In this document: positions 1-61,468 of the stretch, in pieces
Layout of the letters: each line of letters starts with the position of its first letter
Position numbering within the stretch: the first letter of the stretch is position 1
Origin: a virus
Strand: one strand, 5' to 3'
Length of the DNA stretch: 61,468 bases
Virus record (IMG/VR): IMGVR_UViG_3300012924_000002
Span: 1-61,468 of that record
The notes under the pieces: generated by a model
Told to the model about the DNA's origin: nothing
Databases searched by the model: none
What the model saw: the letters and a program-made list of their open reading frames with translations, nothing else
Made by a program: the position numbers and the translations under genes

Positions 1-123
1 ACGTCGGAATCGGAGACCACGTCGCCGGACTCGGCCTCCTGGTCGGCCTGCGCCGGGCGCAGGTAGGTGGACAGGCCAGCTGCCGCCTCAGCCCGCTTGT
101 GGGCTGCGATCTCCAGCTGAACA
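1..123. repeat. Direct terminal repeat, left copy
   Basis: Bases 1-123 are identical to 61346-61468. The reading frame of a head gene continues without a break from position 1 into 61345, so the two ends join. This is either assembly overlap of a circular or circularly permuted molecule or a short true terminal repeat; the sequence alone cannot separate these. Confidence 0.97.
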
Positions 124-224
124 TTGCTGCCAGGTCCCGGGATGTTCGCCGGGTCGGAGCCGTCGAACGGGACAGTCGGGTCGGTGTTGCGCTGCTCGAA
201 GTCCGCGACTTCATCGGTTGCCAT
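1..224 (-). CDS. Head protein, N-terminal part (gene crosses the contig junction)
   Basis: ATG at 224 follows a GAGGAG ribosome site and opens a frame that is still open at base 1. Because base 1 equals base 61346, it continues to the stop at 61180, giving a 129-aa protein that starts MATDEVADFEQRN. This part holds an acidic N-terminus and the sequence LSTYLRPAQ. It lies between the decoration protein and the head-tail connector gene, so a small head or scaffold-like role is inferred. No known domain is recognised. Confidence 0.85.
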   Translation of the reverse strand, partial: MATDEVADFEQRNTDPTVPFDGSDPANIPGPGSNVQLEIAAHKRAEAAAGLSTYLRPAQADQEAESGDVVSDSD

Positions 225-236
225 GATTGAAGCTCC

Positions 237-593
237 TCACTCGGGGAAAACGATGGCTGCGGTGTTGGCTGTCACCGCTGGAGATGTGCCACCGATGGTC
301 GCTGTGACCCGGACCAACTGCTTGGTCATCTTCCCGAAGATCACACCGGAGCCGGCCGCGTTGAGGGATGCGGTGGCGGCGCCGGTAACCGCTGTCCAGC
401 TGGATCCGTCGTTCGACTCGTCGAGGCTGAAGACCACCGTCGGGCTGGTGCCCGTGATGGCCGTGATCTGGTACATGGCCAGGCAATACCCGGCCAGGCC
501 ACCCGCGGCGATAGGGCCACTGCTGATGGTGGCCGCCGCCGCCGCGAGGGTCAGCACGATGTCGCCTGACGCGTTCTGCAATCCGAACGGCAC
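237..593 (-). CDS. Putative capsid decoration protein
   Basis: 118 aa, starting at GTG 593 behind a strong GAAGGAGG site. The protein is rich in Ala, Thr, Ser and Gly with regular beta-strand-like alternation and the segment FSLDESNDGSSWTAV, which resembles immunoglobulin-like or head-decoration proteins encoded just after the major capsid gene in many siphoviruses. It sits 53 bp downstream of the capsid gene in the same operon. Role inferred from position and composition. Confidence 0.6.
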   Translation of the reverse strand: MPFGLQNASGDIVLTLAAAAATISSGPIAAGGLAGYCLAMYQITAITGTSPTVVFSLDESNDGSSWTAVTGAATASLNAAGSGVIFGKMTKQLVRVTATIGGTSPAVTANTAAIVFPE

Positions 594-645
594 TTCGACC
601 TCCTTCGGGTCGGACCGAAAAGTGGTTTTCGGCCGAAAATTCGGC

Positions 646-2109
646 TCAGAAGGTCGGGGCGATCATGCCGGTACCGGAGATCGCCTGCACCGCCGAGGTG
701 TAGCGCCGGAACGTGTACGCGAAGTAGCCGTACAGCACGAGTAGGACGCCCAGCGAAGCCGCCGCGGCCTGCTCCGCCCGGATGAACACCGGCGCGTTCG
801 GGTCCTCCCACAGGTGGCATTCCTGCGAGGACACGACGTAGATCCGGTCCTCGGTGCCGCCGCCCGCGGTCGTGGTCACGTTGTTGTCGGTGATCACGAC
901 GAGACCTGACGGGAGGACACCGCGAGCACCCTGGCCGTAGTCCCGGCCGTTCGAGGTTGCCAGCGGGGCACCCATGCCGCCCTGGAATCCGGGCGGAGTG
1001 GTCAGCGGCCACGAGTTGGTGAGCTGCGACTGCATCCAGAACCAGCGCCGCGCGTGCATGACCGCGATATCGGCCGAGCCGTAACCCAGCAGCGAAGTCT
1101 CCACGCCCGAGGCCGCACCCAGCAGCTTCGGCCACATCTCGGCCGCCGTCGGCGACGCGTCGACGTAGCTGTACGTCGTCGCGGCCAGAGCATCCAGACC
1201 GGTCGTGGCCTGGTTCAACAGCGTCGAGTCGAGGGTCGCCGCGTAACGGCGGAACAGGTCGTCCATGACGACGCCCTCAATGCCGGTGCCGCGCTCGATC
1301 GCCTGGCGGGACAGGGTCTGCTGCCCGGCCGCGGTCTGCACGTTCTCCGTGAGGAGCGTGTCGTCGATGTCGGTTGCCGACACGGCGACGTTCTCCGTCG
1401 CTTGCAGGGCCGCCGACGTTGCCGTGGTGATCCGGGAGATGTTGACGGTCATCCCGTTCGGGGGCAGGTCGTGGTGGTTGCAGGCGTCCGCGAACGGACG
1501 CAGGTTGCTCACCGCGGGGGCGTACATCTCGGTGAGGTACTGCGGGACGACGAGACCGGAGAACGCACCGGTGCCGGCCGCGCGCTCCAGGTACTGGCCC
1601 CGCTCGACGCGCTCCTCCTGCATGTGGCGCTGAAGCCGGGCGCTGGCCTGCACATCGTTGTAGAGGTACTGGTTGACGATGTCGGAAACGAACGCGCCAC
1701 CACGGCCCGTGTTGCCCTTGTTGTAGGTGCGCTGTTCCTGGCCGACCCGCGCCACCTCGTCGTAGGCGGGCTTCGCCCGGGTGTGGCCGTCACCGATCGC
1801 CTCAAGCGGGGCGCCGGACACACGCCGCTCGGCCAGCTGGTCATCGATGGCAAGCTCGCTCGCCTTCGTGCGCCGGGAGACTCCGAGCTTGTGTTCGATC
1901 CCGACGATGTTGGTCGACTCGCGCTGGAAGCGTTCCTGCGCGGCCTTGATGTCCTCATCCTCTTGGGGGGTGAGGCTCGCGCGGGACTCCTGCTTGGCCG
2001 AGGCGAGGATCGCCTTCACCTCGCCGAGGGCACGATCTCGGGCGCGCTTAGCTAGATCCAGCTCTGCTTCCTGGCTGATGATGATGTCGTCGATGCCGTA
2101 GCCCGACAT
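646..2109 (-). CDS. Major capsid protein, HK97 fold
   Basis: 487 aa; start ATG 2109 with AAGGAG upstream. Residues about 10-75 are charged and predicted coiled coil, like the delta (scaffold) domain of HK97-type capsid precursors. Residues about 165-480 look like the coat domain, with an N-arm (GAFSGLVVPQYL), a beta-rich middle and a hydrophobic C-terminal strand region. The protease gene lies immediately upstream in transcription order, so cleavage of the delta domain during maturation is expected. The 220-bp leader carries repeats described separately. Confidence 0.93.
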   Translation of the reverse strand: MSGYGIDDIIISQEAELDLAKRARDRALGEVKAILASAKQESRASLTPQEDEDIKAAQERFQRESTNIVGIEHKLGVSRRTKASELAIDDQLAERRVSGAPLEAIGDGHTRAKPAYDEVARVGQEQRTYNKGNTGRGGAFVSDIVNQYLYNDVQASARLQRHMQEERVERGQYLERAAGTGAFSGLVVPQYLTEMYAPAVSNLRPFADACNHHDLPPNGMTVNISRITTATSAALQATENVAVSATDIDDTLLTENVQTAAGQQTLSRQAIERGTGIEGVVMDDLFRRYAATLDSTLLNQATTGLDALAATTYSYVDASPTAAEMWPKLLGAASGVETSLLGYGSADIAVMHARRWFWMQSQLTNSWPLTTPPGFQGGMGAPLATSNGRDYGQGARGVLPSGLVVITDNNVTTTAGGGTEDRIYVVSSQECHLWEDPNAPVFIRAEQAAAASLGVLLVLYGYFAYTFRRYTSAVQAISGTGMIAPTF

Positions 2110-2328
2110 GGTGACTCCTTCGCTTGACGGAATGTGTTCCGCCCGCGATGGATCGAGCCGCTATTCGGTCTGACCGCCGGGTCGCTCGTTCCTGGCGCCC
2201 GGTCTGACTGCCGTTTGGCCCGCGAGGCTTGCTCCAACCCTCTGGAGCTTTTGGAGAAAACTTGGGGGCGTAGCCGGGCTGATCACCGGTGGGCCGCCGG
2301 TCTGACTGCCGACTACGCCCCGAAACGC
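2110..2328 (-). other. Long capsid-gene leader with hairpin and repeats
   Basis: About 220 noncoding bases separate the protease stop from the capsid start, unusual in an operon where most genes overlap. It holds three copies of a 14-base word and a 9-bp inverted repeat (2265-2273 with 2313-2321, GGGGCGTAG) whose loop contains the third copy. A promoter or mRNA-stability role for the highly expressed capsid gene is inferred. Confidence 0.5.
2166..2311. repeat. Three copies of CGGTCTGACYGCCG
   Basis: Copies at 2166-2179, 2200-2213 and 2298-2311, differing only at the Y position, all in the same orientation and all in the leader between the protease and capsid genes. Confidence 0.85.
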
Positions 2329-4083
2329 CTAAACGTCTAGGTCCGTGACCCCGAGGGCCGCGAACTCGGCCGCGATACGCGCGATACTACGGCCTTGGGG
2401 CTTGACAGGGGTAGATCCACTGGTTTCGGGGACGACCAGCCCGTCGGACGCTGCCGCCGGCTCGTTGCCGCTAGCCACCAGCGAGCGCCGCAGCTGAGTA
2501 ACCGGGGCGGCCTCCCGACTCGCATACCGGTAGGGCAGGTTATCCCAGCGCCGGACCATGCGCGGATCGGTCATAGCCCGCTCACCGCGCTTTTTCGTGC
2601 CGCTCGACCACACTCGGTCAGCCAGGCCGGCGTCCTGCGCCTCAGCCCCGGTGAACCAGGTCTCCTCGACCATCATCTGCAGCCAGTCTTCGGCGTTGCC
2701 CGACTTCACTGCGTACGTCTCGGCGATGTTGCGGTCCTGGCGCTGAAGGAACGTCTGGATCTGCCCGGCGACCTCCTCGTTGCCGTCGATCGTGGTCGAT
2801 GCCCGGTGCACCATCCACTGCGCGCCCGGCATCGTCGTGACCACGTCGCAGGCCATCAGGATGAGCGTGGCAGCGCTGGCGATGATGCCGTCACCCCACC
2901 CGCGGATCGTCTGCCCGCCGTCGGACGCATGCCGGATCGACGAGGCGATCGCTACGGCGTCCGTGACTGAGCCTCCCGGCGAGTTGACCCGCACGTTGAT
3001 CACCGGCGTATCGATCTTCGCGAGATCGCGGGCGAACTGGCTGGCGGTCACGCCCATCGACCCACCGATCTCGTCGTAGATCAGGATGTCGGTTTCCGCC
3101 GCGCCGACCGTTTCCGTAACGGTGCCATCTTCCGCCGCCGGGTCGTCGCCCAGTTCCGAACCGGTCACCGCGCGTACCTCATACCAGGGCAGCGCAACGT
3201 TCAGCAGCTCACGCGGGCCGTAGCCGGTCGCCTCCGCGAGCACCGCGTAACGCTCAGCCGTGTTCGCCCGGCGCCACTGCAGCATCCGCACGTGCGGGCT
3301 GGCGGTGCGGTCCACCATCGGTGGCTTCACGACGATTCGCTCCCGGGCCTCCGTCTGCCGTTCGACGTCAGCGACGCTGAGGCGGGCCGCAGCCTCCTCG
3401 CGTGCCGCCCGCGGCAGGTGGTCAAGGGCACGCATGAACTCGCCGGCCGAGCCGGCAATGTCCGTGTACGGGTTCGCACCGTTGTTAACGGCGCTGACGT
3501 CGCCACCGTCCAGGTCATAGGCGCGAATCTGGAAGGTGGTGAAGTCGTCCGTCCACACCCCCTGACCCTCGGGGATCATGAACGCGAAGGACATCTCTTC
3601 GACGTCGCCATCCTTGACGGCCGCGGCGAGTATCTGCACGTCGCCGCGCTCCAGGTTCATCCATGACTCGTGGTGCCCGCCGGTGCTGTCCTCGGTGAGG
3701 ATCAAACTGCCGGTCTTCGTCCGGGCCATTGCGACCCCGAGATGGTTGACCAGAAAGCACACGTTCGGCCGGGCCGCCAGGGTGGCCGCACCAGAGCCCC
3801 CCATGGTCATTTCGACGTAGACGCCATAGTCGTCCCACATCTCGTAACCACGCTCGTAGGCGGTGAAGTAACCCAGGGTGTGGAACTGAAGTTTCCCCGA
3901 CGGACCGGGCTCTTTGGTGCCGCGCATCATCGTCTGGATGGACACTCGCCGGGCGCGGGGCACCCCCGCCACCAGGCTGCGCTGTCGCATGAACGCAGCC
4001 GAGTCGTTGCCGTCCCGTTCAGCTGCCCGTTCTGCTGCGGCGCGCCGTGCGTCCGCGGCGCGCCGTTCGATCTGCGTCGTCAC
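2329..4083 (-). CDS. Head maturation protease: fused U35/S78-type and ClpP-type protease domains
   Basis: 584 aa from GTG 4083, chosen because AGGGGA lies at the right distance; GTG 4098 is an alternative that overlaps the portal stop. Residues about 45-215 resemble the HK97 prohead protease family, with LVNHLG (His 114) and EMSFAF (Ser 165). Residues about 325-500 resemble ClpP-like S14 peptidases: NSPGGSV, IASAAT (Ser 403) and WMVHRAS (His 426). Two unrelated serine-protease folds in one chain is uncommon. It should process the capsid precursor and possibly itself. Confidence 0.88.
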   Translation of the reverse strand: MTTQIERRAADARRAAAERAAERDGNDSAAFMRQRSLVAGVPRARRVSIQTMMRGTKEPGPSGKLQFHTLGYFTAYERGYEMWDDYGVYVEMTMGGSGAATLAARPNVCFLVNHLGVAMARTKTGSLILTEDSTGGHHESWMNLERGDVQILAAAVKDGDVEEMSFAFMIPEGQGVWTDDFTTFQIRAYDLDGGDVSAVNNGANPYTDIAGSAGEFMRALDHLPRAAREEAAARLSVADVERQTEARERIVVKPPMVDRTASPHVRMLQWRRANTAERYAVLAEATGYGPRELLNVALPWYEVRAVTGSELGDDPAAEDGTVTETVGAAETDILIYDEIGGSMGVTASQFARDLAKIDTPVINVRVNSPGGSVTDAVAIASSIRHASDGGQTIRGWGDGIIASAATLILMACDVVTTMPGAQWMVHRASTTIDGNEEVAGQIQTFLQRQDRNIAETYAVKSGNAEDWLQMMVEETWFTGAEAQDAGLADRVWSSGTKKRGERAMTDPRMVRRWDNLPYRYASREAAPVTQLRRSLVASGNEPAAASDGLVVPETSGSTPVKPQGRSIARIAAEFAALGVTDLDV

Positions 4084-4094
4084 GCTGCTTCCCC

Positions 4095-5417
4095 TCACTT
4101 CGTCGCCGGTGCCGGTTGCACAGGTGCGCCATCACTGGAGGCCGAGTCTCCCGAACTGCCCCCACCCGGCGCTAGAGCCGGAACTGTTTCGGCCTCGCCG
4201 GGCGTCGGCGGTCCCGCGCCGGACGCCTTCGGCTTGCCGTAGATCTCGGTCATCTCCTTGACCTGCTCGGGCGTCAACGGTCCCTTGTCGTCGAGCAACC
4301 GGGCTTCCGTGTTGGTCGACTGCCAGGTCTCGATCTGCGAGCGGATCAACTGCTGGCGGCTGATCGGATCCAGCCGCAGCAGTGCGTCGGTGTTCAGCTT
4401 CACGTAGCGCGGCGCCGGCAGCAGGTTCGTCAGCGCCTCCTCACGCCGGTTGATACCCGGCCCGAGGTGGATGATCAGGAACTCAAGGTTGCGCTGGCTG
4501 ATGTTCGCGTACGTGATCGACTGCCCGGACACGGCGGCGTCGATGATGTCCGACGGGACCGCGAAAAAGCGGGCGATGTCGCCGAGGCCGAAACGGCGGC
4601 CTTCCAGCCACTCCATGCCGGCCTGCTCCGCCTGAATCATGTTGTATTCCCAGTCGTTACCCGTCACCATCAGGTCGCCGTTCTGGATGGTGTCGTGGTA
4701 CCACTGCTTCGCCGAGTCCCGCTCGATGTCACCGAGCCTCTTGACGGTGTTCTTCATCCACGCTTTCGGTACGCCACCGGAGCTGAACCAGTCGTTCGCG
4801 TACTGCTGCAGCGACAGGTACTCGCCGATGCTGGCAGCCGCGTACACCAGCGGAGACAGGCCGATCGGGGTGCCCGACCACGGGTACTGCCGCTCGTGGT
4901 AGACGTCGGGCAGGTTGTACATCTTGCCCGCGATGCGCCACATCCGCTTGCCCTTGTACTGGATCAGCGAACAGCTGCGGGTGTCCTGCAGCTGGATCTC
5001 CGCGGGCAGGCCCTCCGGGTAGAACTGCGTCTTTACGCCGTTGCGTGCCGTGATCAACCCCACGGTGTTGCCCACGTAGTCGAGGTCGTGTTGGCTGGCC
5101 CACATCCACTGTTTGTACGTCCAGCCCTGCCCGCCCGGGGAGTAGAACAGGGGCGGCCGCGGCAGCTCGACAGGCCGGTCACCCATATCGCGCAGGAACC
5201 GCGGCGGGAACGTAGAGATCAGGTCCGCCCGGATCCTGGTCGCGGCCCACACACCGGAGTGCCGTAGGCCGCGGTCCTCGTTCACCAGTACGGCACCGTG
5301 CCGACCCACGCTTTGGCGGCCCGGGATGAGCGCCCCGCCGTTGTCCATGAAGCCTGTGAGGCCGCTGAACTCGCGCCGCTGCCTAGATTGCGTGTACGCG
5401 CGACGGAACATGCTCAC
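4095..5417 (-). CDS. Portal protein, HK97 family
   Basis: 440 aa. The order and motifs match HK97-type portals: an N-terminal wing, the segment IGLSPLVYAAASIGEYLSLQ near residue 190, then DIARFFAVPSDIID and the stem/crown region ending at PAPRYVKLNTDALLRLDP. The C-terminal tail of about 40 residues is Pro/Gly/Ser-rich and probably disordered. It forms the dodecameric DNA portal at one capsid vertex. It lies between the terminase and the protease. Confidence 0.92.
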   Translation of the reverse strand: MSMFRRAYTQSRQRREFSGLTGFMDNGGALIPGRQSVGRHGAVLVNEDRGLRHSGVWAATRIRADLISTFPPRFLRDMGDRPVELPRPPLFYSPGGQGWTYKQWMWASQHDLDYVGNTVGLITARNGVKTQFYPEGLPAEIQLQDTRSCSLIQYKGKRMWRIAGKMYNLPDVYHERQYPWSGTPIGLSPLVYAAASIGEYLSLQQYANDWFSSGGVPKAWMKNTVKRLGDIERDSAKQWYHDTIQNGDLMVTGNDWEYNMIQAEQAGMEWLEGRRFGLGDIARFFAVPSDIIDAAVSGQSITYANISQRNLEFLIIHLGPGINRREEALTNLLPAPRYVKLNTDALLRLDPISRQQLIRSQIETWQSTNTEARLLDDKGPLTPEQVKEMTEIYGKPKASGAGPPTPGEAETVPALAPGGGSSGDSASSDGAPVQPAPATK

Positions 5418-5421
5418 TAGA

Positions 5422-5730
5422 TCACCTTCCGCTCACGTGCAGGCTTCCCGGGTCGGTCGGGCCGGGAAGCGGCCTCAACGGGATCGGCGAGACCGGATTT
5501 ACGGTGTCGTCCGGACGCGAGCGGAGCCACCCGGCTATCGAGTTCAACACGACGACGATCACGCCACCGATCGCCACAGCATACGGTCCGAGCACCGGAA
5601 ACAGCCCCCACGAGATGCCGCCGGCAATAGCGAGGCCGCCGGCCACGTCCAGCCACGTCGACAGGTGCTCCTTCAGCGGCTCCGAATCGTCGCCGGCCAC
5701 GACGGGCAGATTCTCCAGCGGCCGGCTCAT
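5422..5730 (-). CDS. Small membrane protein between terminase and portal
   Basis: 102 aa from ATG 5730, which overlaps the terminase stop by ATGA. Residues about 27-70 form two hydrophobic segments (WLDVAGGLAIAGGISWGLF and YAVAIGGVIVVVLNSIAGWL) with a short turn. The rest is polar. No family recognised; its position in the packaging and head block is conserved-looking but its role is unknown. Confidence 0.75.
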   Translation of the reverse strand: MSRPLENLPVVAGDDSEPLKEHLSTWLDVAGGLAIAGGISWGLFPVLGPYAVAIGGVIVVVLNSIAGWLRSRPDDTVNPVSPIPLRPLPGPTDPGSLHVSGR

Positions 5731-7367
5731 CCCAGCGACTCCATCACGTCGTAAGAGCCGCCCAGCCACTCCTGAGCGTCGCCGGCCGCTATCGCCAACG
5801 TCGCCGCGTACACCGGGCCGGTGTCCGCGGTCGACTCGTCGCGGTGCCAACTCCACCGGTCGCCGTGGAAATGCTTCACCAGGCCGCCTACGCTCTGATC
5901 GAATTCGGGCTGCCCGGAGTGCTGCAGCCTGCGCAACGTCGGGGCGTTGTCCTCGTCATCGTCAGTCTCCCCGGTCAGGTTGTAGAACGTCGCGCAGGCT
6001 GCGGTCACCTTCGGACTGGGTAACAGCTCGATCGTGAGGTCGACGTTCTCGTCGATCGCTGCCCTCTTCAACGGCGTGTACAGGCCCTCGATAGGCCCGT
6101 TGCGATCGATACCAACCGCGCACACCTTCCGGTTACGGGCCAACGCGATGATCGCGTCTTGCAGCCAGTCCACCCTCGCGCGGCGGTCGATCAGCTCTAC
6201 GTACACGTCACCCTTCTCCTCAACCTGCGCTGCCATGCTGATGGATGCGCTGCTCAGCTGCCGGTTCGCATCGACACCCAACGCGATCGGCTCGCGGAAG
6301 TCGGGAGACCCCGTGCGGCGCAACCCCCACGCCTCACGGCTGATCGTCTTCCACTCCACCACCTGCGTGGTCGGGAAAATCCCCAGGTACTCCGCCGCGA
6401 AGTCCGCTAGCTTGCCCTCGTCGGCAGCGGTCCGGTAGTCCTCCTGGATGCGTGACTCCGGGACCGTGAAACCAAGACCTGGCATGGTGCGCCACCACAC
6501 GTCAGGGTCGCCGCAGTTGACGTCCTCGATCTTCTCCGCTGCGGAGAACTCGAAGTAGGCCCGGCCATGCCGCATATCCGCCCGCACGCGCTGGCGGCCG
6601 GCCTCCATCCGCAGCCTGAGCCACGGCCAGGCGTCCGGCGCGACCCTGGACGCACCCGGCACCATCGACAGCGCCCACAGCTGCGACCATGGCCGGGTCA
6701 TCATGGCGGGGCGCATACCCAGCTCGGTGCGGTTGTCAGGCCGTGACCACGCCTCGTCGATGACCCCCAGGTCGATCGAGTCGCCGGTACCGCCTGTCTT
6801 ACCTGTCGTCGACCCGGGCGACCAGGACGAACCGTTGACCCAGCGCATCTCCTCCTTGTTCTGCGTCAAGGTTGGCGACTGCGCCCACATCTGCCGAAAC
6901 GGTGACTGTTTGATCGCCTCCACGTGCTTACGGCGCCAGCGCACCCGGGCGTCGTCGGCGGTCTGCGCCGTGAAGAACACCCGCTGAGGGCCAGGCTCGG
7001 GGACCTTGATCCCGTACTCCCGGCGGGCAAACTCGACGAGTTCATGGCCGACGCCGGTACATCGGTGGATCATCACCGGCTCGATCTGCTGCGTCTTCCC
7101 GCTCACCTGACGAGGACCGACGAACGTCACATCCGAGTAGGCGAACAGCCCCGTCCTCTCGTCGATCTCCAGCGACACATCCCAGATGTACTGCTGGTGC
7201 GGCATGGGCGGCATCCCCATAGCCGTCGCGATCTTCCCGACCGCCGGGCCGAGTGTCAGTCGGCTAGGGGTCCTTCGGGTAGCGAACCTCGGCGGACACG
7301 GGAGCTCCTCCGGAGCTAGGTGTGCTGAGGAGTTCAGCCAGGAGTTCTCGATCATGGGAATTCGCAT
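5727..7367 (-). CDS. terL: Terminase large subunit
   Basis: 546 aa. ATPase domain: Walker A GPRQVSGKT at 84-92 and Walker B DLGVIDEA at 199-206. Nuclease domain: begins near ALGVDAN (Asp 366) with later acidic residues. It cuts and pumps concatemeric DNA into the head through the portal. The start is uncertain: ATG 7367 has GGGGAGG directly against it, while ATG 7355 (MIENSW) has a better spacing; either overlaps the small subunit gene by about 90-100 bp, suggesting translational coupling. Confidence 0.93.
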   Translation of the reverse strand: MRIPMIENSWLNSSAHLAPEELPCPPRFATRRTPSRLTLGPAVGKIATAMGMPPMPHQQYIWDVSLEIDERTGLFAYSDVTFVGPRQVSGKTQQIEPVMIHRCTGVGHELVEFARREYGIKVPEPGPQRVFFTAQTADDARVRWRRKHVEAIKQSPFRQMWAQSPTLTQNKEEMRWVNGSSWSPGSTTGKTGGTGDSIDLGVIDEAWSRPDNRTELGMRPAMMTRPWSQLWALSMVPGASRVAPDAWPWLRLRMEAGRQRVRADMRHGRAYFEFSAAEKIEDVNCGDPDVWWRTMPGLGFTVPESRIQEDYRTAADEGKLADFAAEYLGIFPTTQVVEWKTISREAWGLRRTGSPDFREPIALGVDANRQLSSASISMAAQVEEKGDVYVELIDRRARVDWLQDAIIALARNRKVCAVGIDRNGPIEGLYTPLKRAAIDENVDLTIELLPSPKVTAACATFYNLTGETDDDEDNAPTLRRLQHSGQPEFDQSVGGLVKHFHGDRWSWHRDESTADTGPVYAATLAIAAGDAQEWLGGSYDVMESLG

Positions 7368-7701
7368 CCTCCCCGGTCATGATCTGGTTCAGTGTGATCC
7401 GCAGCGTGTCCACAGCCTTGGCGGTCTGGCTGGCGGGCTCCTCGTCGCCGCGGGCGTCGATGACTCTTGCCAGCTTGCGGGCCAGGGCCGCGAGCGCGAA
7501 CTTCCCGGGCCGGATGCGCTCGGCCAGGGCTGCGAGGTCGTCCTCCACAGCCTTTTCCACAGGCCCGACCTCGCGGGCCTGTGGCTCCTGAATCCACGGC
7601 GTCTCGTCGTCCGACTCGAAGCGGGCACACGGCCGGTCACCGCAGCCCGCCGACCACTGGGATGGACACTGCCGGGCGTCCAAGATCCGGCAACTAGCCA
7701 T
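7264..7701 (-). CDS. Terminase small subunit (putative)
   Basis: 145 aa from ATG 7701, behind GGGGAG. A Cys-rich N-terminus (CRILDARQCPSQWSAGCGDRPC) may bind zinc. A helical middle (residues about 50-110, AALAERIRPGKFALAALARKLARVID) resembles the small DNA-recognition subunits of actinophage terminases. It directly precedes and overlaps terL. Function inferred mainly from position. Confidence 0.7.
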   Translation of the reverse strand: MASCRILDARQCPSQWSAGCGDRPCARFESDDETPWIQEPQAREVGPVEKAVEDDLAALAERIRPGKFALAALARKLARVIDARGDEEPASQTAKAVDTLRITLNQIMTGEDANSHDRELLAELLSTPSSGGAPVSAEVRYPKDP

Positions 7702-7706
7702 GCCGC

Positions 7707-8129
7707 TCAGCTCCCCGACGGCCACTCGGGATGCACCGCGAGGAACGCGTTCACCAGGAAGTTCAGCGACTGCGCCTGCACCACCGACTGGTCGCCATAC
7801 CTCCACACCGTGGCTACGTACCGGGTGAACGACAGGTCCATGCCGGGTTCGTAGCTGTCCGTCGCGACCACCTGGATCCAGAACGGCCAACGTCGCCTAG
7901 GCGCCGCCTCCTGCACGCCGTTCAACCAGCCGTTGACGAACTCCAGCGTCTCCAGACCGCCCGGCTGCGGGGGGTGGATCTCCGGTGCGCGCACCCCATC
8001 AAGGCGCAACTCGGCCCGGTAGCAGACGTTGAACCCGCAGTCGACGAGCATGAAAAACGAGTCACCGTCGTGAGGCTTCGACAGGGCTGAACGGAACCCC
8101 CACGCCAGAGACGACGAGGTGGCGATCAC
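7707..8129 (-). CDS. Thermonuclease (SNase)-like protein
   Basis: 140 aa from GTG 8129, which overlaps the upstream stop (GTGA) and follows GGAAGGG; ATG 8156 is an alternative without a ribosome site. The segment HDGDSFFMLVD...LRLDGVRAPEIHPP matches the conserved start of staphylococcal-nuclease domains (DGDT...R..gidaPE). Later catalytic residues are not obvious, so it may be a binding rather than a cutting protein. It stands between the peptidase gene and the terminase genes. Confidence 0.65.
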   Translation of the reverse strand: MIATSSSLAWGFRSALSKPHDGDSFFMLVDCGFNVCYRAELRLDGVRAPEIHPPQPGGLETLEFVNGWLNGVQEAAPRRRWPFWIQVVATDSYEPGMDLSFTRYVATVWRYGDQSVVQAQSLNFLVNAFLAVHPEWPSGS

Positions 8130-9109
8130 GCCGTGAATCCCTTCCGGCGGGTCCATATCCGAACGTCGTGCCGCAAGTGGACGGCCTGGGTGGGTGATAT
8201 GAAGTCGGAGTGAGTCGTCAGCAGCCGCTTGATTGACTTCGCGTCGTACAGCTCCTCATCAGCGGCATCGACCACAGGAGCCGGCGCAGGAGTTGGCGAA
8301 GGCGCAGGAGTTGGTACTGGAGGGTTCGGGTCAGGGGTCGGAAACGGATTCGGGCCGCCGGTCAGCGCGGCGAAATTCGCACCCAACGCGGCGAGGTCGA
8401 GAGCCCCGGCATACGCGTTGGCCCCCAAGGCCGTGATCGTCTCGTCGGTGACACCCACCCAGGCTTCATCCGTGTAGGTGGTCCAGAACTCCCGCGACAT
8501 CTTCTGCACGGTGCCCCACGTCAACACGTACAGCCAGTCGGCGTCGTAGCCGACCAGGACCACGCAGTGCCCGCCGTCGATCGGGCTGCCCTTCTCCACC
8601 GTCCACGGCATCCCGATGTTGAACTGCTCCATCGCCGACTCGGGGAAGTTGAAGCCAATCACCACCTGGCCGAAGATGAAAACGGCTAGTTCGATCTCCG
8701 TCCAGTCGGACAGCTTCACCGCGGCAAACGCGGTCAGCTTGTGGCCACCAAACACGCCCTTCTTGCGCCAGTAGTCCAGGGCGTCTTGAACGACGGTCCC
8801 CCGGTCGGTGCTCGGAACGTTCGGGTTGTAGCCGGTCAACGTGGTGTACAGCGCGAGCGTGTCAGCCGTCGAAACGACCTGCTCAGCGCCTGTGGCGTAC
8901 TGGGTATCCTGTTCGACGACGTGGCCCACCCCCGCCTCGACACAGTCCCCCGCCTCGTCGTTCCCCAGCATCCCGATGTCCGGCATGTTGTCGTAAATCA
9001 CGCTGGTCGGCGGAGTCGGCAGACCGCCCGGCCCGAGTGCCGACCGAAGCTCTAGACGTGGTCGGCCTGGTTGGGCCGGCAGCTTGCCGGTGCGCAGTGT
9101 GCGGGGCAT
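8126..9109 (-). CDS. Papain-fold cysteine peptidase-like protein
   Basis: 327 aa from ATG 9109 with GAGG upstream. Residues about 45-215 resemble C39/C1-type cysteine peptidases: LGNDEAGDCVEAG gives the candidate nucleophile Cys and DGGHCVVLVGYDADWLYVLTWG gives His plus a following Trp-Gly. A Pro-rich linker (PNPPVPTPAPSPTPAPAPV) joins a small C-terminal domain. First gene of the late operon; its substrate is unknown (head processing, host wall peptide or host protein are possible). Confidence 0.72.
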   Translation of the reverse strand: MPRTLRTGKLPAQPGRPRLELRSALGPGGLPTPPTSVIYDNMPDIGMLGNDEAGDCVEAGVGHVVEQDTQYATGAEQVVSTADTLALYTTLTGYNPNVPSTDRGTVVQDALDYWRKKGVFGGHKLTAFAAVKLSDWTEIELAVFIFGQVVIGFNFPESAMEQFNIGMPWTVEKGSPIDGGHCVVLVGYDADWLYVLTWGTVQKMSREFWTTYTDEAWVGVTDETITALGANAYAGALDLAALGANFAALTGGPNPFPTPDPNPPVPTPAPSPTPAPAPVVDAADEELYDAKSIKRLLTTHSDFISPTQAVHLRHDVRIWTRRKGFTA

Positions 9110-9137
9110 AAACGCCTCATCCTCTCCGTTACCCTGG

Positions 9138-9160
9138 ACGTCACGCATCCCCCGTGACGT
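9138..9160. promoter_or_regulatory. Perfect 8-bp dyad ACGTCACG...CGTGACGT in a divergent promoter region
   Basis: Arms 9138-9145 and 9153-9160, spacer 7 bases. It lies between the divergent genes starting at 9109 (minus) and 9262 (plus) and shares the GTCACG/CGTGAC half-site with the operator family found upstream of several early operons. Confidence 0.6.
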
Positions 9161-9261
9161 GAGACAGGGGAAGCGTGACCTGTGCGCAGTGTAAGTCCGG
9201 AGCCGACCTCTCAACGAGAGCGTGTCGGATGCGCCTGTCAGCATCGAGAAGGGGTCCAACC

Positions 9262-9732
9262 GTGCAGTTCGCCAACCAGCCGCCGAAACCACGCCACACC
9301 GGACGCAACATCACCCTCATCGCGTTGGCCGTGCTCCTCGGCCTATGCGGCCTCATCGGCGGTATCGCCGGGGCCATCACCTTCGCCACGTCGTCCCCCA
9401 CACCCCCGGCGTTGTCCGCCGGACAGACGCCGGACAGTGCCGGACAGCCGGACAGTGCCGGACAGCTCAGCGGCAAAGCTGGACCTGCGGTCAAGTCGAC
9501 CGTCGGGGGTGACGACGTCGTCCACGTCGGCCAGGACATTCCCGCAGGCACCTACCGGGTAGTCACGGCCGTCACCAAAGACGCCCTCTGCTACTGGTCG
9601 AAGAGTTCCGACGCTGAAGGCGCCAACATCATCGACAACGGGATACCCGCCGGCGGACGGCCCCAGGTCACCCTCAAGGCCGGCCAATGGTTCACCTCCC
9701 GCGGCTGCCCTACCTGGTCGAAGGTCGGCTGA
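9262..9732 (+). CDS. Membrane-anchored beta-sandwich protein
   Basis: 156 aa from GTG 9262, after AAGGGG. One strong transmembrane helix (ITLIALAVLLGLCGLIGGIAG, about residues 18-40), then a Pro/Thr/Ser linker with repeated DSAGQ, then an outward-facing domain (VGQDIPAGTYRVV...CYWSKSSD...VTLKAGQWFTSRGCPTW). This domain type is common in secreted actinobacterial proteins. First gene of a plus-strand operon of accessory genes. A cell-surface role during infection is inferred. Confidence 0.72.
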   Translation: MQFANQPPKPRHTGRNITLIALAVLLGLCGLIGGIAGAITFATSSPTPPALSAGQTPDSAGQPDSAGQLSGKAGPAVKSTVGGDDVVHVGQDIPAGTYRVVTAVTKDALCYWSKSSDAEGANIIDNGIPAGGRPQVTLKAGQWFTSRGCPTWSKVG

Positions 9733-9735
9733 GAC

Positions 9736-10137
9736 ATGGGCGAACACAACCGGCAAATCACCTGCCCCTGGTGTCGCAGCACCCACGGCCGTCGATTCCT
9801 GTGTGACCCCGCGGCGACTGTCCTCGTCGAGGCCGGCCGCCGCGGCGAGAGCGGCAACCTGCCCACCATCGCATTCGACGAACCCGTCCAAGGCGTCGTC
9901 GACCCGAAGGCCGACACGCTGATAGCCCAGTTCGTCGTGAAGGGCGCCACCCTCCCCGGGCCGGGCGGCGTCATCCACCCGGCGCTCGTCTTCACCGGCA
10001 TGGACGCCACTTTCCGCGCGCTACCCCAGTGGATCTATCCCGGCTCCGACCAGGAGCTACGACGAGCGGCGCCGCTCGTCAAGAGCATGACCGACCTGGC
10101 CATTGCACAGGCCAACCGGCTGAACGGGAAGCGGTGA
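9736..10137 (+). CDS. Hypothetical protein with N-terminal CxxC
   Basis: 133 aa. Starts MGEHNRQITCPWCRSTHGRRFLC, a likely single zinc site, followed by a mixed alpha/beta region (IAFDEPVQGVVDPKADTLIAQFVVKG). It lies 3 bp after the previous gene and overlaps the next by 4 bp. Not recognised. Confidence 0.7.
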   Translation: MGEHNRQITCPWCRSTHGRRFLCDPAATVLVEAGRRGESGNLPTIAFDEPVQGVVDPKADTLIAQFVVKGATLPGPGGVIHPALVFTGMDATFRALPQWIYPGSDQELRRAAPLVKSMTDLAIAQANRLNGKR

Positions 10138-10394
10138 GCGCCCGGGCGAAAGCGCCCCCCGTCGTCGAGCCGTGGCAGGAAACCGACTGGTCCGGCAACG
10201 GGCCGTACGGCGCTGCCACCCTGCTCAAACACCCACAGCCGTGTGCTGCCTGCAAAAAGCCTGCGTGGCTGCTGTCGCCGCGCAAAAAGGTGGCCATGCA
10301 CAAAACCTGTGCGGAGCAGGCCGTGATCGCTGTCTGCCTGGGTGGAATCCTCGCAACACTCGGCCAGGATGTAACGCGTCGAGCGTTACAGTAG
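10134..10394 (+). CDS. Small zinc-ribbon-like protein
   Basis: 86 aa from GTG 10134 (GTGA overlap with the previous stop). Two Cys pairs, CAACKK and a later HKTC, suggest one zinc site; the last 25 residues are hydrophobic-rich. Its last codons contain a regulatory dyad and -10 box for the next gene. Confidence 0.65.
   Translation: MSARAKAPPVVEPWQETDWSGNGPYGAATLLKHPQPCAACKKPAWLLSPRKKVAMHKTCAEQAVIAVCLGGILATLGQDVTRRALQ
10371..10392 (+). promoter_or_regulatory. Operator-promoter: GTAACGCG-TCG-AGCGTTAC with -10 TACAGT
   Basis: The dyad at 10371-10389 overlaps TACAGT at 10387-10392. Same arrangement as in front of the genes starting at 37029, 37828 and 39765: half-site, 10 bases, then a TAnnnT -10. 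It would start transcription about 30 bases before the gene at 10429. Confidence 0.55.
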
Positions 10395-10428
10395 GGGTGG
10401 ACCTGCCGCCTAGCCGAAAGCCGCCACC

Positions 10429-10917
10429 ATGTCCGATCCCACAGTGCGACATTGGGTCTGCCCCGAATGCCACAGCCACCAGCCGCTACAGGCGGACGGG
10501 CGTCTCTACCCGCACGCAGCCAACGACGCCGCCGGTAACCGATGCCCCGGAAGCTACGACTACCCGAACCGGGTCGTGTCCGGTCGCTACAGCGAGGGCA
10601 GCCAGTTCGAGTCCTGCCCGGCCGCCACCGGCGAACCCGCATTCGAAGTGCAGCGGTGCGGCGACTTTCCCGACGGAGCCCACCGGTGTGCGCTCGGCCG
10701 GGCGCACATCAAGCAGTCCGCTGAAGCCTCCGACCTGGACGGAGCCACCCATCGATGCACCTGCGGCTGGGGATGGTTCTCCGTCGAAGGCACCCCGGCC
10801 GCGCTCATCACCTCGCTAGCTAGCCCCACCCAACGGGCACCCGACTCGCGCAAACACGAAACCCGGCATGTGGCCGGCGTCGGCAACCTGTGCGTGAAAT
10901 GCGGGAAGGTCGCCTAG
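10429..10917 (+). CDS. Zinc-ribbon hypothetical protein
   Basis: 162 aa. Three Cys pairs: CPECHSH near the N-terminus, CTCGW in the middle and CVKCGK at the end, so several zinc knuckles are likely. Between them lies a mostly polar region. Preceded by a dyad promoter and followed directly (no gap) by another CxxC protein. Not recognised. Confidence 0.7.
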   Translation: MSDPTVRHWVCPECHSHQPLQADGRLYPHAANDAAGNRCPGSYDYPNRVVSGRYSEGSQFESCPAATGEPAFEVQRCGDFPDGAHRCALGRAHIKQSAEASDLDGATHRCTCGWGWFSVEGTPAALITSLASPTQRAPDSRKHETRHVAGVGNLCVKCGKVA

Positions 10918-11286
10918 ATGGCCACCATCGGCTACCGGCTCCGCGAACAGCACGAGCCTTCCTGGCGGTGCGACGACCTGCACTGCTACAGCCACAACGT
11001 CGACGAGCTACGCATCGGCCGCCCGTACCGGGTGTGCGGTGAATGCTTCCACGTCTACCCCACCCGGTATGCCCTGCGACGCGACTACCGGCGGGGAGGT
11101 CGGCGGGTCTACTGGGAAGACGTCAAGACCCCGCTACTCCCGCCGCCCGCGCTGTGGGTTGCCATGGGGATGAAACCGCAGGGCAAAACCCGTGCCCGCC
11201 TGAACTCGCTGGTCATGATGATCCGACCCGTGTTCCTCAAAACCCGGAATATCACGTTCTGCCCGCACTGCATCCACGACTTCTGA
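10918..11286 (+). CDS. Zinc-ribbon hypothetical protein
   Basis: 122 aa. Cys pairs CDDLHC, CGEC and CPHC surround a basic middle (YALRRDYRRGGRRVYW). The last pair sits four residues from the end. Starts on the base after the previous stop. Possibly nucleic-acid binding, by inference from the basic zinc-ribbon character. Confidence 0.68.
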   Translation: MATIGYRLREQHEPSWRCDDLHCYSHNVDELRIGRPYRVCGECFHVYPTRYALRRDYRRGGRRVYWEDVKTPLLPPPALWVAMGMKPQGKTRARLNSLVMMIRPVFLKTRNITFCPHCIHDF

Positions 11287-11298
11287 GGAGATCAGGCA

Positions 11299-11682
11299 GT
11301 GATCTACACCCTCGGCCTGGCCGCGCTCGTCGCCAATATCTGGGCCTGGATCATCACCATATGGTGCGTACTGGACATCATTCAACACCACGCCGGGAGC
11401 CGGGAAGTCTTTGCGGGACCTGGTCGAAGGCTCGCGGACCTACATCGTGAGATCCGACCGTTCGCCCTACCCGGGATACTCGTCATCCTCTCCCGAGACG
11501 TTCGAGGTCACCATTGGGTAGGCGCCGTCGTATGCATGGTCTCGCTTTACGTGTGGTGGATCAGCCGTAACTGGCCGGACGACCACGACGAGCGCTGGAA
11601 GAAACGGGCGAAACGTCTCGGTGAGGCAGTCAAACGCCAAGGCGCGAAACTGGCCGTCGTACCCGACGAGGCGCCGGCATGA
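11299..11682 (+). CDS. Membrane protein
   Basis: 127 aa from GTG 11299 behind GAGGAG. Hydrophobic segments at about residues 4-26 (TLGLAALVANIWAWIITIWCV) and 78-92 (WVGAVVCMVSLYVWW), with a basic, helical C-terminus. Overlaps the next gene by ATGA. Not recognised. Confidence 0.72.
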   Translation: MIYTLGLAALVANIWAWIITIWCVLDIIQHHAGSREVFAGPGRRLADLHREIRPFALPGILVILSRDVRGHHWVGAVVCMVSLYVWWISRNWPDDHDERWKKRAKRLGEAVKRQGAKLAVVPDEAPA

Positions 11683-12236
11683 CCATCCAAATCAGGCGCC
11701 GCTACGTACTGCTGCACGCCGAACGCGAAAGCGCCTGGCAGGCATACACCCAGGCCATGGAACCCACCCGGGCGCTCGCCGCGCAGCGACACATGCTCAC
11801 CCGAGAAGAGTTCGACGGAATCTGCTGGAACGGCCGCATCTCTAAAGCGCTCGCAGTCGACACCGACACGGGGAACGTCGTGGGGATCGCCGTGTACACC
11901 CGACACCTCGACGCCTACGACTGGATCGAACCCGCCTACTTCGAGCGGCGCTGGCCCGACGCCTACAAGCGGGAAGCGATCATCTACGTCCTGTTCGTCA
12001 TCGCCACCGAAGCCGCCCCGCCCGAAGTGTTCACGAAACTGGTGAACACCGTCGTAGCCAAGATCAGAGCACTCTGCGGCGTCGGCGCGCTCGACTGGTC
12101 CCAAGCCCGAGTAGACCGAGGTCTAGCCCGAGCCGCGCGGCTCATCATCGCCCGGCAGCAGCCCATCGTCGCCGAACACATCGACACGCAGCACTTCCAC
12201 ACCTACGAATTTGACTGGGAGCACACCACCTCATGA
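11679..12236 (+). CDS. GNAT-like acetyltransferase fold protein (tentative)
   Basis: 185 aa. The alternation of helices and strands, with KALAVDTDTGNVVGIAVYTRHL in the middle, resembles the central strands of GNAT N-acetyltransferases, but the acetyl-CoA loop (R/Q-x-x-G-x-G/A) is not clear. Overlaps both neighbours by ATGA, so it is part of the plus-strand accessory operon. The substrate cannot be guessed. Confidence 0.55.
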   Translation: MTIQIRRRYVLLHAERESAWQAYTQAMEPTRALAAQRHMLTREEFDGICWNGRISKALAVDTDTGNVVGIAVYTRHLDAYDWIEPAYFERRWPDAYKREAIIYVLFVIATEAAPPEVFTKLVNTVVAKIRALCGVGALDWSQARVDRGLARAARLIIARQQPIVAEHIDTQHFHTYEFDWEHTTS

Positions 12237-12517
12237 ACAAGCGAACCGCGCTCGCCGCGCTCACCGTCACAGCGCTCGCGCTCGGTGGCTGCGGTAACTC
12301 CAACCAGAAGTCCCTGAGCGAACCCGTCTCCAACCACTACCTCACCGGACAGATCGTGTTCATGGAACCTGACGGGTTCCGCAATGTCGCGTTCGGCTGC
12401 AACGGCACCGTCGGCGTGTACGTCACCTCCCGCGGCGTGTACAACGCCAGCGGCTCCAACATCACGGCGCTACCCTCAGGCATCGCGGTGATCCCCGCCG
12501 ACCCCAACTGCAAGTAG
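12233..12517 (+). CDS. Lipoprotein
   Basis: 94 aa. A lysine/arginine N-terminus, a hydrophobic stretch and LGGC (Cys 20) form a typical lipobox, so the mature protein should be lipid-anchored on the outer face of the membrane. The remaining 75 residues include two further Cys. Phage lipoproteins can block superinfection; that role here is inference only. Confidence 0.78.
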   Translation: MNKRTALAALTVTALALGGCGNSNQKSLSEPVSNHYLTGQIVFMEPDGFRNVAFGCNGTVGVYVTSRGVYNASGSNITALPSGIAVIPADPNCK

Positions 12518-12524
12518 GGGCGAC

Positions 12525-12587
12525 GTGCCCGCCACACACCGCTGCGACACCTACGGCAACACCACCCGGCACCGCAACCCGACCTGA
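12525..12587 (+). CDS. Possible 20-aa micropeptide
   Basis: GTG 12525 is preceded by AGGGG at 5-base spacing and opens MPATHRCDTYGNTTRHRNPT before a TGA. It fills the only gap in this operon. No way to confirm coding from sequence alone. Confidence 0.3.
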   Translation: MPATHRCDTYGNTTRHRNPT

Positions 12588-12619
12588 CCCTGCAGACCTC
12601 ACGAGGAGAGACGAGAAAA

Positions 12620-12868
12620 GTGGACATCGAAGCACAGAGCGAGATCCTGCTAGGTGTCAGCCTGGAACAACTCGCGCAGCTAGTCTCAGGCGAGTTCAAA
12701 GACGGCACCGTGTCGGTGCCGCTCACAGGGCAAGTCGGGCCGATCAACAAGCAGCCGCTCACGTTCGGCGAACACAAGCTCGGCGACTACGGCGTGGCCA
12801 GCGTTAGCGACTGCTCCTGCGGCCGCGCTGAAACGCACTACGTCGTCACCCTCGCCAGGGTCGAATAG
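12620..12868 (+). CDS. Hypothetical protein
   Basis: 82 aa from GTG 12620 behind GAGGAG. Begins MDIEAQSEILLGVSLEQLAQL, then a polar beta-like part with CSCGR near the end. Directly followed by the next gene. Not recognised. Confidence 0.62.
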   Translation: MDIEAQSEILLGVSLEQLAQLVSGEFKDGTVSVPLTGQVGPINKQPLTFGEHKLGDYGVASVSDCSCGRAETHYVVTLARVE

Positions 12869-13297
12869 ATGACCAAGAGGCCCACCCGTGAAGACGCCGG
12901 CCGCACCCACGACGTGCCACCCTCAGCGCTACCCGAGACACAGTGTTGGCTGGACACGTGCCGCAACACCGGACACGTCGTGCTCTACGCCTCCAGCGAC
13001 AAGCTCGGCGGTCAGCCCACCACACCACGGCAACCCGTGGTGTTCTGCCTACACCACGGGGGGGAGATCTACGACGTGGCCCATGCCTGGAAAAACAGGA
13101 GCCGCCCCCTACGAGAAGACGGGGCCATCCCCTACACGACAGGCCCAGGGCGAGGGGCCTGGGCCATCTGCCCCAACTGGCTGATAGCCGACCTGCGCAA
13201 CAACCGGCTACCACGTACCAGCCCCGACCCCGCAGGATGGCAGCCCGCCTCCACCGTGGCCACAGCACGACGGTGGACAACAGGCAAACCACGATGA
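12869..13297 (+). CDS. Hypothetical protein with Cys/His pairs
   Basis: 142 aa. CWLDTCRNTGH and FCLHHGGE could bind a metal together. The C-terminal third is basic. Its stop overlaps the start of a 27-aa membrane peptide by ATGA. Not recognised. Confidence 0.65.
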   Translation: MTKRPTREDAGRTHDVPPSALPETQCWLDTCRNTGHVVLYASSDKLGGQPTTPRQPVVFCLHHGGEIYDVAHAWKNRSRPLREDGAIPYTTGPGRGAWAICPNWLIADLRNNRLPRTSPDPAGWQPASTVATARRWTTGKPR

Positions 13298-13377
13298 GAG
13301 ACATGACCACCGCACTCATCGCAGTACTCATCGCCATCACCGTTGTCGTCGCCTTCGTGCACCACTACCTGCTATAG
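13294..13377 (+). CDS. 27-aa single-pass membrane peptide
   Basis: MRDMTTALIAVLIAITVVVA then FVHHYLL. Start overlaps the previous stop by ATGA. A single hydrophobic helix with a short polar tail. Last gene before the terminator. Small holin-like or toxin-like peptides look similar, but no role is assigned. Confidence 0.55.
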   Translation: MRDMTTALIAVLIAITVVVAFVHHYLL

Positions 13378-13395
13378 ACCACACACCATCCCCAA

Positions 13396-13437
13396 CACTG
13401 CAGCCCTCCACGACGTCACCCATGGAGGGCTGCAGTG
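13396..13437. terminator. 15-bp perfect hairpin closing the plus-strand operon
   Basis: Arms 13396-13410 and 13423-13437 with a 12-base loop, 19 bases after the last stop. There is no T-run, as is common for terminators of high-GC actinobacteria. It could act in both directions. Confidence 0.75.
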
Positions 13438-13814
13438 CGTCCACCCACATCCCGACCGATGCATAACTATCAATGCGGAACGACGCGCGAACGATCACCT
13501 TCCACTAGCCCGAAGATGGTGACACGCAGTGATGAACACGGAGAGTCATAAGCGCAGGTCAAAGGTACTGAGACCACCGTTTTTTAGCGCCGCCGCAGCC
13601 TCGACGCGCGCCGCGCTGATCACTTATATATACGCAGCGCAACTTTCACGGATCCCGCGGGCTGCATAACCACTCATGACCGCATAACGCCTGGTCAGGG
13701 CCTTGCGAAAGTGTCCGGTTCACCCCTTGACAAAGCCTGATGTCACGCTCAGCGAACCATAATCCCCGGACCCGGCAGTTTCACGTAGCGTGACCAGGGA
13801 GGCTCGCGCCTGGC
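13438..13814. other. AT-richer intergenic region between converging operons
   Basis: About 375 bases with no convincing ORF. Contains AT-rich tracts (TTATATATACG near 13624), TTGACA near 13728, and a GTCACG-N10-CATAAT promoter-like element reading rightward at 13742-13763. Downstream genes are on the other strand, so a noncoding or antisense transcript is possible. Confidence 0.45.
13742..13763 (+). promoter_or_regulatory. Promoter-like element GTCACG-N10-CATAAT
   Basis: GTCACG at 13742-13747, ten bases, CATAAT at 13758-13763. Spacing is the same as in the dyad promoters elsewhere in the genome, but the second half-site is not conserved. Confidence 0.35.
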
Positions 13815-14021
13815 TTACGGTGTGTGACTGCGTTTTGCGGGGCATCTCGGGTCGGTTTCCGGCCGGGGCATGACCTCGATGCGCCAGTGGTGGCGTGAGA
13901 GGTGCTTGGCTTCGTCGATGGTTGAGGCGGCTGGCCAGGAGGTGTGCACCTCAAGGAGCTCACCCATTCCGGCGGCCTCCACCAGTGCCCGGATACTCTC
14001 GGCCAGCTCGGAGCGGGTCAC
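13815..14021 (-). CDS. Hypothetical small protein
   Basis: 68 aa. Starts MTRSELAESIRALVEAAGMGELL, an amphipathic helix, then IEVMPRPETDPRCP. Overlaps the upstream gene by ATGA. Last gene of a four-gene minus-strand cluster. Not recognised. Confidence 0.6.
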   Translation of the reverse strand: MTRSELAESIRALVEAAGMGELLEVHTSWPAASTIDEAKHLSRHHWRIEVMPRPETDPRCPAKRSHTP

Positions 14022-14503
14022 AGCGGATCGTGTCCAGCTGCGATGCCTCGCCGCTCAAGCAGCCAGGCTGTGCGGGCGTTCAGCGACACGGTTATCGGGG
14101 TGATCGGCGGGAACGTGTACCGGCCGTGGATCGGGCAATGGTCGAGGTGGCAGGCGGATCGGTTCTCTCGGCCGAAGACCCACGGCGGGAACGCTGGGAT
14201 CTCCTCGCAGCGGCAGCGGGGTTGTACCAGCGGGTTCGGCCAGCTTGAGTCGTACTCCGTCCAGATACCTTTGATCTTCACGTCGGATGCGAGAAGCACC
14301 CGGATCGGGAACCGGAAGCCGGGCCAGATCAGCCGCTCGATCGTGTAGAGCGTCATCGGCGGCTTCTCGGCGAGTGGATTCAGCTCCTCGGCGGCGACGA
14401 ACTTGACCGAGCGGATCTCTGGCACGACCAAGCCCCGGGACCGGGTATCGACGTCGTACCAGCGGTCGTGGGCGTGACCGCCGATACAGCGCATCCAGGT
14501 CAT
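14018..14503 (-). CDS. Hypothetical protein with Cys/His residues
   Basis: 161 aa. Contains CRCEEIP, CHLDHCPIHGRY and an N-terminal CIGGHAHDRWYDVD, suggesting metal binding. Overlaps both neighbours by four bases. Not recognised. Confidence 0.62.
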   Translation of the reverse strand: MTWMRCIGGHAHDRWYDVDTRSRGLVVPEIRSVKFVAAEELNPLAEKPPMTLYTIERLIWPGFRFPIRVLLASDVKIKGIWTEYDSSWPNPLVQPRCRCEEIPAFPPWVFGRENRSACHLDHCPIHGRYTFPPITPITVSLNARTAWLLERRGIAAGHDPL

Positions 14504-14616
14504 CGCAGGCCGCCAGAGTCGATCCAGTTGAATCGGATGCAGTACCGCCGACCATGACGCCCGGGAATTTGGATCTCGAATCCGGGAAGCCAGCGCATCG
14601 GCTTGTGGCGCTTCAC
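14500..14616 (-). CDS. 38-aa basic protein
   Basis: GTG 14616 overlaps the upstream stop (GTGA), and the TGA overlaps the downstream ATG. The peptide starts MKRHKPMRWLPGFEIQIPG and is strongly basic. Four-base overlaps at both ends are good evidence that it is translated. Confidence 0.6.
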   Translation of the reverse strand: MKRHKPMRWLPGFEIQIPGRHGRRYCIRFNWIDSGGLR

Positions 14617-15017
14617 CGGCGCGCCCGCTTCCGGAGCTTGTCCGCCCAATGCTTCGCGAGCGCCTTCACGGTCGGCGCCGGCGCCGGCGGCGGGAAGATC
14701 ATCGGATCAGGTTTGTAGACGTTGATCGTTCGACCAAGTGTGGCCTGATGGCGGATCGACGCGTCGATGTCGGTTTCGGCGACCAGGTGGATCCGCCCCG
14801 GCTGGACACTGGTCGTAATGCGCACGGGGAAGCCGAGCAGCCTGTCATCGTTAGGCGGATAGGCGGTCGGGGTATTCACCCCGCCGTCAGGGCGCTGCAG
14901 TTCGATGGCAGTGTCCGGGTGGATGTGCCACTCGGCCCACTTCTCGTCCCGCGGGTCATGCTCGATCAGTTTGTAGCGCTGGCGCATCGCATCGGTCAGC
15001 ATTTCGGCAGGTGTCAC
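14613..15017 (-). CDS. Hypothetical protein, probably leaderless mRNA
   Basis: 134 aa from GTG 15017. No ribosome site, but TATCAT lies seven bases upstream, so transcription would start at the start codon. Hydrophilic N-terminal part (EHDPRDEKWAEWHIHPDTAIEL), a Pro-rich stretch (MIFPPPAPAPT) and a basic end (KLRKRARR). First gene of the 13.8-15.0 kb cluster. Not recognised. Confidence 0.65.
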   Translation of the reverse strand: MTPAEMLTDAMRQRYKLIEHDPRDEKWAEWHIHPDTAIELQRPDGGVNTPTAYPPNDDRLLGFPVRITTSVQPGRIHLVAETDIDASIRHQATLGRTINVYKPDPMIFPPPAPAPTVKALAKHWADKLRKRARR

Positions 15018-15034
15018 GCGCCGAATGATACAAC
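15012..15034. promoter_or_regulatory. Dyad GTCACG-N10-TACAAC over a leaderless start
   Basis: Reading left, -10 TATCAT is followed seven bases later by the GTG start at 15017. The stretch closely matches 48266-48286, where TAACAT and the same TTCG-C-GC spacer precede another leaderless GTG. The GTG-AC start itself forms one half-site of the dyad. Confidence 0.5.
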
Positions 15035-15309
15035 CGGTCGTCGGCTGAACCGCCCCGCCGGACTTTCACCGACGCCCCGGCCGCACGGGGACTTCGGGCA
15101 GCCCACCTGAACCGGCCGGTGATCAACCCGGTCGCCACGACTGGTCGATCGTACGCTGCGGTGCAGACGATCGTGTTGCCTCAGCTCGGGAGATGACGGG
15201 GGACCGTGATTCCCCGGTCGGTTCCTTGCCGGATCGACACCTTGGGTCCAAGCGCTTAGAGCCCGCAGGCTGCGTCCCCTCCAGCCCCGGTCAATCGTAC
15301 GCTGAGGCC
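15018..15309. other. Divergent intergenic region with a repeated promoter-like word
   Basis: 292 bases without a convincing gene. GGTCGATCGTACGCTGCGG (15143-15161) and GGTCAATCGTACGCTGAGG (15289-15307) match at 17 of 19 positions. In the second copy TACGCT ends six bases before ATG 15310, fitting a leaderless transcript. What the first copy drives is unclear. Confidence 0.5.
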
Positions 15310-15768
15310 ATGAGCTACGACGAGCCGACGGAGTGGCTAGGCCACGGGGCGCGGGACCGCAGCGGCTGGCCGAACCGCACGTTCGAGCCGGACCCCGCGG
15401 GGCCACGGTCGCATCGGGCCGCGGAGGTCACGGAAGCGTTCGAGCGACGGGCGGAATGGATCGGCGTGCAGTTCCCGCCGCCGGGTGTGCAGCAGAAGAT
15501 CGTCGACACGGGTGAGTTCCGGGCACCGTACGAGGACGAGATGCCGACGGACCCGGCGATCCGTGGTCCGCTGCGGGGGCCGGGTCAGGGTCGGCGGGTG
15601 ATCCGCCCACGGTTCACGCTGACCCGGGAAGACGACCCACTGTGGCGGGTCAGCTTGTGGCTGGGCGTGCTGCTGAAGGTGTTAGGGATCGTCGCCTTGG
15701 TGGGTGTGATCTGGGTGCTTGCGGTGGCGATCCGTTCCGGGGGTGTGCCAATATGGGTTCCGAGGTAG
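15310..15768 (+). CDS. Tail-anchored membrane protein
   Basis: 152 aa from ATG 15310. Acidic/polar first 105 residues, then a hydrophobic helix at about 118-142 (VSLWLGVLLKVLGIVALVGV) and a short external tail. Single plus-strand gene in a minus-strand neighbourhood, with its own promoter-like sequence. Not recognised. Confidence 0.68.
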   Translation: MSYDEPTEWLGHGARDRSGWPNRTFEPDPAGPRSHRAAEVTEAFERRAEWIGVQFPPPGVQQKIVDTGEFRAPYEDEMPTDPAIRGPLRGPGQGRRVIRPRFTLTREDDPLWRVSLWLGVLLKVLGIVALVGVIWVLAVAIRSGGVPIWVPR

Positions 15769-15794
15769 CAGGTCCGGCGGCTTGGCGTCCTCAG

Positions 15795-15858
15795 CGAAAG
15801 CCCGGAGTTCCCCTGGTCGTGTCGGCAGTCAAGGCCGGGGTCGAGCGCCGGGCTTTCG
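15795..15858. terminator. Hairpin between converging genes
   Basis: 11-bp arms 15795-15805 and 15848-15858 with a 42-base loop, between the plus gene ending at 15768 and the minus gene ending at 15867. A bidirectional terminator is likely. Confidence 0.5.
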
Positions 15859-15866
15859 ACCGTTCG

Positions 15867-16238
15867 CTACCTGGTGTCGCGCCGCAAGTCCGTCAGGGTG
15901 TCTTCGATCCCGGCGACTTCCCGGCGTGCTTTCGCTCCGCTACGAACCACCATTTCCGGTGGGATCGGGTTTTCCGGGTCGGGGGTTCGGCCGGCGGCGC
16001 GTAGCTGGAACGAGTAGTTCCCGGAGATGGCCCGCCAGTACTCGGAAACCCGGCGTTCGTGCTCAAGTCGGGTCTCGGCGTCGGTGCGGGCGCTGGCGAG
16101 GTCTCTCACCACGGCCCGGGTGTTAGCCCGGGCTCCGATCGACAACGACTTCCAGACTTTGATGCCTTGGGTGATGAATGCCGCGAACCCGCCGCCAACG
16201 ACGAAGGTGATGATCGCCTGCGTGGTGCTGCCGCTCAT
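15867..16238 (-). CDS. Membrane-anchored coiled-coil protein (lysis-associated)
   Basis: 123 aa from ATG 16238 (ATGA overlap, GAGGGG site). Hydrophobic helix at about residues 8-25 (AIITFVVGGGFAAFITQGI) and a long charged helix afterwards (ARTDAETRLEHERRVSEYWRAI). It follows the lysin and a four-helix membrane protein, so a spanin-like or holin-partner role is possible, but not shown. Confidence 0.65.
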   Translation of the reverse strand: MSGSTTQAIITFVVGGGFAAFITQGIKVWKSLSIGARANTRAVVRDLASARTDAETRLEHERRVSEYWRAISGNYSFQLRAAGRTPDPENPIPPEMVVRSGAKARREVAGIEDTLTDLRRDTR

Positions 16239-16687
16239 TGCTGCCCCTCGGCGTCGGCGTTGGCCTGTTTCGCTCGCCTCGTCGACTCGATGCGGAGTAG
16301 TGCCACCTCCTGCCAACGACTAGCGAGGATCCAGAAGAAACCGATGAGGAAAGCGCCGCCAGCGACGCCCGTGCTACCGCGGGCCAGGGAGGAGAACGCG
16401 AACACAGCCGCGGACAGGGCGAGCGGGGCGAGGCCGATATATTCGCCGACCCACCGGTCGCTGAGGGCTCCGAACGCGCACACGGTGGAGGACACGGCCA
16501 GCAGTATTGCCCACGCGTAGAGGACCAGGCCATGGTGTGTCGCCGCAGCGACACTTGCCGGCGGGGACACGACCGCGGCGATCCCGGACCCTGCGATCGC
16601 GAAGTAGGCGATGACCCGCGACCATCTGATCGCGGACATCGCGTGCCCAACCCAGGCCCCTCGGAGACTGAAGTGGGGGGCTCTCAC
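16235..16687 (-). CDS. Multi-pass membrane protein, holin-like
   Basis: 150 aa from GTG 16687 (GTGA overlap with the lysin stop). Four hydrophobic segments at about 23-42, 52-72, 86-102 and 107-122 and a charged C-terminal tail (RIESTRRAKQANADAEG). Position directly after the endolysin and the topology fit a holin. A second holin candidate lies at 50343-50711. Confidence 0.62.
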   Translation of the reverse strand: MRAPHFSLRGAWVGHAMSAIRWSRVIAYFAIAGSGIAAVVSPPASVAAATHHGLVLYAWAILLAVSSTVCAFGALSDRWVGEYIGLAPLALSAAVFAFSSLARGSTGVAGGAFLIGFFWILASRWQEVALLRIESTRRAKQANADAEGQQ

Positions 16688-17844
16688 TGGCCCATAATGC
16701 CGGGTTGGCGCTGCTGACGGGTGGCCCTGGTCGCCGCATCGGAGTCAGCTGCTGCGGCGTCGTAGATCGGGGTCGCGCCGCCGCCGATCTGGGTCGAGGC
16801 GACCGGGGCGATGAGATCCCTGATGGCCTGTTCGATCGCTGTCGCCAGCTCGCCCGGATCCTCGTGGTTGATCAGCGGCGCCAGCTGCGGGGCGAGGGTG
16901 GATGCGAATGCGGCCATGTCGACGCTGCCAGGGTTCGCCCTCAGGTACGCGACGTCGGCCGCTACCGCATCGACCTTGCCGGGGAGCGAGTTCAGCGCAG
17001 CGGTGCGTCCGAAGATCATCCAGAGGGCTCCGAACAGCGTATTGCCCGAGTTGGCGTCAGGATTGATGTCGGCGTTACGCATGGCGGTGATGATCGCCTG
17101 CACGTCGTCGTCAGTGATGTTGCGTGCCATGGAATCTCCCAGCCATCCGGGGCACAGTATCGCCGCAAGCTGCGTCGGGGTGCCCTTGAAGCAGTTCACG
17201 TCAGTAGTCGGGTCACCGTTCACGAGGCCGTTCGCGGAGAACTGCGCGATCGTGGGGACGATACCGGAGTAGGCGGACCACCCGGTATAGCTGTCACCCG
17301 GGTAGATCGACGCTGCCGCACCCTTCGCGCTGGTGTATGCAGACGACCACAGCGGGAACCGCAGGCCGGCCAGGCTATTGCCGTACGCCCACCGGGGTGC
17401 GTACACGATCGGCATCAGGTTCGGGGCCAGCACGCGGAGCCGGTTCGCGCACGCAGCGATGTCCCCGAGGCCAGGCTTCGTTGCCGGGTTGCCCTGCCAC
17501 TCTTCGCAGTCCAGCTGCAGGATGAACGGGGTGTCCCGCCACCCGGGGCATTGGCTGTTGAGTCTGGCGATGAAGCTGTCACCGGCGCCCGAGCCGCGGC
17601 CCGGGTAGAGCACCCAGTACGCACCGGGCAGGATGTGACCGTTCAGCCCGGTGGGGTCGGACAGGAAATCTGCCCGGGAGGCCCGGTGGGGTTTCGTGTC
17701 CGCCCACCACGCGCCTAGTTCGAGGTCGTCGCTGTCACCCCCGGCCTTGTGGGTGATGCCCCGGAAGCCTTCGCTGATGATCTGCGCGGTGCCGGTAGCC
17801 ACGTCGTAGTGACTCTTGTCCAGCAGCCACATGTGGTTGATCAT
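16684..17844 (-). CDS. Endolysin, GH25-type muramidase
   Basis: 386 aa from ATG 17844. The catalytic domain begins at MWLLDKSHYDVATG and has FILQLDCEEW (Asp 112, Glu 114) and later the W-x-AY and IAQFS strands expected of glycoside hydrolase family 25. The C-terminal ~120 residues (DDDVQAIITAMRNADI..., LPGKVDAVAADVAYL) are a helical region found on many actinophage lysins, with unknown wall target. It should cleave peptidoglycan glycan strands at lysis. Confidence 0.88.
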   Translation of the reverse strand: MINHMWLLDKSHYDVATGTAQIISEGFRGITHKAGGDSDDLELGAWWADTKPHRASRADFLSDPTGLNGHILPGAYWVLYPGRGSGAGDSFIARLNSQCPGWRDTPFILQLDCEEWQGNPATKPGLGDIAACANRLRVLAPNLMPIVYAPRWAYGNSLAGLRFPLWSSAYTSAKGAAASIYPGDSYTGWSAYSGIVPTIAQFSANGLVNGDPTTDVNCFKGTPTQLAAILCPGWLGDSMARNITDDDVQAIITAMRNADINPDANSGNTLFGALWMIFGRTAALNSLPGKVDAVAADVAYLRANPGSVDMAAFASTLAPQLAPLINHEDPGELATAIEQAIRDLIAPVASTQIGGGATPIYDAAAADSDAATRATRQQRQPGIMGQ

Positions 17845-17851
17845 TTCGGCC

Positions 17852-18088
17852 TCAGATTCGGATCTCGTATACCTGCGCCCGGGCGCCGTCACTGTCACGT
17901 GTTTCGTACCGGTCCGTCGCCTCGGCCTTCGCCAGGGTGCCGGTGGCCGAAGTCGCCCCCGAGCCGACCGGGTGGCCGCCGATCTGCCAGCGGGTATACC
18001 AGCGGCCATCCATTCCGGGTGGCAGCAGCCGGGCTGACGCCTCATCGGCCGCGCGGATCACTACGAACTGGGTTGGTTCGTTGTCCAT
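17852..18088 (-). CDS. Hypothetical small protein
   Basis: 78 aa from ATG 18088. Starts MDNEPTQFVVIRAADEASAR and contains WYTRWQIGGHPV. Looks like a compact beta-rich domain. Just upstream of the lysin gene in the same operon. Not recognised. Confidence 0.6.
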   Translation of the reverse strand: MDNEPTQFVVIRAADEASARLLPPGMDGRWYTRWQIGGHPVGSGATSATGTLAKAEATDRYETRDSDGARAQVYEIRI

Positions 18089-18107
18089 CCCCGGATGGTA
18101 GGCGAGA

Positions 18108-18446
18108 TCAGCCCGGCGCGTACCAGTCCCGGCTCGTCCCAACCCGGCGTTCGCCGGCGCCCTTCGACTGGTTGCACAGCCGGTGGCAGGTCGGGCAGCG
18201 GTTGTGCCCGGTGCGCCTGGTCCGGTCGGAGCCCATCGAACCGTGCGCCGGTTGCAGGTTCTGTACGCCATCGAAGCCGGGCAGCATTCGACCGGCATCG
18301 TCCACCGGCCAGCGCGGTTTTGGGATGATGTGATCCACCGTCAGCGCCCCGCGGTGCCCGCACAACCCACACAGGTCCGATGCTGCGAGGATCAGCACCC
18401 GGTTTTGCTGAAATTCCCGGGTACCGGAGCGGCCCGAACCGGTCAT
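18108..18446 (-). CDS. HNH endonuclease
   Basis: 112 aa. CGLCGHRGALTVDHIIPKPRW shows the zinc Cys pair and the DH of the HNH motif; NLQPAHGSMGS supplies the N and H, and CPTCHRLCNQSKG the second Cys pair. Overlaps the upstream tail gene by ATGA. May be a free-standing homing-type enzyme or help in packaging; its place within the tail/lysis block, away from terminase, leaves this open. Confidence 0.85.
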   Translation of the reverse strand: MTGSGRSGTREFQQNRVLILAASDLCGLCGHRGALTVDHIIPKPRWPVDDAGRMLPGFDGVQNLQPAHGSMGSDRTRRTGHNRCPTCHRLCNQSKGAGERRVGTSRDWYAPG

Positions 18447-20290
18447 CCCACGGACCCTGCCGCCGTGGTGCCGCCGTCGTACTGCAGGCTCCCGCTGGAC
18501 CCGGAGTCGGTGATCGTGGCACCCCCGGAGCTGTCGACCACACCGAACGGCACAACCCCGCCGGTCTGAACGATGGTCGCGTCGTACGCGGTCACGGTCA
18601 CGGCGGCGAACCCGGCGGGGGCGTTGGTGGGTCCGGAGGCGGTTGCGTCGTACGCGGTCGCCCCGGCGCTGGCGCTCCCAGCCCCAGCCCCCACCTGCAC
18701 GCTCACGTCGAAAGCCGCAGCGGAGGCCACGGCGGCGCCAGCAGCCGGGGCAACGCTTGCCAGGGCATCCAGGCCGACCGCGCTAGCGGTCGTTGTGCCC
18801 GCTTGAACCCCGGCCGCCGCCTGCGCGTCCAGACCGGTCACGGTCGCGCTGGCGGCTCCAGCGTCGACCGTAACAGACGTGCCGGCGTCGTAGCCGGTGA
18901 CGGTGGCGTCGGCCTCGCCCGCGGGTGCGTTGGTACTGCCGGACGTGGTGACCGTCGCGTCGTAGCCAGTCGCGGTGGCGTCGGCTTCGCCAGCGGACGG
19001 GTTGCTGTTGGTTTGAACCGTCGCGTCGTAGCCGGTAACGCTGGCGTCGGCCTCCCCAGCGTTGACAGAGAGGGCGGCCTGCGCGTCGTAGCCGGTTACG
19101 GTGGCATCGGCTTCGCCCGCGTTCGCCGATACGCTGGCTGACGCGTCGTAGCCGGTTACGGTGCCACTGGCCTGGCCAGCCAGTGCACCTGCGGCGGCTT
19201 GTACGTCGTAACCGGTGACGCTGGCGTCGGCCTCCCCGCCGGACGGGTTGCTGTCGGTTTGAACGGTGATGTCGTAGCCGGTCACTGTCACTGCGGCGAG
19301 CCCGGCGGGGACACCCACCGAAGCCTGCGCATCGCTGGCTACGGCGGTCGCGTCGGCGTTGGTGGTGTTGGTCGAGGCCGCCGCGGACGCGTCGTAGCCC
19401 GTGACGCTGGCGTCGGCCTCGCCGGCGGCCGCGGTGACCGCGGCTTGAGCGTCGTAGCCGGTGACAGTCGCGCCCGCCTCGGGGTCGGTGACAGCGTTGA
19501 CGAGCGGCGTCGAAGTGCCGTAGTCGTACGGGTCGGGAACCCAGAACCCGGACGGGGTGAACAGGCCCGGCATGACGCCGGGCAGGAACGCTGACGGGTC
19601 GGCCGGGGCCGGCGCGCCGGTGGCCGTCAGTACTGCGATGAGCAGGCCCGCCCATGGCGCCGCCCCGGCGCCGGTGAACGTCTTCGTCCCCGTCGTCCCG
19701 GACGCCGACAGCTGCTGCACGGCACCGGTGGTGCCCATGCCGCCACCGTTCGACTGGTCGTAGACCTCCGTCATCCCCGATGGGGGCGTGAAACTGGTGA
19801 TGTTCGATCCGCCACCGGAGCTGACGTGACCGATCAGGTATGCGTCGGAGGTCGCGGGGCTGATCGCGGTCAGCGGCATCGTGCTCTGCGAGGTGCCGCT
19901 GGCGGAGCCGCTGGCTGAGCCGTCGATGACGGTGGTGATGTCCGCGCCGGACAGCACGTAGGCGAAGAGGCTTTTCTCCTCGTCCGAGGTGCCCGTCTCG
20001 GTGACGGCAACCGTCAGGTTCCCCGTGGACGAGACGACGTAGTAGTAGCCCTTCGCGTGACCTTCGTTGCTTCCGCCGTCGGCGGATGCGCCCGTGATAG
20101 CGGTGACGCCGGCCGTGGAGCCCCCCACTGTGGGGGTGGGCATGTTCGACAGCAGGTAGAAGTCGTTGCAATGGATGATGATCAGAACATCGCTGGCCTG
20201 CGGCTGCGTCGTGCCTGACAGCGTCAGGGAGACGGACGTGGCAACGGAGTTGCTAAATGCAGGGGCTCCACTGCGTATTGCGATCGACAC
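18443..20290 (-). CDS. Tail-associated protein with 15 tandem VTGYDA repeats
   Basis: 615 aa from GTG 20290 behind GGGAGG. Residues about 1-230 form a beta-rich domain of the kind seen in actinophage minor tail proteins. Residues about 265-590 consist of roughly 15 units of about 20 aa with consensus GEADATVTGYDAxxxV, strongly biased to Ala, Thr, Val, Gly and Asp. A fibrous or beta-solenoid shaft is likely. The C-terminus is Ser/Gly-rich. Host receptor binding is inferred. Confidence 0.75.
   Translation of the reverse strand: MSIAIRSGAPAFSNSVATSVSLTLSGTTQPQASDVLIIIHCNDFYLLSNMPTPTVGGSTAGVTAITGASADGGSNEGHAKGYYYVVSSTGNLTVAVTETGTSDEEKSLFAYVLSGADITTVIDGSASGSASGTSQSTMPLTAISPATSDAYLIGHVSSGGGSNITSFTPPSGMTEVYDQSNGGGMGTTGAVQQLSASGTTGTKTFTGAGAAPWAGLLIAVLTATGAPAPADPSAFLPGVMPGLFTPSGFWVPDPYDYGTSTPLVNAVTDPEAGATVTGYDAQAAVTAAAGEADASVTGYDASAAASTNTTNADATAVASDAQASVGVPAGLAAVTVTGYDITVQTDSNPSGGEADASVTGYDVQAAAGALAGQASGTVTGYDASASVSANAGEADATVTGYDAQAALSVNAGEADASVTGYDATVQTNSNPSAGEADATATGYDATVTTSGSTNAPAGEADATVTGYDAGTSVTVDAGAASATVTGLDAQAAAGVQAGTTTASAVGLDALASVAPAAGAAVASAAAFDVSVQVGAGAGSASAGATAYDATASGPTNAPAGFAAVTVTAYDATIVQTGGVVPFGVVDSSGGATITDSGSSGSLQYDGGTTAAGSVG
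18570..19480. repeat. Tandem coding repeats (about 60 bp units)
   Basis: About 15 imperfect units, each with a GTAGCCGGTNACGGT-like core (minus-strand VTGYDA). Expected to recombine and vary in copy number. Confidence 0.85.
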
Positions 20291-20315
20291 GGCTCACCTC
20301 CCGCCTGAGAGGTGG

Positions 20316-20624
20316 CTAGGAGATTGCCGATCCCGCGTAGTTCGTACCGGTCAGTTTCTTCGCGTTCGAGAAGTAGTCACTGGAACCGCCGGGGGTGAAC
20401 TTCGCATGAGCCACGGACCACAACCCGGCGGGGCCACCCAGGTCACCGGCAGAGTTGGTGATCAACGTCTGGTCGCCAGAGATTCCCAAGCTGGCGAACG
20501 CGGCGGCGTTGTCCTGCAGCCACCAGTACCATTTCCGGGCGTCGTCTAGCGCACCCCAGACGCCCTGCGCGATCAACCCGGCCTTGAGTTCGAGATCCGC
20601 TCCGGTGTACGGGATTCCGGCCAT
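20316..20624 (-). CDS. Small structural protein (putative)
   Basis: 102 aa from ATG 20624, which shares one base with the previous stop (TGATG). Sequence MAGIPYTGADLELKAGLIA... then WYWWLQDNAAAF and GGSSDYFSNAKKLTG. Lies between two tail-like genes; role inferred from position. Confidence 0.6.
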   Translation of the reverse strand: MAGIPYTGADLELKAGLIAQGVWGALDDARKWYWWLQDNAAAFASLGISGDQTLITNSAGDLGGPAGLWSVAHAKFTPGGSSDYFSNAKKLTGTNYAGSAIS

Positions 20625-21166
20625 CAGTTGATCACCTCCACGGTGAACGACCTGCACGTGATCGACTGGGAGGCGACCGACAGGGTGACACCCAACGCAA
20701 TCGCGTTGGCGATCGTCGAGTTCACCGTCGCAGTGGTCGACGTGTCGACGTAGATCCCCGGGGTGTCCGTTGCCTGCGTCACCACGTTTTCGATGTCCAT
20801 CCAGCCAACCCCGGTGCCGGCGGTGCCGTTCGTTCGCAAGTCCACCTCGCCCGAGATCTTCCACGGCCGGGACGTCTGCGAAGCCACCCAGGTCAACGCG
20901 CCGGAAGCGACGACCGACGTCAGCGACCCGATCGCAGCGGTCGCGCCCATCCGCAGGTCGAACGTTGCCGTCCCCTGCGTACCCGTCGTCGTGTACCGGC
21001 CGCGGGCCATGAACCGCAGGCGGGTGCCGGGGACCGAGAACGCCGGGTAGGGAATGAGGATCTGCGGCGTCGGCGTCATTTCCGTCAACGCGCCAGAGGC
21101 GGTGACCGCGGTCGCGTCGGCGATGTGCCACGGGCCGAAGCTGTTCACCCAAAGCTGGTTAGCCAT
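20624..21166 (-). CDS. Structural protein, beta-rich (putative tail)
   Basis: 180 aa. MANQLWVNSFGPWHIADATAV start, then alternating hydrophobic/Thr-Gly strands (SVPGTRLRFMARGRYTTTG, STTATVNSTIANAIALGVTL), the pattern of phage tail jelly-roll or fibre-tip proteins. Operon partner of neighbours on both sides. Confidence 0.62.
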   Translation of the reverse strand: MANQLWVNSFGPWHIADATAVTASGALTEMTPTPQILIPYPAFSVPGTRLRFMARGRYTTTGTQGTATFDLRMGATAAIGSLTSVVASGALTWVASQTSRPWKISGEVDLRTNGTAGTGVGWMDIENVVTQATDTPGIYVDTSTTATVNSTIANAIALGVTLSVASQSITCRSFTVEVIN

Positions 21167-21168
21167 GG

Positions 21169-21648
21169 CTACACAGTCACCCTTATCAATCCGTTGGCTG
21201 ACCAGATCACCGTGAACGTCCCGGCCGTGACGCCCTGCGTTCCGCCGAAGTAGTGGAAGCTGACACCCTGCTTCGCGACGGTTCCGGCGGTGATCGTGTT
21301 GTCGTACACGAGGATGCCGAACGCGCTAGAGATCGTCATCGTGCCGCCGCCGGCAAGGTCCGCAGCGTCGAACATGAACACGCCACCCGAAGGGCTCGTG
21401 AACGTCTTCGACGCAAGCGCGCGGCCGCCGGAAACCCAGTTCGTGGCGTCGGTAACCTCGTTCGCGGTGACCCACTGGCCAGTATTGAAGCCGGTCGACG
21501 CGACCGCGACCGTCTTGTCCGGGGTGCCCGTGTTGTTGTACAAGGCGCCGTTGACGGTGTCCGAGTCCAGGCCCGTATAGCCGGTGCCGGACACCTGGAA
21601 CGCCTGCTCAAAGAACGCCTCGAAGACACCTGAGACTGACCAGCCCAT
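21169..21648 (-). CDS. Structural protein, beta-rich (putative tail)
   Basis: 159 aa. Contains GTGYTGLDSDTVNGALYNNTG and ASTGFNTGQWVTANEVTDATNW, similar to other actinophage minor structural proteins of unknown fold. Two bases separate it from the previous gene. Confidence 0.62.
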   Translation of the reverse strand: MGWSVSGVFEAFFEQAFQVSGTGYTGLDSDTVNGALYNNTGTPDKTVAVASTGFNTGQWVTANEVTDATNWVSGGRALASKTFTSPSGGVFMFDAADLAGGGTMTISSAFGILVYDNTITAGTVAKQGVSFHYFGGTQGVTAGTFTVIWSANGLIRVTV

Positions 21649-21651
21649 GGC

Positions 21652-21882
21652 CTACTCGCCCCGTCCGGCTCGGGCGGCCTTAAGGTCCGCCTTGGCCTGC
21701 CTGAGTTCGTCGCGCAACGTTGCGGCTGTCTGCTTGGCGCCTGCCGCGACAGCCTCCGCCGACTTGATTCCGTACTCGATCTCTTCGACTCGCCTCGCGA
21801 GATATGCGCGGTTGTCGTGATTCCCGGCCGTGGTGTTCACCTCGGCGTCGTAGCCAGTCGCGCTGGCCTGTGCGTCACTCAT
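21652..21882 (-). CDS. Coiled-coil protein carrying one VTGYDA-type repeat
   Basis: 76 aa. The N-terminus DAQASATGYDAEVNTTAG is one unit of the repeat found 15 times in the tail protein at 18443-20290. The rest is a continuous charged helix (RRVEEIEYGIKSAEAVAAGA...RQAKADLKAARAG), probably coiled coil. The shared unit suggests that it docks on, or is incorporated with, the repeat protein. Confidence 0.68.
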   Translation of the reverse strand: MSDAQASATGYDAEVNTTAGNHDNRAYLARRVEEIEYGIKSAEAVAAGAKQTAATLRDELRQAKADLKAARAGRGE

Positions 21883-22196
21883 ACCCGAACCTCCACCCGT
21901 GCCGTCGGGGCGTACACGTACGTGTCGCAGTGTCCGTCAGCGTGTTCGACTTCGGCCCGCATGATGGGTCGGCCGTCCCCGTCGGTCTGCACGTCCTCGC
22001 CACCGACGTAGTCTTCCCGTTCGACCAGCCGCACATCGCCCCGTTCCCCTTGCGCCAGCATCGGCAGCCGGAAGCCCGCCTTCGCGGGGCACTCGTGCAG
22101 CGGGGTACGCGCCCCGGCGCCCTTCGTTTTGATGCTTGACGGGCAGTACGGACACACCCATACCTGATCGGGTGGGATGAGATCGACTACGCGCAT
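21879..22196 (-). CDS. Hypothetical protein with zinc-like Cys pair
   Basis: 105 aa from ATG 22196 (GTG 22223 possible). VWVCPYCPSSIKTKG and a later HECPAKAG may bind zinc. Overlaps the next gene by ATGA. Not recognised. Confidence 0.6.
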   Translation of the reverse strand: MRVVDLIPPDQVWVCPYCPSSIKTKGAGARTPLHECPAKAGFRLPMLAQGERGDVRLVEREDYVGGEDVQTDGDGRPIMRAEVEHADGHCDTYVYAPTARVEVRV

Positions 22197-22219
22197 GCCG
22201 GGGATTCTCGCACCGCTGT

Positions 22220-22375
22220 TCACTGACGTCTACGAGCCCCAGGCACCCGGCCCACTTTCGCAGCCTTCACCGTGGCAACCTTCGTCTGCTCCCGCGCGGG
22301 ATCCGGCACCTGCCAGCCGTCGGGAAGATCGGCGGAGTCGGAGGGCTCAGGGGGGCGGCTGTCGTCTCTGGGCAT
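22220..22375 (-). CDS. 51-aa charged protein
   Basis: MPRDDSRPPEPSDSADLPDG then WQVPDPAREQTKVATVKAAK and a basic end. Starts 59 bases after the hairpin terminator. Hydrophilic and probably disordered. Moderate support only. Confidence 0.45.
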   Translation of the reverse strand: MPRDDSRPPEPSDSADLPDGWQVPDPAREQTKVATVKAAKVGRVPGARRRQ

Positions 22376-22433
22376 GGAAGGAGCGTCGCAAACCCGGTCG
22401 GCTGCCGCCAGTATCACCCCTGGGCAAAGGAGA

Positions 22434-22472
22434 AGGCCCCCGCGCATGGGGTCACCATGCAAACGGGGGCCT
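22434..22472. terminator. Strong bipartite hairpin
   Basis: Outer arms AGGCCCCCG 434-442 / CGGGGGCCT 464-472 and inner GCATG/CATGC. It stands after the stop of the 22521-22892 gene and so ends that minus-strand transcription unit. Confidence 0.75.
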
Positions 22473-22520
22473 CAGCCCTCCACAGCCTTTCCGGGGGCCG
22501 CCTTCACCTGGAGGGAGTCT

Positions 22521-22892
22521 CTACGTCGAGGAGTAGAACGCCTCGATCGTCATCGTGGTGACGCTGGTGTAGGTCAAGTTCACGTATCCGATGTTGCCCG
22601 ACGTCTGCTTCCAGCGGCTCACGTTCGCGTCGAACGCCAGGTAGGCGGTAGCGGTCGAAGCGAGAACACAGGTGATGTTCTGGTCCTGTCCGAAGTTCGA
22701 TAGATCCACCGAGTCGACTGTCACCGTAGCGCCGGTGCCGGCCGTGGCGATGCGCAAATACAGGGTGTCGCCGAGGAGCTGGAACGAATCACCGCCGGCG
22801 TTGGGGGTGATCGCTGCGACTGTCACGCCACCTGTCGTGGCGCCGTAGTTTTGCGACATCTCGGCGACAAGCGTCGGCGTGTAGGCGGTCAT
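22521..22892 (-). CDS. Structural protein (putative)
   Basis: 123 aa, start ATG 22892 behind GGGAG. Beta-rich (VTVAAITPNAGGDSF, LYLRIATAGTGATVTVDSV) like the small head or tail decoration proteins of actinophages. Followed by a strong terminator. Confidence 0.62.
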   Translation of the reverse strand: MTAYTPTLVAEMSQNYGATTGGVTVAAITPNAGGDSFQLLGDTLYLRIATAGTGATVTVDSVDLSNFGQDQNITCVLASTATAYLAFDANVSRWKQTSGNIGYVNLTYTSVTTMTIEAFYSST

Positions 22893-22929
22893 AGGGGCAT
22901 CTCCCGGTTGCAGTTACCGGCAGCGTAGA

Positions 22930-23166
22930 TCAGGACTCGGCGGGCGGGAACCTTCGCACCGCGTGCACCCTCTTCAGCTCGTACTGGACGTACATCCGTT
23001 CACCCTTCTCGATCTTCCACTTTCGGCAGCGGCGTCCGACGGTGGCACCGCAGTCCGGACAGTCCCTCATGATCGTGTGGTTGATCTGGCCCCGGAGGGT
23101 GCGTTCCGTGGTGTCAGTGCTCCGCCCGCGGCGACCACGGCCGCCGCCTGCACGTATTTGCGCCAT
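22930..23166 (-). CDS. Basic zinc-ribbon protein
   Basis: 78 aa, start ATG 23166 behind AGGTGAGG. RDCPDCGATVGRRCRKW is a zinc-ribbon half, within a very basic protein (GRGRRGRS, ELKRVHAVRR). Nucleic-acid binding is likely by inference. Confidence 0.62.
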   Translation of the reverse strand: MAQIRAGGGRGRRGRSTDTTERTLRGQINHTIMRDCPDCGATVGRRCRKWKIEKGERMYVQYELKRVHAVRRFPPAES

Positions 23167-23170
23167 AACC

Positions 23171-23872
23171 TCACCTGCCGGGCATGAATGCGCTCTGCGG
23201 CTGCAGAAGCAGCAGCTGCAGGTACAGCTCAGACGGTGTCACGTCCTGCGACAGGCGCCCGTCGTCGAAGACGTGCCCAGCCCCGTCGAGACCACCGGAC
23301 AGGGTCAGCTGGGCGTCCACACCCTGCGAGCAGATCGCCCGGAGCGGCAGGCCGTTCGCCCCGACCCGGGCGATGAAATCGTCGAGGCCGCGGCTGTGGA
23401 TACCGAGCCGGTGTCCGGCGATAGCCGCATAATCTTCGAAACCGTACGGGGTGTGGGCGGCGACCATCATCCGGGCAAGCATCGCGACCGTATCGGCCTG
23501 GCTGACACCCGGCCTAGCGGCCGGTCCCGTCGACAGGGTCTGGTAGTTGGGCCGGACGTAGAGCCAATCGGCGTTCCAGTGGTCGGCGCCTAGCTCGATC
23601 TCTTCGTAGCCGCCCGGTTCGGCCTGCGCGAACATCGGCCCGTGCGACATCCCCGTCTGGGTGTTGAATAGGGGGCCAATTGTCGGCGTCCACCCCGGCG
23701 TCGCGGCCTGCGTGACGGTGCCGCAGTGGGCTACTCGGCGCCACACCCCTAGCGTGCGCCAGTGATCGACGGGCGCGACCAGCAGCTCACCAAGACGGAC
23801 GCTGACTCCAGCGATACCGGAGATCGGACCGAACCCGATGTCGCCGGGACGTAGGTCGGTGAGGCTAGGCAT
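23171..23872 (-). CDS. Permuted papain-fold (YiiX/NlpC-P60-like) hydrolase
   Basis: 233 aa from ATG 23872. LRPGDIGFGPISG opens the fold, VAHCGTVTQ (His 49) comes first and LRAICSQGVD (Cys 181) near the end: the His-before-Cys order of circularly permuted papain-like enzymes such as YiiX/YebB. These act on peptides, amides or lipids. Third papain-fold protein of this phage. A cell-wall or host-lipid role is inferred. Confidence 0.72.
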   Translation of the reverse strand: MPSLTDLRPGDIGFGPISGIAGVSVRLGELLVAPVDHWRTLGVWRRVAHCGTVTQAATPGWTPTIGPLFNTQTGMSHGPMFAQAEPGGYEEIELGADHWNADWLYVRPNYQTLSTGPAARPGVSQADTVAMLARMMVAAHTPYGFEDYAAIAGHRLGIHSRGLDDFIARVGANGLPLRAICSQGVDAQLTLSGGLDGAGHVFDDGRLSQDVTPSELYLQLLLLQPQSAFMPGR

Positions 23873-24062
23873 CGACCCCTCCCGGGGCGTGGTTTTCGCA
23901 CAGCATCCCCGCCGGGTAAAGCCGGGCCGGGCCGCCGCCGCACCTGCCGCACGGCCCGGCGCGCTCCGCTTCCCAGTCACGTCCGGCGAAGTGGGATTCC
24001 CCCACCCATTTGCCGTCTTCATAGTGACCGCGGACCCCGGAGATGTGCATCTCATCGATCAT
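23865..24062 (-). CDS. Small zinc-binding protein
   Basis: 65 aa. CGRCGGGPARLYPAGMLCENH is a compact Cys/His site. Overlaps both neighbours. Not recognised. Confidence 0.6.
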   Translation of the reverse strand: MIDEMHISGVRGHYEDGKWVGESHFAGRDWEAERAGPCGRCGGGPARLYPAGMLCENHAPGGVDA

Positions 24063-24216
24063 CGCGTGGCCTCTCCATGATCCCGGCCTGCACGGCGCAC
24101 TCGCCGGGGCAGATGTCCCACTTCACGTCGTTCACGTCCACGACGCACGTCTCAGCGGTGAGCTGCTCGAAACGGATCGCGCAGAACGTCCCGAACTGAG
24201 GGTGGTTGACAGACAT
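24052..24216 (-). CDS. 54-aa Cys-containing protein
   Basis: ATG 24216 follows a strong GGGAGGTGG. Contains TFCAIRFEQLTAETCVVDV and ICPGECAVQAG. Ends eleven bases inside the next gene, TGA at 24054-24052. Good ribosome site and tight overlap support coding. Confidence 0.6.
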   Translation of the reverse strand: MSVNHPQFGTFCAIRFEQLTAETCVVDVNDVKWDICPGECAVQAGIMERPRDDR

Positions 24217-24247
24217 TGGTGACCACCTCCCGGGAAGGCGAAAGTCC

Positions 24248-24598
24248 TCACGAGCCGGCGGCCGGCTCGTGCGGGTGATGCGGAAGCTTCACCTCGCTGC
24301 GGTGACGAGCCTGCCAGGCCCGCATCTCAGTCCTGGCCTTCAACACCTCGGCCGCCTGATAGGACAGGTCGTTCGCCACGCACAGGTCGTAGTACGAGTA
24401 GAGCGCTTCGCTCGCGAGGAGATCTTTCCCCTTGATCACGAAGACGGGCATGGGGTCGTCTCCGTAAGCGTCCTCGACGACCTCGACCTGCGACAGGATC
24501 TCAATCTCCGAGTGGTCGCCGGTGCTGCACATGTCCTCGATGTCCGACTCGATCTGCCGCCAGTGCGAGGCGGGCAGGCGGAGCGGTGACCAGCTCAT
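24248..24598 (-). CDS. Hypothetical helical protein
   Basis: 116 aa from ATG 24598 (ATGA overlap). ASHWRQIESDIEDMCSTGDH, VIKGKDLLASEALYSYYDLC and a Lys/Arg-rich end suggest an all-alpha protein. Not recognised. Confidence 0.62.
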   Translation of the reverse strand: MSWSPLRLPASHWRQIESDIEDMCSTGDHSEIEILSQVEVVEDAYGDDPMPVFVIKGKDLLASEALYSYYDLCVANDLSYQAAEVLKARTEMRAWQARHRSEVKLPHHPHEPAAGS

Positions 24599-24984
24599 CG
24601 GCCACGGCCGCCGCCCCCCTGCCCGTTGCCGTTCAGCTTGCTCAAGTCGATCCCGGCCGGCGGGACGACGAGCTGGGGGCCGGCCTGCGCCTGCCCCGCC
24701 GCCTTCAACTGGCCCAAAATCTGCGCGATCCCCGCACCCAACCCGTCCGCCGACTGCCACGGCACACGCAACGTGATCGAAAAGGAGCACGGCATGATGT
24801 TCGGGGCAATCGCATCCGAGATGATCAGTAACGCCCACTGGTGGCCGTTCGCGTCCGGCGGGGTCAACGCACCCTGAACGGTGATCGGGCTGCACGGCGG
24901 GTGCACACCGTCGGCTGGCGGCGCCGGAATCGTGATCGCCCACTGCGGAGTCGGCGCCGGGGCGCCCTGGTTCGGCATCATCAC
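24595..24984 (-). CDS. Hypothetical protein
   Basis: 129 aa. Pro-rich N-terminus, central strands (HQWALLIISDAIAPNIMPCS, ITLRVPWQSADGLGAG), Gly/Gln-rich end. Overlaps both neighbours by ATGA-type junctions. Not recognised. Confidence 0.62.
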   Translation of the reverse strand: MMMPNQGAPAPTPQWAITIPAPPADGVHPPCSPITVQGALTPPDANGHQWALLIISDAIAPNIMPCSFSITLRVPWQSADGLGAGIAQILGQLKAAGQAQAGPQLVVPPAGIDLSKLNGNGQGGGGRGR

Positions 24985-25448
24985 GGCATCACTCCCGGTA
25001 CGAACGCTTCGCAGGCATGCACCCCTGGTGTTGAACGCATCCAGATCGACACGCGGTCCCTCGACTCGGGTAGGGGTACGAACAGGCGTAGCTGACTGGC
25101 CGGATCCTGGTAGGCCAGCGAGGACACGCCCAGGTCGAACCGGCCGAACGGGTGAACTTCCTGATCAAACTGCAGCCGCCATTCGCGGACGCTAAAGCGG
25201 GCATCGTCGCACGCCATCTGCGCGCCGACCAGTGGGCCGCCGACAGGCTGCCATCCCTCATGCTCGGAGATCTCGTCGTCCCAGCGGGCATGGTGCACGT
25301 ACGTCGTGAACCATGCCCTATTGCGCGGGGCAACGAACCAGGCGCCGGGCGGCAGCAAACCCCTCGACCCGAACGCGTACATAGCCTCCGCGGCCTCGAC
25401 GCTGGCCGGCACTTCTTCGCACTCGCGGCCCTGGATGACGCCCGGCAT
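24981..25448 (-). CDS. Hypothetical protein
   Basis: 155 aa from ATG 25448 with GGGGGG upstream. Mixed alpha/beta with GAWFVAPRNRAWFTTYVHHARW and an even spread of acidic residues. Not recognised. Confidence 0.62.
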   Translation of the reverse strand: MPGVIQGRECEEVPASVEAAEAMYAFGSRGLLPPGAWFVAPRNRAWFTTYVHHARWDDEISEHEGWQPVGGPLVGAQMACDDARFSVREWRLQFDQEVHPFGRFDLGVSSLAYQDPASQLRLFVPLPESRDRVSIWMRSTPGVHACEAFVPGVMP

Positions 25449-25468
25449 AAGCCCCCCCTGCCGGAAGG

Positions 25469-25804
25469 TCACCGCGGACCGCCCATCTTCGCGCGCAGAA
25501 CTTCGTTCAGCTCCCGCCCCTGCGGTGAACGCATCTCCGCAGCCAGGACGGGACACAGCGTCGCCTGGGTGTCCCGGCCGCCGTACGCCACGGCCGTGAA
25601 CAGCAGTTTCGCCAAGGCTTGCTCACCTTCCGACCGGCTAGCCGAAGGCGAGGGGGATTCGACTTCGCTCATCTTCGCCGAGACCTCATCGGTGGTCATC
25701 GCCGGCGGGGTGACGCATAGCCGATCCCACGGGCAGGCTGCACACAGCAGTGTCGGGTCAATTCCCTGCTGAAGCTGGCCCTTGACGGCAGCGTAGTCGC
25801 TCAC
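25469..25804 (-). CDS. Hypothetical protein with Cys cluster
   Basis: 111 aa from GTG 25804 (GTGA overlap with the globin stop). LLCAACPWDRLCVTPP is a WhiB-like short Cys cluster, possibly a metal or Fe-S site; the remainder is helical. Its coupling to the globin gene makes a redox-linked role worth testing. Confidence 0.58.
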   Translation of the reverse strand: MSDYAAVKGQLQQGIDPTLLCAACPWDRLCVTPPAMTTDEVSAKMSEVESPSPSASRSEGEQALAKLLFTAVAYGGRDTQATLCPVLAAEMRSPQGRELNEVLRAKMGGPR

Positions 25805-26562
25805 TGGGATGCCGCCTGCCGGGAGCGCCGGGCCACAGTCGGGGCGCCGCGCTGCATGCGCCACTCGTCCGCCGACGCCTGCATCCACAGCGACACCGTA
25901 CGGTAAGCGCGCACCAGAGCGGCCACATGCTCCGCCTTCAGCCGGTGCCCCAATGCGTCGGCGAGCAGACCCACGAAGGTGTTACGCACCGTCAGGTAGT
26001 CCTCCTCCGCCGGCACGTAGATCGTGCCGTCGGGCAGCTGCCACTCCGCGTGAGCGCGACCCCAGCTCTGTGCGTTGACCTTCAGCGCCTGCATCTCGTC
26101 GGAACCCGGATGGTCCGGGTCGTAGCGGGTCAACATCTGTATGAGCGCGGTCAGTAGCTGATCCCGCTGGTTGTGGCCGTGGCTGTTCAGTGCATCGCCT
26201 TCCACCAGATCCTGCGGGAACGTGGGGATCAGGTGTGGGGCTGCGATGAGGAGCTGCCGGTAGAAGTCCGCGATGATCAGGTCCATCTGTAGCGGGCTGT
26301 CGCTGGGCAGTAGGGCCACCAGCTCACCCAGGTAGTCGCTGGTGCGCAGTTTCATCCCGGTCCCCCGGCAGTGCTCGCACGGTTCATGGTCGTCTTGCTG
26401 TTCCGGCGGTGCCACGAGCCGGGTCGTCGAGTCGTATGGAGTCTCGTTCAGTGACATGGCCGGCGGGGCGTCCAGGTAAATCTCCTGGCCTGCCGGGTCG
26501 GCGTCGGCGGTTTCAGGCACGTCTTCGACCTCCGTCTGAGTGCGGGGTTTGAAGAACCTCAT
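25801..26562 (-). CDS. Phage-encoded globin with N-terminal zinc motif
   Basis: 253 aa. Residues about 75-235 match the bacterial-type globin pattern: DFYRQLLIAAPHLIPTF (Phe 115 at the CD1 position), a helix then WGRAHAEW with the candidate proximal His 171, and EDYLTVRNTFVGLLADALG...LVRAYRTVSLWM corresponding to helices G and H. Before it lies a disordered acidic segment and CEHCRGTG, a CxxCxGxG zinc motif. Globins bind haem and handle O2 or NO; what the phage gains is unknown. Confidence 0.8.
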   Translation of the reverse strand: MRFFKPRTQTEVEDVPETADADPAGQEIYLDAPPAMSLNETPYDSTTRLVAPPEQQDDHEPCEHCRGTGMKLRTSDYLGELVALLPSDSPLQMDLIIADFYRQLLIAAPHLIPTFPQDLVEGDALNSHGHNQRDQLLTALIQMLTRYDPDHPGSDEMQALKVNAQSWGRAHAEWQLPDGTIYVPAEEDYLTVRNTFVGLLADALGHRLKAEHVAALVRAYRTVSLWMQASADEWRMQRGAPTVARRSRQAASQ

Positions 26563-26682
26563 CGAGGGCTCCGTGGGGTGTCGGCGTCGTCGCCCAGCAT
26601 AGCTCCCGCGTGACGCAGGACGTTGTGGGTGTCGGGGGTGGGTGGCGGCGTGGAGTGCCAGTCCCGACGGGCTTCAGCATGC

Positions 26683-26787
26683 TCATCCGTCGGTGGATCC
26701 GAGCACGTACCAGCCTTCCGGCCAGTCCACGGACGGGCAGATGGCCACGGGGTCTTCGTCTGCGATGAGGAAGAACGGCTGACTCAT
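26683..26787 (-). CDS. Possible 34-aa protein
   Basis: ATG 26787 with GAGGAGAAGG about 12 bases upstream. MSQPFFLIADEDPVAICPSV then DWPEGWYVLGSTDG looks protein-like. No overlap support; low certainty. Confidence 0.35.
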   Translation of the reverse strand: MSQPFFLIADEDPVAICPSVDWPEGWYVLGSTDG

Positions 26788-27091
26788 GTCGATCGGTCCG
26801 GCCTTCTCCTCAAGTCGGGTTCTGTCGTCGCTCCACACATAGTGGCGATCCGACCGGTTTTCGTGTGCGTCATGCTCCCGGCCGCCCGTCCCAGTCTCGT
26901 TTCGGTCCGACGGATCTTCCACTTGGATCTCCTCATGTTCGGGGTGTTGGGCTTGCGACGACCACTCGGGGCGAGCGGTGTCCTACATGCAGCAAGTTGG
27001 CTAGCTTCGACCCGTATTGCCCCCAGCCCGTTCTGTCCTAGTTGTGGGTGCCCTGCGGGTGCCTTTGGGCGAAAAATTCCAGGATCCCATT

Positions 27092-27138
27092 TCGATCATG
27101 AGACGCTGATTTTGTGTGCCACGCCGTCTCATGATCGA
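27092..27138. repeat. 14-bp inverted repeat TCGATCATGAGACG
   Basis: Perfect arms 27092-27105 and 27125-27138, 19-base loop. A related palindrome, ATCTCATGAGAT, follows at 27178-27189, and another CGTCTC at 27198-27203. Confidence 0.8.
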
Positions 27139-27208
27139 TGTCCATTTAGTGGCTAAATTATGTCCGCTAGTGTCTGAATCTCATGAGATCCCATTACCGT
27201 CTCACAGC

Positions 27209-27258
27209 GTCCCACGTCCCACCCCCCTATAGGGGGTGGGATGGGTGGGACGTGGGAC
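27209..27258. repeat. 16-bp inverted repeat built from GTCCCAC units
   Basis: Arms 27209-27224 and 27243-27258 are perfect complements, each made of two GTCCCAC/GTGGGAC units, around CCCTATAGGG. It stands 36 bases beyond the stop of the RepA-like ATPase gene. Either a very strong terminator or an iteron-type origin. Confidence 0.8.
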
Positions 27259-27293
27259 CTGGCGGCTGGGACATGGAACCCCCAAAAACAAGA

Positions 27294-28472
27294 TCAAAAG
27301 AGCGGGTCGGGGGGTGGAGGCGGAGGCAAGTCCGGGGCCTCAGGTTCGGGTCGCTCTCCCGGCGGAATCCCAGGATCTCCAGTGAGCGCGTACCTCGGTG
27401 CGCGGCCACCCGTCGACACCACGTAGTCGAGACGGAGGAGATCCTGGCGGTGCCGGTGGAACGTCGACCGGGGACGGCCCGTCGCCTCGATCAGAACGTT
27501 CGGCGTCTGCCACTCCCGCCGGAAGTGCTCCCACCACTTGCGCGCCGTGAACATGACGTCCTCCTGCAGCGCCTGAACCAAGCTCCCCTGCCCCAGGTTC
27601 GAGGTTGCGATCAACACGGCAGACGACCCGTTACTGACCAACTGGAACTCGACGGCTGCCCACTCCGGTGCGTCTTTGTTCTTCACACAGGACAACGTGA
27701 CCAGGCCGTCGGACTTCTCGCACCGCATGATCGTGGTCAAGGCGCCGTCCAGGGTTGTCGCACCACGGCCACGCTCACCGCCAGCTCCGACGTGGTGCAC
27801 AAGCAGGGTGCACGCGTTGGAAGCCTTACGTAGACGCTCAGCCTGTTGCACGAAGGTGCCCATCTCCTTGTTCGAGTTCTCCTCGACACCGACGGTGACC
27901 CGGGCCTGGGTGTCGACGACGATCAGGGTGTAGCCGACCTCCCGCGCTGCACCGACCAGCGCGTCCCAGTGGGAGCCGTTCGTGGACTGCACCGGGAACG
28001 GCAGGAAGTCGACACCGATCATCGGCTTACCGTGCTTGCGCTCCCACGCCCGCACACGCTGTTTAACGCCCCTGACGCCCTCTGCAGCGATGTAGAGCAC
28101 CCGACCCTGCCGAACCGGGTGCCTATGCCACGCTGTGCCCGTACCGACGCAGCCAGCTAGGTCTAAGGCCACGAAGGATTTCCCTTCACCAGGCTTGCCG
28201 ACCAACCAGTTCAGGGTGTCTACGAACAGATGTTCGTCTCCGACGAGCGGGACAGGTTCGGGGATGGAGTCGAGTTGATCCGTGGTGAGCAGCGCCCCGC
28301 GTAGCCGTTTGATCAGGTCGGCCTTGTGGTCGGTGGTCCGCTCCTCCTCGGGCTGCTCACGGATGGCGCCCTCATCCAGCGGCGGCGGCGGCTCCACGAA
28401 GGGGTTCTCGTCGTCCTCTGGCGGTTCACGCCAGGCAGACGGGTCGTCGGGGTCGTACGGCAGGTCCGGCAT
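27294..28472 (-). CDS. RepA-like AAA ATPase/helicase
   Basis: 392 aa. RecA-type core of the AAA_25/RepA group: Walker A GKPGEGKS at 92-99, VLYIAAEG (a characteristic strand), Walker B LIVVDTQAR near 183, and LLVHHVG. A C-terminal winged-helix-like part (EATGRPRSTFHRHRQDLLRLDYV) and acidic, Pro-rich ends flank it. Plasmid RepA proteins of this group are hexameric replication helicases; this is the best replication-initiation candidate, as no polymerase or primase gene was found. Confidence 0.82.
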   Translation of the reverse strand: MPDLPYDPDDPSAWREPPEDDENPFVEPPPPLDEGAIREQPEEERTTDHKADLIKRLRGALLTTDQLDSIPEPVPLVGDEHLFVDTLNWLVGKPGEGKSFVALDLAGCVGTGTAWHRHPVRQGRVLYIAAEGVRGVKQRVRAWERKHGKPMIGVDFLPFPVQSTNGSHWDALVGAAREVGYTLIVVDTQARVTVGVEENSNKEMGTFVQQAERLRKASNACTLLVHHVGAGGERGRGATTLDGALTTIMRCEKSDGLVTLSCVKNKDAPEWAAVEFQLVSNGSSAVLIATSNLGQGSLVQALQEDVMFTARKWWEHFRREWQTPNVLIEATGRPRSTFHRHRQDLLRLDYVVSTGGRAPRYALTGDPGIPPGERPEPEAPDLPPPPPPDPLF

Positions 28473-28484
28473 GGTGACCCCCGA

Positions 28485-28676
28485 TCAGATGTTCGTGTCG
28501 GCCTTGACAGTGGTCGGCCGCGGGGGTTCGGTGAGCGTCAGCCCGTGCTCGGTGATGGAACGGACCCAGCCGAGTTCGACCAGGGTTTCGACAGCCTTCT
28601 CGACCTTCACCCGGTCCCACCGTCGGCGGTTGCCGGCCTGCATCGGGGCAAGGTCGCGGACCTGTGATGGCTTCAA
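28485..28676 (-). CDS. Small winged-helix-like protein
   Basis: 63 aa. MKPSQVRDLAPMQAGNRRRW, then VEKAVETLVELGWVRSITEH and a strand, a typical winged-helix order. Directly upstream of the ATPase gene; may be its DNA-binding partner. A 96-aa ORF in another frame of the same strand overlaps but has a poorer composition. Confidence 0.58.
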   Translation of the reverse strand: MKPSQVRDLAPMQAGNRRRWDRVKVEKAVETLVELGWVRSITEHGLTLTEPPRPTTVKADTNI

Positions 28677-28766
28677 AATGACCCCCCTGAAAGTGGCAGC
28701 CCACCCACGCTATCACGCAAAGCGATCAAGCAGTAGATGGGCTGCTCAGGCGGGTTGTTTAGTCGC

Positions 28767-29636
28767 CTATTCCGGATCGTCCGGGCTGTCCCTGAACTCC
28801 GGGATCAGGCCCTTCGTGCCGTCGGCGTCGGCGTTCTCCTGCATGACGTCTTCCGCACGGCGGATGCCGTGGCCTTCGGGGTCTTCGTCTTCGTCCGGGT
28901 CCACGCCCTCGTTCGCGTCTGCGTCCTCCTCGGCCTGATCCGGATCGGTCAGACCTTCGCCGCCCATGGCCCGCAGATTCGCGTCAACGATCGCGACCGA
29001 TTCCTCCTCGGTTTCGGCCGGCTCCTCCGAGTCGCCGAGAATGTCGACCAGGTCGACACGACGCCACATCCGCGACTCCGGGTCATGGTCGGGCCAGGCC
29101 CTGTCGGCGGGGTCCTTCGCGTGTTCGGCCTCGTGTGCCCGCTCGACGTCGGCGGTGGTGGCCTCGTCGTCAGTGACGATGTGGGCGTCGAAGTCGTGCA
29201 CCGCGACGAGGTGGCGTCGGAGCCGGCCGCCGTCGTCGAGTTCTGCGTCGATCGTCTTCTCCTCGTCATCCTGAAGCTGGATGCCGACGGTCACGCCTTT
29301 GTCGCCGGTCCCACCGAACGCGCGGTCCAGGATGTCTTTCTCCTCGAACGGGAGCATGGTGCCTTCCCCGCGCCGTTCCGCGACCTGTTCGAGGATCATC
29401 TTCTGGGCTTTGCGGGCACGTTCGATCGAGGTGATCGCTTCCAGTCGGCGGACGCGAACGACCGCGATATGGGTTCCCGACTCCGGGTCCAGCTTCACCT
29501 CTTTGACGTCGATTACGCCCATGACGGGGACCATCCGGGACTTGTTCCCGGCGATGATCTCTTCGACGATCTCCTGCACGACCTCTTCGATTCCCCAGCC
29601 GTCACCCTTGGGGACTTCTGCGCTGAACTTGCTCAC
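28767..29636 (-). CDS. Acidic hypothetical protein
   Basis: 289 aa from GTG 29636 (GTGA overlap with the MazG stop). N-terminal folded part (VPVMGVIDVKEVKLDPESGTHIAVVRVRRLE), helical middle, and a very acidic C-terminal third (DPDQAEEDADANEGVDPDEDEDPEG). May be a DNA mimic or assembly factor; not recognised. Confidence 0.65.
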   Translation of the reverse strand: MSKFSAEVPKGDGWGIEEVVQEIVEEIIAGNKSRMVPVMGVIDVKEVKLDPESGTHIAVVRVRRLEAITSIERARKAQKMILEQVAERRGEGTMLPFEEKDILDRAFGGTGDKGVTVGIQLQDDEEKTIDAELDDGGRLRRHLVAVHDFDAHIVTDDEATTADVERAHEAEHAKDPADRAWPDHDPESRMWRRVDLVDILGDSEEPAETEEESVAIVDANLRAMGGEGLTDPDQAEEDADANEGVDPDEDEDPEGHGIRRAEDVMQENADADGTKGLIPEFRDSPDDPE

Positions 29637-30232
29637 TGTGCGGGGCCTTCCTGATGGGGGGTAACCGGCGTCGATGTGGCGCCGGTGAGCACGCGTCCAC
29701 CGTGCTGCCACGGCCGCGTGACGTTGTAGGCCATCTTCCGTTCGACTTCCTGGGTGAGGTTGATCCCCCAGCGCTGCGCGAAGGTTTGCAGGGCACGCAG
29801 GAGTGCCACCATGGCGTGTTCCTGCTGCGCGCGTCCGTGCAGTGCGGCTGACCAGAGGCGACCGACCCGGTAGCCGAGCCACGCCACCCAGTCGCCGAAG
29901 CTGACCACTCCGGGTGGGGAGTACAGGATTCCGACGTCTTCGAGGGTGACGTCGGGGTTGGTGATGAACAGGCCGAATGCGTCGGCGGTGTTGAGTAGCC
30001 GGATGACACAGTCGGCGACCTCGGAGGCCACGTCGTCGGGTTTGCCGGTCGCGGTCGTGTAGGCAGCCATCCGCCGGTCTCGGTACGCTTCCAAGATCTC
30101 GCCCACTTCGGTGAGCAGCAGGGCCACGTAGTCACCCCATGTGTTGTCTCCAGGCCCACCTTCGGCCGGCATGAAACCTTTCTGAACGCAGTTGGCGTGA
30201 ATGGCCTTTGTCAATTCCTCAATGGTGGGCAT
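29633..30232 (-). CDS. MazG-like nucleotide pyrophosphohydrolase
   Basis: 199 aa. All-alpha; YVALLLTEVGEILEAYRDRR and DDVASEVADCVIRLLNTAD are the E-x-x-E and E-x-x-D metal motifs of the MazG/all-alpha NTP-PPase family. Such phage enzymes hydrolyse (d)NTPs or ppGpp-type alarmones. Residues about 105-199 are an extra domain. Overlaps the next gene by GTGA. Confidence 0.82.
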   Translation of the reverse strand: MPTIEELTKAIHANCVQKGFMPAEGGPGDNTWGDYVALLLTEVGEILEAYRDRRMAAYTTATGKPDDVASEVADCVIRLLNTADAFGLFITNPDVTLEDVGILYSPPGVVSFGDWVAWLGYRVGRLWSAALHGRAQQEHAMVALLRALQTFAQRWGINLTQEVERKMAYNVTRPWQHGGRVLTGATSTPVTPHQEGPAQ

Positions 30233-30251
30233 GTGCGGTATTCCTCTCGGG

Positions 30252-30467
30252 TCAGGCGTCGCGACGCCAGAATGTCACAGCCGCGCCCAATGCGGCCGCT
30301 CTATCGGGATGCGTCAATGCTAATTTCGCAGTGGATTCGACGGCCATTCGCATTTCAGAGGGTAGCTGAAACCAGTGCTGCGGGCAGGCGAGGAGCCTAT
30401 TCGGAACCACTTTCGGGCACGGATACGCGGGGCAGGTGTGCGTCGCGCGTGGGTTGTTGGGCCGCAA
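30252..30467 (-). CDS. Small Cys-containing protein
   Basis: 71 aa. THTCPAYPCPK and LLACPQHWFQLP suggest a zinc site; the end is helical. Not recognised, though similar short proteins occur in replication regions of actinophages. Confidence 0.6.
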   Translation of the reverse strand: MRPNNPRATHTCPAYPCPKVVPNRLLACPQHWFQLPSEMRMAVESTAKLALTHPDRAAALGAAVTFWRRDA

Positions 30468-30485
30468 GGCGAGTCCTTTCTGGGC

Positions 30486-30683
30486 TCAGAACAGCGCGTC
30501 TGGCTGCTCTATCATATTCCACACCCTGGAGGTGTATTTACGTACCATCTCGTATGCGTCGTCCCAATGATCGTCACAGTGGTAGATCTTCCCGGTTGCG
30601 GGTGTCGCGCCACCGGTCGCGGAGACTTCGCCGGTGGCGAGGTGTGCGCAGAACCGGCAGGTGAGTGCCCGCTGTATCGTCAA
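30486..30683 (-). CDS. Small zinc-binding protein, TTG start
   Basis: 65 aa from TTG 30683, which overlaps the RuvC stop (TTGA). LTCRFCAHLATG and IYHCDDHWDDAYEM form a plausible zinc site. Longer ORF starts upstream lie inside the RuvC gene and are less likely. Confidence 0.58.
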   Translation of the reverse strand: MTIQRALTCRFCAHLATGEVSATGGATPATGKIYHCDDHWDDAYEMVRKYTSRVWNMIEQPDALF

Positions 30684-31231
30684 CCGTTCCGGCCTCGCGT
30701 GCGCGTACTGTGCGGGCGCGCCGCGAGGTCGGGCCACTTCAGCTTGACCAGCAGCTCCCGGGCCAGTTCCTGCTTCACGCCGATACTCTGCCCGCTGTAG
30801 TGGTGCATGCCGGCCGCCCAGCACCAGAACGCGTCAGCCTCGTCGCCGTTGCGGGGCCGGTAGTCGACGTCGAGCGCGGCGTCGACCATCGCCTGCTTAT
30901 CGGCCCGCCCACCACCGGTCCCGTATTTCTTCAGTGTCTGCGCGCCGATGTACATCAGCGGGATGCCATGTCCGGCCAGCAGCTCCCGGGCTACGCCGTG
31001 GACCAGCCCGAGCCGGACCAGGGTGATGGTGCCGCCGCGCATCGACGGCGGTACCTCCTCGGCTACCGCCACGTCGGGTTTGGAAAGGTCGATGTAGTAG
31101 GTCAGTGCCCGCCTGAAGTGGACTAGCCGGTTGTCGCCGGCGCCCTTCGGCTCGATCGTGGTCATCTGCCCGGACGGCAGGCAGATACCGGTCTTCACGA
31201 TCGAGAGGTCCAGCCCCACCACCCGGGTCAC
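30680..31231 (-). CDS. RuvC-like Holliday junction resolvase
   Basis: 183 aa. RNase H-fold resolvase motifs: VVGLDLSIVKTG (Asp 8), VAVAEEVPP (Glu 58/59) and NGDEADAFWCW (Asp 130, Asp 133). Of the RuvC family used by phages to resolve branched DNA before packaging. Overlaps both neighbours by four bases, in the recombination block with ERF and the Cas4/RecB-like nuclease. Confidence 0.85.
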   Translation of the reverse strand: MTRVVGLDLSIVKTGICLPSGQMTTIEPKGAGDNRLVHFRRALTYYIDLSKPDVAVAEEVPPSMRGGTITLVRLGLVHGVARELLAGHGIPLMYIGAQTLKKYGTGGGRADKQAMVDAALDVDYRPRNGDEADAFWCWAAGMHHYSGQSIGVKQELARELLVKLKWPDLAARPHSTRTRGRNG

Positions 31232-31458
31232 TTGGCGCCGTCGAGGAGGTCGGCCCGGCGGTTCAGATACCAGGCGGCTTTGCGCAGATCGACGCTGGTG
31301 TCCGCACCCGGCTTCGACCCAGCCCGGACGATGTACTTCAGTGCGTTGCCCGTGTGGAAGTCCATCTTCATCGCCTCGATCAGATCGATGGCGTCGTACT
31401 GTTTGCCGTCCAGCTCCAGCCGGTAGTGCGCCGGGTGGTCAACCTCTTCACCGTTCAC
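31228..31458 (-). CDS. DUF3310 (SaV-like) protein
   Basis: 76 aa from GTG 31458. HPAHYRLELDGKQYDAIDLI followed by GNALKYIVRAGSKPG and DLRKAAWYLNRR match the short DUF3310 family, common in phages and sometimes called nucleotide kinase-like. Overlaps the CsrA stop by four bases, so the two are co-translated. Confidence 0.82.
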   Translation of the reverse strand: MNGEEVDHPAHYRLELDGKQYDAIDLIEAMKMDFHTGNALKYIVRAGSKPGADTSVDLRKAAWYLNRRADLLDGAK

Positions 31459-31628
31459 CGGTCCCGCCGGCCCTTCATGTCGTCGCGTTCGATGTCGACC
31501 ACATCAGGTGCGTCGATGGCCAGGCGCACCTGATGTCCGACCTGTATCTTCATGACGGTTATGGTGATGGCTCCGTCGCTGGTGCGCAGGATCAGCGACT
31601 CACCCTCGCCGCGGCTAAGCGCCAGCAT
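31455..31628 (-). CDS. csrA: CsrA-family RNA-binding translational regulator
   Basis: 57 aa from ATG 31628. MLALSRGEGESLIL, then ITITVMKIQVGHQVRLAIDAP and VVDIERDDM line up end to end with CsrA/RsmA (MLxLtRxxGEsi..., vtVl...g.qVriGi.AP..v.vhReE). Leu4 and the late Arg that contact RNA are kept. CsrA dimers bind GGA motifs in hairpin loops, usually over ribosome sites. The start lies inside the end of the ERF gene (14-bp overlap) and the stop overlaps DUF3310. Candidate RNA targets occur at ten phage genes. Confidence 0.88.
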   Translation of the reverse strand: MLALSRGEGESLILRTSDGAITITVMKIQVGHQVRLAIDAPDVVDIERDDMKGRRDR

Positions 31629-32526
31629 TGCTGTCCCCTTCCGCTGGCCGGGTCTCTTCGATTTCCGCTGTGGTCACATCGATGACCCGCTGAACCTCGG
31701 CCCTGGTCATCTCGTTCGAGCTGGTGATTTCACGGCCGACAATGTCGCTGATACCGGCCAGTCGCTGCTCGCGGGTCGGCTGGAAGTTGTCGAGCTGCGC
31801 CACTTCGGCAAGTTTGCCGAACATGTGGTTCAGCATCGGCCTCGGCGGTACATCACCCTGCCCGGTGGCGGGGTCCCCGCCCGGCAGCGACTCGGCCGCT
31901 GCCGGGGTCGCCTGCCGGTTGGAGCGGGCCGCTGCGGGCTTGCGCGCGGCGCCGCGGTTGACTTGCGCGCGGACGCCGGCAGGCTCCTGCCCGTCGGAGA
32001 TCATCGTGGCCATGGCATCGTCGTCCTCTTCCGCAGCGATCCCGAGTAGCGCGGCCAGGATGTACCGGCGTAGGTAGGTGAGTCGCCCACCGAGGGTTTG
32101 AATGTTCTCGGCCCCGGCGATGGGCCATTCCCCGTCGAGGGTTTCGCCGGACTCGTGTCGCAGGCTGTACCGGATCGACAGTCCTTTGCCGTCGGATGCG
32201 GCTCCGGGCAGGCATGCGAACGACAACCTGTTGGCTCCGAGGATCGGTAGGGCCAGGTTCGAGATGCTGGCCAGGGTGGCATAGCTGTAGCTGTATGGCT
32301 CTTTGGCGGCGTCCTTCGGGACCACGGTGACTCGGCGGTCGCGTTTGATCTCGGCCCGACCGATCTCGATCTGCGCTTTCGCGAGGGCGGCGTTCAGCTC
32401 GGGGGTGACACCGCGGGCGACCCGTTCTCCGACCGCCACCCTTTCCACGAGGGCCTCTCTGCGCCGCTCGTATGCCTTGATCAGGTCTTCCCCGGTCAGG
32501 AACTCCTGGGGCTGTGGTGTGCTCAC
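31615..32526 (-). CDS. ERF-family single-strand annealing protein
   Basis: 303 aa from GTG 32526 (GTGA overlap). SYSYATLASISNLALPILGA, then AGAENIQTLGGRLTYLRRYI and LAALLGIAAEEDDDA are hallmarks of the ERF recombinase family. A disordered Ala/Pro/Gly-rich linker precedes a C-terminal helical part. It anneals single strands with the neighbouring exonuclease, and can circularise or repair phage DNA. Confidence 0.85.
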   Translation of the reverse strand: MSTPQPQEFLTGEDLIKAYERRREALVERVAVGERVARGVTPELNAALAKAQIEIGRAEIKRDRRVTVVPKDAAKEPYSYSYATLASISNLALPILGANRLSFACLPGAASDGKGLSIRYSLRHESGETLDGEWPIAGAENIQTLGGRLTYLRRYILAALLGIAAEEDDDAMATMISDGQEPAGVRAQVNRGAARKPAAARSNRQATPAAAESLPGGDPATGQGDVPPRPMLNHMFGKLAEVAQLDNFQPTREQRLAGISDIVGREITSSNEMTRAEVQRVIDVTTAEIEETRPAEGDSNAGA

Positions 32527-33356
32527 AGGTCATCTACCTTCGTGATCGCGTAGCGGGCGGTGCGGGGCGGGATCAGCGGGTCGCCGCGCAGGAACTTCGA
32601 GTCCTCCACGATCCGGGCGACTTCCTTGATGAACAGGAAGTCCCGGTACACGTCCGGCCCCGTCTCCAGCGGGATCGCGCTGTACCCGTCGGCGGTCAGG
32701 TGCACTGCGATCGTCAGTTCGACGTGCGGCATCTCGATCTCGGAGCCGTCGGGTAGCACCAGCCAGCGGGAATGCCGGTACGGCCCGAGCTGGTAGGCGC
32801 TCTCCCCGTACACCCCGGACGCCGAAGTCTTCCAGTCGATGATCGCCGGGAAGCGGCCCTCGGCGTCGGGGGTGTAGATCCCGTACTCGGATAGGTCGGG
32901 CAGCAGGATCGAGCCGATCGCGTCGAGCTTGCCGGCGTGGTCGTGTTCGTCGGCGGAGTGCACGACCGCCTCCGTGTACCACGCCTGAAAGTCGAACTCT
33001 TCGATGAACGTCGCCGCGGACCGGACGTAGCCGATCAGCTCGGGAGGGACGTCCACGGTCTCTTCCGCGAGGAGCCTGTCAGCGAACTTGTGGATGGTCG
33101 AACCCTTGGCGCCGGCCTTGTTCAGCTTGCGGTAGGGGGCCTTACGGATCTCGTTGTAGCGCTCGACGGGGGGCAGCTTCGCAAGCTCATCCCAGTGGTC
33201 GACGGCATACCCGGCGGCCTCCTCGGCGTGCCACTTCATCAGGCCCGGCTTCGGCAGGCCGGCACCCTGGACGGTGGTCACCCCGGGGACTTTCTCCCCC
33301 GTCTCCACCCGGCGGTACGAATGCCCGCGGCCGTGGTTGCGGATCTCTATTGCCAC
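32523..33356 (-). CDS. Cas4/RecB-like PD-(D/E)XK exonuclease
   Basis: 277 aa from GTG 33356 behind GGAGGAGG. Motifs of the RecB-nuclease group: GSTIHKFADRLL, HDHAGKLDAIG (Asp), FPAIIDWKTSASGVYGESAYQL (D...x-W-K and Q-x-x-x-Y). Pairs with the adjacent ERF gene as a recombination module. Confidence 0.84.
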   Translation of the reverse strand: MAIEIRNHGRGHSYRRVETGEKVPGVTTVQGAGLPKPGLMKWHAEEAAGYAVDHWDELAKLPPVERYNEIRKAPYRKLNKAGAKGSTIHKFADRLLAEETVDVPPELIGYVRSAATFIEEFDFQAWYTEAVVHSADEHDHAGKLDAIGSILLPDLSEYGIYTPDAEGRFPAIIDWKTSASGVYGESAYQLGPYRHSRWLVLPDGSEIEMPHVELTIAVHLTADGYSAIPLETGPDVYRDFLFIKEVARIVEDSKFLRGDPLIPPRTARYAITKVDDL

Positions 33357-33379
33357 GAAGTGCCTCCTCCATGAGACAG

Positions 33380-33409
33380 GCCCGGCCGCGGAAGGTCCCA
33401 CGGCCGGGC
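33380..33409. terminator. Hairpin GCCCGGCCG / CGGCCGGGC
   Basis: 9-bp arms 33380-33388 and 33401-33409 between two minus-strand genes. May attenuate transcription into the recombination genes. Confidence 0.5.
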
Positions 33410-33422
33410 GGGCAGGAACATC

Positions 33423-34007
33423 TCAGATGATGAAACGGGGGTCGGACACTGCCGCTGTGGTGTTGCCACCATCCGTGTCGACACGCTCGTATTGGTCGCC
33501 CGGCCAGTCCGCCGGCAGGGTTTCCCGCAACATGCGCAGGATGCCCAATATGGTGCGGATCAGCTCGCCGCGGTGTTCCTGGCAGAGGATCTGGTCGTCG
33601 TCGTCGAGCTGCTTGTCGTTGCGTAGGTCCGCCCACATGGCGTCCTCGGCCGCCCGGAGAAGGGTCGCCGCGGTACTCGCCTCGACGTGGCTCGCCCGGC
33701 TGAGGCAGGTCGTCCGAGGCCGCCCGGCGGTGACCGCATCCCCTTCCAGCATGATCGCTTCGGTGTCCAGCGCGACCAGCACGGCAGGTCCACAGATCGG
33801 CACCGGACTCCGGGACACCACCGTTGCGAGGTAGCTTGCCGGGACGTTCAGCGGCATCGGACGGCTGTCCTCCCGGACGTACACCCCGAAGTTTCGGCTC
33901 AATCCGACCCGGACGGCTACACCGCCCAGCAGGTCGGACATGTAGCCGTCGGACGCTTTGGCGTCCACGATGCGGGGCCATGCATTGTCCGGCAGATGTA
34001 AGAACAT
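33423..34007 (-). CDS. Hypothetical protein
   Basis: 194 aa from ATG 34007, four bases after the previous stop. Two parts: a beta-rich N-terminus (VAVRVGLSRNFGVYVREDSRPM) and a helical C-terminus (STAATLLRAAEDAMWADLRN). Not recognised. Confidence 0.65.
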   Translation of the reverse strand: MFLHLPDNAWPRIVDAKASDGYMSDLLGGVAVRVGLSRNFGVYVREDSRPMPLNVPASYLATVVSRSPVPICGPAVLVALDTEAIMLEGDAVTAGRPRTTCLSRASHVEASTAATLLRAAEDAMWADLRNDKQLDDDDQILCQEHRGELIRTILGILRMLRETLPADWPGDQYERVDTDGGNTTAAVSDPRFII

Positions 34008-34011
34008 GGGG

Positions 34012-34320
34012 TCAGAACCTTTCCTGATAGGACTCGATGAGCGCCTGAGCGGTCGCCCGAGCGCGGTCGTAGCGGGCCTCGGCCTGCACGAGTTCATGGT
34101 TCATGGGCAGGTTGAAGGCACCATCGGCCAGGGTCATTTGCTCAATGACACGTGTCAGGTGGTGTGCCGACGCGACCCATTCGAGCATCTCTTCGGGGTG
34201 CGCACTGATCAGGTGGCGTAGGCGCAACTTCGCCGTCTCGGTGGGTTCCATCAGGCTGAACCCGCTGTCCTTAGCGAAGTTGTGGCCACCGGAGAGGTAT
34301 GGACGATTCACGTCGCTCAC
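34012..34320 (-). CDS. Hypothetical helical protein
   Basis: 102 aa from GTG 34320 (GTGA overlap with the TOPRIM protein stop). Mainly helical (ETAKLRLRHLISAHPEEMLEW, ELVQAEARYDRARATAQALI). Not recognised. Confidence 0.62.
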   Translation of the reverse strand: MSDVNRPYLSGGHNFAKDSGFSLMEPTETAKLRLRHLISAHPEEMLEWVASAHHLTRVIEQMTLADGAFNLPMNHELVQAEARYDRARATAQALIESYQERF

Positions 34321-35276
34321 CCCTCGCCGAAGCGTTCGTCGGCGTAGCTTGCGATCTCGGCCCAGTTGTCGGAGACGCGCCGCAGCTGCTGGCGCTCCCC
34401 GGCCTCTCGGGCAACCCACTCCTCGTACAGGTCCCGGTCGAGGTGTTCTTCGATCTTGCCGCGCACCAGTTCGGCCAGCGCATCCGGCGGCAACGCGTCC
34501 AACTCCCACGACTCGTAGCCGTGCTCCTCCGCGTAGCTTTGCGCCCGGCTGTCGCTCATCTTCGCCGGATTCGGGGGCGGGTTGTACTCGTCGATCTGGT
34601 CGCGGTTCAGGGCGATCCGTTCGAAGCTCAGCCGCCGCTCAGCCAATATGCCGTGATCCTCGGCGATGATCGTCCGGAGGCGATCCTCGTTGTCCCGCGA
34701 CATGTCGATGCCCGACGGGTCATGGTCACCCAAGTGCAGCACGGTGACCCGGGTGCCGTCCGAGACGATCCAGCCGAGCCGACGGGCGGCCCTCCACAGA
34801 GCTGAGGAGGACATGTAGCCACGACACGCCATGTATGGCGTGTCCAGGCCCTCCGCGACCCCGCCGATGACGCCGGCGAGGGCCTCCTTCTCCACCCACA
34901 CGGCTACCCGCTCGGGCTGCTCCTGCCATTTGTCCACGGAGTAGCTGGCGCGAGCACTGTTGATAATGTCGCCGGGGGTCTCCCAGTGGGGGCTGATGTG
35001 CTCACCGCGAGTCCGGTCCTCGATGTGGAACCAGTCGATCAGTCCGCACATCCGGGCCTTGTCGACGATCGACCCGAGCCGCTTATACGAGCGTTCAGTG
35101 TTGTGTCCGGTCGGCCAGTCCGCGGTGAGGCCGCGGGCGACGAACTGGTAGTAGAGCTGGCGCAGGGTCAGGCTGTAGCCAGCCGTGGAGTACTCCCGCG
35201 CAATGGTCGCCGCTTGCTCCGCCACGGCCAGCTGGGCTGGCCGCATCGTGTTCGGCTCGTACTGGATCTTCGGCAC
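34317..35276 (-). CDS. TopoVI-A/Spo11-like protein with TOPRIM domain
   Basis: 319 aa. SLTLRQLYYQFVARGL (Tyr 42/43) looks like the winged-helix catalytic region of topoisomerase VI subunit A and Spo11. VWVEKEALAG (Glu 129) and HLGDHDPSGIDM (Asp 184, Asp 186) give the E...DxD of a TOPRIM domain. No B subunit gene is seen. Similar stand-alone proteins occur in actinobacterial mobile elements; a nicking or break-making role is inferred. Confidence 0.75.
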   Translation of the reverse strand: MPKIQYEPNTMRPAQLAVAEQAATIAREYSTAGYSLTLRQLYYQFVARGLTADWPTGHNTERSYKRLGSIVDKARMCGLIDWFHIEDRTRGEHISPHWETPGDIINSARASYSVDKWQEQPERVAVWVEKEALAGVIGGVAEGLDTPYMACRGYMSSSALWRAARRLGWIVSDGTRVTVLHLGDHDPSGIDMSRDNEDRLRTIIAEDHGILAERRLSFERIALNRDQIDEYNPPPNPAKMSDSRAQSYAEEHGYESWELDALPPDALAELVRGKIEEHLDRDLYEEWVAREAGERQQLRRVSDNWAEIASYADERFGEG

Positions 35277-35321
35277 GTTGTTTCGCTCCTATCCTTGGGT
35301 GCTGTGTGCCTTTCGAGGCCC

Positions 35322-35483
35322 CTACTTCGGGTCGCTGATTTTGACCTGCCTGCTAGCGCGTACCCGGCGTCGTTCCTTCGCGACAGCCAGCCGTTCCGGC
35401 GACCCCTGCTGCTGCGCCCGCTGGCGCTGTGCGCGTCCGGCGCCGGCAACCGCATCCGTCGTGATACGTGGACTCCACCACAT
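35322..35483 (-). CDS. 53-aa basic protein
   Basis: ATG 35483 with AAAGG upstream. MWWSPRITTDAVAGAGRAQR then a Gln/Arg-rich helix ending RQVKISDPK. Compact and very basic. A 76-aa ORF in another frame overlaps but is Cys/Gly/Thr-rich in a way typical of shadows. Confidence 0.52.
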   Translation of the reverse strand: MWWSPRITTDAVAGAGRAQRQRAQQQGSPERLAVAKERRRVRASRQVKISDPK

Positions 35484-35645
35484 GGCGAGAACCTTTCGGG
35501 GGGTTAGAAGAGTTGGGCGGCCGGGACAGCGCGTCGGGAAAACCTTGACCGGCCGCTGGCCGGCCGCCCCGCCGGTTTAGCACCCGGTCCGGCTCCCGGT
35601 TGAGATCCCCCGGTCATCCGACCAAGAGGGGCCGGGGGTCGTGCG

Positions 35646-35718
35646 TGGACCGGGCGGGGATCGAACCCGCGAGTGAAGGTCTGAAGAAGACCCAACGGGG
35701 GCGCCAGCCCCCCAGCCC
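35646..35718 (-). tRNA. tRNA-like gene, possible tRNA-Lys(CTT), atypical D-arm
   Basis: 73 bases. Acceptor GGGCTGG pairs with CCGGTCC (two G-U), T-arm GCGGG-TTCGATC-CCCGC is canonical, and the anticodon arm GGGTC-TTCTTCA-GACCT would place CTT after T33. The D-arm is a simple GGGGC-TGGC-GCCCC hairpin without the usual D-loop Gs, base 37 is C and no CCA is encoded. It may be a degenerate tRNA or an RNA-processing mimic. Confidence 0.5.
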
Positions 35719-35771
35719 TAGTGCTTCCCGTTTCGCGGAGACCGGCCGGGAAGCGAACGCCGGATCGCAGA

Positions 35772-35810
35772 CCACCCGGGCGGTAAGCAGTTAGAAACCC
35801 GCCCGGGTGG
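35772..35810. terminator. 12-bp perfect hairpin after the DUF932 gene
   Basis: Arms 35772-35783 and 35799-35810, 15-base loop, eight bases past the stop at 35818. Confidence 0.75.
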
Positions 35811-35817
35811 ACCCCCG

Positions 35818-37029
35818 CTAAACCAGGTCGAGAACCTTGACGGCTGCCGCCTCCAGTGCGTCAGCGCGTTCCGCGCTCGCGACGGTCTGCGCTACGGAGG
35901 TGACCGCGTTCAGCACGCCACCGGAGGTGTGCTGACCGCCGAGAAGGAAGTGTGACCAGATGTCCTCGCGCTCCTTCTCGGTGAAGTTCAGCGCCTTACC
36001 AACCCGCTCGATCGTGGCCGCCCCGTCGGTGATGGTCCGGCCGGCCTTCGCGGCGAGCTTGCCGACCTGCTCCTGCCAGTACTGCGGCGACAGGAACTGG
36101 CCGACAGCGTCCTTCGTCTTCGCCTTGATCAGTGCGCGTTGGGCCTGCTGGGTTTCGTCGGACCAGTTGATCGTCCCCTGCTCCAGCCGACCGCCAAGGT
36201 GCACCTGACCGATGGCGTCGGACTCGATCGCCAGCCCGTTGAAGCACACCCGGAATTTGGCGTAGGGGACAATCTTGAACATGCCGTCGCCGACCTCGGA
36301 GTTCTTCAGCTTGAACCCGGCCCACAGGGTCTCGCCGTCACCGCCGTAGCGGCTCATCATGTCGGCGACCCGGTCAAAGTTCTCGAACATGCCGGCCCGG
36401 GTGACGCCCGGGGAGTTGAACGGGGAACGGTACTGCTCCAGTAGCGCCTTCGCGGACACGGCAACCTGGGGTGCCATGAAGTTGACGAACATGTGGCGGT
36501 CGGACAGGTCCGCCGACGAGACCGTGACCTTGCCCTCCAGTCCGGGCACCCCGGACATGCCTTCCAGTGCGGCAGTCAGCACGTCGTAGTTGTCCATGAC
36601 CCGGTACTTCGAGGACAGCAGTGCCCGCGCGGTCGGGGCCGCGCCGTCGGCCTCCGCGTACCCACGGAACAGGAAGCTGCGGGCGTCCGCCGGGTAGCCC
36701 GCGCTGAAGCCGTCGGGGCTGCGGCCGTGCCACAGACCGTTGACCATGTCAGCGGCAACGTCGGGCCGTTCGGCGAACATGCGCCGCGCGAACGGGATGC
36801 CGATCTTCAGCGCGTTGGCGACCTGCTCGATGAATACGTCGTTCGGCTCGAACGCCCGGGTCAGCGTGTCGGTGCTGCCGGGGATCTGCTCCGTGACTTC
36901 GATCAGGCCCTTGCCGGTGACGTGCAGGTCGGTGGCCAGTCGCACGATGTCAACCTTGCGGGCTTCCAGCTCGGAGAGCGTTTCGCGGAGCTGGGAGAAG
37001 CTGATGTTGCGCTCAGAAAGCGACTGCAT
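35818..37029 (-). CDS. DUF932 (phage/plasmid-like) protein
   Basis: 403 aa. LLSSKYRVMDNYDVLTAALEGM, LFRGYAEADG and GFKLKNSEVGDGMFKIVPYA fit the DUF932/TIGR03299 phage-plasmid family, often next to recombination genes. The biochemical role of the family is not established. It has its own dyad promoter (37076-37097) and the ribosome site sits in a GGA hairpin, so it is likely regulated both at transcription and translation. Confidence 0.75.
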   Translation of the reverse strand: MQSLSERNISFSQLRETLSELEARKVDIVRLATDLHVTGKGLIEVTEQIPGSTDTLTRAFEPNDVFIEQVANALKIGIPFARRMFAERPDVAADMVNGLWHGRSPDGFSAGYPADARSFLFRGYAEADGAAPTARALLSSKYRVMDNYDVLTAALEGMSGVPGLEGKVTVSSADLSDRHMFVNFMAPQVAVSAKALLEQYRSPFNSPGVTRAGMFENFDRVADMMSRYGGDGETLWAGFKLKNSEVGDGMFKIVPYAKFRVCFNGLAIESDAIGQVHLGGRLEQGTINWSDETQQAQRALIKAKTKDAVGQFLSPQYWQEQVGKLAAKAGRTITDGAATIERVGKALNFTEKEREDIWSHFLLGGQHTSGGVLNAVTSVAQTVASAERADALEAAAVKVLDLV

Positions 37030-37035
37030 GGGGGC

Positions 37036-37050
37036 GATCCCTCCTGGATC
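37036..37050 (-). promoter_or_regulatory. RBS hairpin GATCC-AGGAG-GGATC
   Basis: 5-bp stem with the ribosome site in the loop, six bases before ATG 37029. Candidate CsrA site. Confidence 0.6.
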
Positions 37051-37075
37051 TTTGCGGCAGTAAACCCTACCGCCT

Positions 37076-37097
37076 AGTGTAACGCGTCGCGCGTGAC
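37076..37097 (-). promoter_or_regulatory. Operator-promoter GTCACGCG-CGA-CGCGTTAC with -10 TACACT
   Basis: Dyad 37079-37097 overlaps TACACT (37076-37081, read leftward). Transcription would start about 40 bases before the DUF932 start codon. Confidence 0.62.
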
Positions 37098-37113
37098 AAC
37101 CATTCCGCGTAGG

Positions 37114-37449
37114 TCACAGGTATTTCTTCGTCCGGGGTGACCGCTTATGCAGCCACAGGGCGGCCTGCCGGGCGGTCCACGAGTTGCCGCCGCTACCGAC
37201 CCGGGTGATGCGCCCGTCCGCGCGCACGCGCAGTACAACAGTGATCCGCCGCGCCCCGACGTCCTTCAGGTACAGCCGGACCACGGCGTTGTCGCCGGGC
37301 TCGTCGCCCCGCTCGATCGTCTGGATGGGGCCGTAGTCGAAGCCGAGCCGGCCGAGTTCGCGCATCACTTCGCGCGTCCACTTCTCCTCTTCGCGCCACA
37401 GCCGGTCGTCCTGCTCCCGGACGGTGGGAAGGCGCCTGATGATCCTCAT
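37114..37449 (-). CDS. Hypothetical basic protein
   Basis: 111 aa from ATG 37449. MRIIRRLPTVREQDDRLWRE, EVMRELGRLGFDYGPIQTIE, then DVGARRITVVLRVRADGRIT. Alpha/beta, no recognised domain. Its ribosome site is inside a GATCC hairpin. Confidence 0.65.
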   Translation of the reverse strand: MRIIRRLPTVREQDDRLWREEEKWTREVMRELGRLGFDYGPIQTIERGDEPGDNAVVRLYLKDVGARRITVVLRVRADGRITRVGSGGNSWTARQAALWLHKRSPRTKKYL

Positions 37450-37454
37450 TGCAA

Positions 37455-37470
37455 GATCCCTCCATGGATC
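37455..37470 (-). promoter_or_regulatory. RBS hairpin GATCC-ATGGAG-GGATC
   Basis: Loop carries ATGGA; five bases separate the stem from ATG 37449. Candidate CsrA site. Confidence 0.6.
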
Positions 37471-37481
37471 AAGGTGAAAAC

Positions 37482-37516
37482 TGAGAGGGGCCGGGCCTGC
37501 ACCCCGGCCCCTCTCA
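37482..37516. terminator. 14-bp hairpin after the XRE-like gene
   Basis: Arms 37482-37495 and 37503-37516; the right arm contains the stop codon at 37514. Confidence 0.75.
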
Positions 37517-37828
37517 CTCGTCGGCGGTGAGCTTCGCCAGTTCGACGGCCAGCTCCGCCCCGCGCTCCGCATCAATCGCGGAGGCGACCTGGCGAAGCAG
37601 ATCGTTCGGCACCTCCGACGGAACCTGAACGGTGAAGTGCGAACCCCCGGACAGCGTCCGGGACAGCCACTGCCGACCCGGGCGCTTACCCGTCTGCCGC
37701 TCGATCCGGTCGGCGAGCTGGTTACGATCGATCCCCTCGCGGGCCATCAATGCGCGGATTCGCTCGGCGATACGCGCGGAAGCCGTACTGCGGGGCTCGG
37801 TGCGAGCCCTGGTTGTTGCATCCGTCAC
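37514..37828 (-). CDS. Helix-turn-helix (XRE-like) DNA-binding protein
   Basis: 104 aa from GTG 37828 behind GAGGAG. Residues about 18-60 (IAERIRALMAREGIDRNQLA, ..GKRPGRQWLSRTLSGG) have the helix spacing of Cro/XRE regulators. It has its own dyad promoter (37858-37879) and a terminator directly at its stop, so it forms a separate unit. A good candidate for the protein that binds the GTMACGCG dyads, by inference. Confidence 0.68.
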   Translation of the reverse strand: MTDATTRARTEPRSTASARIAERIRALMAREGIDRNQLADRIERQTGKRPGRQWLSRTLSGGSHFTVQVPSEVPNDLLRQVASAIDAERGAELAVELAKLTADE

Positions 37829-37857
37829 GACGCCTCCTCTCCTCTGTGCTGACCTTC

Positions 37858-37879
37858 AATGTAACGCGCCAGACGTGAC
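37858..37879 (-). promoter_or_regulatory. Operator-promoter GTCACGTC-TGG-CGCGTTAC with -10 TACATT
   Basis: Dyad 37861-37879; TACATT (37858-37863, read leftward). In front of the XRE-like gene, consistent with autoregulation. Confidence 0.6.
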
Positions 37880-37913
37880 GGTGCTTCCCTCGTCTGGCGC
37901 GAAACAATGCAGG

Positions 37914-38477
37914 TCAGGTCCCATCCGTGCGAGAAGTCGGATCGGTTGCGCGCCCAGCCGACACATCAGCCAGCCGACCCAGCAGCTTCCGCAGTTCCTC
38001 GCTGGTCAAGACGAACGACCGTTCGGGGGACAGCTGGTTCCGGCCAGTCCACGTGACGTTGACGCTGACGCCGAGACGTAGCGCCTGCTCCTGCAGAGTC
38101 TCCGCGGCCTTTTCCGCTACGATTCGGCGCTCAAGGTGAGCCTCCCGCGCGGCATCCTCGCTCCGCCGGGTTTCGGCCTGCTCCGTGCGGGCCTCTTGCC
38201 AGGTCCCGCGGATGTGCCGGATGTCGACGTAGCGGTCCCCGGATAGGGACTCCATCGCGATCCCCGTTTCGGGGTCGAGGAACACCACGCGAACGTGGCG
38301 GCCTTGGCTCGACGCCGTGTAGGTGTAAGGCTTCATCGACCAGACGCCGCGCTGGCTTTCGACGAACCGGTTGGTAGACAGTAGCCGCACCCGCCGCGAT
38401 CCGCTGTCGTACTTACGCCAGTCGGCAGCCCGGTTGACGAGGTACTCGGCCCCGACCCTCAGTAGCTTGTGTTGCAT
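37914..38477 (-). CDS. Hypothetical coiled-coil protein
   Basis: 187 aa from ATG 38477. N-terminal beta-rich part (YTYTASSQGRHVRVVFLDPE) and a long charged helix (ARTEQAETRRSEDAAREAHL...KAAETLQEQALRLG). Ribosome site in a CCCC/GGGG hairpin. Not recognised. Confidence 0.65.
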   Translation of the reverse strand: MQHKLLRVGAEYLVNRAADWRKYDSGSRRVRLLSTNRFVESQRGVWSMKPYTYTASSQGRHVRVVFLDPETGIAMESLSGDRYVDIRHIRGTWQEARTEQAETRRSEDAAREAHLERRIVAEKAAETLQEQALRLGVSVNVTWTGRNQLSPERSFVLTSEELRKLLGRLADVSAGRATDPTSRTDGT

Positions 38478-38480
38478 GAT

Positions 38481-38493
38481 CCCCTCCTTGGGG
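38481..38493 (-). promoter_or_regulatory. RBS hairpin CCCC-AAGGA-GGGG
   Basis: Loop is exactly AAGGA, three bases before ATG 38477. Candidate CsrA site. Confidence 0.62.
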
Positions 38494-38494
38494 T

Positions 38495-38845
38495 TCAGCG
38501 GTTCAGGGCCGCCTTGACGGCGGCATCGACAGAGGCGGGTAGCCGACCCGACGAGGAATGCAGCGCGTCGAAGTCCCACATCCGCCAGCAGCGTGTGCGG
38601 GTGAGCCGCGCCGGGCGACTGCCGCTGGCCGGCCGCTGCTCGTATCCGATCACCACCACCGCGTACGCGCCGCGCCCGTTCGGGGTGGTGGTGACGGTGG
38701 CAGCCACGGGCACGAAGTAGGCGTCCCGGCCAGGCACCCTCAACGCTCCGGAGCCTGCAATGCCTAGATGGATCCGCCTTCCGTCTCTCCCTTTCACCGT
38801 CGCGGTGACTTCGGAGCGGAGCCCGCTGTACGTTCCAGTCCTCAT
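38495..38845 (-). CDS. Hypothetical protein
   Basis: 116 aa from ATG 38845 with AAAGGA upstream. Beta-rich (VTATVKGRDGRRIHLGIAGS, FVPVAATVTTTPNGRGAYAV) with a helical end (LPASVDAAVKAALNR). Overlaps the upstream gene stop (38842). Not recognised. Confidence 0.62.
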   Translation of the reverse strand: MRTGTYSGLRSEVTATVKGRDGRRIHLGIAGSGALRVPGRDAYFVPVAATVTTTPNGRGAYAVVVIGYEQRPASGSRPARLTRTRCWRMWDFDALHSSSGRLPASVDAAVKAALNR

Positions 38846-39234
38846 TTTCGGTGGTCCTTTCCGGCATACACCAGCGGCCCGAGGTTCAATTCCAGGGCGG
38901 CATCGTTGACCATGGAACGGAGGTCGGCCGAGTTCCAGGTGTTCCAGCACTCCTCGCTGAGCCTGTGCGTGCCGTGGTCCAGCGCGTCATGGTTCGCCCG
39001 CTGTCCCTTGATCCAGCCGTCCAGTACGGCCAGCACCAGGGCGAGGGCTTCGCGTTGCGCGCCCCCTTTGGAGACCATCTCTGGCTTGTAGACCAGCCGT
39101 TCGGAGGTCTCGAAGACCTCCGGGCCTTTCTCCGTGTTGTCGTCGGCCCACTGTTTGGCGTCGACCGCGTTGCCGAACGCGAGTTCCACCGGCGCCGGGT
39201 CGGTCGCGTTGTCGTATCGGACGATGAAGCCCAT
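38842..39234 (-). CDS. Hypothetical protein
   Basis: 130 aa. MGFIVRYDNATDPAPVELAF, then a helical body (EALALVLAVLDGWIKGQRAN) with HRLSEECWNTWNSADL. Ribosome site within a short GTCC/GGAT hairpin. Not recognised. Confidence 0.62.
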   Translation of the reverse strand: MGFIVRYDNATDPAPVELAFGNAVDAKQWADDNTEKGPEVFETSERLVYKPEMVSKGGAQREALALVLAVLDGWIKGQRANHDALDHGTHRLSEECWNTWNSADLRSMVNDAALELNLGPLVYAGKDHRK

Positions 39235-39239
39235 ATCAA

Positions 39240-39256
39240 GATCCCTCCTTTGGACC
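39240..39256 (-). promoter_or_regulatory. RBS hairpin GTCC-AAAGGAG-GGAT (weak)
   Basis: Four pairs including one G-U; loop contains AAGGA; six bases to ATG 39234. Weaker member of the family. Confidence 0.42.
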
Positions 39257-39261
39257 GGGGC

Positions 39262-39492
39262 TCAGGCCCCTCGCGTGTCCGTGGTCAGCGTCCACGTCTT
39301 CGCCCCTGAGTAGGTCGAGCCCGCCTCGCGGACCTCGCCGAAGCCGACGAGTCGCCTGATCGAGGGTCGAACTCGGGTCACGCTCAGCGCGAGTTGGTCG
39401 GCAATCTCTCCGATCGACTCCGGCGCTTCGTTCCTGCGGATCAGCCGGGCTAGGTGCTCGGTCACCTGCCGGTCGATGTCGTCGCTGCTCAT
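39262..39492 (-). CDS. Winged-helix DNA-binding protein
   Basis: 76 aa. EHLARLIRRNEAPESIGEIA, DQLALSVTRVRPSIRRLVGF and GEVREAGSTYSGAKTWTLTT form three helices and a wing. Likely a small regulator or replication accessory protein. Confidence 0.65.
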   Translation of the reverse strand: MSSDDIDRQVTEHLARLIRRNEAPESIGEIADQLALSVTRVRPSIRRLVGFGEVREAGSTYSGAKTWTLTTDTRGA

Positions 39493-39532
39493 CGGTTCTC
39501 CTTCACTGCTTGCGCCGGCTCGGGTCGGATCG

Positions 39533-39589
39533 CACCCCCGGCCGGAATCGAACCGGTGAGCGGGCCGTGACCATCACGGTTCCGGGGGT
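39533..39589 (-). ncRNA. tRNA-like element (no D-arm)
   Basis: Acceptor-like ACCCCCG/CGGGGGT (7 perfect pairs), T-arm around TTCGATT and one middle stem CCGTG/CACGG, 57 bases in all. Lies between two genes of the same operon. Confidence 0.5.
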
Positions 39590-39594
39590 GTCGT

Positions 39595-39765
39595 TCACGA
39601 GTTGAAGGCGAAGTGTTCCGGCGTCGAGGTGATGCACGGTTTGCGCGTGGCGACGTCGTAGGTGGTCCAACGCTCGAACGCGTACTCCTCCAAGTCCGGC
39701 CAGCTCAGCGAGTCGATGAGGTTCACGTACAGCGCCTTGCGGGCTTTGCGCGAGGCTTTCAACAT
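39595..39765 (-). CDS. 56-aa hypothetical protein
   Basis: ATG 39765. MLKASRKARKALYVNLIDSL then WPDLEEYAFERWTTYDVATR. Preceded by an RBS hairpin identical to that of the DUF932 gene and by its own dyad promoter. Not recognised. Confidence 0.6.
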   Translation of the reverse strand: MLKASRKARKALYVNLIDSLSWPDLEEYAFERWTTYDVATRKPCITSTPEHFAFNS

Positions 39766-39770
39766 CGGGT

Positions 39771-39785
39771 GATCCCTCCTGGATC
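39771..39785 (-). promoter_or_regulatory. RBS hairpin GATCC-AGGAG-GGATC
   Basis: Same 15 bases as at 37036-37050; five bases before ATG 39765. Candidate CsrA site. Confidence 0.6.
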
Positions 39786-39802
39786 TGTGTCGGCTTCCTG
39801 CC

Positions 39803-39824
39803 ACTGTAACGCGCGGCGCGTGAC
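39803..39824 (-). promoter_or_regulatory. Operator-promoter GTCACGCG-CCG-CGCGTTAC with -10 TACAGT
   Basis: Dyad 39806-39824, TACAGT 39803-39808 (read leftward). An extra half-site GCGCGTTACAG lies at 39840-39850. Confidence 0.62.
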
Positions 39825-39859
39825 AGTCATTCCCGTGCTGCGCGTTACAGGCGATGCCG

Positions 39860-40189
39860 CTAGATCAGCTTCTTGTTGACCTTCCCGGAGCCGCCGCAGG
39901 CGCGACAGGTCTCCGTCGTCCAGACGGACTTGCCCTTGACAATCTTGTTGACCTGCACGGTGCCATTGCCTTGACAGTTCTGGCACGCTACAACGTTCGC
40001 CATTTCAAGATCCCCTCCATGGAAGGCCCGGCGGATCGGGCCGGCGTGGATATGCCAGGCGGTCTCACACACCCTGTCGTCGTTGACCTGACAGAACGGC
40101 GTCACCTCGTGGGAGACGTGTGGCCCGTCAGTGGTGAGCTCTCGAAGGACCGGGTAGCGGTCACTTCGTGCGTTGTGCGGATGGAACAT
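39860..40189 (-). CDS. Zinc-finger protein with nested internal start
   Basis: 109 aa from ATG 40189. A second ATG in the same frame at 40003 has its own GGAGGGGATCTTGAA leader and would give the 47-aa C-terminal part, which holds two DnaJ-type CxxCxGxG motifs (CQNCQGNG and CRACGGSG). The first 60 residues contain a further Cys and several His. Both starts share the GGGGATCTTGAAATG wording, so two products from one frame are likely. Confidence 0.6.
   Translation of the reverse strand: MFHPHNARSDRYPVLRELTTDGPHVSHEVTPFCQVNDDRVCETAWHIHAGPIRRAFHGGDLEMANVVACQNCQGNGTVQVNKIVKGKSVWTTETCRACGGSGKVNKKLI
40009..40024 (-). promoter_or_regulatory. Internal RBS hairpin TTCC-ATGGAG-GGGA (weak)
   Basis: Four pairs with one wobble, loop ATGGAG, in front of the internal ATG 40003. 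Lies inside the coding frame of the longer product. Confidence 0.4.
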
Positions 40190-40213
40190 TTCAAGATCCC
40201 CTATTCAGTTGTG

Positions 40214-40238
40214 GAGGCCCGGCCCGTTGCCGGGCCTC
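40214..40238. terminator. Hairpin GAGGCCCGG / CCGGGCCTC
   Basis: 9-bp arms 40214-40222 and 40230-40238, immediately after a tRNA-like element and 25 bases before the next gene. Confidence 0.6.
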
Positions 40239-40240
40239 GT

Positions 40241-40280
40241 GCCTGCCGGGGGCTCGAACCCCGGTGCCTGCCGGTCAGGC
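40241..40280 (-). ncRNA. T-arm minihelix element
   Basis: 40 bases: GCCTG, 12 bases, CGGGG-TTCGAGC-CCCCG, one base, CAGGC. Acceptor-like stem stacked on a canonical tRNA T-arm with no D- or anticodon arm. Same size and layout as 40759-40798. Confidence 0.5.
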
Positions 40281-40288
40281 GGTAGCGG

Positions 40289-40723
40289 CTAACGGCCGGG
40301 CAGGGTGGCTGCGCCGCCCTCCGCGGGAACGAACACGCCAGCCGGGTGCGGCGCCCCCATGTCGGTGCCGTACAGGTAGGCGCCTACCAGCTGCGGCCGC
40401 TCCCCGTTAGCGACACCTTCGGCGAGGACGACCTCTTCCGTTCGGAAGTACGTGTTGCCGCTCGCGATGAAGTCGTCCACGAAGATCCAGCGGCGGCCGA
40501 TCTCGCCCTCGAACCTGCTGGTCGAGTGGCTCCCGTCGCCGGGCTTACGGACGATCGCCCACTTCTTCCCGAGTGCCCTGGCGAGGATCGGGACGACTAG
40601 CGCCCCGGACAGGCCCCGCCCGACCATCGTGTCGTAGGTGACGTCCTTCAGCGCCTGCCGCGCTGCCAAGATCAGAGCCTCGGGCTCGTCGAACGCTTTG
40701 AACGAATAGCTGACGTGGCGCAT
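40289..40723 (-). CDS. Phosphoribosyltransferase
   Basis: 144 aa. RRWIFVDDFIASGNTYFR (residues about 78-95) is the PRPP-binding loop of type I phosphoribosyltransferases, and GRGLSGALVVPILARALG supplies the first loop. Likely nucleobase salvage or a related transfer; the substrate-specificity hood is not identifiable. Ribosome site in an ATGGA hairpin. Confidence 0.8.
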   Translation of the reverse strand: MRHVSYSFKAFDEPEALILAARQALKDVTYDTMVGRGLSGALVVPILARALGKKWAIVRKPGDGSHSTSRFEGEIGRRWIFVDDFIASGNTYFRTEEVVLAEGVANGERPQLVGAYLYGTDMGAPHPAGVFVPAEGGAATLPGR

Positions 40724-40726
40724 GTC

Positions 40727-40737
40727 CCCTCCATGGG
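40727..40737 (-). promoter_or_regulatory. RBS hairpin CCC-ATGGA-GGG
   Basis: Loop is exactly ATGGA, a few bases before ATG 40723. Candidate CsrA site; short stem. Confidence 0.5.
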
Positions 40738-40758
40738 TCGGTGGTTGCGCTTTACGTG

Positions 40759-40798
40759 CCCGCCCCGGGCTCGAACCGGGGTGCCTGCCAGCCGGGCT
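40759..40798 (-). ncRNA. T-arm minihelix element
   Basis: 40 bases: GCCCG, 12 bases (GCTGGCAGGCAC), CCCGG-TTCGAGC-CCGGG, one base, CGGGC. Lies between the stop at 40805 and the next ribosome site. Confidence 0.5.
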
Positions 40799-40804
40799 GC
40801 AAGA

Positions 40805-41050
40805 TCAGAAGTTTGCGAGGTGGTTCAGGTAGCGGGTCTGCGCGTCGTACCGGCCCTGCATTGCCAGCATCCGCACGTCCCATCCGGTGATCTGCTCGTT
40901 CAGCGGCCACTCGTCGAGTGCGTGCACCATGGCCTGGAACGCCTCGATCTGGTCGGTGTCGCGGATCGGGTGGACCCGCTGCGACTCGGGCCGGGAGAAC
41001 ATGTTCTCCTCGACGGCCAGCGCCGCGCCTTCCTCGGCGATGATGTCCAT
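40805..41050 (-). CDS. Hypothetical protein
   Basis: 81 aa. ATG 41050 shares a base with the previous stop (TGATG). Acidic and helical: MDIIAEEGAALAVEENMFSR, QIEAFQAMVHALDEWPLNEQ. Not recognised. Confidence 0.62.
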   Translation of the reverse strand: MDIIAEEGAALAVEENMFSRPESQRVHPIRDTDQIEAFQAMVHALDEWPLNEQITGWDVRMLAMQGRYDAQTRYLNHLANF

Positions 41051-41178
41051 CAGGCGTTCCGCCGAGCCCGGTAGTCGGCGACGTCACGCCGAACCTTGCG
41101 GTCGCTAGCTCGGGCGATGAACGGGGCGAGCGTGCCGGCGGTGACCAGGGCTAGCGCGGTGAGCAGTAGTTCGACCAT
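41050..41178 (-). CDS. 42-aa membrane protein
   Basis: ATG 41178. MVELLLTALALVTAGTLAPF is one transmembrane helix, followed by a basic tail (RASDRKVRRDVADYRARRNA). Ribosome site in an AACCC/GGGTT hairpin. Confidence 0.62.
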   Translation of the reverse strand: MVELLLTALALVTAGTLAPFIARASDRKVRRDVADYRARRNA

Positions 41179-41182
41179 CTGG

Positions 41183-41198
41183 AACCCCTCCTTGGGTT
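41183..41198 (-). promoter_or_regulatory. RBS hairpin AACCC-AAGGAG-GGGTT
   Basis: 5-bp stem, loop with AAGGA, four bases before ATG 41178. Candidate CsrA site. Confidence 0.62.
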
Positions 41199-41217
41199 GT
41201 GGCAGATCTTGCGGAGT

Positions 41218-41256
41218 GCCTGGGGCGGGAATCGAACCCGCCCTTCACCATCAGGC
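41218..41256 (-). ncRNA. T-arm minihelix element overlapping a stop codon
   Basis: 39 bases: GCCTG, 10 bases, GCGGG-TTCGATT-CCCGC, two bases, CAGGC. Its 5' side includes the TGA of the 37-aa gene. Confidence 0.48.
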
Positions 41257-41364
41257 GATGCGGCCAGCCCGACGCGCCTTGCGAGTGATCCGGCCGATCC
41301 GGTAGTTCACGTAGCTGCCGCTGACCTTGACAACGGCAGCGACGAACAGGTTCAGCAGGAACAT
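41251..41364 (-). CDS. 37-aa membrane protein
   Basis: ATG 41364 behind AGAGGAG. MFLLNLFVAAVVKVSGSYVN is hydrophobic; the remainder (YRIGRITRKARRAGRIA) is very basic. Same design as the 42-aa neighbour. Confidence 0.58.
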   Translation of the reverse strand: MFLLNLFVAAVVKVSGSYVNYRIGRITRKARRAGRIA

Positions 41365-41403
41365 GACGTTCTCCTCTCAAGATCGGCCAGGGCTGGCCTC
41401 GTA

Positions 41404-41463
41404 CCCGGGACCGGAATCGAACCGGCCCTACACCGTCGGGGGGGCGTTTTGAGGTCTCCCGGG
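41404..41463 (-). ncRNA. tRNA-like element (no D-arm)
   Basis: 60 bases: CCCGGGA/TCCCGGG acceptor-like stem, one middle stem ACGCC/GGTGT and a CCGG-TTCGATT-CCGG T-arm. Follows a terminator hairpin at 41469-41491. Confidence 0.48.
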
Positions 41464-41468
41464 GTGAG

Positions 41469-41491
41469 GCCGGGGGCGGGTTGCCCCCGGC
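41469..41491. terminator. Hairpin GCCGGGGGC / GCCCCCGGC
   Basis: 9-bp arms 41469-41477 and 41483-41491, eight bases after the stop at 41499. Confidence 0.68.
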
Positions 41492-41498
41492 GTGCTCC

Positions 41499-41741
41499 CT
41501 ACTCGTCTCCGAAGTGACCGGCGTTCAAGGTGCGCCGGTGTGGCTCGGTGGCGGGTTCCGGAAGGTCAACCGGGTCAACCGGCTTGCCGACCTTCGGAGT
41601 GAGGATCCTGATCAGGACCGTTAGCCGGGTGTAGATCCGGACCCCGACCTTGGCGTCCAGCGCGGTTACCACGCTGAGCACCCAAGTCGCAAGGGTGATC
41701 CCCTTGTCGTCCAGGACGTAAGCGGCGATCGTTTCGATCAT
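41499..41741 (-). CDS. Small membrane-associated protein, first gene of the early operon
   Basis: 80 aa. MIETIAAYVLDDKGITLATW, then VLSVVTALDAKVGVRIYTRL, moderately hydrophobic, with a Pro/Glu-rich tail (PVDPVDLPEPATEPHRR). Ribosome site in an AACCC/GGGTT hairpin; divergent dyad promoter upstream. Confidence 0.62.
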   Translation of the reverse strand: MIETIAAYVLDDKGITLATWVLSVVTALDAKVGVRIYTRLTVLIRILTPKVGKPVDPVDLPEPATEPHRRTLNAGHFGDE

Positions 41742-41745
41742 CGTG

Positions 41746-41761
41746 AACCCCTCCCTGGGTT
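41746..41761 (-). promoter_or_regulatory. RBS hairpin AACCC-AGGGAG-GGGTT
   Basis: 5-bp stem, AGGGA in the loop, four bases before ATG 41741. Candidate CsrA site. Confidence 0.62.
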
Positions 41762-41804
41762 ACCTCTGTGGAGTTGTTTTTGCCTTGCTTGCCTTACGAG
41801 AAGA

Positions 41805-41826
41805 ACTATCCCACGTCACGCGTGAC
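41805..41826 (-). promoter_or_regulatory. Leftward operator-promoter GTCACGCGTGAC with -10 GATAGT
   Basis: Palindrome 41815-41826; GATAGT at 41805-41810 (read leftward). Drives the 41.7 to 35 kb early operon. A near-identical 22-base copy lies at 41922-41943. Confidence 0.6.
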
Positions 41827-41926
41827 AGCGTCAAGGGGTTTCGCCAAGATTCTTCTATCTCTTTTCTGTGACGCGTTTCCGCAGGTCAGAGACCATATTG
41901 GAAAATCTTGGCGCCAATCTTCCCAC

Positions 41927-41948
41927 GCGACGCGTGACAGCGTATAGT
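41927..41948 (+). promoter_or_regulatory. Rightward operator-promoter GCGACGCGTGAC with -10 TATAGT
   Basis: Half-sites 41927-41938, TATAGT 41943-41948. Divergent twin of the leftward promoter; about 50 bases before the lipoprotein start. CGCCAAGATT (41842-41851) and AATCTTGGCG (41904-41913) form a further inverted repeat between the two. Confidence 0.6.
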
Positions 41949-41979
41949 CCCTTTACGTAAGGCACACACGGGCACATGG

Positions 41980-41998
41980 GATTTCCAGGGAGGGAATC
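41980..41998 (+). promoter_or_regulatory. RBS hairpin GATTTCC-AGGGA-GGGAATC
   Basis: Seven pairs (one G-U), loop exactly AGGGA, directly touching ATG 41999. Best example of the family and the only one on the plus strand. Confidence 0.68.
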
Positions 41999-42367
41999 AT
42001 GATCCGCAACCTGATCACTGCCGCAGCAGTCATCTCCGCTACCGCGCTCACCGCCTGCGCGCCCCCCGCCCCGCTGAACTGCCCGGCCGCGGACTACGCG
42101 ATCACGACCAGCACCATCCGCGGGCCGCTGAACAACCACACGTGGCCGATCACGATCACCATCACCGACCCTGCCGGCGGTAGCCGCGCCGTCGCTTACG
42201 AGACGCTCGACGACCAGGGCAAGATCCGGGCCGCCGCCACCGTCACCACCCACGGTGGAGCCGCCTCTGCGAAGTGGAACATCGGTGAGTACGTCACCTC
42301 CCTGAAGCTGCGCACCGAGGTCGACTCTGTTGACGGGTGCGACACCACCGACGGCTACATCCGCTGA
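41999..42367 (+). CDS. Lipoprotein
   Basis: 122 aa. MIRNLITAAAVISATALTAC is a lipoprotein signal with lipobox LTAC (Cys 20). The mature part is a beta-rich domain (WPITITITDPAGGSRAVAYE) with two more Cys. First gene of the rightward early operon, under the divergent dyad promoter and an RBS hairpin, so it is probably an early surface protein, possibly superinfection exclusion. Confidence 0.8.
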   Translation: MIRNLITAAAVISATALTACAPPAPLNCPAADYAITTSTIRGPLNNHTWPITITITDPAGGSRAVAYETLDDQGKIRAAATVTTHGGAASAKWNIGEYVTSLKLRTEVDSVDGCDTTDGYIR

Positions 42368-42405
42368 GCACGATCCACCGACACCACCCCAAGGGAGACC
42401 CGATC

Positions 42406-42621
42406 ATGTTCGAGCCGCAGACCATCCAGCTGAGCCCGTCGTCCGCCGCGGAGATCGTCGTCGAGAACGGTCGCGTCCGACTGATCCACTCCGGGAAGTA
42501 CGGAGACGCCGACGTGACCACCATGTCGGACGACGATGCTGACACGATCGCCGGCGCGCTGAAGGCGGCTGCCGCTGCGAACCGTGCGAACCGCGATGCG
42601 AACGCCTCGCGGGTTCGCTAG
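42406..42621 (+). CDS. Hypothetical small protein
   Basis: 71 aa from ATG 42406 with AAGGGAG. MFEPQTIQLSPSSAAEIVVE, strands, then DADTIAGALKAAAAANRANR. Its 3' end is where the TTCGC/GCGAA word cluster begins. Not recognised. Confidence 0.65.
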   Translation: MFEPQTIQLSPSSAAEIVVENGRVRLIHSGKYGDADVTTMSDDDADTIAGALKAAAAANRANRDANASRVR

Positions 42622-43045
42622 CGAAGATCCAGACATCCCGGCCCCCGTTCGCATGCGAACGGGGGGCCGCTTCGCGTTCGCATGCGAACTTCGCACGAGG
42701 GGCGAACGTGCGCCGTTCGCACCCAGCAGCGAACACGCGTGCCGGAACCGGACAACGCGTGCTACGTTCGCATGCATGTCTGCCGACACGAAAACGAACG
42801 AACGTTCGCGCCCAGTGAGGAGCGAACGTTCGCGACGCCTCATGCGAACGGTCATCGGCTTCGTAGCCGCTTCGGCGTTCGCAGCCTTCGCGATACAGGC
42901 GTGGTTCGCATACGGCTTCGCACGACAGGTACTTAAGCTGCCCGTCGCGCTTTCGTTCGCAGTGCCCGTAGCGAACGACCTGTACATCGTGACGCTGATG
43001 GTTATCAGCTACCTACTTCGCTTCGCGCACCTTCGCGTTCGCGCG
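42573..43045. repeat. Dense TTCGC/GCGAA word cluster 1
   Basis: I count 29 occurrences of TTCGC or its complement in about 470 bases, where about one is expected from composition. Includes GTTCGCATGCGAAC twice (42647-42660, 42676-42689). It crosses a gene end, an intergenic gap and the start of the DUF2637 gene, so it is not explained by codon choice alone. Confidence 0.85.
42642..42665. terminator. 24-bp perfect palindrome CCCCCGTTCGCA/TGCGAACGGGGG
   Basis: Lies 21 bases after the 42621 stop and contains one GTTCGCATGCGAAC. It could be a terminator or a protein-binding site. Confidence 0.5.
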
Positions 43046-43717
43046 TACGTCTGGTCGGTGTTGGGGCTGGGCATTGCGACGCAGATCGGCGCCGCCTGGT
43101 CGTTCGAGCGGTGGAGGGCCACGGGCGAACACACGGGGGTGTCGGTCGCCGCGCTGGTACCGGCCGCGCTGCTCGCGGCTGCCATGCACTCGCTGATCAT
43201 CGCGGCGAGGCACATCGACGAGTCAGACGACCAGGGGTACAGGCCGGTCCGGCCTGACCGGGGGTGGCGTGACGCAGCGATCGAGGCCCATGGCAGGCAC
43301 GTCGCCAGCGCCGAGGAGCAGGCCGCAGGTCGCGCCCCGGTGACCGCCCCGCCGTCCCGCCCGGACCGGGCGGCGCAGGCCCCGCCCATCTCGTCAGGCC
43401 GCGGCGCGTCCCGGCCGGCCAACCTGGTCCGTGAGCTGGCCGTGAAGCGTCGGCTCGCTGGTGAGCCGGCGGCTCTGATCGCAGCCGAGCTGGGTGTTAC
43501 TCCGCGGGCCGTACAGGGCTGGGTGAAGGACCATCACCGTACGCAGCGTAACTCTGGATCTAGTGAGATGCAGCGGCCTGCAATTGCCGGCGAGGCCGCT
43601 TTCTCCCCTAAGGAAATCGGGACGCCTGGCCGTGAGATGCAGGGTGATGTTGGAGGGCATGTCGGCCCAAAGGGGATGCCTGCAAGAGGCGCGTCTGACC
43701 GAATGCAAGAGAGTTGA
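42776..43717 (+). CDS. DUF2637-like membrane protein with HTH-like tail
   Basis: 313 aa from ATG 42776; no clear ribosome site, and ATG 42842 is an alternative. Four to five transmembrane segments (VIGFVAASAFAAFAIQAWFA, LPVALSFAVPVANDLYIVTL, VWSVLGLGIATQIGAAWSF, VAALVPAALLAAAMHSLIIA) fit the DUF2637 family of Streptomyces-type plasmids and integrative elements. The C-terminal part has AVKRRLAGEPAALIAAELGV then TPRAVQGWV, a helix-turn-helix. Next to the FtsK-like gene, as in transfer/spread modules. Confidence 0.7.
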   Translation: MSADTKTNERSRPVRSERSRRLMRTVIGFVAASAFAAFAIQAWFAYGFARQVLKLPVALSFAVPVANDLYIVTLMVISYLLRFAHLRVRAYVWSVLGLGIATQIGAAWSFERWRATGEHTGVSVAALVPAALLAAAMHSLIIAARHIDESDDQGYRPVRPDRGWRDAAIEAHGRHVASAEEQAAGRAPVTAPPSRPDRAAQAPPISSGRGASRPANLVRELAVKRRLAGEPAALIAAELGVTPRAVQGWVKDHHRTQRNSGSSEMQRPAIAGEAAFSPKEIGTPGREMQGDVGGHVGPKGMPARGASDRMQES

Positions 43718-43765
43718 TATTGGTGAAAGAGTCACAGCCGGTGAGCAGGAAGGGGGCGAGTGGAC

Positions 43766-46159
43766 GTGAGCACTGACCAGAACTACGTGGGCGGCGGCGG
43801 CCGTGGTAGCGGCCGGATGGGCTACCAGCATGAGCAAATGCACGAGCGCCGGATCCCGGTGCGCGACCGTTTCGTGCCGTTCCTGGCACCCTTCCTGATG
43901 ACGTTCGTCGTCGTGCCCGGGGTCGAGCTGATCTCCTGGGGGTTCTGCAAGCTCTGGGTCGGCTACCTGGGGATGGTGGTCATCGGCTGGTGCGTTACGG
44001 GCAGCCTTGTCGCTGTGGTCTCCTACGGCATCGGCCGCAACGTCAGCAAGCGAGTCCCGTGGGTGTACGTCCACGTCACGATCACCAGCCTCGCGTGGGG
44101 CTACGCATCGGCGTTCACGACCGCGTACGGCCTGTGGACGACACCCCCGTGGCTTGTCGTACACGCGTTCGGTTCGCTTCTGTTCGCACTGTCGTGGGTG
44201 CTGTACCGCATCGATTCGCTTCGCAGTGCGGCTGCGAACAACGATGCGAAGAACTACTGGGGCGAAGTGATCGGGCTTCGCAGTTCGCATCCGCGAAAGA
44301 TCACGCCGACGCCGACGGGGATCGAGATCGAGATCGACCACGGGCCGGGCGAAACGCGAAGCGACGTGCAGGCCGCTGCGAAAAAGCTGGAGTCGGCGAT
44401 GGACGCTGTCGCGGGGCGAACGACCGTGACGGACGTTGCTTCGGGTCGGGCCGGATCTTCGCTCGTTCGCCTCTCGCTGGTCGACGTGTTTCGCGACTGG
44501 TGGGAGGACCCGGGTCCTTCGCATCCGGGCATGTCGTTCGCATACCCGCTTCGCACCGGGTACTACGAGACCGGCGAATGGGAGTGGTTTTCGTTCGCAT
44601 CCTCGCTTCGCTCCCCGCACACCGATTTCGCATCGGAGATGGACACGTTCCTGGGCGCGGCCGGCACGACCGGGTCCGGAAAGTCCGGCGGGATCAACAA
44701 CACTGCCCGGGAGGCACTGACCCGCTGCGACGCGATCGTGTGCTGGCTGGACCGGGCGAAGATCGAACAGAACGCCGGGTGGTGCCTCGACATGCTTGGC
44801 ATGGCAGGCAACGACAGCTCGGCCAAAGCGTTCACGCTGGCGCTGCGCAAGCTCGCCGAGTACCGGGTGAAACTGTTCGGCCAGGTGGCCCTGTCCGCCG
44901 CGCTCGGGACCGACCTCGACAGTGAGCAGGGGCGTAAGTGGACCGCCGAGCTTGCCCAGCAAACCGGTGAGGCCGCCGTCCTGGTGATCGTCGATGAGGC
45001 GGACACCGCGATCCAGGGAACCAACTGGGAGTGGCTGTCCGCCCGCGGCCGGTCGCTGGGGATCTTCCTTCTCGCGGCGACCCCCCGGGCGTCCGCCGCG
45101 GAGGTGCCGGCCCTGGTGCGGGGTTCGATCGGCGCGTGGAAGACGTACGCGATCGGCGACAACTACAGCGACGGCTTCACCCTGTCGGCGGAGACGATGG
45201 ACGCTGGTGCTGACCCGAAGCGTCTGCGTTCGCCGGGGTTGCACTACCTGGACCGGGCGCCGGGTGTTGACCTGCGCCACTGCGCGACCCTGGCCCGGGA
45301 GTTCCGGACGTCCCCCGGTCGGCTACGCGCGTCCGTATTGAAATACAGGGGGGTCACGTTCCAGCCGATGGGTTTCAGTCGGGGTGCGATCGACGCCATG
45401 GGCGACTCGTATCGGCAGTGCAACCCGGCCCGGCTGCTGCCCGGCTGGCAGCCACCCGCGCGCGACGATGAGCTACCCGAGCATGGGCGGCGCACGCAGG
45501 TCGGCCCGGACTTCGTTCAGCGGGTGCTGACCGCGGTTGTCGACGGGTCCGTGGCGAGCACCCCCGACGAGATGGCGGAAGCCCGTCGGATCTTGACGAG
45601 CAACGGAGTGCAGCTCCCCGCGCCGCAGGCAGGGCCGGGCGGCAACATGACTTCCACCGACCGACTCGGTCCGGTGGGCGACCAAGATGATCAGGAGGAT
45701 GACGAGGACATGCGAGCCACCGCACAGGGAACTGACGAGGAGGCCGGGATCGCCCGGCCTATCGACCCGCGGAGCCTGCTGGACGATGACCAGTGGGACG
45801 ACTTCCAGCAGGCGAACCCGTCGATGGAACTGCCGGTCCGCGACGGCCCGGAGATGACGTTCGAGCACGCGAAGCCGGTCTGGGAGTCCGACGCCGTGGA
45901 GCGGGAGCTGGACCACGTGATCGTGCTGTTCAAGCGGACCGGCAAGACGACGTTCACCAACTCGGACGTGTTGGAGGCGATGCGGTGCTACTTCGACCCG
46001 TCGACCTGTTCCCGCCGACTGGAGGCCCTGTCGACGGGCTCCCGTACCGCGCCGGGCGGCTTGGGCGTGACCCGGACAGGCCGCGGTGAGTTCGAGATCT
46101 TGGGCGAACTCGACGAGTCGTACCAGCGCCCCCGTCCGCACCGCCCCGAAGGGAACTGA
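43766..46159 (+). CDS. FtsK/TraB-like DNA translocase
   Basis: 797 aa from GTG 43766 behind AGGGGG (GTG 43760 also possible). Four transmembrane segments in the first ~150 residues, then a linker, then the motor: Walker A GTTGSGKS at about 300-307 and Walker B VLVIVDEAD near 405, with LAATPRASAAEVPALVRGSI as the following sensor region. C-terminal ~150 residues include an acidic stretch and a winged-helix-like part (KTTFTNSDVLEAMRCYF). Homologous actinobacterial plasmid proteins move double-stranded DNA across membranes. Confidence 0.85.
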   Translation: MSTDQNYVGGGGRGSGRMGYQHEQMHERRIPVRDRFVPFLAPFLMTFVVVPGVELISWGFCKLWVGYLGMVVIGWCVTGSLVAVVSYGIGRNVSKRVPWVYVHVTITSLAWGYASAFTTAYGLWTTPPWLVVHAFGSLLFALSWVLYRIDSLRSAAANNDAKNYWGEVIGLRSSHPRKITPTPTGIEIEIDHGPGETRSDVQAAAKKLESAMDAVAGRTTVTDVASGRAGSSLVRLSLVDVFRDWWEDPGPSHPGMSFAYPLRTGYYETGEWEWFSFASSLRSPHTDFASEMDTFLGAAGTTGSGKSGGINNTAREALTRCDAIVCWLDRAKIEQNAGWCLDMLGMAGNDSSAKAFTLALRKLAEYRVKLFGQVALSAALGTDLDSEQGRKWTAELAQQTGEAAVLVIVDEADTAIQGTNWEWLSARGRSLGIFLLAATPRASAAEVPALVRGSIGAWKTYAIGDNYSDGFTLSAETMDAGADPKRLRSPGLHYLDRAPGVDLRHCATLAREFRTSPGRLRASVLKYRGVTFQPMGFSRGAIDAMGDSYRQCNPARLLPGWQPPARDDELPEHGRRTQVGPDFVQRVLTAVVDGSVASTPDEMAEARRILTSNGVQLPAPQAGPGGNMTSTDRLGPVGDQDDQEDDEDMRATAQGTDEEAGIARPIDPRSLLDDDQWDDFQQANPSMELPVRDGPEMTFEHAKPVWESDAVERELDHVIVLFKRTGKTTFTNSDVLEAMRCYFDPSTCSRRLEALSTGSRTAPGGLGVTRTGRGEFEILGELDESYQRPRPHRPEGN
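44171..44630. repeat. Dense TTCGC/GCGAA word cluster 2
   Basis: I count 24 occurrences in about 460 bases, inside the FtsK-like gene between the membrane segments and Walker A. It stops sharply about 30 bases before Walker A; the remaining 1.5 kb of the gene has normal frequency. Confidence 0.82.
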
Positions 46160-46161
46160 TC

Positions 46162-46593
46162 ATGGCTACGAGCAACACAGCAGCGGCAGGCGCCGGTCCC
46201 ATCCTCATCTTCCCCCCGAAGACGATCGTCATCAGGGGCGACGTCTCGGCGACCGAATGGTGCAACGCCGGCCGCGCCCAGTTCGACGGGTTCGCCCGTT
46301 GGATGGACAGCTACACCGCGGCGCTGGCCGCGGACCTGGCCGAGATGATGCGTAACGAGGGCATCGACGGGCAGACCTCCATCGGCCCGATCTCGTGGGG
46401 GTCGTCGGCGCGCGCCGCCGCCGCGAAAGCGACGAAGCCGTTGAGAGCGATCGCGTCGGAAGCGTCGAACATGGCCCGCATGTTCACCGTCGCCGACAAG
46501 CAGATGCAGGCGCAGGTGTTCGAGGTGATCCGGCAGGTGCGGGCGGCGCGTGAGCGTCAGCAGCGCGGCTCCGGGCTGTCGATCGGCGCGTGA
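46162..46593 (+). CDS. Hypothetical helical protein in the FtsK operon
   Basis: 143 aa, two bases after the translocase stop. After PILIFPPKTIVIRGDVSATE the protein is mostly helical with a basic end (EVIRQVRAARERQQRG). Possibly a partner of the translocase. Not recognised. Confidence 0.65.
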   Translation: MATSNTAAAGAGPILIFPPKTIVIRGDVSATEWCNAGRAQFDGFARWMDSYTAALAADLAEMMRNEGIDGQTSIGPISWGSSARAAAAKATKPLRAIASEASNMARMFTVADKQMQAQVFEVIRQVRAARERQQRGSGLSIGA

Positions 46594-46597
46594 CCTC

Positions 46598-46789
46598 ATG
46601 CATCCGAAGGACGAACGGCTGATGACTCCGGGCGAGGTTGCCGCACTGTTTCGGGTGGACCCGAAGACGGTGACTCGGTGGGCGAAGGTCGGGCGGATCG
46701 GCTCCATCCGCACACCGGGCGGTCATCGCCGGTTCCGCGAGTCAGAGGTTCGGGCGCTTCTCAAGGCGCCCGGTACCGACACCGAGTAA
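46598..46789 (+). CDS. BldC-like MerR-type DNA-binding protein
   Basis: 63 aa from ATG 46598 (ATG 46622 has a better GAAGGA site). MTPGEVAALFRVDPKTVTRW, AKVGRIGSIRTPGGHRRFRE, SEVRALL match the BldC/excisionase-like winged-helix family very well. BldC is an actinobacterial developmental regulator, and copies occur on plasmids and phages. Position after the FtsK-like gene mirrors Streptomyces-type mobile elements. Confidence 0.85.
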   Translation: MHPKDERLMTPGEVAALFRVDPKTVTRWAKVGRIGSIRTPGGHRRFRESEVRALLKAPGTDTE

Positions 46790-46807
46790 AAGGAGAGGGG
46801 ACGGACG

Positions 46808-47191
46808 ATGCCGGGCCTGAGCCGTGCAGAGAAACGTCGCGAACTGGAGCGCAGTGCGTACCGGCATTACGGCCGTAAGTACGCCGCGCTGATCGTGTTC
46901 GGTCCGTGGCTGTCGAAGCTCGCCCTGTGGGCCGGGCTGATCGGCCTGGCGTACCTGGGTTGGGTGAAGATCCCGCATTGGGTGTTGGGTTCGCTGGCGC
47001 TAGCGCTGGCCGCCGGCGGGGCGGCGGCGCTAGCCGTCCCAGCCCTGTCGGCGCTGTCGTCGAGGCGGCGCATGCTCGCGAAGGCCATCGGGGGCGCGCC
47101 CGGCCGCCTGCAGCTGGGTTGGGCCTACGCGACCCTGATGGTGGTCGGTTCCGGGATGGCCTGGCTTGCCCTGTGGAGCCCGTTCTCATGA
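46808..47191 (+). CDS. Membrane protein
   Basis: 127 aa behind AGGAGAGGGG. Three hydrophobic segments (LALWAGLIGLAYLGWVKI, LGSLALALAAGGAAALAVPA, WAYATLMVVGSGMAWLALW). Overlaps the next gene by ATGA. Not recognised; member of the spread-like module by position. Confidence 0.7.
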   Translation: MPGLSRAEKRRELERSAYRHYGRKYAALIVFGPWLSKLALWAGLIGLAYLGWVKIPHWVLGSLALALAAGGAAALAVPALSALSSRRRMLAKAIGGAPGRLQLGWAYATLMVVGSGMAWLALWSPFS

Positions 47192-47532
47192 CGCCACAAG
47201 CCTGCGGCGCATCCCTGCCGGATATCCTGGATGCGGGATGGAAATGCACGGGTAGGGGACTGATCGTCGTGTACGTACTTCCCCGGATCAACCTTCCCGT
47301 AGTCCTGCCGGCCCGCGCTCTGGACGTGATCGAACCTGAGCCGTGGTGGGATCTGCCAGTCGAGCGGTTCACGGGTGGCGACCATGCGCACCTCGTCGTG
47401 CCGCGCCGGCCGCCCCCGTTCGAAGGCGACACGCCCGTGATCATCGGCGACGCCGTGCAGTCCTGGAGATATGTCGGCCAGGTGGACGGAAAAGGCCAGC
47501 TGTGGCAATGGCAGGGGGGAACCTCGTCATGA
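47188..47532 (+). CDS. Hypothetical protein
   Basis: 114 aa from ATG 47188 (ATGA overlap); GTG 47270 with AGGGGA is an alternative that would give about 87 aa. Beta-rich with VLPRINLPVVLPARALDVIE and WRYVGQVDGKGQLWQWQGG. Not recognised. Confidence 0.58.
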   Translation: MTPQACGASLPDILDAGWKCTGRGLIVVYVLPRINLPVVLPARALDVIEPEPWWDLPVERFTGGDHAHLVVPRRPPPFEGDTPVIIGDAVQSWRYVGQVDGKGQLWQWQGGTSS

Positions 47533-47915
47533 TCGGGCCTGCGCTGTTCATCATCCTCGCGTTCGTCGCCAGCCTGACACTGCTCGCGATCGCGCGTACG
47601 CTCACGGCCCCGCGCCCGGTTGCCGTGGTGCACCCGGGCGCCCGCCGACCCTGCGCCACCTACGAGATCGACCTGACCGACGGCCGCAGGTACATCGGGT
47701 ACGGCTTCAACCCGCACCAGCGGATCATGCAATCGCACCGACGAGCCACGTGGTTCAAGCTGACCGTGACCGCGCAACGCACCGAGGAGCCGGACCGGGT
47801 CGACTGGTACGACACGGAGGAACTTGCGCATGCGGAGGAGATCCGCCGGATCCGGTCGGCAAAGCCTGGCACCCTCGTCAACAAGGTTCTTTACAAGAGC
47901 GGAGCCGCGCAATGA
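47529..47915 (+). CDS. Membrane-anchored GIY-YIG-like protein
   Basis: 128 aa from ATG 47529 (ATGA overlap). An N-terminal transmembrane helix (LFIILAFVASLTLLAIA) is joined to CATYEIDLTDGRRYIGYGFN, then HQRIMQSHRRATWF and a later Glu and KPGTLVNK, the strand/helix order of GIY-YIG nuclease domains. Membrane anchoring of such a domain is unusual and would place it near incoming or outgoing DNA. Confidence 0.68.
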   Translation: MIGPALFIILAFVASLTLLAIARTLTAPRPVAVVHPGARRPCATYEIDLTDGRRYIGYGFNPHQRIMQSHRRATWFKLTVTAQRTEEPDRVDWYDTEELAHAEEIRRIRSAKPGTLVNKVLYKSGAAQ

Positions 47916-48271
47916 TCGAGGACCCCTTCGAGACCGACACCGACTGGCTTGCCCGTCATGGCGCGCTCATCCGTGAAGCCACCGAAAGCCACCTCGACGA
48001 GGAATGGATTACGCGGGCACGAGACGAGACGACCACCGGCCTGCCGCAGCTTGGTGGAAGCCGCCGGGATGCCCACTACTGGGGGCGTTGGCTGTTGACG
48101 GTGGCTTCCGTGATCGGTCGCGCCTACCTGCAGTGCATGATCCAGCCCGTGGAGGACACCCTGTTGGGAATTCGGAAGGGGCTGCAGACCGCGATGCGTC
48201 ACCCGATCATCGTCGCTCTGCTGACCCTCGTCGTGCTGTTCGCGGTCGGTTTCGCTGCCGCCCGGTTGTAA
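47912..48271 (+). CDS. Tail-anchored membrane protein
   Basis: 119 aa from ATG 47912 (ATGA overlap). Charged N-terminus (ETDTDWLARHGALIREATES) and a C-terminal hydrophobic helix (IIVALLTLVVLFAVGFAAA). Not recognised. Confidence 0.65.
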   Translation: MIEDPFETDTDWLARHGALIREATESHLDEEWITRARDETTTGLPQLGGSRRDAHYWGRWLLTVASVIGRAYLQCMIQPVEDTLLGIRKGLQTAMRHPIIVALLTLVVLFAVGFAAARL

Positions 48272-48286
48272 CATTCGACGCGTGAC
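48262..48286 (+). promoter_or_regulatory. Leaderless promoter: -10 TAACAT seven bases before GTG
   Basis: GGTTGTAACATTCGACGC then GTG 48282. Closely matches the sequence in front of GTG 15017 on the other strand. Confidence 0.5.
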
Positions 48287-48638
48287 TGCCGACTTGAGTA
48301 CTCAGAGCGCCGCGGACCGTTTGGTCGCGGCGCTCGCCATACCTGGCGCGACGTTCACGGGCGAGCAGCTCGTCTGGTTCATCGCGCAGGATCGCCGCTG
48401 GATGCGCGGGTCGGACCCGGACCCGCTGAGCTACGCGGCCGGTTACCAGGCTGGCTACCGCGCCCGGTTGGCCGAGGAGAATGAGGAGTATCGCCAAGCG
48501 ACCGAGGCTCACCGCACGCATGGGGGCGAGGCGATCCGGTGGATGGACAAAGTTGACGCCCGGCGGCGCGCTGACGCTGACGCCCGTCGGCGCCGCCTAG
48601 GCGATCATGCGGGCGGTCCTGTGGAGACCTGGGAGTGA
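48282..48638 (+). CDS. Hypothetical charged helical protein
   Basis: 118 aa from GTG 48282, no ribosome site, probably leaderless. Helical with many charges (RARLAEENEEYRQATEAHRT, DARRRADADARRRRLGD). Not recognised. Confidence 0.62.
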   Translation: MTADLSTQSAADRLVAALAIPGATFTGEQLVWFIAQDRRWMRGSDPDPLSYAAGYQAGYRARLAEENEEYRQATEAHRTHGGEAIRWMDKVDARRRADADARRRRLGDHAGGPVETWE

Positions 48639-48930
48639 AAGCGGGCCGCCGACCCTCCCGTGGGGGGCACAGGGGGGCCGGCGTTCCGGACAGCGCCACG
48701 GGGGTAGCGCCCGCCCGCATATCACCATCCTAGGTGCCAAGCTCAGTTGCCACGTCGGGGGCTCGCGCCAACGATGTCCCTCTTGCTGTTTGCACGACTG
48801 GCTTTTAGGTGCCGCTTCGGCTGCCGCCCTCCGGGAACAGGATTCCCGCGCCACGCGTTACACTTGGCGTACATCCCCCTCACTGCCAGATGAAGGCCGA
48901 CCCCTGGCCCGATCCTGAGAGGAGAACGTC
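48639..48930. other. Intergenic region with promoter
   Basis: 292 bases. I see no credible gene; a minus-strand ORF here has shadow composition. G-runs at 48656-48680 and a promoter-like ACGCGTTACACT near the right end. Confidence 0.5.
48853..48864 (+). promoter_or_regulatory. Half-site and -10: ACGCGT-TACACT
   Basis: Proximal half of the operator family fused to TACACT (48859-48864), 66 bases before ATG 48931. Confidence 0.5.
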
Positions 48931-49224
48931 ATGTTCGCCATGCCTGACGGGCCGGACCTGACAGCCCACATCCGGCACTGCAACTCGTGCAGCGCGGCAA
49001 TCATCTGGGCTCGCACAATCCACGGCCGCGCGATGCCCATCGATGCCTACCCTTCCTACGCGGGAAACATCATGTTGGAGTTGCGCCAGGGCTTCGTCCG
49101 GGCGACGGTCCTCACCGCGGAGGCCGCAGCCGCAGCGTTCAGTACGGATCCGAACGATGAGCAGCAGCTACGAACCTCCCACTTCGTCACCTGCCCCGAC
49201 GCCGACGGGTGGAGGCACCGCTGA
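48931..49224 (+). CDS. Zinc-binding hypothetical protein
   Basis: 97 aa behind GAGAGGAG. HIRHCNSCSAAIIWARTIHG and a late VTCPDADGW make a probable zinc site; similar short proteins accept phage single-copy roles of unknown nature. Overlaps the next gene by one base (TGATGG). Confidence 0.65.
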   Translation: MFAMPDGPDLTAHIRHCNSCSAAIIWARTIHGRAMPIDAYPSYAGNIMLELRQGFVRATVLTAEAAAAAFSTDPNDEQQLRTSHFVTCPDADGWRHR

Positions 49225-49436
49225 TGGCCCTCCGGGAATGGTGTGCCGACGAGGGGAAGATCAGCTACCCGACCGCAGACGACGCCTGGAGGGCGCTCGC
49301 CTGGATGGGCAAACGCCAGCGCGAGCGGAAGGGCTCCGCCTACCGCTGCCCAAAGTGCCAGGGATGGCACCTGACTAGTAAACCGAAAAGCGCACGAGAC
49401 GAGATGCGCCACGCCTGGAGGAGGTTCAGTCGATGA
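49224..49436 (+). CDS. Zinc-ribbon protein
   Basis: 70 aa from ATG 49224. ALREWCADEGKISYPTADDA, then GSAYRCPKCQGWHLTSKPKS and a basic end. Resembles short zinc-ribbon proteins common in actinophages. Overlaps the next gene by ATGA. Confidence 0.68.
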   Translation: MALREWCADEGKISYPTADDAWRALAWMGKRQRERKGSAYRCPKCQGWHLTSKPKSARDEMRHAWRRFSR

Positions 49437-49660
49437 ATGTGGAGCATGGACCGGCCAGCACGATGCACCACCTAAGGGAGAGTGGAGCGCGGGCCGAACG
49501 GGGTCGGCTGGCACTGCTGGAAGGTCTCGGAGAGATCGAGGGCGCTCTTGATCTGCATGCCCTCGCGGTCTTGCTCGACCGCGAAGTGCCGCCGCTTGAC
49601 GAGGTGATGCGCAAGGCGATCAGCCGGGCGCACGAAGCCCACCGCCGGGCCTGGAAGTAG
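49433..49660 (+). CDS. Hypothetical helical protein
   Basis: 75 aa. HHLRESGARAERGRLALLEG, LGEIEGALDLHALAVLLDRE, entirely helical. Overlaps the previous gene by ATGA. Not recognised. Confidence 0.62.
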   Translation: MNVEHGPASTMHHLRESGARAERGRLALLEGLGEIEGALDLHALAVLLDREVPPLDEVMRKAISRAHEAHRRAWK

Positions 49661-49671
49661 GGGCAGTCGGG

Positions 49672-50271
49672 ATGAGCCGTAACCAGTGGGCTTTCGGTGA
49701 GCGTTCCCGCTACGGCAAGCACACCCCGCCGGGTGTCATCCGCGGTGTCCGCCGCGGCGTGGAGTGGAACGGGGCGCTGAGCTATAACGGGCACCGACAC
49801 GTTCCCCAGCATCTGCGCAAGCTGATCCTCGACTTCGTGGGTAGTTTGACCCGGCCAACGACCGCCCGCGAAATCACCGTCGTCTTGGGCGGCTACTCGA
49901 ACAAGCACATCGCCCGCGTGTTGTCCTGGATGTACGCGGATGGCGACCTGGCCCGTTCCGGTCAGTGGGCCTCGTATCTGTGGACGCTCCCGTCGTACAT
50001 TCCGGCGGAGGAGCCCTCCCGGCCGTGTTCGAAGTGCCGGGAAGTGAAGCCTGCGGATCATTTCGGTCGAGACCGTGCGCAGGCCACGGGCAGGGCCAGC
50101 CAGTGCCGCCAGTGCCGCAGTCCGAAAGCGGACAAAGACCAGGTCCGGACCTACCCGGACCGCCAGACCAGCCAGGGAAGGGGGTGTAGTGGACAATGTC
50201 CGGTTCCGTCAAAAGCGGTGAGATCGTCTGGGACTTCGCCCAGAAAGAACTCATCTGGTACTGACAGCTGA
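49672..50271 (+). CDS. Winged-helix and zinc-ribbon protein
   Basis: 199 aa. Residues about 45-105 (RKLILDFVGSLTRPTTAREI, YSNKHIARVLSWMYADGDLA) look like a winged-helix DNA-binding domain; residues about 117-148 (CSKCREVKPADHF...CRQC) are a zinc-ribbon. The last 40 residues are low-complexity and overlap another small ORF, so the true end may differ. Candidate late-operon regulator. Confidence 0.68.
   Translation: MSRNQWAFGERSRYGKHTPPGVIRGVRRGVEWNGALSYNGHRHVPQHLRKLILDFVGSLTRPTTAREITVVLGGYSNKHIARVLSWMYADGDLARSGQWASYLWTLPSYIPAEEPSRPCSKCREVKPADHFGRDRAQATGRASQCRQCRSPKADKDQVRTYPDRQTSQGRGCSGQCPVPSKAVRSSGTSPRKNSSGTDS
50196..50264 (+). CDS. Possible 22-aa peptide
   Basis: ATG 50196 opens MSGSVKSGEIVWDFAQKELI plus WY, with AAGGGGG upstream. 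It overlaps the low-complexity end of the previous gene in another frame. Confidence 0.35.
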   Translation: MSGSVKSGEIVWDFAQKELIWY

Positions 50272-50276
50272 CGAAC

Positions 50277-50317
50277 GCACGGAACCCTCGGCAAGAGCGC
50301 TGCCGAGGGTTCCGTGC
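50277..50317. terminator. 17-bp perfect hairpin between converging operons
   Basis: Arms 50277-50293 and 50301-50317, 7-base loop. Separates the plus-strand early genes from the minus-strand late operon; bidirectional. Confidence 0.85.
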
Positions 50318-50342
50318 CGTAAGGAATCAGGCAGTTGTCAGG

Positions 50343-50711
50343 CTAGTTGACACGCCGGCCGTTGACTACGGCACCGGAGTGAATGTCTGCGGCCGGCGAG
50401 ACCTGCCCATGCGTGAACAGTGCGAGCACCGCCAGCAGCGCCGTGGAGAACGCGGACACGTTGCCCTGGCTGAGGTGCAGCCCGTACGCCCCGGCGAGCG
50501 CGGCCAGAGCGGACACGGCATACGTCCACACCTGCGGCGCGATCGGACGTGTCTTCCAGGATGCGATCACGAGCGCGACAGCGTTGACGGCGGCAACCCA
50601 CCAGGCCGCCTCGGCGGGGGTGAGTGAGTGCCAGCCGAACCCGGCCACCCAGTCCAGGACACCTGCGAGCGCGGCGAGCCCGAGAGTCCATTGCGCGGTT
50701 AGCTTGCCCAT
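50343..50711 (-). CDS. Holin (putative)
   Basis: 122 aa. Three hydrophobic segments (WTLGLAALAGVLDWVAGFGW, AAWWVAAVNAVALVIASW, YAVSALAALAGAYGLHL) plus a fourth weaker one (STALLAVLALFTHG) and a polar tail. Last gene of the late operon, after the tail genes; topology fits actinophage holins. Together with 16235-16687 this gives two holin candidates far from each other. Confidence 0.65.
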   Translation of the reverse strand: MGKLTAQWTLGLAALAGVLDWVAGFGWHSLTPAEAAWWVAAVNAVALVIASWKTRPIAPQVWTYAVSALAALAGAYGLHLSQGNVSAFSTALLAVLALFTHGQVSPAADIHSGAVVNGRRVN

Positions 50712-50818
50712 ACTTCTCGTCTCCTTCAGCTCGCCCCGGACGGGGCGATTCGGCCGCGTTGGTTGCGGCTCTGCGTAGGCGTCAGTCTGCCGCGGAATGC
50801 CCGCGGGGAACAGGCAGC
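50712..50818. other. Short leader with palindrome before the holin gene
   Basis: CGCCCCGGACGGGGCG (50732-50747) lies between the upstream stop and the holin ribosome site. Possible transcription attenuator. Confidence 0.4.
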
Positions 50819-51145
50819 CTACGGCAGGGGGAACGTTCCGAGCCGGTTCCAGCCGATCGTGTCCCGCGCCGGGATCCCGGACGGAGACTCGGACCAGCTG
50901 AACCCGGTAGCGTCCACCCAGCGGACCACGGCGGTTCGGCGGTTCGGGTCCCCCTGCTCCAACACGTCGCCCAACGCGACCGTGAACTGTACGGGCGTGA
51001 CCACCCCCTGAGGCAGCGTCACCGCGGGCGACAGGAAAGTGCCGTTGTTGTCGATCACCCGCACCGTCGCTGTCACCGCAACGGAATCGATGCTGATGAT
51101 TTTCGCGGACACCTCCGCGATCATGCCTGCTACCAGAACCGTCAT
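50819..51145 (-). CDS. Tail-associated hypothetical protein
   Basis: 108 aa from ATG 51145. Beta-rich (IISIDSVAVTATVRVIDNNG, VVTPVQFTVALGDVLEQGDP) and ends GWNRLGTFPLP. Two bases after the tail protein stop. Role inferred from position. Confidence 0.62.
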   Translation of the reverse strand: MTVLVAGMIAEVSAKIISIDSVAVTATVRVIDNNGTFLSPAVTLPQGVVTPVQFTVALGDVLEQGDPNRRTAVVRWVDATGFSWSESPSGIPARDTIGWNRLGTFPLP

Positions 51146-51147
51146 GG

Positions 51148-52764
51148 CTATCGCTTTCTCGTGATACGTCGTTTGGACAGGTCGGCGATCGCCCTGGACA
51201 CCGTCAGCGGGTACGAGTCGAGTTCCAGTGAGACAACCCCAGAGCCGGCGTTGTACTCCGCCGCCGCGATCTTGAACACGGTGATGCCGTCCCGTGCGGT
51301 CGCGTTCAACGCGTCGATACGGGGCATGACGCTGCGCACCCTGATCAGGTGTCCGGGCCTGACCTCCCACGGCATGACGTAGCGGCCGCGGTCCAGGTCG
51401 AGGATGGGGCGGGCGATCGTCAGGGTGCCCTGGTTGACGGGGGTCTGGTGCTCGGCCAGGAACTGAGTTCCCGCCTGCGTCGCGTTCGCTGCGCTACCGA
51501 CTTCGTCTGACAGGTCGATGTACGCCTCACGGATCAGCCCGATGTCGTCGAGCGCGGGGACCGCCTGCGTGAGGTAGGTCGTGTGGCCCACGCCGACGCT
51601 GTTGCGCCAGCGCACAGACACGCGGTTGTAGAGCTCGCTCGCCGAGGAGGGGGAACTGAACCCGTCCGCAGCGGACGCCTCATACCTGACTTCGCTAGGC
51701 CACGACGTCCACTCGAAGCGGTGCAGGCCGTTGCTGTTCCGCTCCCAGGCCGCCCATGTGTAGGCCGGTTCGAGGGTCATCAGGTCGGCGAAGATCGCCG
51801 ACGCTGTGGTCCCGTCCGGGTAGGACAGCTGGTCGATGGCCGCAAGCGTCGTCTCAACACTGGCGTTCGGTCCGTCGAACAGCGGCAAGAGCCGGCCGAG
51901 TACGTCCTTGACCACGTCCGACCCGAGGATCGTGTCAGTGGTGTACCCGGAGGTGATGTCGGTGCCGCCGGCGTCCTTCAGTAGGCCGCGTACGACCGGG
52001 GTGAACTGGACCCAAATGGTGTCATTGGTGGCGGTGAAATCCGACACGTTGCGGGCAAACCGGAGTCGGACCGTGTCGTGTCCGGCCGTGATCGCATTGG
52101 TCCCGCCCCGGGCGCCGGTGAGCGCACCCGGCGTGAGTGAGGCGGCATCGGTGTCCACGGCCACCGTCGCGCCGACCCCCAGCGAGGTGCCCAGCCGGAA
52201 CTCGAAGTTCGAGCTGGCCATTCCAGCAACCCACCCGATGGTGACCCGGGCGAGCTGCTGTCCCGTGTATTCGACCTGGTGGTAGACGCTTAACCCTGCG
52301 AGGCCGGCCTGGAAGGTCGTGCCGTTCGTCAGCGACATCTGGATTGCCTGGTTGTCGTTGCTCGACACGTTCACCGAGGTTGTCGAGCCGGGAGGCCCAC
52401 CGGTGGACCACCCGTCCAGGCCGGTGTCCACGTAGACGATCGCCATGTTGCGGTCGAGCGCGTGCGCCGCTGGCCCAGTCGCGGTGAGCTGCCAGATTTC
52501 TCCAGCGTCTCCCGCCGTGCGGCCGGCGTCGTCCAGGCGCCCCTCCCACGCCGTGGAGCCGTCCCGCCGGTCGTAGACGTACACCTCGCCGAACTGGTCG
52601 ATCTCGTCGGGCTGCAACGCCAGCGGCCGGGACAGGGTGAAGGTCGCCGACGCGAACCCGCCCGGCGCCGTCGACCGGAACGTGAGGTCGTGCAGGTCCC
52701 GGGTGACGTGCACGTCGCCCTTGGCTGTGGACAGCCGCACCGCCAGTGGCACGGTAAGCGTCAT
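51148..52764 (-). CDS. Minor tail protein (tail-associated hub/lysin-like position)
   Basis: 538 aa. Overlaps the upstream gene by ATGA. Beta-rich start (FRSTAPGGFASATFTLSRPL, VYVYDRRDGSTAWEGRLDD) resembles the hub domains of phage tail tips; the rest alternates strands with few helices. Third gene after the tape measure, where the baseplate hub is usually encoded. Confidence 0.78.
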   Translation of the reverse strand: MTLTVPLAVRLSTAKGDVHVTRDLHDLTFRSTAPGGFASATFTLSRPLALQPDEIDQFGEVYVYDRRDGSTAWEGRLDDAGRTAGDAGEIWQLTATGPAAHALDRNMAIVYVDTGLDGWSTGGPPGSTTSVNVSSNDNQAIQMSLTNGTTFQAGLAGLSVYHQVEYTGQQLARVTIGWVAGMASSNFEFRLGTSLGVGATVAVDTDAASLTPGALTGARGGTNAITAGHDTVRLRFARNVSDFTATNDTIWVQFTPVVRGLLKDAGGTDITSGYTTDTILGSDVVKDVLGRLLPLFDGPNASVETTLAAIDQLSYPDGTTASAIFADLMTLEPAYTWAAWERNSNGLHRFEWTSWPSEVRYEASAADGFSSPSSASELYNRVSVRWRNSVGVGHTTYLTQAVPALDDIGLIREAYIDLSDEVGSAANATQAGTQFLAEHQTPVNQGTLTIARPILDLDRGRYVMPWEVRPGHLIRVRSVMPRIDALNATARDGITVFKIAAAEYNAGSGVVSLELDSYPLTVSRAIADLSKRRITRKR

Positions 52765-54176
52765 GTGCTGGCCGGCCTGACCACCAGGTAGCGGGGCCAG
52801 TAGGTGGCAACGATGGCGGTCGTCTCGGACTTAGTGACCGTGGCTCCCCGCCCACTCCTTCGGATCCAGTACATCCGGTTGGTGACGTTCGGGGTGACCG
52901 TCGGGAACCCGCCGGCCAGCGCGTGCGGCAGGGTGCCGTACACCTGGCCGGAACCGTTCTGCGTGTAGATCATCTCGTGGGTGCCGTCGATGACGAAACT
53001 GTCCGAGGTCGAGGCGGCATCACCCCAGTCGATCAACGCCAGCTGATCGTCCGCCGGCACGAACAGCAGGTAGTCGATGTCCAGAGTCGAGGTGCCGGCG
53101 GTACGCGACGCTGCGACCTCGATGTAGCGGCCGGCCACCGACAACTCCGTGTTGGAGTACCCGTCCATGACGGGGTCTGCCCCCGTCGGGAAGGTGATGA
53201 TCCCTAGGTCGACGTGGCAGCGCGCGGTCACATCGTCGGTAGCTACCGGGTCGTTCTGCACCAGCACAGGCGCCGTCGACGACGTGTACCCCAACTGCAC
53301 GGTGATGTCGCCGGTCGCGGATGAGCGACGCAGCAGGGCGAACACCCGGTAGCGCCCGCGGACGTCAACAGACGCCGACGTGGGGTAGGTGGCGAGGTAC
53401 ACCCGGCGGACCATGGTGGCGTCCGTCGAGAACGAGGTTCGGGCGTAGCTTGACCCGCTGCCCGACATGGCCGCATCCGCCCCCGGCAGGGTCGTGTCGG
53501 TGCCCAACGTCATCGACTCGGCCTGCAGCAGGAACGGGACGTTCGCGACGGTGCCGCGCCGGCGGACCGCCAGGACCGAGATGGGGTTCCCGGCGTCGTA
53601 CAGGTTGCCGGTGGGGAACGTCAAAACCAGTGGGGTCTCCACGTCCCCCTTCACGCCGGTGATATCCCAGCTCATCGGGTTCGTGCCCGCGGCAGGGTCT
53701 TCGGTGACCGTTACCGAGGCGATCGCCTCTTTCAAGCCTAGGGCGAACGGCTCGGCGGGGATCTCTAGCGACATGACGGTGTTACCGGACAGCAGCAGCC
53801 GCAGCATCGACAGGGTGTAGTCCGGCGCGGAGTAGGTGCGGAAAAACACTGGGGAGGTGGCGCCGTCGAGCTGAACCTTCAGGATGTTCGACGGCCGGGC
53901 CAGCTCCCGGGCAAGGTTCTGCATCGCAGTGGCGGCAGCGTCCGTGGTCGCCGCGATCACCTTGACGGGGATCTTCAAGACACGATTGCTGTAGGCCGCC
54001 GCCGGGATGAACTCGCCGTCGTTCAGCATCGTCGAGACGACAGCCCGCCGCAGCGGCGGCGGGGACAGGTCGATACCTTCGTCGGACACGAGGAGGCTGC
54101 TGGCGAGCGAGTTCAGGTTCAGCCGGATCGTCGGGCTGGACGCGATGGAATCCACGAACTGGACTATCGACGCCAT
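52761..54176 (-). CDS. Distal tail protein (putative)
   Basis: 471 aa. N-terminal ~130 residues (RVLKIPVKVIAATTDAAATA, LARELARPSNILKVQLDGAT) match the pattern of actinophage distal tail/Dit proteins, followed by two carbohydrate-binding-like beta domains (RRVYLATYPTSASVDVRGRY, LDIDYLLFVPADDQLALIDW). Directly after the tape measure gene, with a one-base overlap. Confidence 0.78.
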   Translation of the reverse strand: MASIVQFVDSIASSPTIRLNLNSLASSLLVSDEGIDLSPPPLRRAVVSTMLNDGEFIPAAAYSNRVLKIPVKVIAATTDAAATAMQNLARELARPSNILKVQLDGATSPVFFRTYSAPDYTLSMLRLLLSGNTVMSLEIPAEPFALGLKEAIASVTVTEDPAAGTNPMSWDITGVKGDVETPLVLTFPTGNLYDAGNPISVLAVRRRGTVANVPFLLQAESMTLGTDTTLPGADAAMSGSGSSYARTSFSTDATMVRRVYLATYPTSASVDVRGRYRVFALLRRSSATGDITVQLGYTSSTAPVLVQNDPVATDDVTARCHVDLGIITFPTGADPVMDGYSNTELSVAGRYIEVAASRTAGTSTLDIDYLLFVPADDQLALIDWGDAASTSDSFVIDGTHEMIYTQNGSGQVYGTLPHALAGGFPTVTPNVTNRMYWIRRSGRGATVTKSETTAIVATYWPRYLVVRPAST

Positions 54177-57100
54177 TAGCCCCCCCTCGTGTAGATGCGC
54201 GTCTGTCGCCCTGCAGCGTAGTTACCTGCCCCGATCGCGTTGGACATCTCCCGCCCGATGATCCGGCCGAGGGCTTCAAGGTCGGCGGGGTGCCAACGCA
54301 TCGGCTGCCCGGCGGACCCCGGGTCGCTGAGGTGTTCGGGCCGCCCCAACCCGTTGTAGATCAGGTTGTGTCCCCGGGCCAGGGTTACCGAGCCGAAATC
54401 CGCGCGGGCGATCTTCGCCAGCTCGACGAGCCCTCCCCGTGCCCGTGCTACACCCGAGTTGGCGAACTCGGTAGTGCGCCGGGCGGACGCCCCGACGTGC
54501 ACGCCGCGGGAACCGGTCGACTCGAACGGAAGGCCACCGATCATGCCCGCCATGTGCCCCACCGACGCCGACGCCGGCCGCTGCCCGGGGTGCGACCACC
54601 CGGCCACGAGCGGGCCTATCTTCGCGCTGGTGTTGAACCACTTACCCGGCAGTGACTCCGTGGAGAAGGTGTGATCGTACGGGTTGTGCCCTTTGAGCAC
54701 GTTGTAGACCGCGGAGACGATACCGGAGCAGTCGTAGCCGCCAGGCCCGGCCGAGGCCCACACGTAAGGCTTGCCGGCCTGCGCCCGCACGAAGTTCTGC
54801 GCAGCCTGGATGTTCCCGGAACCGATCCCGGAGCCGCCGCCCCACGACGTCGCCCACTTGAACAGGCCGTCGATCAGCTTGTGACCCATCCCGGTCAGTA
54901 CCTGCTTGAACAGGCCGCCGCCCGGGATCGCACCCATGGCGCTTTCGAGCGGACTCTTGATCGCCTTGATCGGGTTCGACAGCGCGTCCCACACGTTGGA
55001 AAGGAAGCCGACGAGGCCGCCCTTCGAGAATGCCCACCCTTCCGACCCGTCGCCTGGGTACTGGGTGGGTTGCCGGCCGATCCGCTTCGCAGCCTCAGTG
55101 GGGCCGCCGCGCATACCCGCGTTGATCCATTGCAGTAATGGCAGTGCCTTGGCCGTGTCACGCGCGTTGACGATGAACTCGCCGGTCGCGACCTTGATGT
55201 TGGAGATCACTTTCCCGGCACCGTTGGTCAACCAGGCCAGCCGGTTGTCACGGCTCGACGGCGCGCCCGGAATCTGGCCGCCCTCCTCGAAGCCCCCGAT
55301 TTTGTCGATCGTCGGGGTGTGGAAGACCTTCGCCAGCTTGTTGAAACCCCCGATCAGGGGATTGATGACGCTGTTCACTACGAACGTGACAGGTGCCTTC
55401 GCGACGGCCTTCAGCCCGGACCAGATCTTGCCGATGGCGGTGACGGTGTTACGGAAGCTCTGGACCAGGCCATGCTCCATGTAGGTGCCTAGCTGCTGGA
55501 AGATGCCGCGCAGGAACGACACCACCGTGGAGATGGTGCCCTTGATGCCGTTCCAAACCGGCTGAATGATCGTGTGCCACAGCCATAGGAACTGGGGTGC
55601 CATCACGGTGCGGAACCAGCCCATCCAGGCGGACAGTATCCCGCGGATGAAGTTGACGGCCGTGCTGATCGCCGACTGGATGCCGTGCCACACGGGGGCG
55701 ACGACGTTCTTCCACACCCACACGTATGTCGGTGCCAGCACGTTGCGGATGTAGGCAACGACCAGGGCGATGGCCAACTGGATTATCGCAGACGCAGCCT
55801 GGATGATCCGCTGAATGCCGTGCCACACAGGTTCGATCTGGGTGTGCCACAGCCACATCGCGCCCGCTGCGATACCGTCCCACACGGCCCGAATGATGGG
55901 CCACAGCGTGTTCGTGAACCACGAGGCGACCGCCCCGACGGCAGCCCTGATGCCGTTCCACGTCCCGATGACGACGTCGCGGAACGTCTGCGAATGCTTC
56001 CACGCGAAGATCAGCCCGGCGACGAGGGCTGCCAGGGCGACCACGACGATACCGATCGGGTTCGCGGTCAGCGCGGCGTTCAACACCCACTGCACCGCTG
56101 CCCACACCTTCGTGACCGCCTGAACGATGTTGATCTGCGCGATGTATTTGACAAGCCCGCCGGCCGCTTCGACGGCCAGCACCGCGGCATGCACCTTCGT
56201 GACCGCGACCAGCGCTGCCATCACCCCCAGCAGGGTGATGGTGACGTCGCGGTGCCTCGTGAACCATCCAACGATGGAGGACACCAGTGGGATAACGGTC
56301 TTGAACGCGTTGACGAGATCCACAGCGATGGCGTGGGTGACCGACTCGATCTTAGGCAGCATGCCCTTGAGCTGCTCAGCGACACGCGTGAACCCGTTCT
56401 CGGCCTCCGACGCGATCGGGTTGCCTTTGAGAATCTGCACGACGTTGCCGATCGTCGCGCCCACGTTCTCGATGGCCCCCATGAAGCCTTTCGAGGTAAC
56501 CGCGCCCGTCTTGAACGCGCCGACCATCGTCACGACAGTTTTCGACATCCACGCCAGGGCGGACGATGCCGCCGTCGCGGCCTTCGGCAGGAAGTTCTCC
56601 ATCATCGGCACCAGCGGCTTGATGGCGTTCGCCAGGCCAATAGCGACGGTGTCCTTCAACGTCGACCAAACCCCGGCGAGGGTCTGCGACTGCCTCGCCA
56701 TCGCCCCGCCGTAGTCCTTCTCCATCTGCTTCTGCAGGGCCGGGAGGACGTCCTTCGACAGCAGCTGCCCGTGCGAGATCATCGCTTGCAGAGCCGGGAC
56801 GGGCTTGTGCATCGCCTCCGACATAAGCTTCCAGATTGGCAGCCCGTTGTTCATCAGCTGGTTCATGTCGCCGAGCTTGATTTTCCCGGCCGAAATCGAC
56901 TGGCTGACAGCGATCATGATCCGCTGGAATGCGTCCTGCTGGATGCCCAGAGCACCCGCTGCGTCGCCGAACGCCGTCAGCGTCGGGATGACCTGCTTCG
57001 CCGACACGCCCACACCCAGCAAAGTGCGGGACGCCTCGATCAGGCCGGGTAGCTCGAACGGTGTCGCAGCCGCAAACTTCTGCAGCTGCGACAGGAACGC

Positions 57101-57337
57101 CGACGCCTTCTTGCCCGAGCCCAGCATCGTCTCGAAGCCGACCTGAGCCTGTTCCAGGCTGGCAGCCGATTTGATACCGAACGACACCAGGCCGGCCAGC
57201 CCGACCCCGGTCACCGCGGCGGTGAGAGAGCCCATCATCCCGGCTGCGCGCCCGGCGAACCCCTTCACCGTCGACTCGAACTTGCCGAAGTCGGGGAGGA
57301 CGACCACGGACGCGTTAGCGATCGGCCGGACCGGCAT
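54176..57337 (-). CDS. Tape measure protein with NlpC/P60 domain
   Basis: 1053 aa. Begins with the usual tape-measure start (ANASVVVLPDFGKFESTVKG, then GSLTAAVTGVGLAGLVSFGI). Residues about 340-640 contain hydrophobic segments and repeated W-x(2)-I-x-PVW-x-GI units. Residues about 845-975 form an NlpC/P60 peptidase: GGYDCSGIVSAVY (Cys near 868) and SVGHMAGMIGG (His near 927). It sets tail length and may open the peptidoglycan during DNA entry. Confidence 0.9.
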   Translation of the reverse strand: MPVRPIANASVVVLPDFGKFESTVKGFAGRAAGMMGSLTAAVTGVGLAGLVSFGIKSAASLEQAQVGFETMLGSGKKASAFLSQLQKFAAATPFELPGLIEASRTLLGVGVSAKQVIPTLTAFGDAAGALGIQQDAFQRIMIAVSQSISAGKIKLGDMNQLMNNGLPIWKLMSEAMHKPVPALQAMISHGQLLSKDVLPALQKQMEKDYGGAMARQSQTLAGVWSTLKDTVAIGLANAIKPLVPMMENFLPKAATAASSALAWMSKTVVTMVGAFKTGAVTSKGFMGAIENVGATIGNVVQILKGNPIASEAENGFTRVAEQLKGMLPKIESVTHAIAVDLVNAFKTVIPLVSSIVGWFTRHRDVTITLLGVMAALVAVTKVHAAVLAVEAAGGLVKYIAQINIVQAVTKVWAAVQWVLNAALTANPIGIVVVALAALVAGLIFAWKHSQTFRDVVIGTWNGIRAAVGAVASWFTNTLWPIIRAVWDGIAAGAMWLWHTQIEPVWHGIQRIIQAASAIIQLAIALVVAYIRNVLAPTYVWVWKNVVAPVWHGIQSAISTAVNFIRGILSAWMGWFRTVMAPQFLWLWHTIIQPVWNGIKGTISTVVSFLRGIFQQLGTYMEHGLVQSFRNTVTAIGKIWSGLKAVAKAPVTFVVNSVINPLIGGFNKLAKVFHTPTIDKIGGFEEGGQIPGAPSSRDNRLAWLTNGAGKVISNIKVATGEFIVNARDTAKALPLLQWINAGMRGGPTEAAKRIGRQPTQYPGDGSEGWAFSKGGLVGFLSNVWDALSNPIKAIKSPLESAMGAIPGGGLFKQVLTGMGHKLIDGLFKWATSWGGGSGIGSGNIQAAQNFVRAQAGKPYVWASAGPGGYDCSGIVSAVYNVLKGHNPYDHTFSTESLPGKWFNTSAKIGPLVAGWSHPGQRPASASVGHMAGMIGGLPFESTGSRGVHVGASARRTTEFANSGVARARGGLVELAKIARADFGSVTLARGHNLIYNGLGRPEHLSDPGSAGQPMRWHPADLEALGRIIGREMSNAIGAGNYAAGRQTRIYTRGG

Positions 57338-58223
57338 TACCGCATCACCCCGATCAGCTCCATCAGTTCGGCGTCTTCAGACTTCATGCCCGCGGCCTCC
57401 GGCTTCGACAGGAGCCACTGCTGGAACTCCTGCACGACCTCTTCGGGGGTGGGTATTTTGCTGCTGTCCTCCAGGTGCGGCGCCAGGGTCATCATGGTGA
57501 GCGCCTGCCGTTCCAGGGCTTCCACCTGCACCGCGTACGACAAGTCGCACACGGCGCGCAGACTCAGCCCGAAACGCTCCCGGAGAGAACGGGTTCGCGG
57601 CTGACGTCCACTCCATGGGCTTCCGCCACCATTGCCACCTGCGCGGCCATAGCCACCCCCACCCCGGTCCCCATCGCCTCGAAGCGTTCGATCTGCGCCA
57701 TGTAGCGGTCGCGTAGTCCCGCGTTCGGGGTGTCCGGCTCGAATGCAGCAGGAGGCGAGTACGGCGTGATTTCGGACCGCCCATCCGCAGAGGCGGAAGG
57801 CGGTCCAGTAGGGTTTTCGGTCACCCCCTCGATGACCTTCCACATCAGGTTCATGGTCTCTTCGGCGGTCTGCCGGTGGGCACGCACCGACGCCCAGAAA
57901 TCTTCGAAGTCGTCGACGTGCAAGTTTTTGCGCACAAACTTTTTGATGATGGACATCGAAGCCGGGTCGTTCGGCTTGAGCTGCTCACTCGCCTCGGCGA
58001 AGTCGATGACGTCCAGCTCAGACAGATCAGGGTGCACCCTGAACGAGCGACCGAAGTAGCTGAACGAGGCGGTCAGAGGTGCCCGTTCCGTCCCGCCCAG
58101 CTCCCCGAGCTCGATGACCTCCCCGCGGCGTATCGGCTCCGTCGTGACCTGCTGCTGGCGTGGGCGCACATCGCCCTGGTAGTAGCTGCCCGCGCTCCTG
58201 CGACGACCCTTGCTTCGTGACAT
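57337..58223 (-). CDS. Tail assembly chaperone fusion (programmed -1 frameshift product)
   Basis: The first frame (ATG 58223 to the stop at 57564) and a second frame open from about 57843 to 57337 overlap. The second frame continues RTRSLRERFGLSLRAVCDLSYA...EVVQEFQQWLL, the usual C-terminal half of actinophage chaperones, and has no ribosome site of its own. The change of register is -1. A G-rich stretch near 57652-57662 (GTG GGG GTG GCT) is one possible slip site; it is not a canonical heptamer, so the exact position is uncertain. Confidence 0.7.
57564..58223 (-). CDS. Tail assembly chaperone, unshifted form
   Basis: 219 aa from ATG 58223. Basic start (MSRSKGRRRSAG), then SYFGRSFRVHPDLSELDVID and ASVRAHRQTAEETMNLMWKV, typical of the G-like chaperone lying between the major tail and tape measure genes. 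It coats the tape measure protein during tail assembly. Confidence 0.82.
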   Translation of the reverse strand: MSRSKGRRRSAGSYYQGDVRPRQQQVTTEPIRRGEVIELGELGGTERAPLTASFSYFGRSFRVHPDLSELDVIDFAEASEQLKPNDPASMSIIKKFVRKNLHVDDFEDFWASVRAHRQTAEETMNLMWKVIEGVTENPTGPPSASADGRSEITPYSPPAAFEPDTPNAGLRDRYMAQIERFEAMGTGVGVAMAAQVAMVAEAHGVDVSREPVLSGSVSG

Positions 58224-58256
58224 GACTGTTCGCGCCTCCCGGACGCTGGTAGGGAC

Positions 58257-58295
58257 GCCCCCGGCGTCCGCTCGGCTCGTCGGATCGCCGGGGGC
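58257..58295. terminator. Hairpin GCCCCCGGCG / CGCCGGGGGC after the major tail gene
   Basis: 10-bp arms 58257-58266 and 58286-58295. Would reduce read-through from the highly expressed major tail gene into the chaperone genes. Confidence 0.65.
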
Positions 58296-58332
58296 TGTGT
58301 TCGCTTTCTGGCAGACGTGCAAGCCGAGTGCG

Positions 58333-58917
58333 TCAGTTCCCGAGCCGACTAGTGCCGGCCGAGTAGACCTCGAAGATGTTGCTCGAAGCGTCGATCTCGA
58401 AGCGGAACTCGCACGGCACGACCGCGAAGTCCGGGGCCTTCTTGAACGCCGACTGGATCTCGTTGACCTGCACCGTCTGGTACATGAAGATCCGCATCGT
58501 CGCGTCCAACGACTGCCACAGCAGGGCGGACCGGGTCTCCTGCCCGACAGTCGGGGGCACCCACTTGGAGATCAAGCTGGCGCCGGACCCGGACACGGTG
58601 GAAAGGCTGCCGCCGTTCAGGCCCCGCTGGATGTTCTTCAGCGTGAAATCGGCCAGGTTGAACGCGAACGAACCCTGACGGGAAGTGGTGCGCCACTTCA
58701 CCGGGTCGTAGAACTCGGCGACGTTGATAGCCTCGATCGACTGCGAGTAGGTGAACGTGTAGCCAGCCTCCGTCGCGCCGATCTCGTACCACGATGCTGA
58801 AGGCGAGTCGGTGAACACGGAACCCGCTGCGACGCTCGAAGGGAACGCCGTGCCGGCCGGGGCATGCCACAGGAACCCCGGGTCGATCATCATGTTCGGG
58901 GTGAGGGTCGTAGGCAT
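58333..58917 (-). CDS. Major tail protein
   Basis: 194 aa. FLWHAPAGTAFPSSVAAGSV, WYEIGATEAGYTFTYSQSIE, VAEFYDPVKWRTTSRQGSFA and a long C-terminal strand region are typical of actinophage major tail tube proteins. Position before the frameshifted chaperone and tape measure agrees. Confidence 0.88.
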   Translation of the reverse strand: MPTTLTPNMMIDPGFLWHAPAGTAFPSSVAAGSVFTDSPSASWYEIGATEAGYTFTYSQSIEAINVAEFYDPVKWRTTSRQGSFAFNLADFTLKNIQRGLNGGSLSTVSGSGASLISKWVPPTVGQETRSALLWQSLDATMRIFMYQTVQVNEIQSAFKKAPDFAVVPCEFRFEIDASSNIFEVYSAGTSRLGN

Positions 58918-59465
58918 TACTCGGCGTCCTTTCCGGCCTGGCCACGCTTCGCCGCGGGCTGCTTAGCGTCAGCGGCCGAACTGCGAGGCCCGTCGGTTGC
59001 CGGCGTGATGACCGGACCGTGAACGCCTTCGGTGTCGAGGTGCGCCGCCCCACCCCGCGGGTCCAGAGCCGCGGGGTGCAGCTCAGGCGCCAGAGGCTTC
59101 CGGCGTTGATAGTGCGGGTTCGCCTTGTCGAACTCTTCGTCCGACGCGAACACCTTTCCTACCCTCGCCAGCTCCGGGGTCGCGACCCGGACGATGAGTT
59201 CCTGCTCCCACAGCTTGTAACGGATCACGTGTTCCAGCGGGACCGCTGCACCGGGGACGAACGCCAGAGCGTTGCCGATGGTGATCGGTGCGATCGCCGC
59301 GAACTGCCCCCACGCCTCGCGCTGCGCAGCACGTCGGGCCTCGAACGTGGTGATCGCTTCGGGGTCTGCCGCCGTGGGTCCGTGCGGAAGCCCGGCAGCG
59401 TGGCCTTGCGTCATGACGGAGCGCTGAAGCTCCATCAGTTCCTGATCGGCGTCTGACATCGCCAT
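58917..59465 (-). CDS. Hypothetical protein between tail terminator and major tail genes
   Basis: 182 aa from ATG 59465 behind GGGAGG. Helical start, then WGQFAAIAPITIGNALAFVP and VIRYKLWEQELIVRVATPEL, with a disordered acidic/Ala-rich end. No family recognised; position suggests a tail or head-tail role. Confidence 0.6.
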   Translation of the reverse strand: MAMSDADQELMELQRSVMTQGHAAGLPHGPTAADPEAITTFEARRAAQREAWGQFAAIAPITIGNALAFVPGAAVPLEHVIRYKLWEQELIVRVATPELARVGKVFASDEEFDKANPHYQRRKPLAPELHPAALDPRGGAAHLDTEGVHGPVITPATDGPRSSAADAKQPAAKRGQAGKDAE

Positions 59466-59484
59466 GCCGCCGCTACCTCCCTGG

Positions 59485-59784
59485 CTAGACGTACCGGATC
59501 TTTGCAATGGCCGGGTCGGCCCAATGCGTCCGGGACTGCTGAATCCCCATGTAGTAGTGCGCTTCGTCCCACCCGGCCTCGCCGGTCCAGCCCTGCACGG
59601 CCAGAGCCGTGTCCGAGGCAATCGACCCGCGGCCGGCCCCCGTCTTCACGGGGGCGTCGGAGCGCAGGCCCGCGGCGATGTCCGCCACCCGCTCTTTGAG
59701 CCATTCGCGCATCTCAGGCGAGCGGGCTATCTGCAACCCGGCGCCCGGGATCGGGGTCACCCTGTACTCGGCGCGGTTCGTCAA
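59485..59784 (-). CDS. HK97 gp10-like head-tail protein
   Basis: 99 aa from TTG 59784 (TTGA overlap). LKERVADIAAGLRSDAPVKT, SIASDTALAVQGWTGEAGWD, AHYYMGIQQSRTHW follow the HK97 gp10 minor protein pattern. It helps to join head and tail. Confidence 0.75.
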   Translation of the reverse strand: MTNRAEYRVTPIPGAGLQIARSPEMREWLKERVADIAAGLRSDAPVKTGAGRGSIASDTALAVQGWTGEAGWDEAHYYMGIQQSRTHWADPAIAKIRYV

Positions 59785-60269
59785 TTGGTCATCAGCTCCG
59801 CCTGGAAGACCAGCGACGCGAGGCCGGTAACCGACGGTTCCGGGTGTGGCGTGACCGCGGTCGGCCACTGCAACACCTCGTACAGGTAGAGGTCACCCAG
59901 CGACCGATCGACCAGCGGGTCACCGTCGATCACCGCCTTCGCGACCGCGTTGCACAGCTGACTCGTCAACAGGTCGACGTCGCCGACGTCCTCATCTGCT
60001 TCGCCCGGCTGATACACCCGGATGCGGATCTCGCAAGCCACCGACTCCGTGCAGGTGGTCCGCTCCGCTGTGGTGATCTGCCGGGTGGAGCGGACCGGGG
60101 TGCCGTACACGCAGATACGGTCCGGCTCGGCGGGCAGGATCGGGTTCACCTGCACCCCCGAACTGGTAAGCATCTCGGCGCCGGCCGGCGGCGGGATCGA
60201 ACCCGTATTGATGGCCTGAAGCCGGGCCATCACCGACCGTTTCAGGGCGAACGCGAGGATCGTCGTCAC
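59781..60269 (-). CDS. Tail terminator/connector protein (putative)
   Basis: 162 aa from GTG 60269. NPILPAEPDRICVYGTPVRS, EIRIRVYQPGEADEDVGDVD, LLTSQLCNAVAKAVIDGDPL is the alpha/beta layout of gpU-like tail terminators. Lies between the connector and gp10-like genes. Confidence 0.65.
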   Translation of the reverse strand: MTTILAFALKRSVMARLQAINTGSIPPPAGAEMLTSSGVQVNPILPAEPDRICVYGTPVRSTRQITTAERTTCTESVACEIRIRVYQPGEADEDVGDVDLLTSQLCNAVAKAVIDGDPLVDRSLGDLYLYEVLQWPTAVTPHPEPSVTGLASLVFQAELMTN

Positions 60270-60273
60270 GTCA

Positions 60274-61176
60274 TCACCCGAAACCCGGGCGCGGTGACGG
60301 GTGCCGCGAGTACGCAGCGTCAACCGAGGGGATGCCCGTCGACCACTGCGACTCGCTGGCCAGTGAGACGACACCGATCTCCGAGGTTTGCAGACGCTCC
60401 GAACGGTCCGGCAGCGGGCTGCGTGACTTGCGCTCGAACATCAGCGACTTCCAGCGCAGCTTCGAACCGCGCACAATGTCCGGGTCCGGCCGGTCCTGGC
60501 CATGCTCGTACTCGACGACGATGTTTCCGATCCCCCACGGCCACACTGAGCCGAAGCCGCCGCCCCAGAACCACCACCATTCGGTGCCCGGCCGGATGAT
60601 GCCCAACCGGTCCGGGCCGATCGCGTCCACGCGGGCCTGGTCCCACGCCACCCCGTTGACGGTCACCGCCCGGACCTTGCGGATGTAGGGCCACCGAAGC
60701 CGCAGGTGTCGCTGCTGGGGGTGACCGTCCAGCCGCTCCCGCTCGAAACGGGGGACGAACGCCTGGCGGCAGATGTTCTCGCATTCGACCTCGACCTGCG
60801 TGCGCACCTCGATCACGTCCGCGGTCGGGTAACGGGTGATGTTCGTGAACGTAGTGTCGATCTGCCGGGCCTCGGAAAGCCCGAAGTAGTAGCCGCCGAC
60901 CACCTCGATCACATCCTGATCGAGGACTAGGGCATCACCGCCGACCGTCAACGCCCACGAGACGGGCAGCCGGTCCAGGATGTCGGAGCCGTTGAACGTG
61001 AACGTGTACACCTGGTTGGCGTCGGGGCCAGTCGCGTTGCCGGTCTGAACAACCGTGCCGTCCTCCCGGGTGATGGTCACCGTGACGACGCCCGTCGCGG
61101 AGGTCGCTACCTCGTCGAGGTAGAACGTCCGCGAGAGCGTCGTCTTAGCGGTGCGCAGCACCCGGAGGGTCGACAC
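60274..61176 (-). CDS. Head-tail connector protein
   Basis: 300 aa from GTG 61176. N-terminal beta domain (VVTVTITREDGTVVQTGNAT), then the connector core: SEARQIDTTFTNITRYPTAD, VEVECENICRQAFVPRFERE, LRWPYIRKVRAVTVNGVAWD. This sequence style is shared by gp6-like adaptor proteins of actinophages. It sits between the head genes and the tail genes. Confidence 0.78.
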   Translation of the reverse strand: MSTLRVLRTAKTTLSRTFYLDEVATSATGVVTVTITREDGTVVQTGNATGPDANQVYTFTFNGSDILDRLPVSWALTVGGDALVLDQDVIEVVGGYYFGLSEARQIDTTFTNITRYPTADVIEVRTQVEVECENICRQAFVPRFERERLDGHPQQRHLRLRWPYIRKVRAVTVNGVAWDQARVDAIGPDRLGIIRPGTEWWWFWGGGFGSVWPWGIGNIVVEYEHGQDRPDPDIVRGSKLRWKSLMFERKSRSPLPDRSERLQTSEIGVVSLASESQWSTGIPSVDAAYSRHPSPRPGFG

Positions 61177-61179
61177 AGC

Positions 61180-61468
61180 TCAGCTCGTCTGCTGCTTGCC
61201 GCTGCGTGAAGTCCGACCGGATGTCCCCAGCTCCGTGCGAGCTTTCGCGTCTGCCTCGGCCTTGTCCGCGGCAGCCTTCGCGTCCGCCCGAGCCTTCGCC
61301 CCAACGTCCTCGCCAACGGTCATACCGCCTGCCGGGTTCGCGTTGACGTCGGAATCGGAGACCACGTCGCCGGACTCGGCCTCCTGGTCGGCCTGCGCCG
61401 GGCGCAGGTAGGTGGACAGGCCAGCTGCCGCCTCAGCCCGCTTGTGGGCTGCGATCTCCAGCTGAACA
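61180..61468 (-). CDS. Head protein, C-terminal part (gene crosses the contig junction)
   Basis: Continuation of the gene that starts at 224. The C-terminal part (AKARADAKAAADKAEADAKA) is a repetitive Ala/Asp/Lys helix, probably coiled coil, and ends GSTRSGKQQTS-like with a TGA at 61180. Scaffold-like composition; exact role unknown. Confidence 0.85.
   Translation of the reverse strand, partial: VQLEIAAHKRAEAAAGLSTYLRPAQADQEAESGDVVSDSDVNANPAGGMTVGEDVGAKARADAKAAADKAEADAKARTELGTSGRTSRSGKQQTS
61346..61468. repeat. Direct terminal repeat, right copy
   Basis: Exact second copy of bases 1-123. Removing it gives a 61,345-bp circle. Confidence 0.97.

Follow-up and report, generated by a model that had tools for sequence, protein, structure and literature searches.

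Shine-Dalgarno hairpins in an uncultivated phage as predicted operators of a phage-encoded CsrA-family protein

Does a phage that carries its own csrA gene also carry the RNA sites on which the encoded protein could act? This question is raised by a 61,468-base IMG/VR virus record with a GC content of 66% (the window, meaning the whole stretch of DNA analysed), in which the genes beside a divergent control region, leftward and rightward alike, have Shine-Dalgarno (SD) sequences that lie in the loops of small hairpins. The original prediction, made from the letters of the window, had interpreted these hairpins as a self-contained CsrA translational control system. We find that the hairpins are best explained as predicted RNA operators of a phage-encoded CsrA-family protein, a reading to which we assign a probability of about two in three.

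Ten leaders at 37-42 kb had been named, and we read them base by base. In seven of them a Watson-Crick stem of 4-5 bp surrounds a 5-6 nt loop that contains the SD core GGA. On the minus strand these are GATCC-AGGAG-GGATC (37036-37050), which precedes the gene 35818-37029; GATCC-ATGGAG-GGATC (37455-37470), which precedes the gene 37114-37449; CCCC-AAGGA-GGGG (38481-38493), which precedes the gene 37914-38477; a second GATCC-AGGAG-GGATC (39771-39785), which precedes the gene 39595-39765; AACCC-AAGGAG-GGGTT (41183-41198), which precedes the gene 41050-41178; and AACCC-AGGGAG-GGGTT (41746-41761), which precedes the gene 41499-41741, the first of the leftward unit. The seventh, GATTTCC-AGGGA-GGGAATC on the plus strand (41980-41998), precedes the gene 41999-42367, the first of the rightward unit; it requires G.U pairs for its full length and has four Watson-Crick pairs round a 6-nt loop. 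The remaining three, all on the minus strand, are smaller. CCC-ATGGA-GGG (40727-40737) has a stem of only 3 bp, and GGTCC-AAAGGAG-GGATC (39240-39256, with one G.U; gene 38842-39234) and TTCC-ATGGAG-GGGA (40011-40024; gene 39860-40003) have three Watson-Crick pairs each and become longer only by G.U pairing, in agreement with their having been described as weaker from the outset. Candidate targets include the gene 35818-37029 (minus strand), which encodes a 403-aa protein of unknown function (phrog_1362), and the gene 40289-40723 (minus strand), preceded by the 3-bp hairpin, which encodes a phosphoribosyltransferase-like protein (phrog_2068, E 6e-34). The window has no match in Rfam, and aligning the ten leaders with MAFFT shifted their registers and gave nothing usable.

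The hairpins are not what chance would be expected to produce. Among the 15 leaders at 37.0-42.0 kb, eight have strong stems, compared with 1.16 ± 0.98 when the 5' arm is shuffled, and the largest count in 2,000 such shuffles was five. The ten named leaders contain 42 Watson-Crick pairs, compared with 19.9 ± 3.1 for shuffled arms (none of 5,000 as high) and 32.5 ± 3.8 when arms are exchanged within the set (p=0.012). Seven stems have at least 4 bp, against about one for shuffled arms and 2.7 in arm swaps (p=0.003). The arm-swap result therefore indicates that the pairing in the window exceeds what a shared SD gives. The effect is modest because GATCC occurs three times and AACCC twice. The hairpinned SDs are thus real, although those at 39234 and 40003 are marginal. 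The statement that other operons lack this design is largely borne out, with the reservation that seven of 40 leaders elsewhere in the window have strong stems, compared with 3.0 ± 1.6 in shuffles. Folding energies of the 51-nt leaders are ordinary (z from -1.2 to 0.7) and not discriminating, so the signal lies in geometry rather than stability; the hairpins of 37449 and 40723 lie outside the minimum-energy fold of the 51-nt stretch, and those of most other leaders lie inside it. In the window leaders, GGA is placed in an apical loop that overlaps the SD, as in CsrA-type leaders, and seven of the ten contain the high-affinity CsrA/RsmE site CANGGANG. It should be noted, however, that within the window the match to ANGGA is not independent evidence, because the SD sequence AAGGAGG itself contains ANGGA.

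A CsrA gene is present in the same genome, as had been claimed. The gene, at 31455-31628 on the minus strand, lies about 10 kb from the hairpin genes, further along the leftward strand, and encodes a 57-aa protein, P0001, that scores 44.1 bits against PF02599 (curated cut-off, 27; E 4e-12 to 2e-11, with 4e-12 on DNA) and also belongs to phrog_9500, "CsrA-like regulator". The PDB CsrA chain 1y00 matches residues 1-53 of P0001 by sequence. CsrA contacts RNA through residues L4, R6, R7 and R44. P0001 retains L4, R6 and the equivalent of R44 (R48) and has a short C-terminus; at position 7 it has Gly, a site occupied by Arg or Lys in 42 of 48 viral CsrAs. The AlphaFold monomer has three strands (pLDDT 78, pTM 0.55), and a fold search with this model returned no solved CsrA among its matches; that search was uninformative, perhaps because CsrA is an interlocked dimer and was modelled here as a monomer.

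Carriage of csrA is rare among phages. In a tblastn search of 50,697 phage records, P0001 gave a single weak match, and E. coli CsrA matched only 85 records, with no actinophage among them, from which it follows that csrA carriage is unusual here. A survey from 2020 found csrA in 30 of 2,517 phages (~1%), without a known role there (PMC7366521). Only some short intergenic elements, which also occur in Streptomyces phages, suggest a Streptomyces host for the window phage. CsrA was found in none of 150 Streptomyces genomes, although at the level of the class 37 of 297 genomes have it. Searches of IMG/VR for relatives of the window CsrA, the 403-aa early protein and the terminase returned only two short contigs of the structural region, and no close relative of the early region was found.

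The design occurs beyond the window. When IMG/VR was scanned with exact patterns, 31 and 11 contigs showed paired SD arms, compared with six for a mixed-arm control, and most of these contigs have single hairpins. An association of such single hairpins with Pfam CsrA was considered and rejected, since CsrA occurs in two of the 42 contigs and in one of the six controls. The 403-aa gene family, examined at 27 loci, showed no hairpin excess. One contig, G002, has the design in 15 of 28 leaders, with many different stems, and no CsrA-family gene within its 18.8-kb fragment. Isolated phages were reached through the tail protein of G002; L338C, I4 and RcDurkin share a tail protein of this type, yet by the swap test they have no hairpin set, and neither have Anaya, Alsaber, phiHau3, Fizzles, KellEzio, BroPlease and VanLee.

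A second group of phages has SD-hairpin sets in which the stems have been replaced: RcZahn, RHph_TM16, RHph_Y1_11, a Roseococcus prophage and the contig G991. The first three are alphaproteobacterial phages, RcZahn of Rhodobacter and RHph_TM16 of Rhizobium. Genome-wide, own arms give 152 pairs in RcZahn against 61 for swapped arms, 104 against 38 in RHph_TM16 and 90 against 38 in RHph_Y1_11 (p<0.0005 for each). Orthologous genes in these three phages retain the hairpin while the stem changes on both sides, for example, GATAA/TTATC versus GATTA/TAATC, GATC/GATC versus GACC/GGTC, and TCATC/GATGA versus TTTACC/GGTAAA. Among the annotated genes at 44-92 kb of RcZahn, the hairpin occurs on 12 of the 28 that have an intergenic leader (1.6 expected) and on one of the 58 others. 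The loops in TM16 and Y1_11 read ANGGAG, with A at position 1 in 32 of 33 and with A (15), C (15) or T (3) at position 2; these letters fit the ANGGAN of CsrA and are not what SD pairing alone would select.

Pfam detects no CsrA in the genomes of RcZahn, TM16 or the other second-group hairpin phages. A more sensitive CsrA model, built from 48 mostly viral sequences, picked out one ORF each in RcZahn, TM16 and Y1_11, just under threshold, and these three ORFs are mutual orthologues that occur in only these phages among the 50,697 records. The encoded protein begins like CsrA and, after an insertion, also ends like CsrA (AIDAPxEIRIMRG). The RcZahn protein scores 20.7 bits against Pfam CsrA, under the cut-off of 27; CsrA is the sole Pfam match for six of eight members of the diverged family (best E 1.8e-5), and hhalign aligns the family to CsrA in its C-terminal part (probability 63%, E 7e-5). 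The family has no Arg at the Arg6 position. RNA binding by the CsrA family needs Arg44, whose counterpart in RsmN is Arg62 (PMC3791407). The diverged protein was examined in RcZahn, TM16, Y1_11, G062 and G991; the Arg44-equivalent (R88 in member A7) never varies among the five proteins whose genomes have hairpin sets and is replaced by Thr in the homologues of G687, G951 and G1022. Judged by its sequence, the diverged protein is probably a CsrA relative with an RsmN-like insertion.

The hairpin sets track this protein. In a blind test, a Roseococcus contig was picked by a hairpin pattern, and its set proved to be crowded into about 40 kb; the protein was predicted from the hairpins and then found encoded inside this stretch; conversely, G991, picked blind by the protein, has 15 stems of at least 4 bp against 1.2 expected. 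The three genomes whose homologue has Thr show no hairpin set. The set is thus present in five of five genomes with the Arg44-equivalent and in none of three without it, a difference (Fisher p=0.018) that is suggestive rather than final because the compared genomes are related. The association of hairpins with CsrA rests on about two independent lineages, and the second-group phages are related to each other. The canonical-csrA genome G020, with two hairpins, was considered as a third lineage and set aside, its signal being too weak. F116, Vibrio D65 and G059, which carry a canonical csrA, have no SD-hairpin set, and 80 csrA-bearing viral loci pooled show a slight hairpin excess (44 against 30.6). 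The link of the window hairpins to CsrA is weaker than that of the second group, because no close relative of the early region was found and prophages with a canonical csrA, F116 among them, lack such sets.

How far can the hairpins be explained without CsrA? Accidental pairing of C-rich sequence 5' of strong SDs, with the count inflated by duplicated leaders, would account for the threefold GATCC, the twofold AACCC and the ordinary folding energies, but it is rejected by the arm shuffles, the arm swaps and the contrast between regions, and the second-group orthologues conserve hairpins whose stems have been replaced, which leaves it very improbable. A more serious competitor, although still an unlikely one, is that the hairpins act alone, the stem keeping the SD exposed in a GC-rich leader or protecting the 5' end of the mRNA. 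The excess of paired over mixed SD arms across IMG/VR, the fact that most of those cases are single hairpins without CsrA, and the concentration of the RcZahn hairpins on genes with intergenic leaders all agree with such an autonomous role. It would leave unexplained, however, why the sets go together with an uncommon CsrA-like protein and with its Arg44-equivalent, and why the loop has A at position 1 and a free position 2.

Among described elements, those that come closest are the start-associated sequences (SAS) of cluster K mycobacteriophages (PMC3203893), repeated SD elements that lie just 5' of many non-structural genes and have complementary outer bases. The window hairpins could be elements of this type, read by another phage or host factor, with the window csrA serving another use, such as the regulation of host mRNAs. 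The cluster K consensus GGGATAGGAGCCC also has GGG...CCC arms round AGGAG, a few bases 5' of the start codons of non-structural genes (PMC3203893), and the cluster K phage Anaya lacks CsrA. SAS is, however, one fixed 13-bp sequence with a 7-nt loop that its authors did not present as stem-changing hairpins, whereas the stems in the window vary while pairing persists; on inspection, the window leaders, with CCC...GGG arms and ANGGAG loops, do not match the consensus even with up to two deviations, and in the hexaloop register there is no excess among the leaders of Anaya. We consider this explanation improbable, and less probable than hairpins that act alone.

The preferred reading, in which the hairpins are operators of a CsrA-family protein, would work as follows. 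Each hairpin would present the SD core as an ANGGA(G) loop on a short stem directly 5' of the start codon; a CsrA dimer bound there would mask the SD and keep the ribosome out, and, in the simplest sequence of events, early genes would be translated first, CsrA would accumulate and the early genes would then be switched off, in a way comparable to the action of RegA in T4, where both protein and site are different. CsrA that covers an SD usually causes repression (PMC4894983); for the phage CsrA-family proteins we infer binding, repression and timing. The predicted CsrA control is favoured by the non-random hairpins, the presence of csrA, the CANGGANG sites and the association in the second group, while the Gly at position 7 and the several canonical-csrA phages without a hairpin set speak against it. 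Somewhat less firmly, we consider it probable that self-contained translational regulons of this kind, with an own CsrA-family repressor, many hairpinned SDs and an early/late switch, exist in at least two unrelated phage groups, the regulator being canonical in the window and of a diverged, RsmN-like branch in the alphaproteobacterial phages. We found no published description of such a phage system in the literature searched, a search that was not exhaustive.

Parts of this arrangement are familiar. CsrA and RsmE repress through ANGGA hairpins that overlap the SD, as in the Campylobacter flaA leader (PMC4894983), where GGA lies in an apical loop as in the window, and the CANGGANG context, the loop covering the SD and the presence of a CsrA-family gene are likewise shared. 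In contrast to those systems, the window has its regulator and predicted targets on one phage genome and one hairpin per gene instead of two or more, and none of the 150 genomes sampled from the likely host genus contains csrA. The second-group proteins resemble RsmN of Pseudomonas aeruginosa (PMC3791407) in the insertion before the last two strands, in the Arg62/Arg44-equivalent and in the ANGGAN loops; they differ from it in their length (~93-102 aa), a longer insertion, the absence of Arg6 and marginal sequence similarity. The small RegA protein of phage T4 (PMC3014915) represses translation initiation at many genes, as is predicted here for CsrA, but its fold is unrelated and its sites are A+U-rich and without structure.

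With a regulator and its predicted target hairpins on one genome, the role of a phage csrA can be tested directly, and this extends to isolated phages, among them Rhodobacter phage RcZahn and Rhizobium phage RHph_TM16. If the view presented here is true, RegA would be joined by a second type of translational repressor with phage-wide reach, derived from a borrowed bacterial regulator, and this would provide a mechanistic precedent to test for SD-element puzzles such as SAS.

Two further sets of repeated elements are found in the window. Five intergenic tRNA-like minihelices lie on the minus strand at 39527-39590, 40240-40290, 40755-40800, 41217-41262 and 41403-41445, each consisting of a T-arm (GGTTCGA..CC) and a short acceptor-like stem of varying sequence, without an anticodon arm. 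Near-identical elements are also located between genes in Streptomyces phages. Those of the window may be sites of RNase P/Z processing or the remains of tRNAs. The imperfect palindrome TGTAACGCG..CGCGTGACA recurs at approximately 37077-37100, 37859-37882, 39804-39828, 41812-41831 and 41924-41942, where the sequence is non-coding or belongs to the divergent control region, and looks like an operator for a phage repressor. One minus-strand ORF has two possible in-frame starts, 40189 and 40003, preceded by identical copies of the leader GGGGATCTTGAAATG.

Alphaproteobacterial homologues of the diverged CsrA-like protein (L351, L365, L366 and L381) have Thr in place of the Arg44-equivalent (TGKN/TGRN).

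Hairpins holding the Shine-Dalgarno (SD) sequence are also present on other virus contigs. On the 18.8-kb contig G002 (L166), AAGGAG hexaloop hairpins occur in 15 of the 28 SD leaders, including those of tail and head genes. Contig G020 (L170/L171) encodes a canonical CsrA and contains two perfect SD hairpins (GATCC-AGGGAG-GGATC and ACGCC-AGGGAG-GGCGT), and may represent a third lineage.
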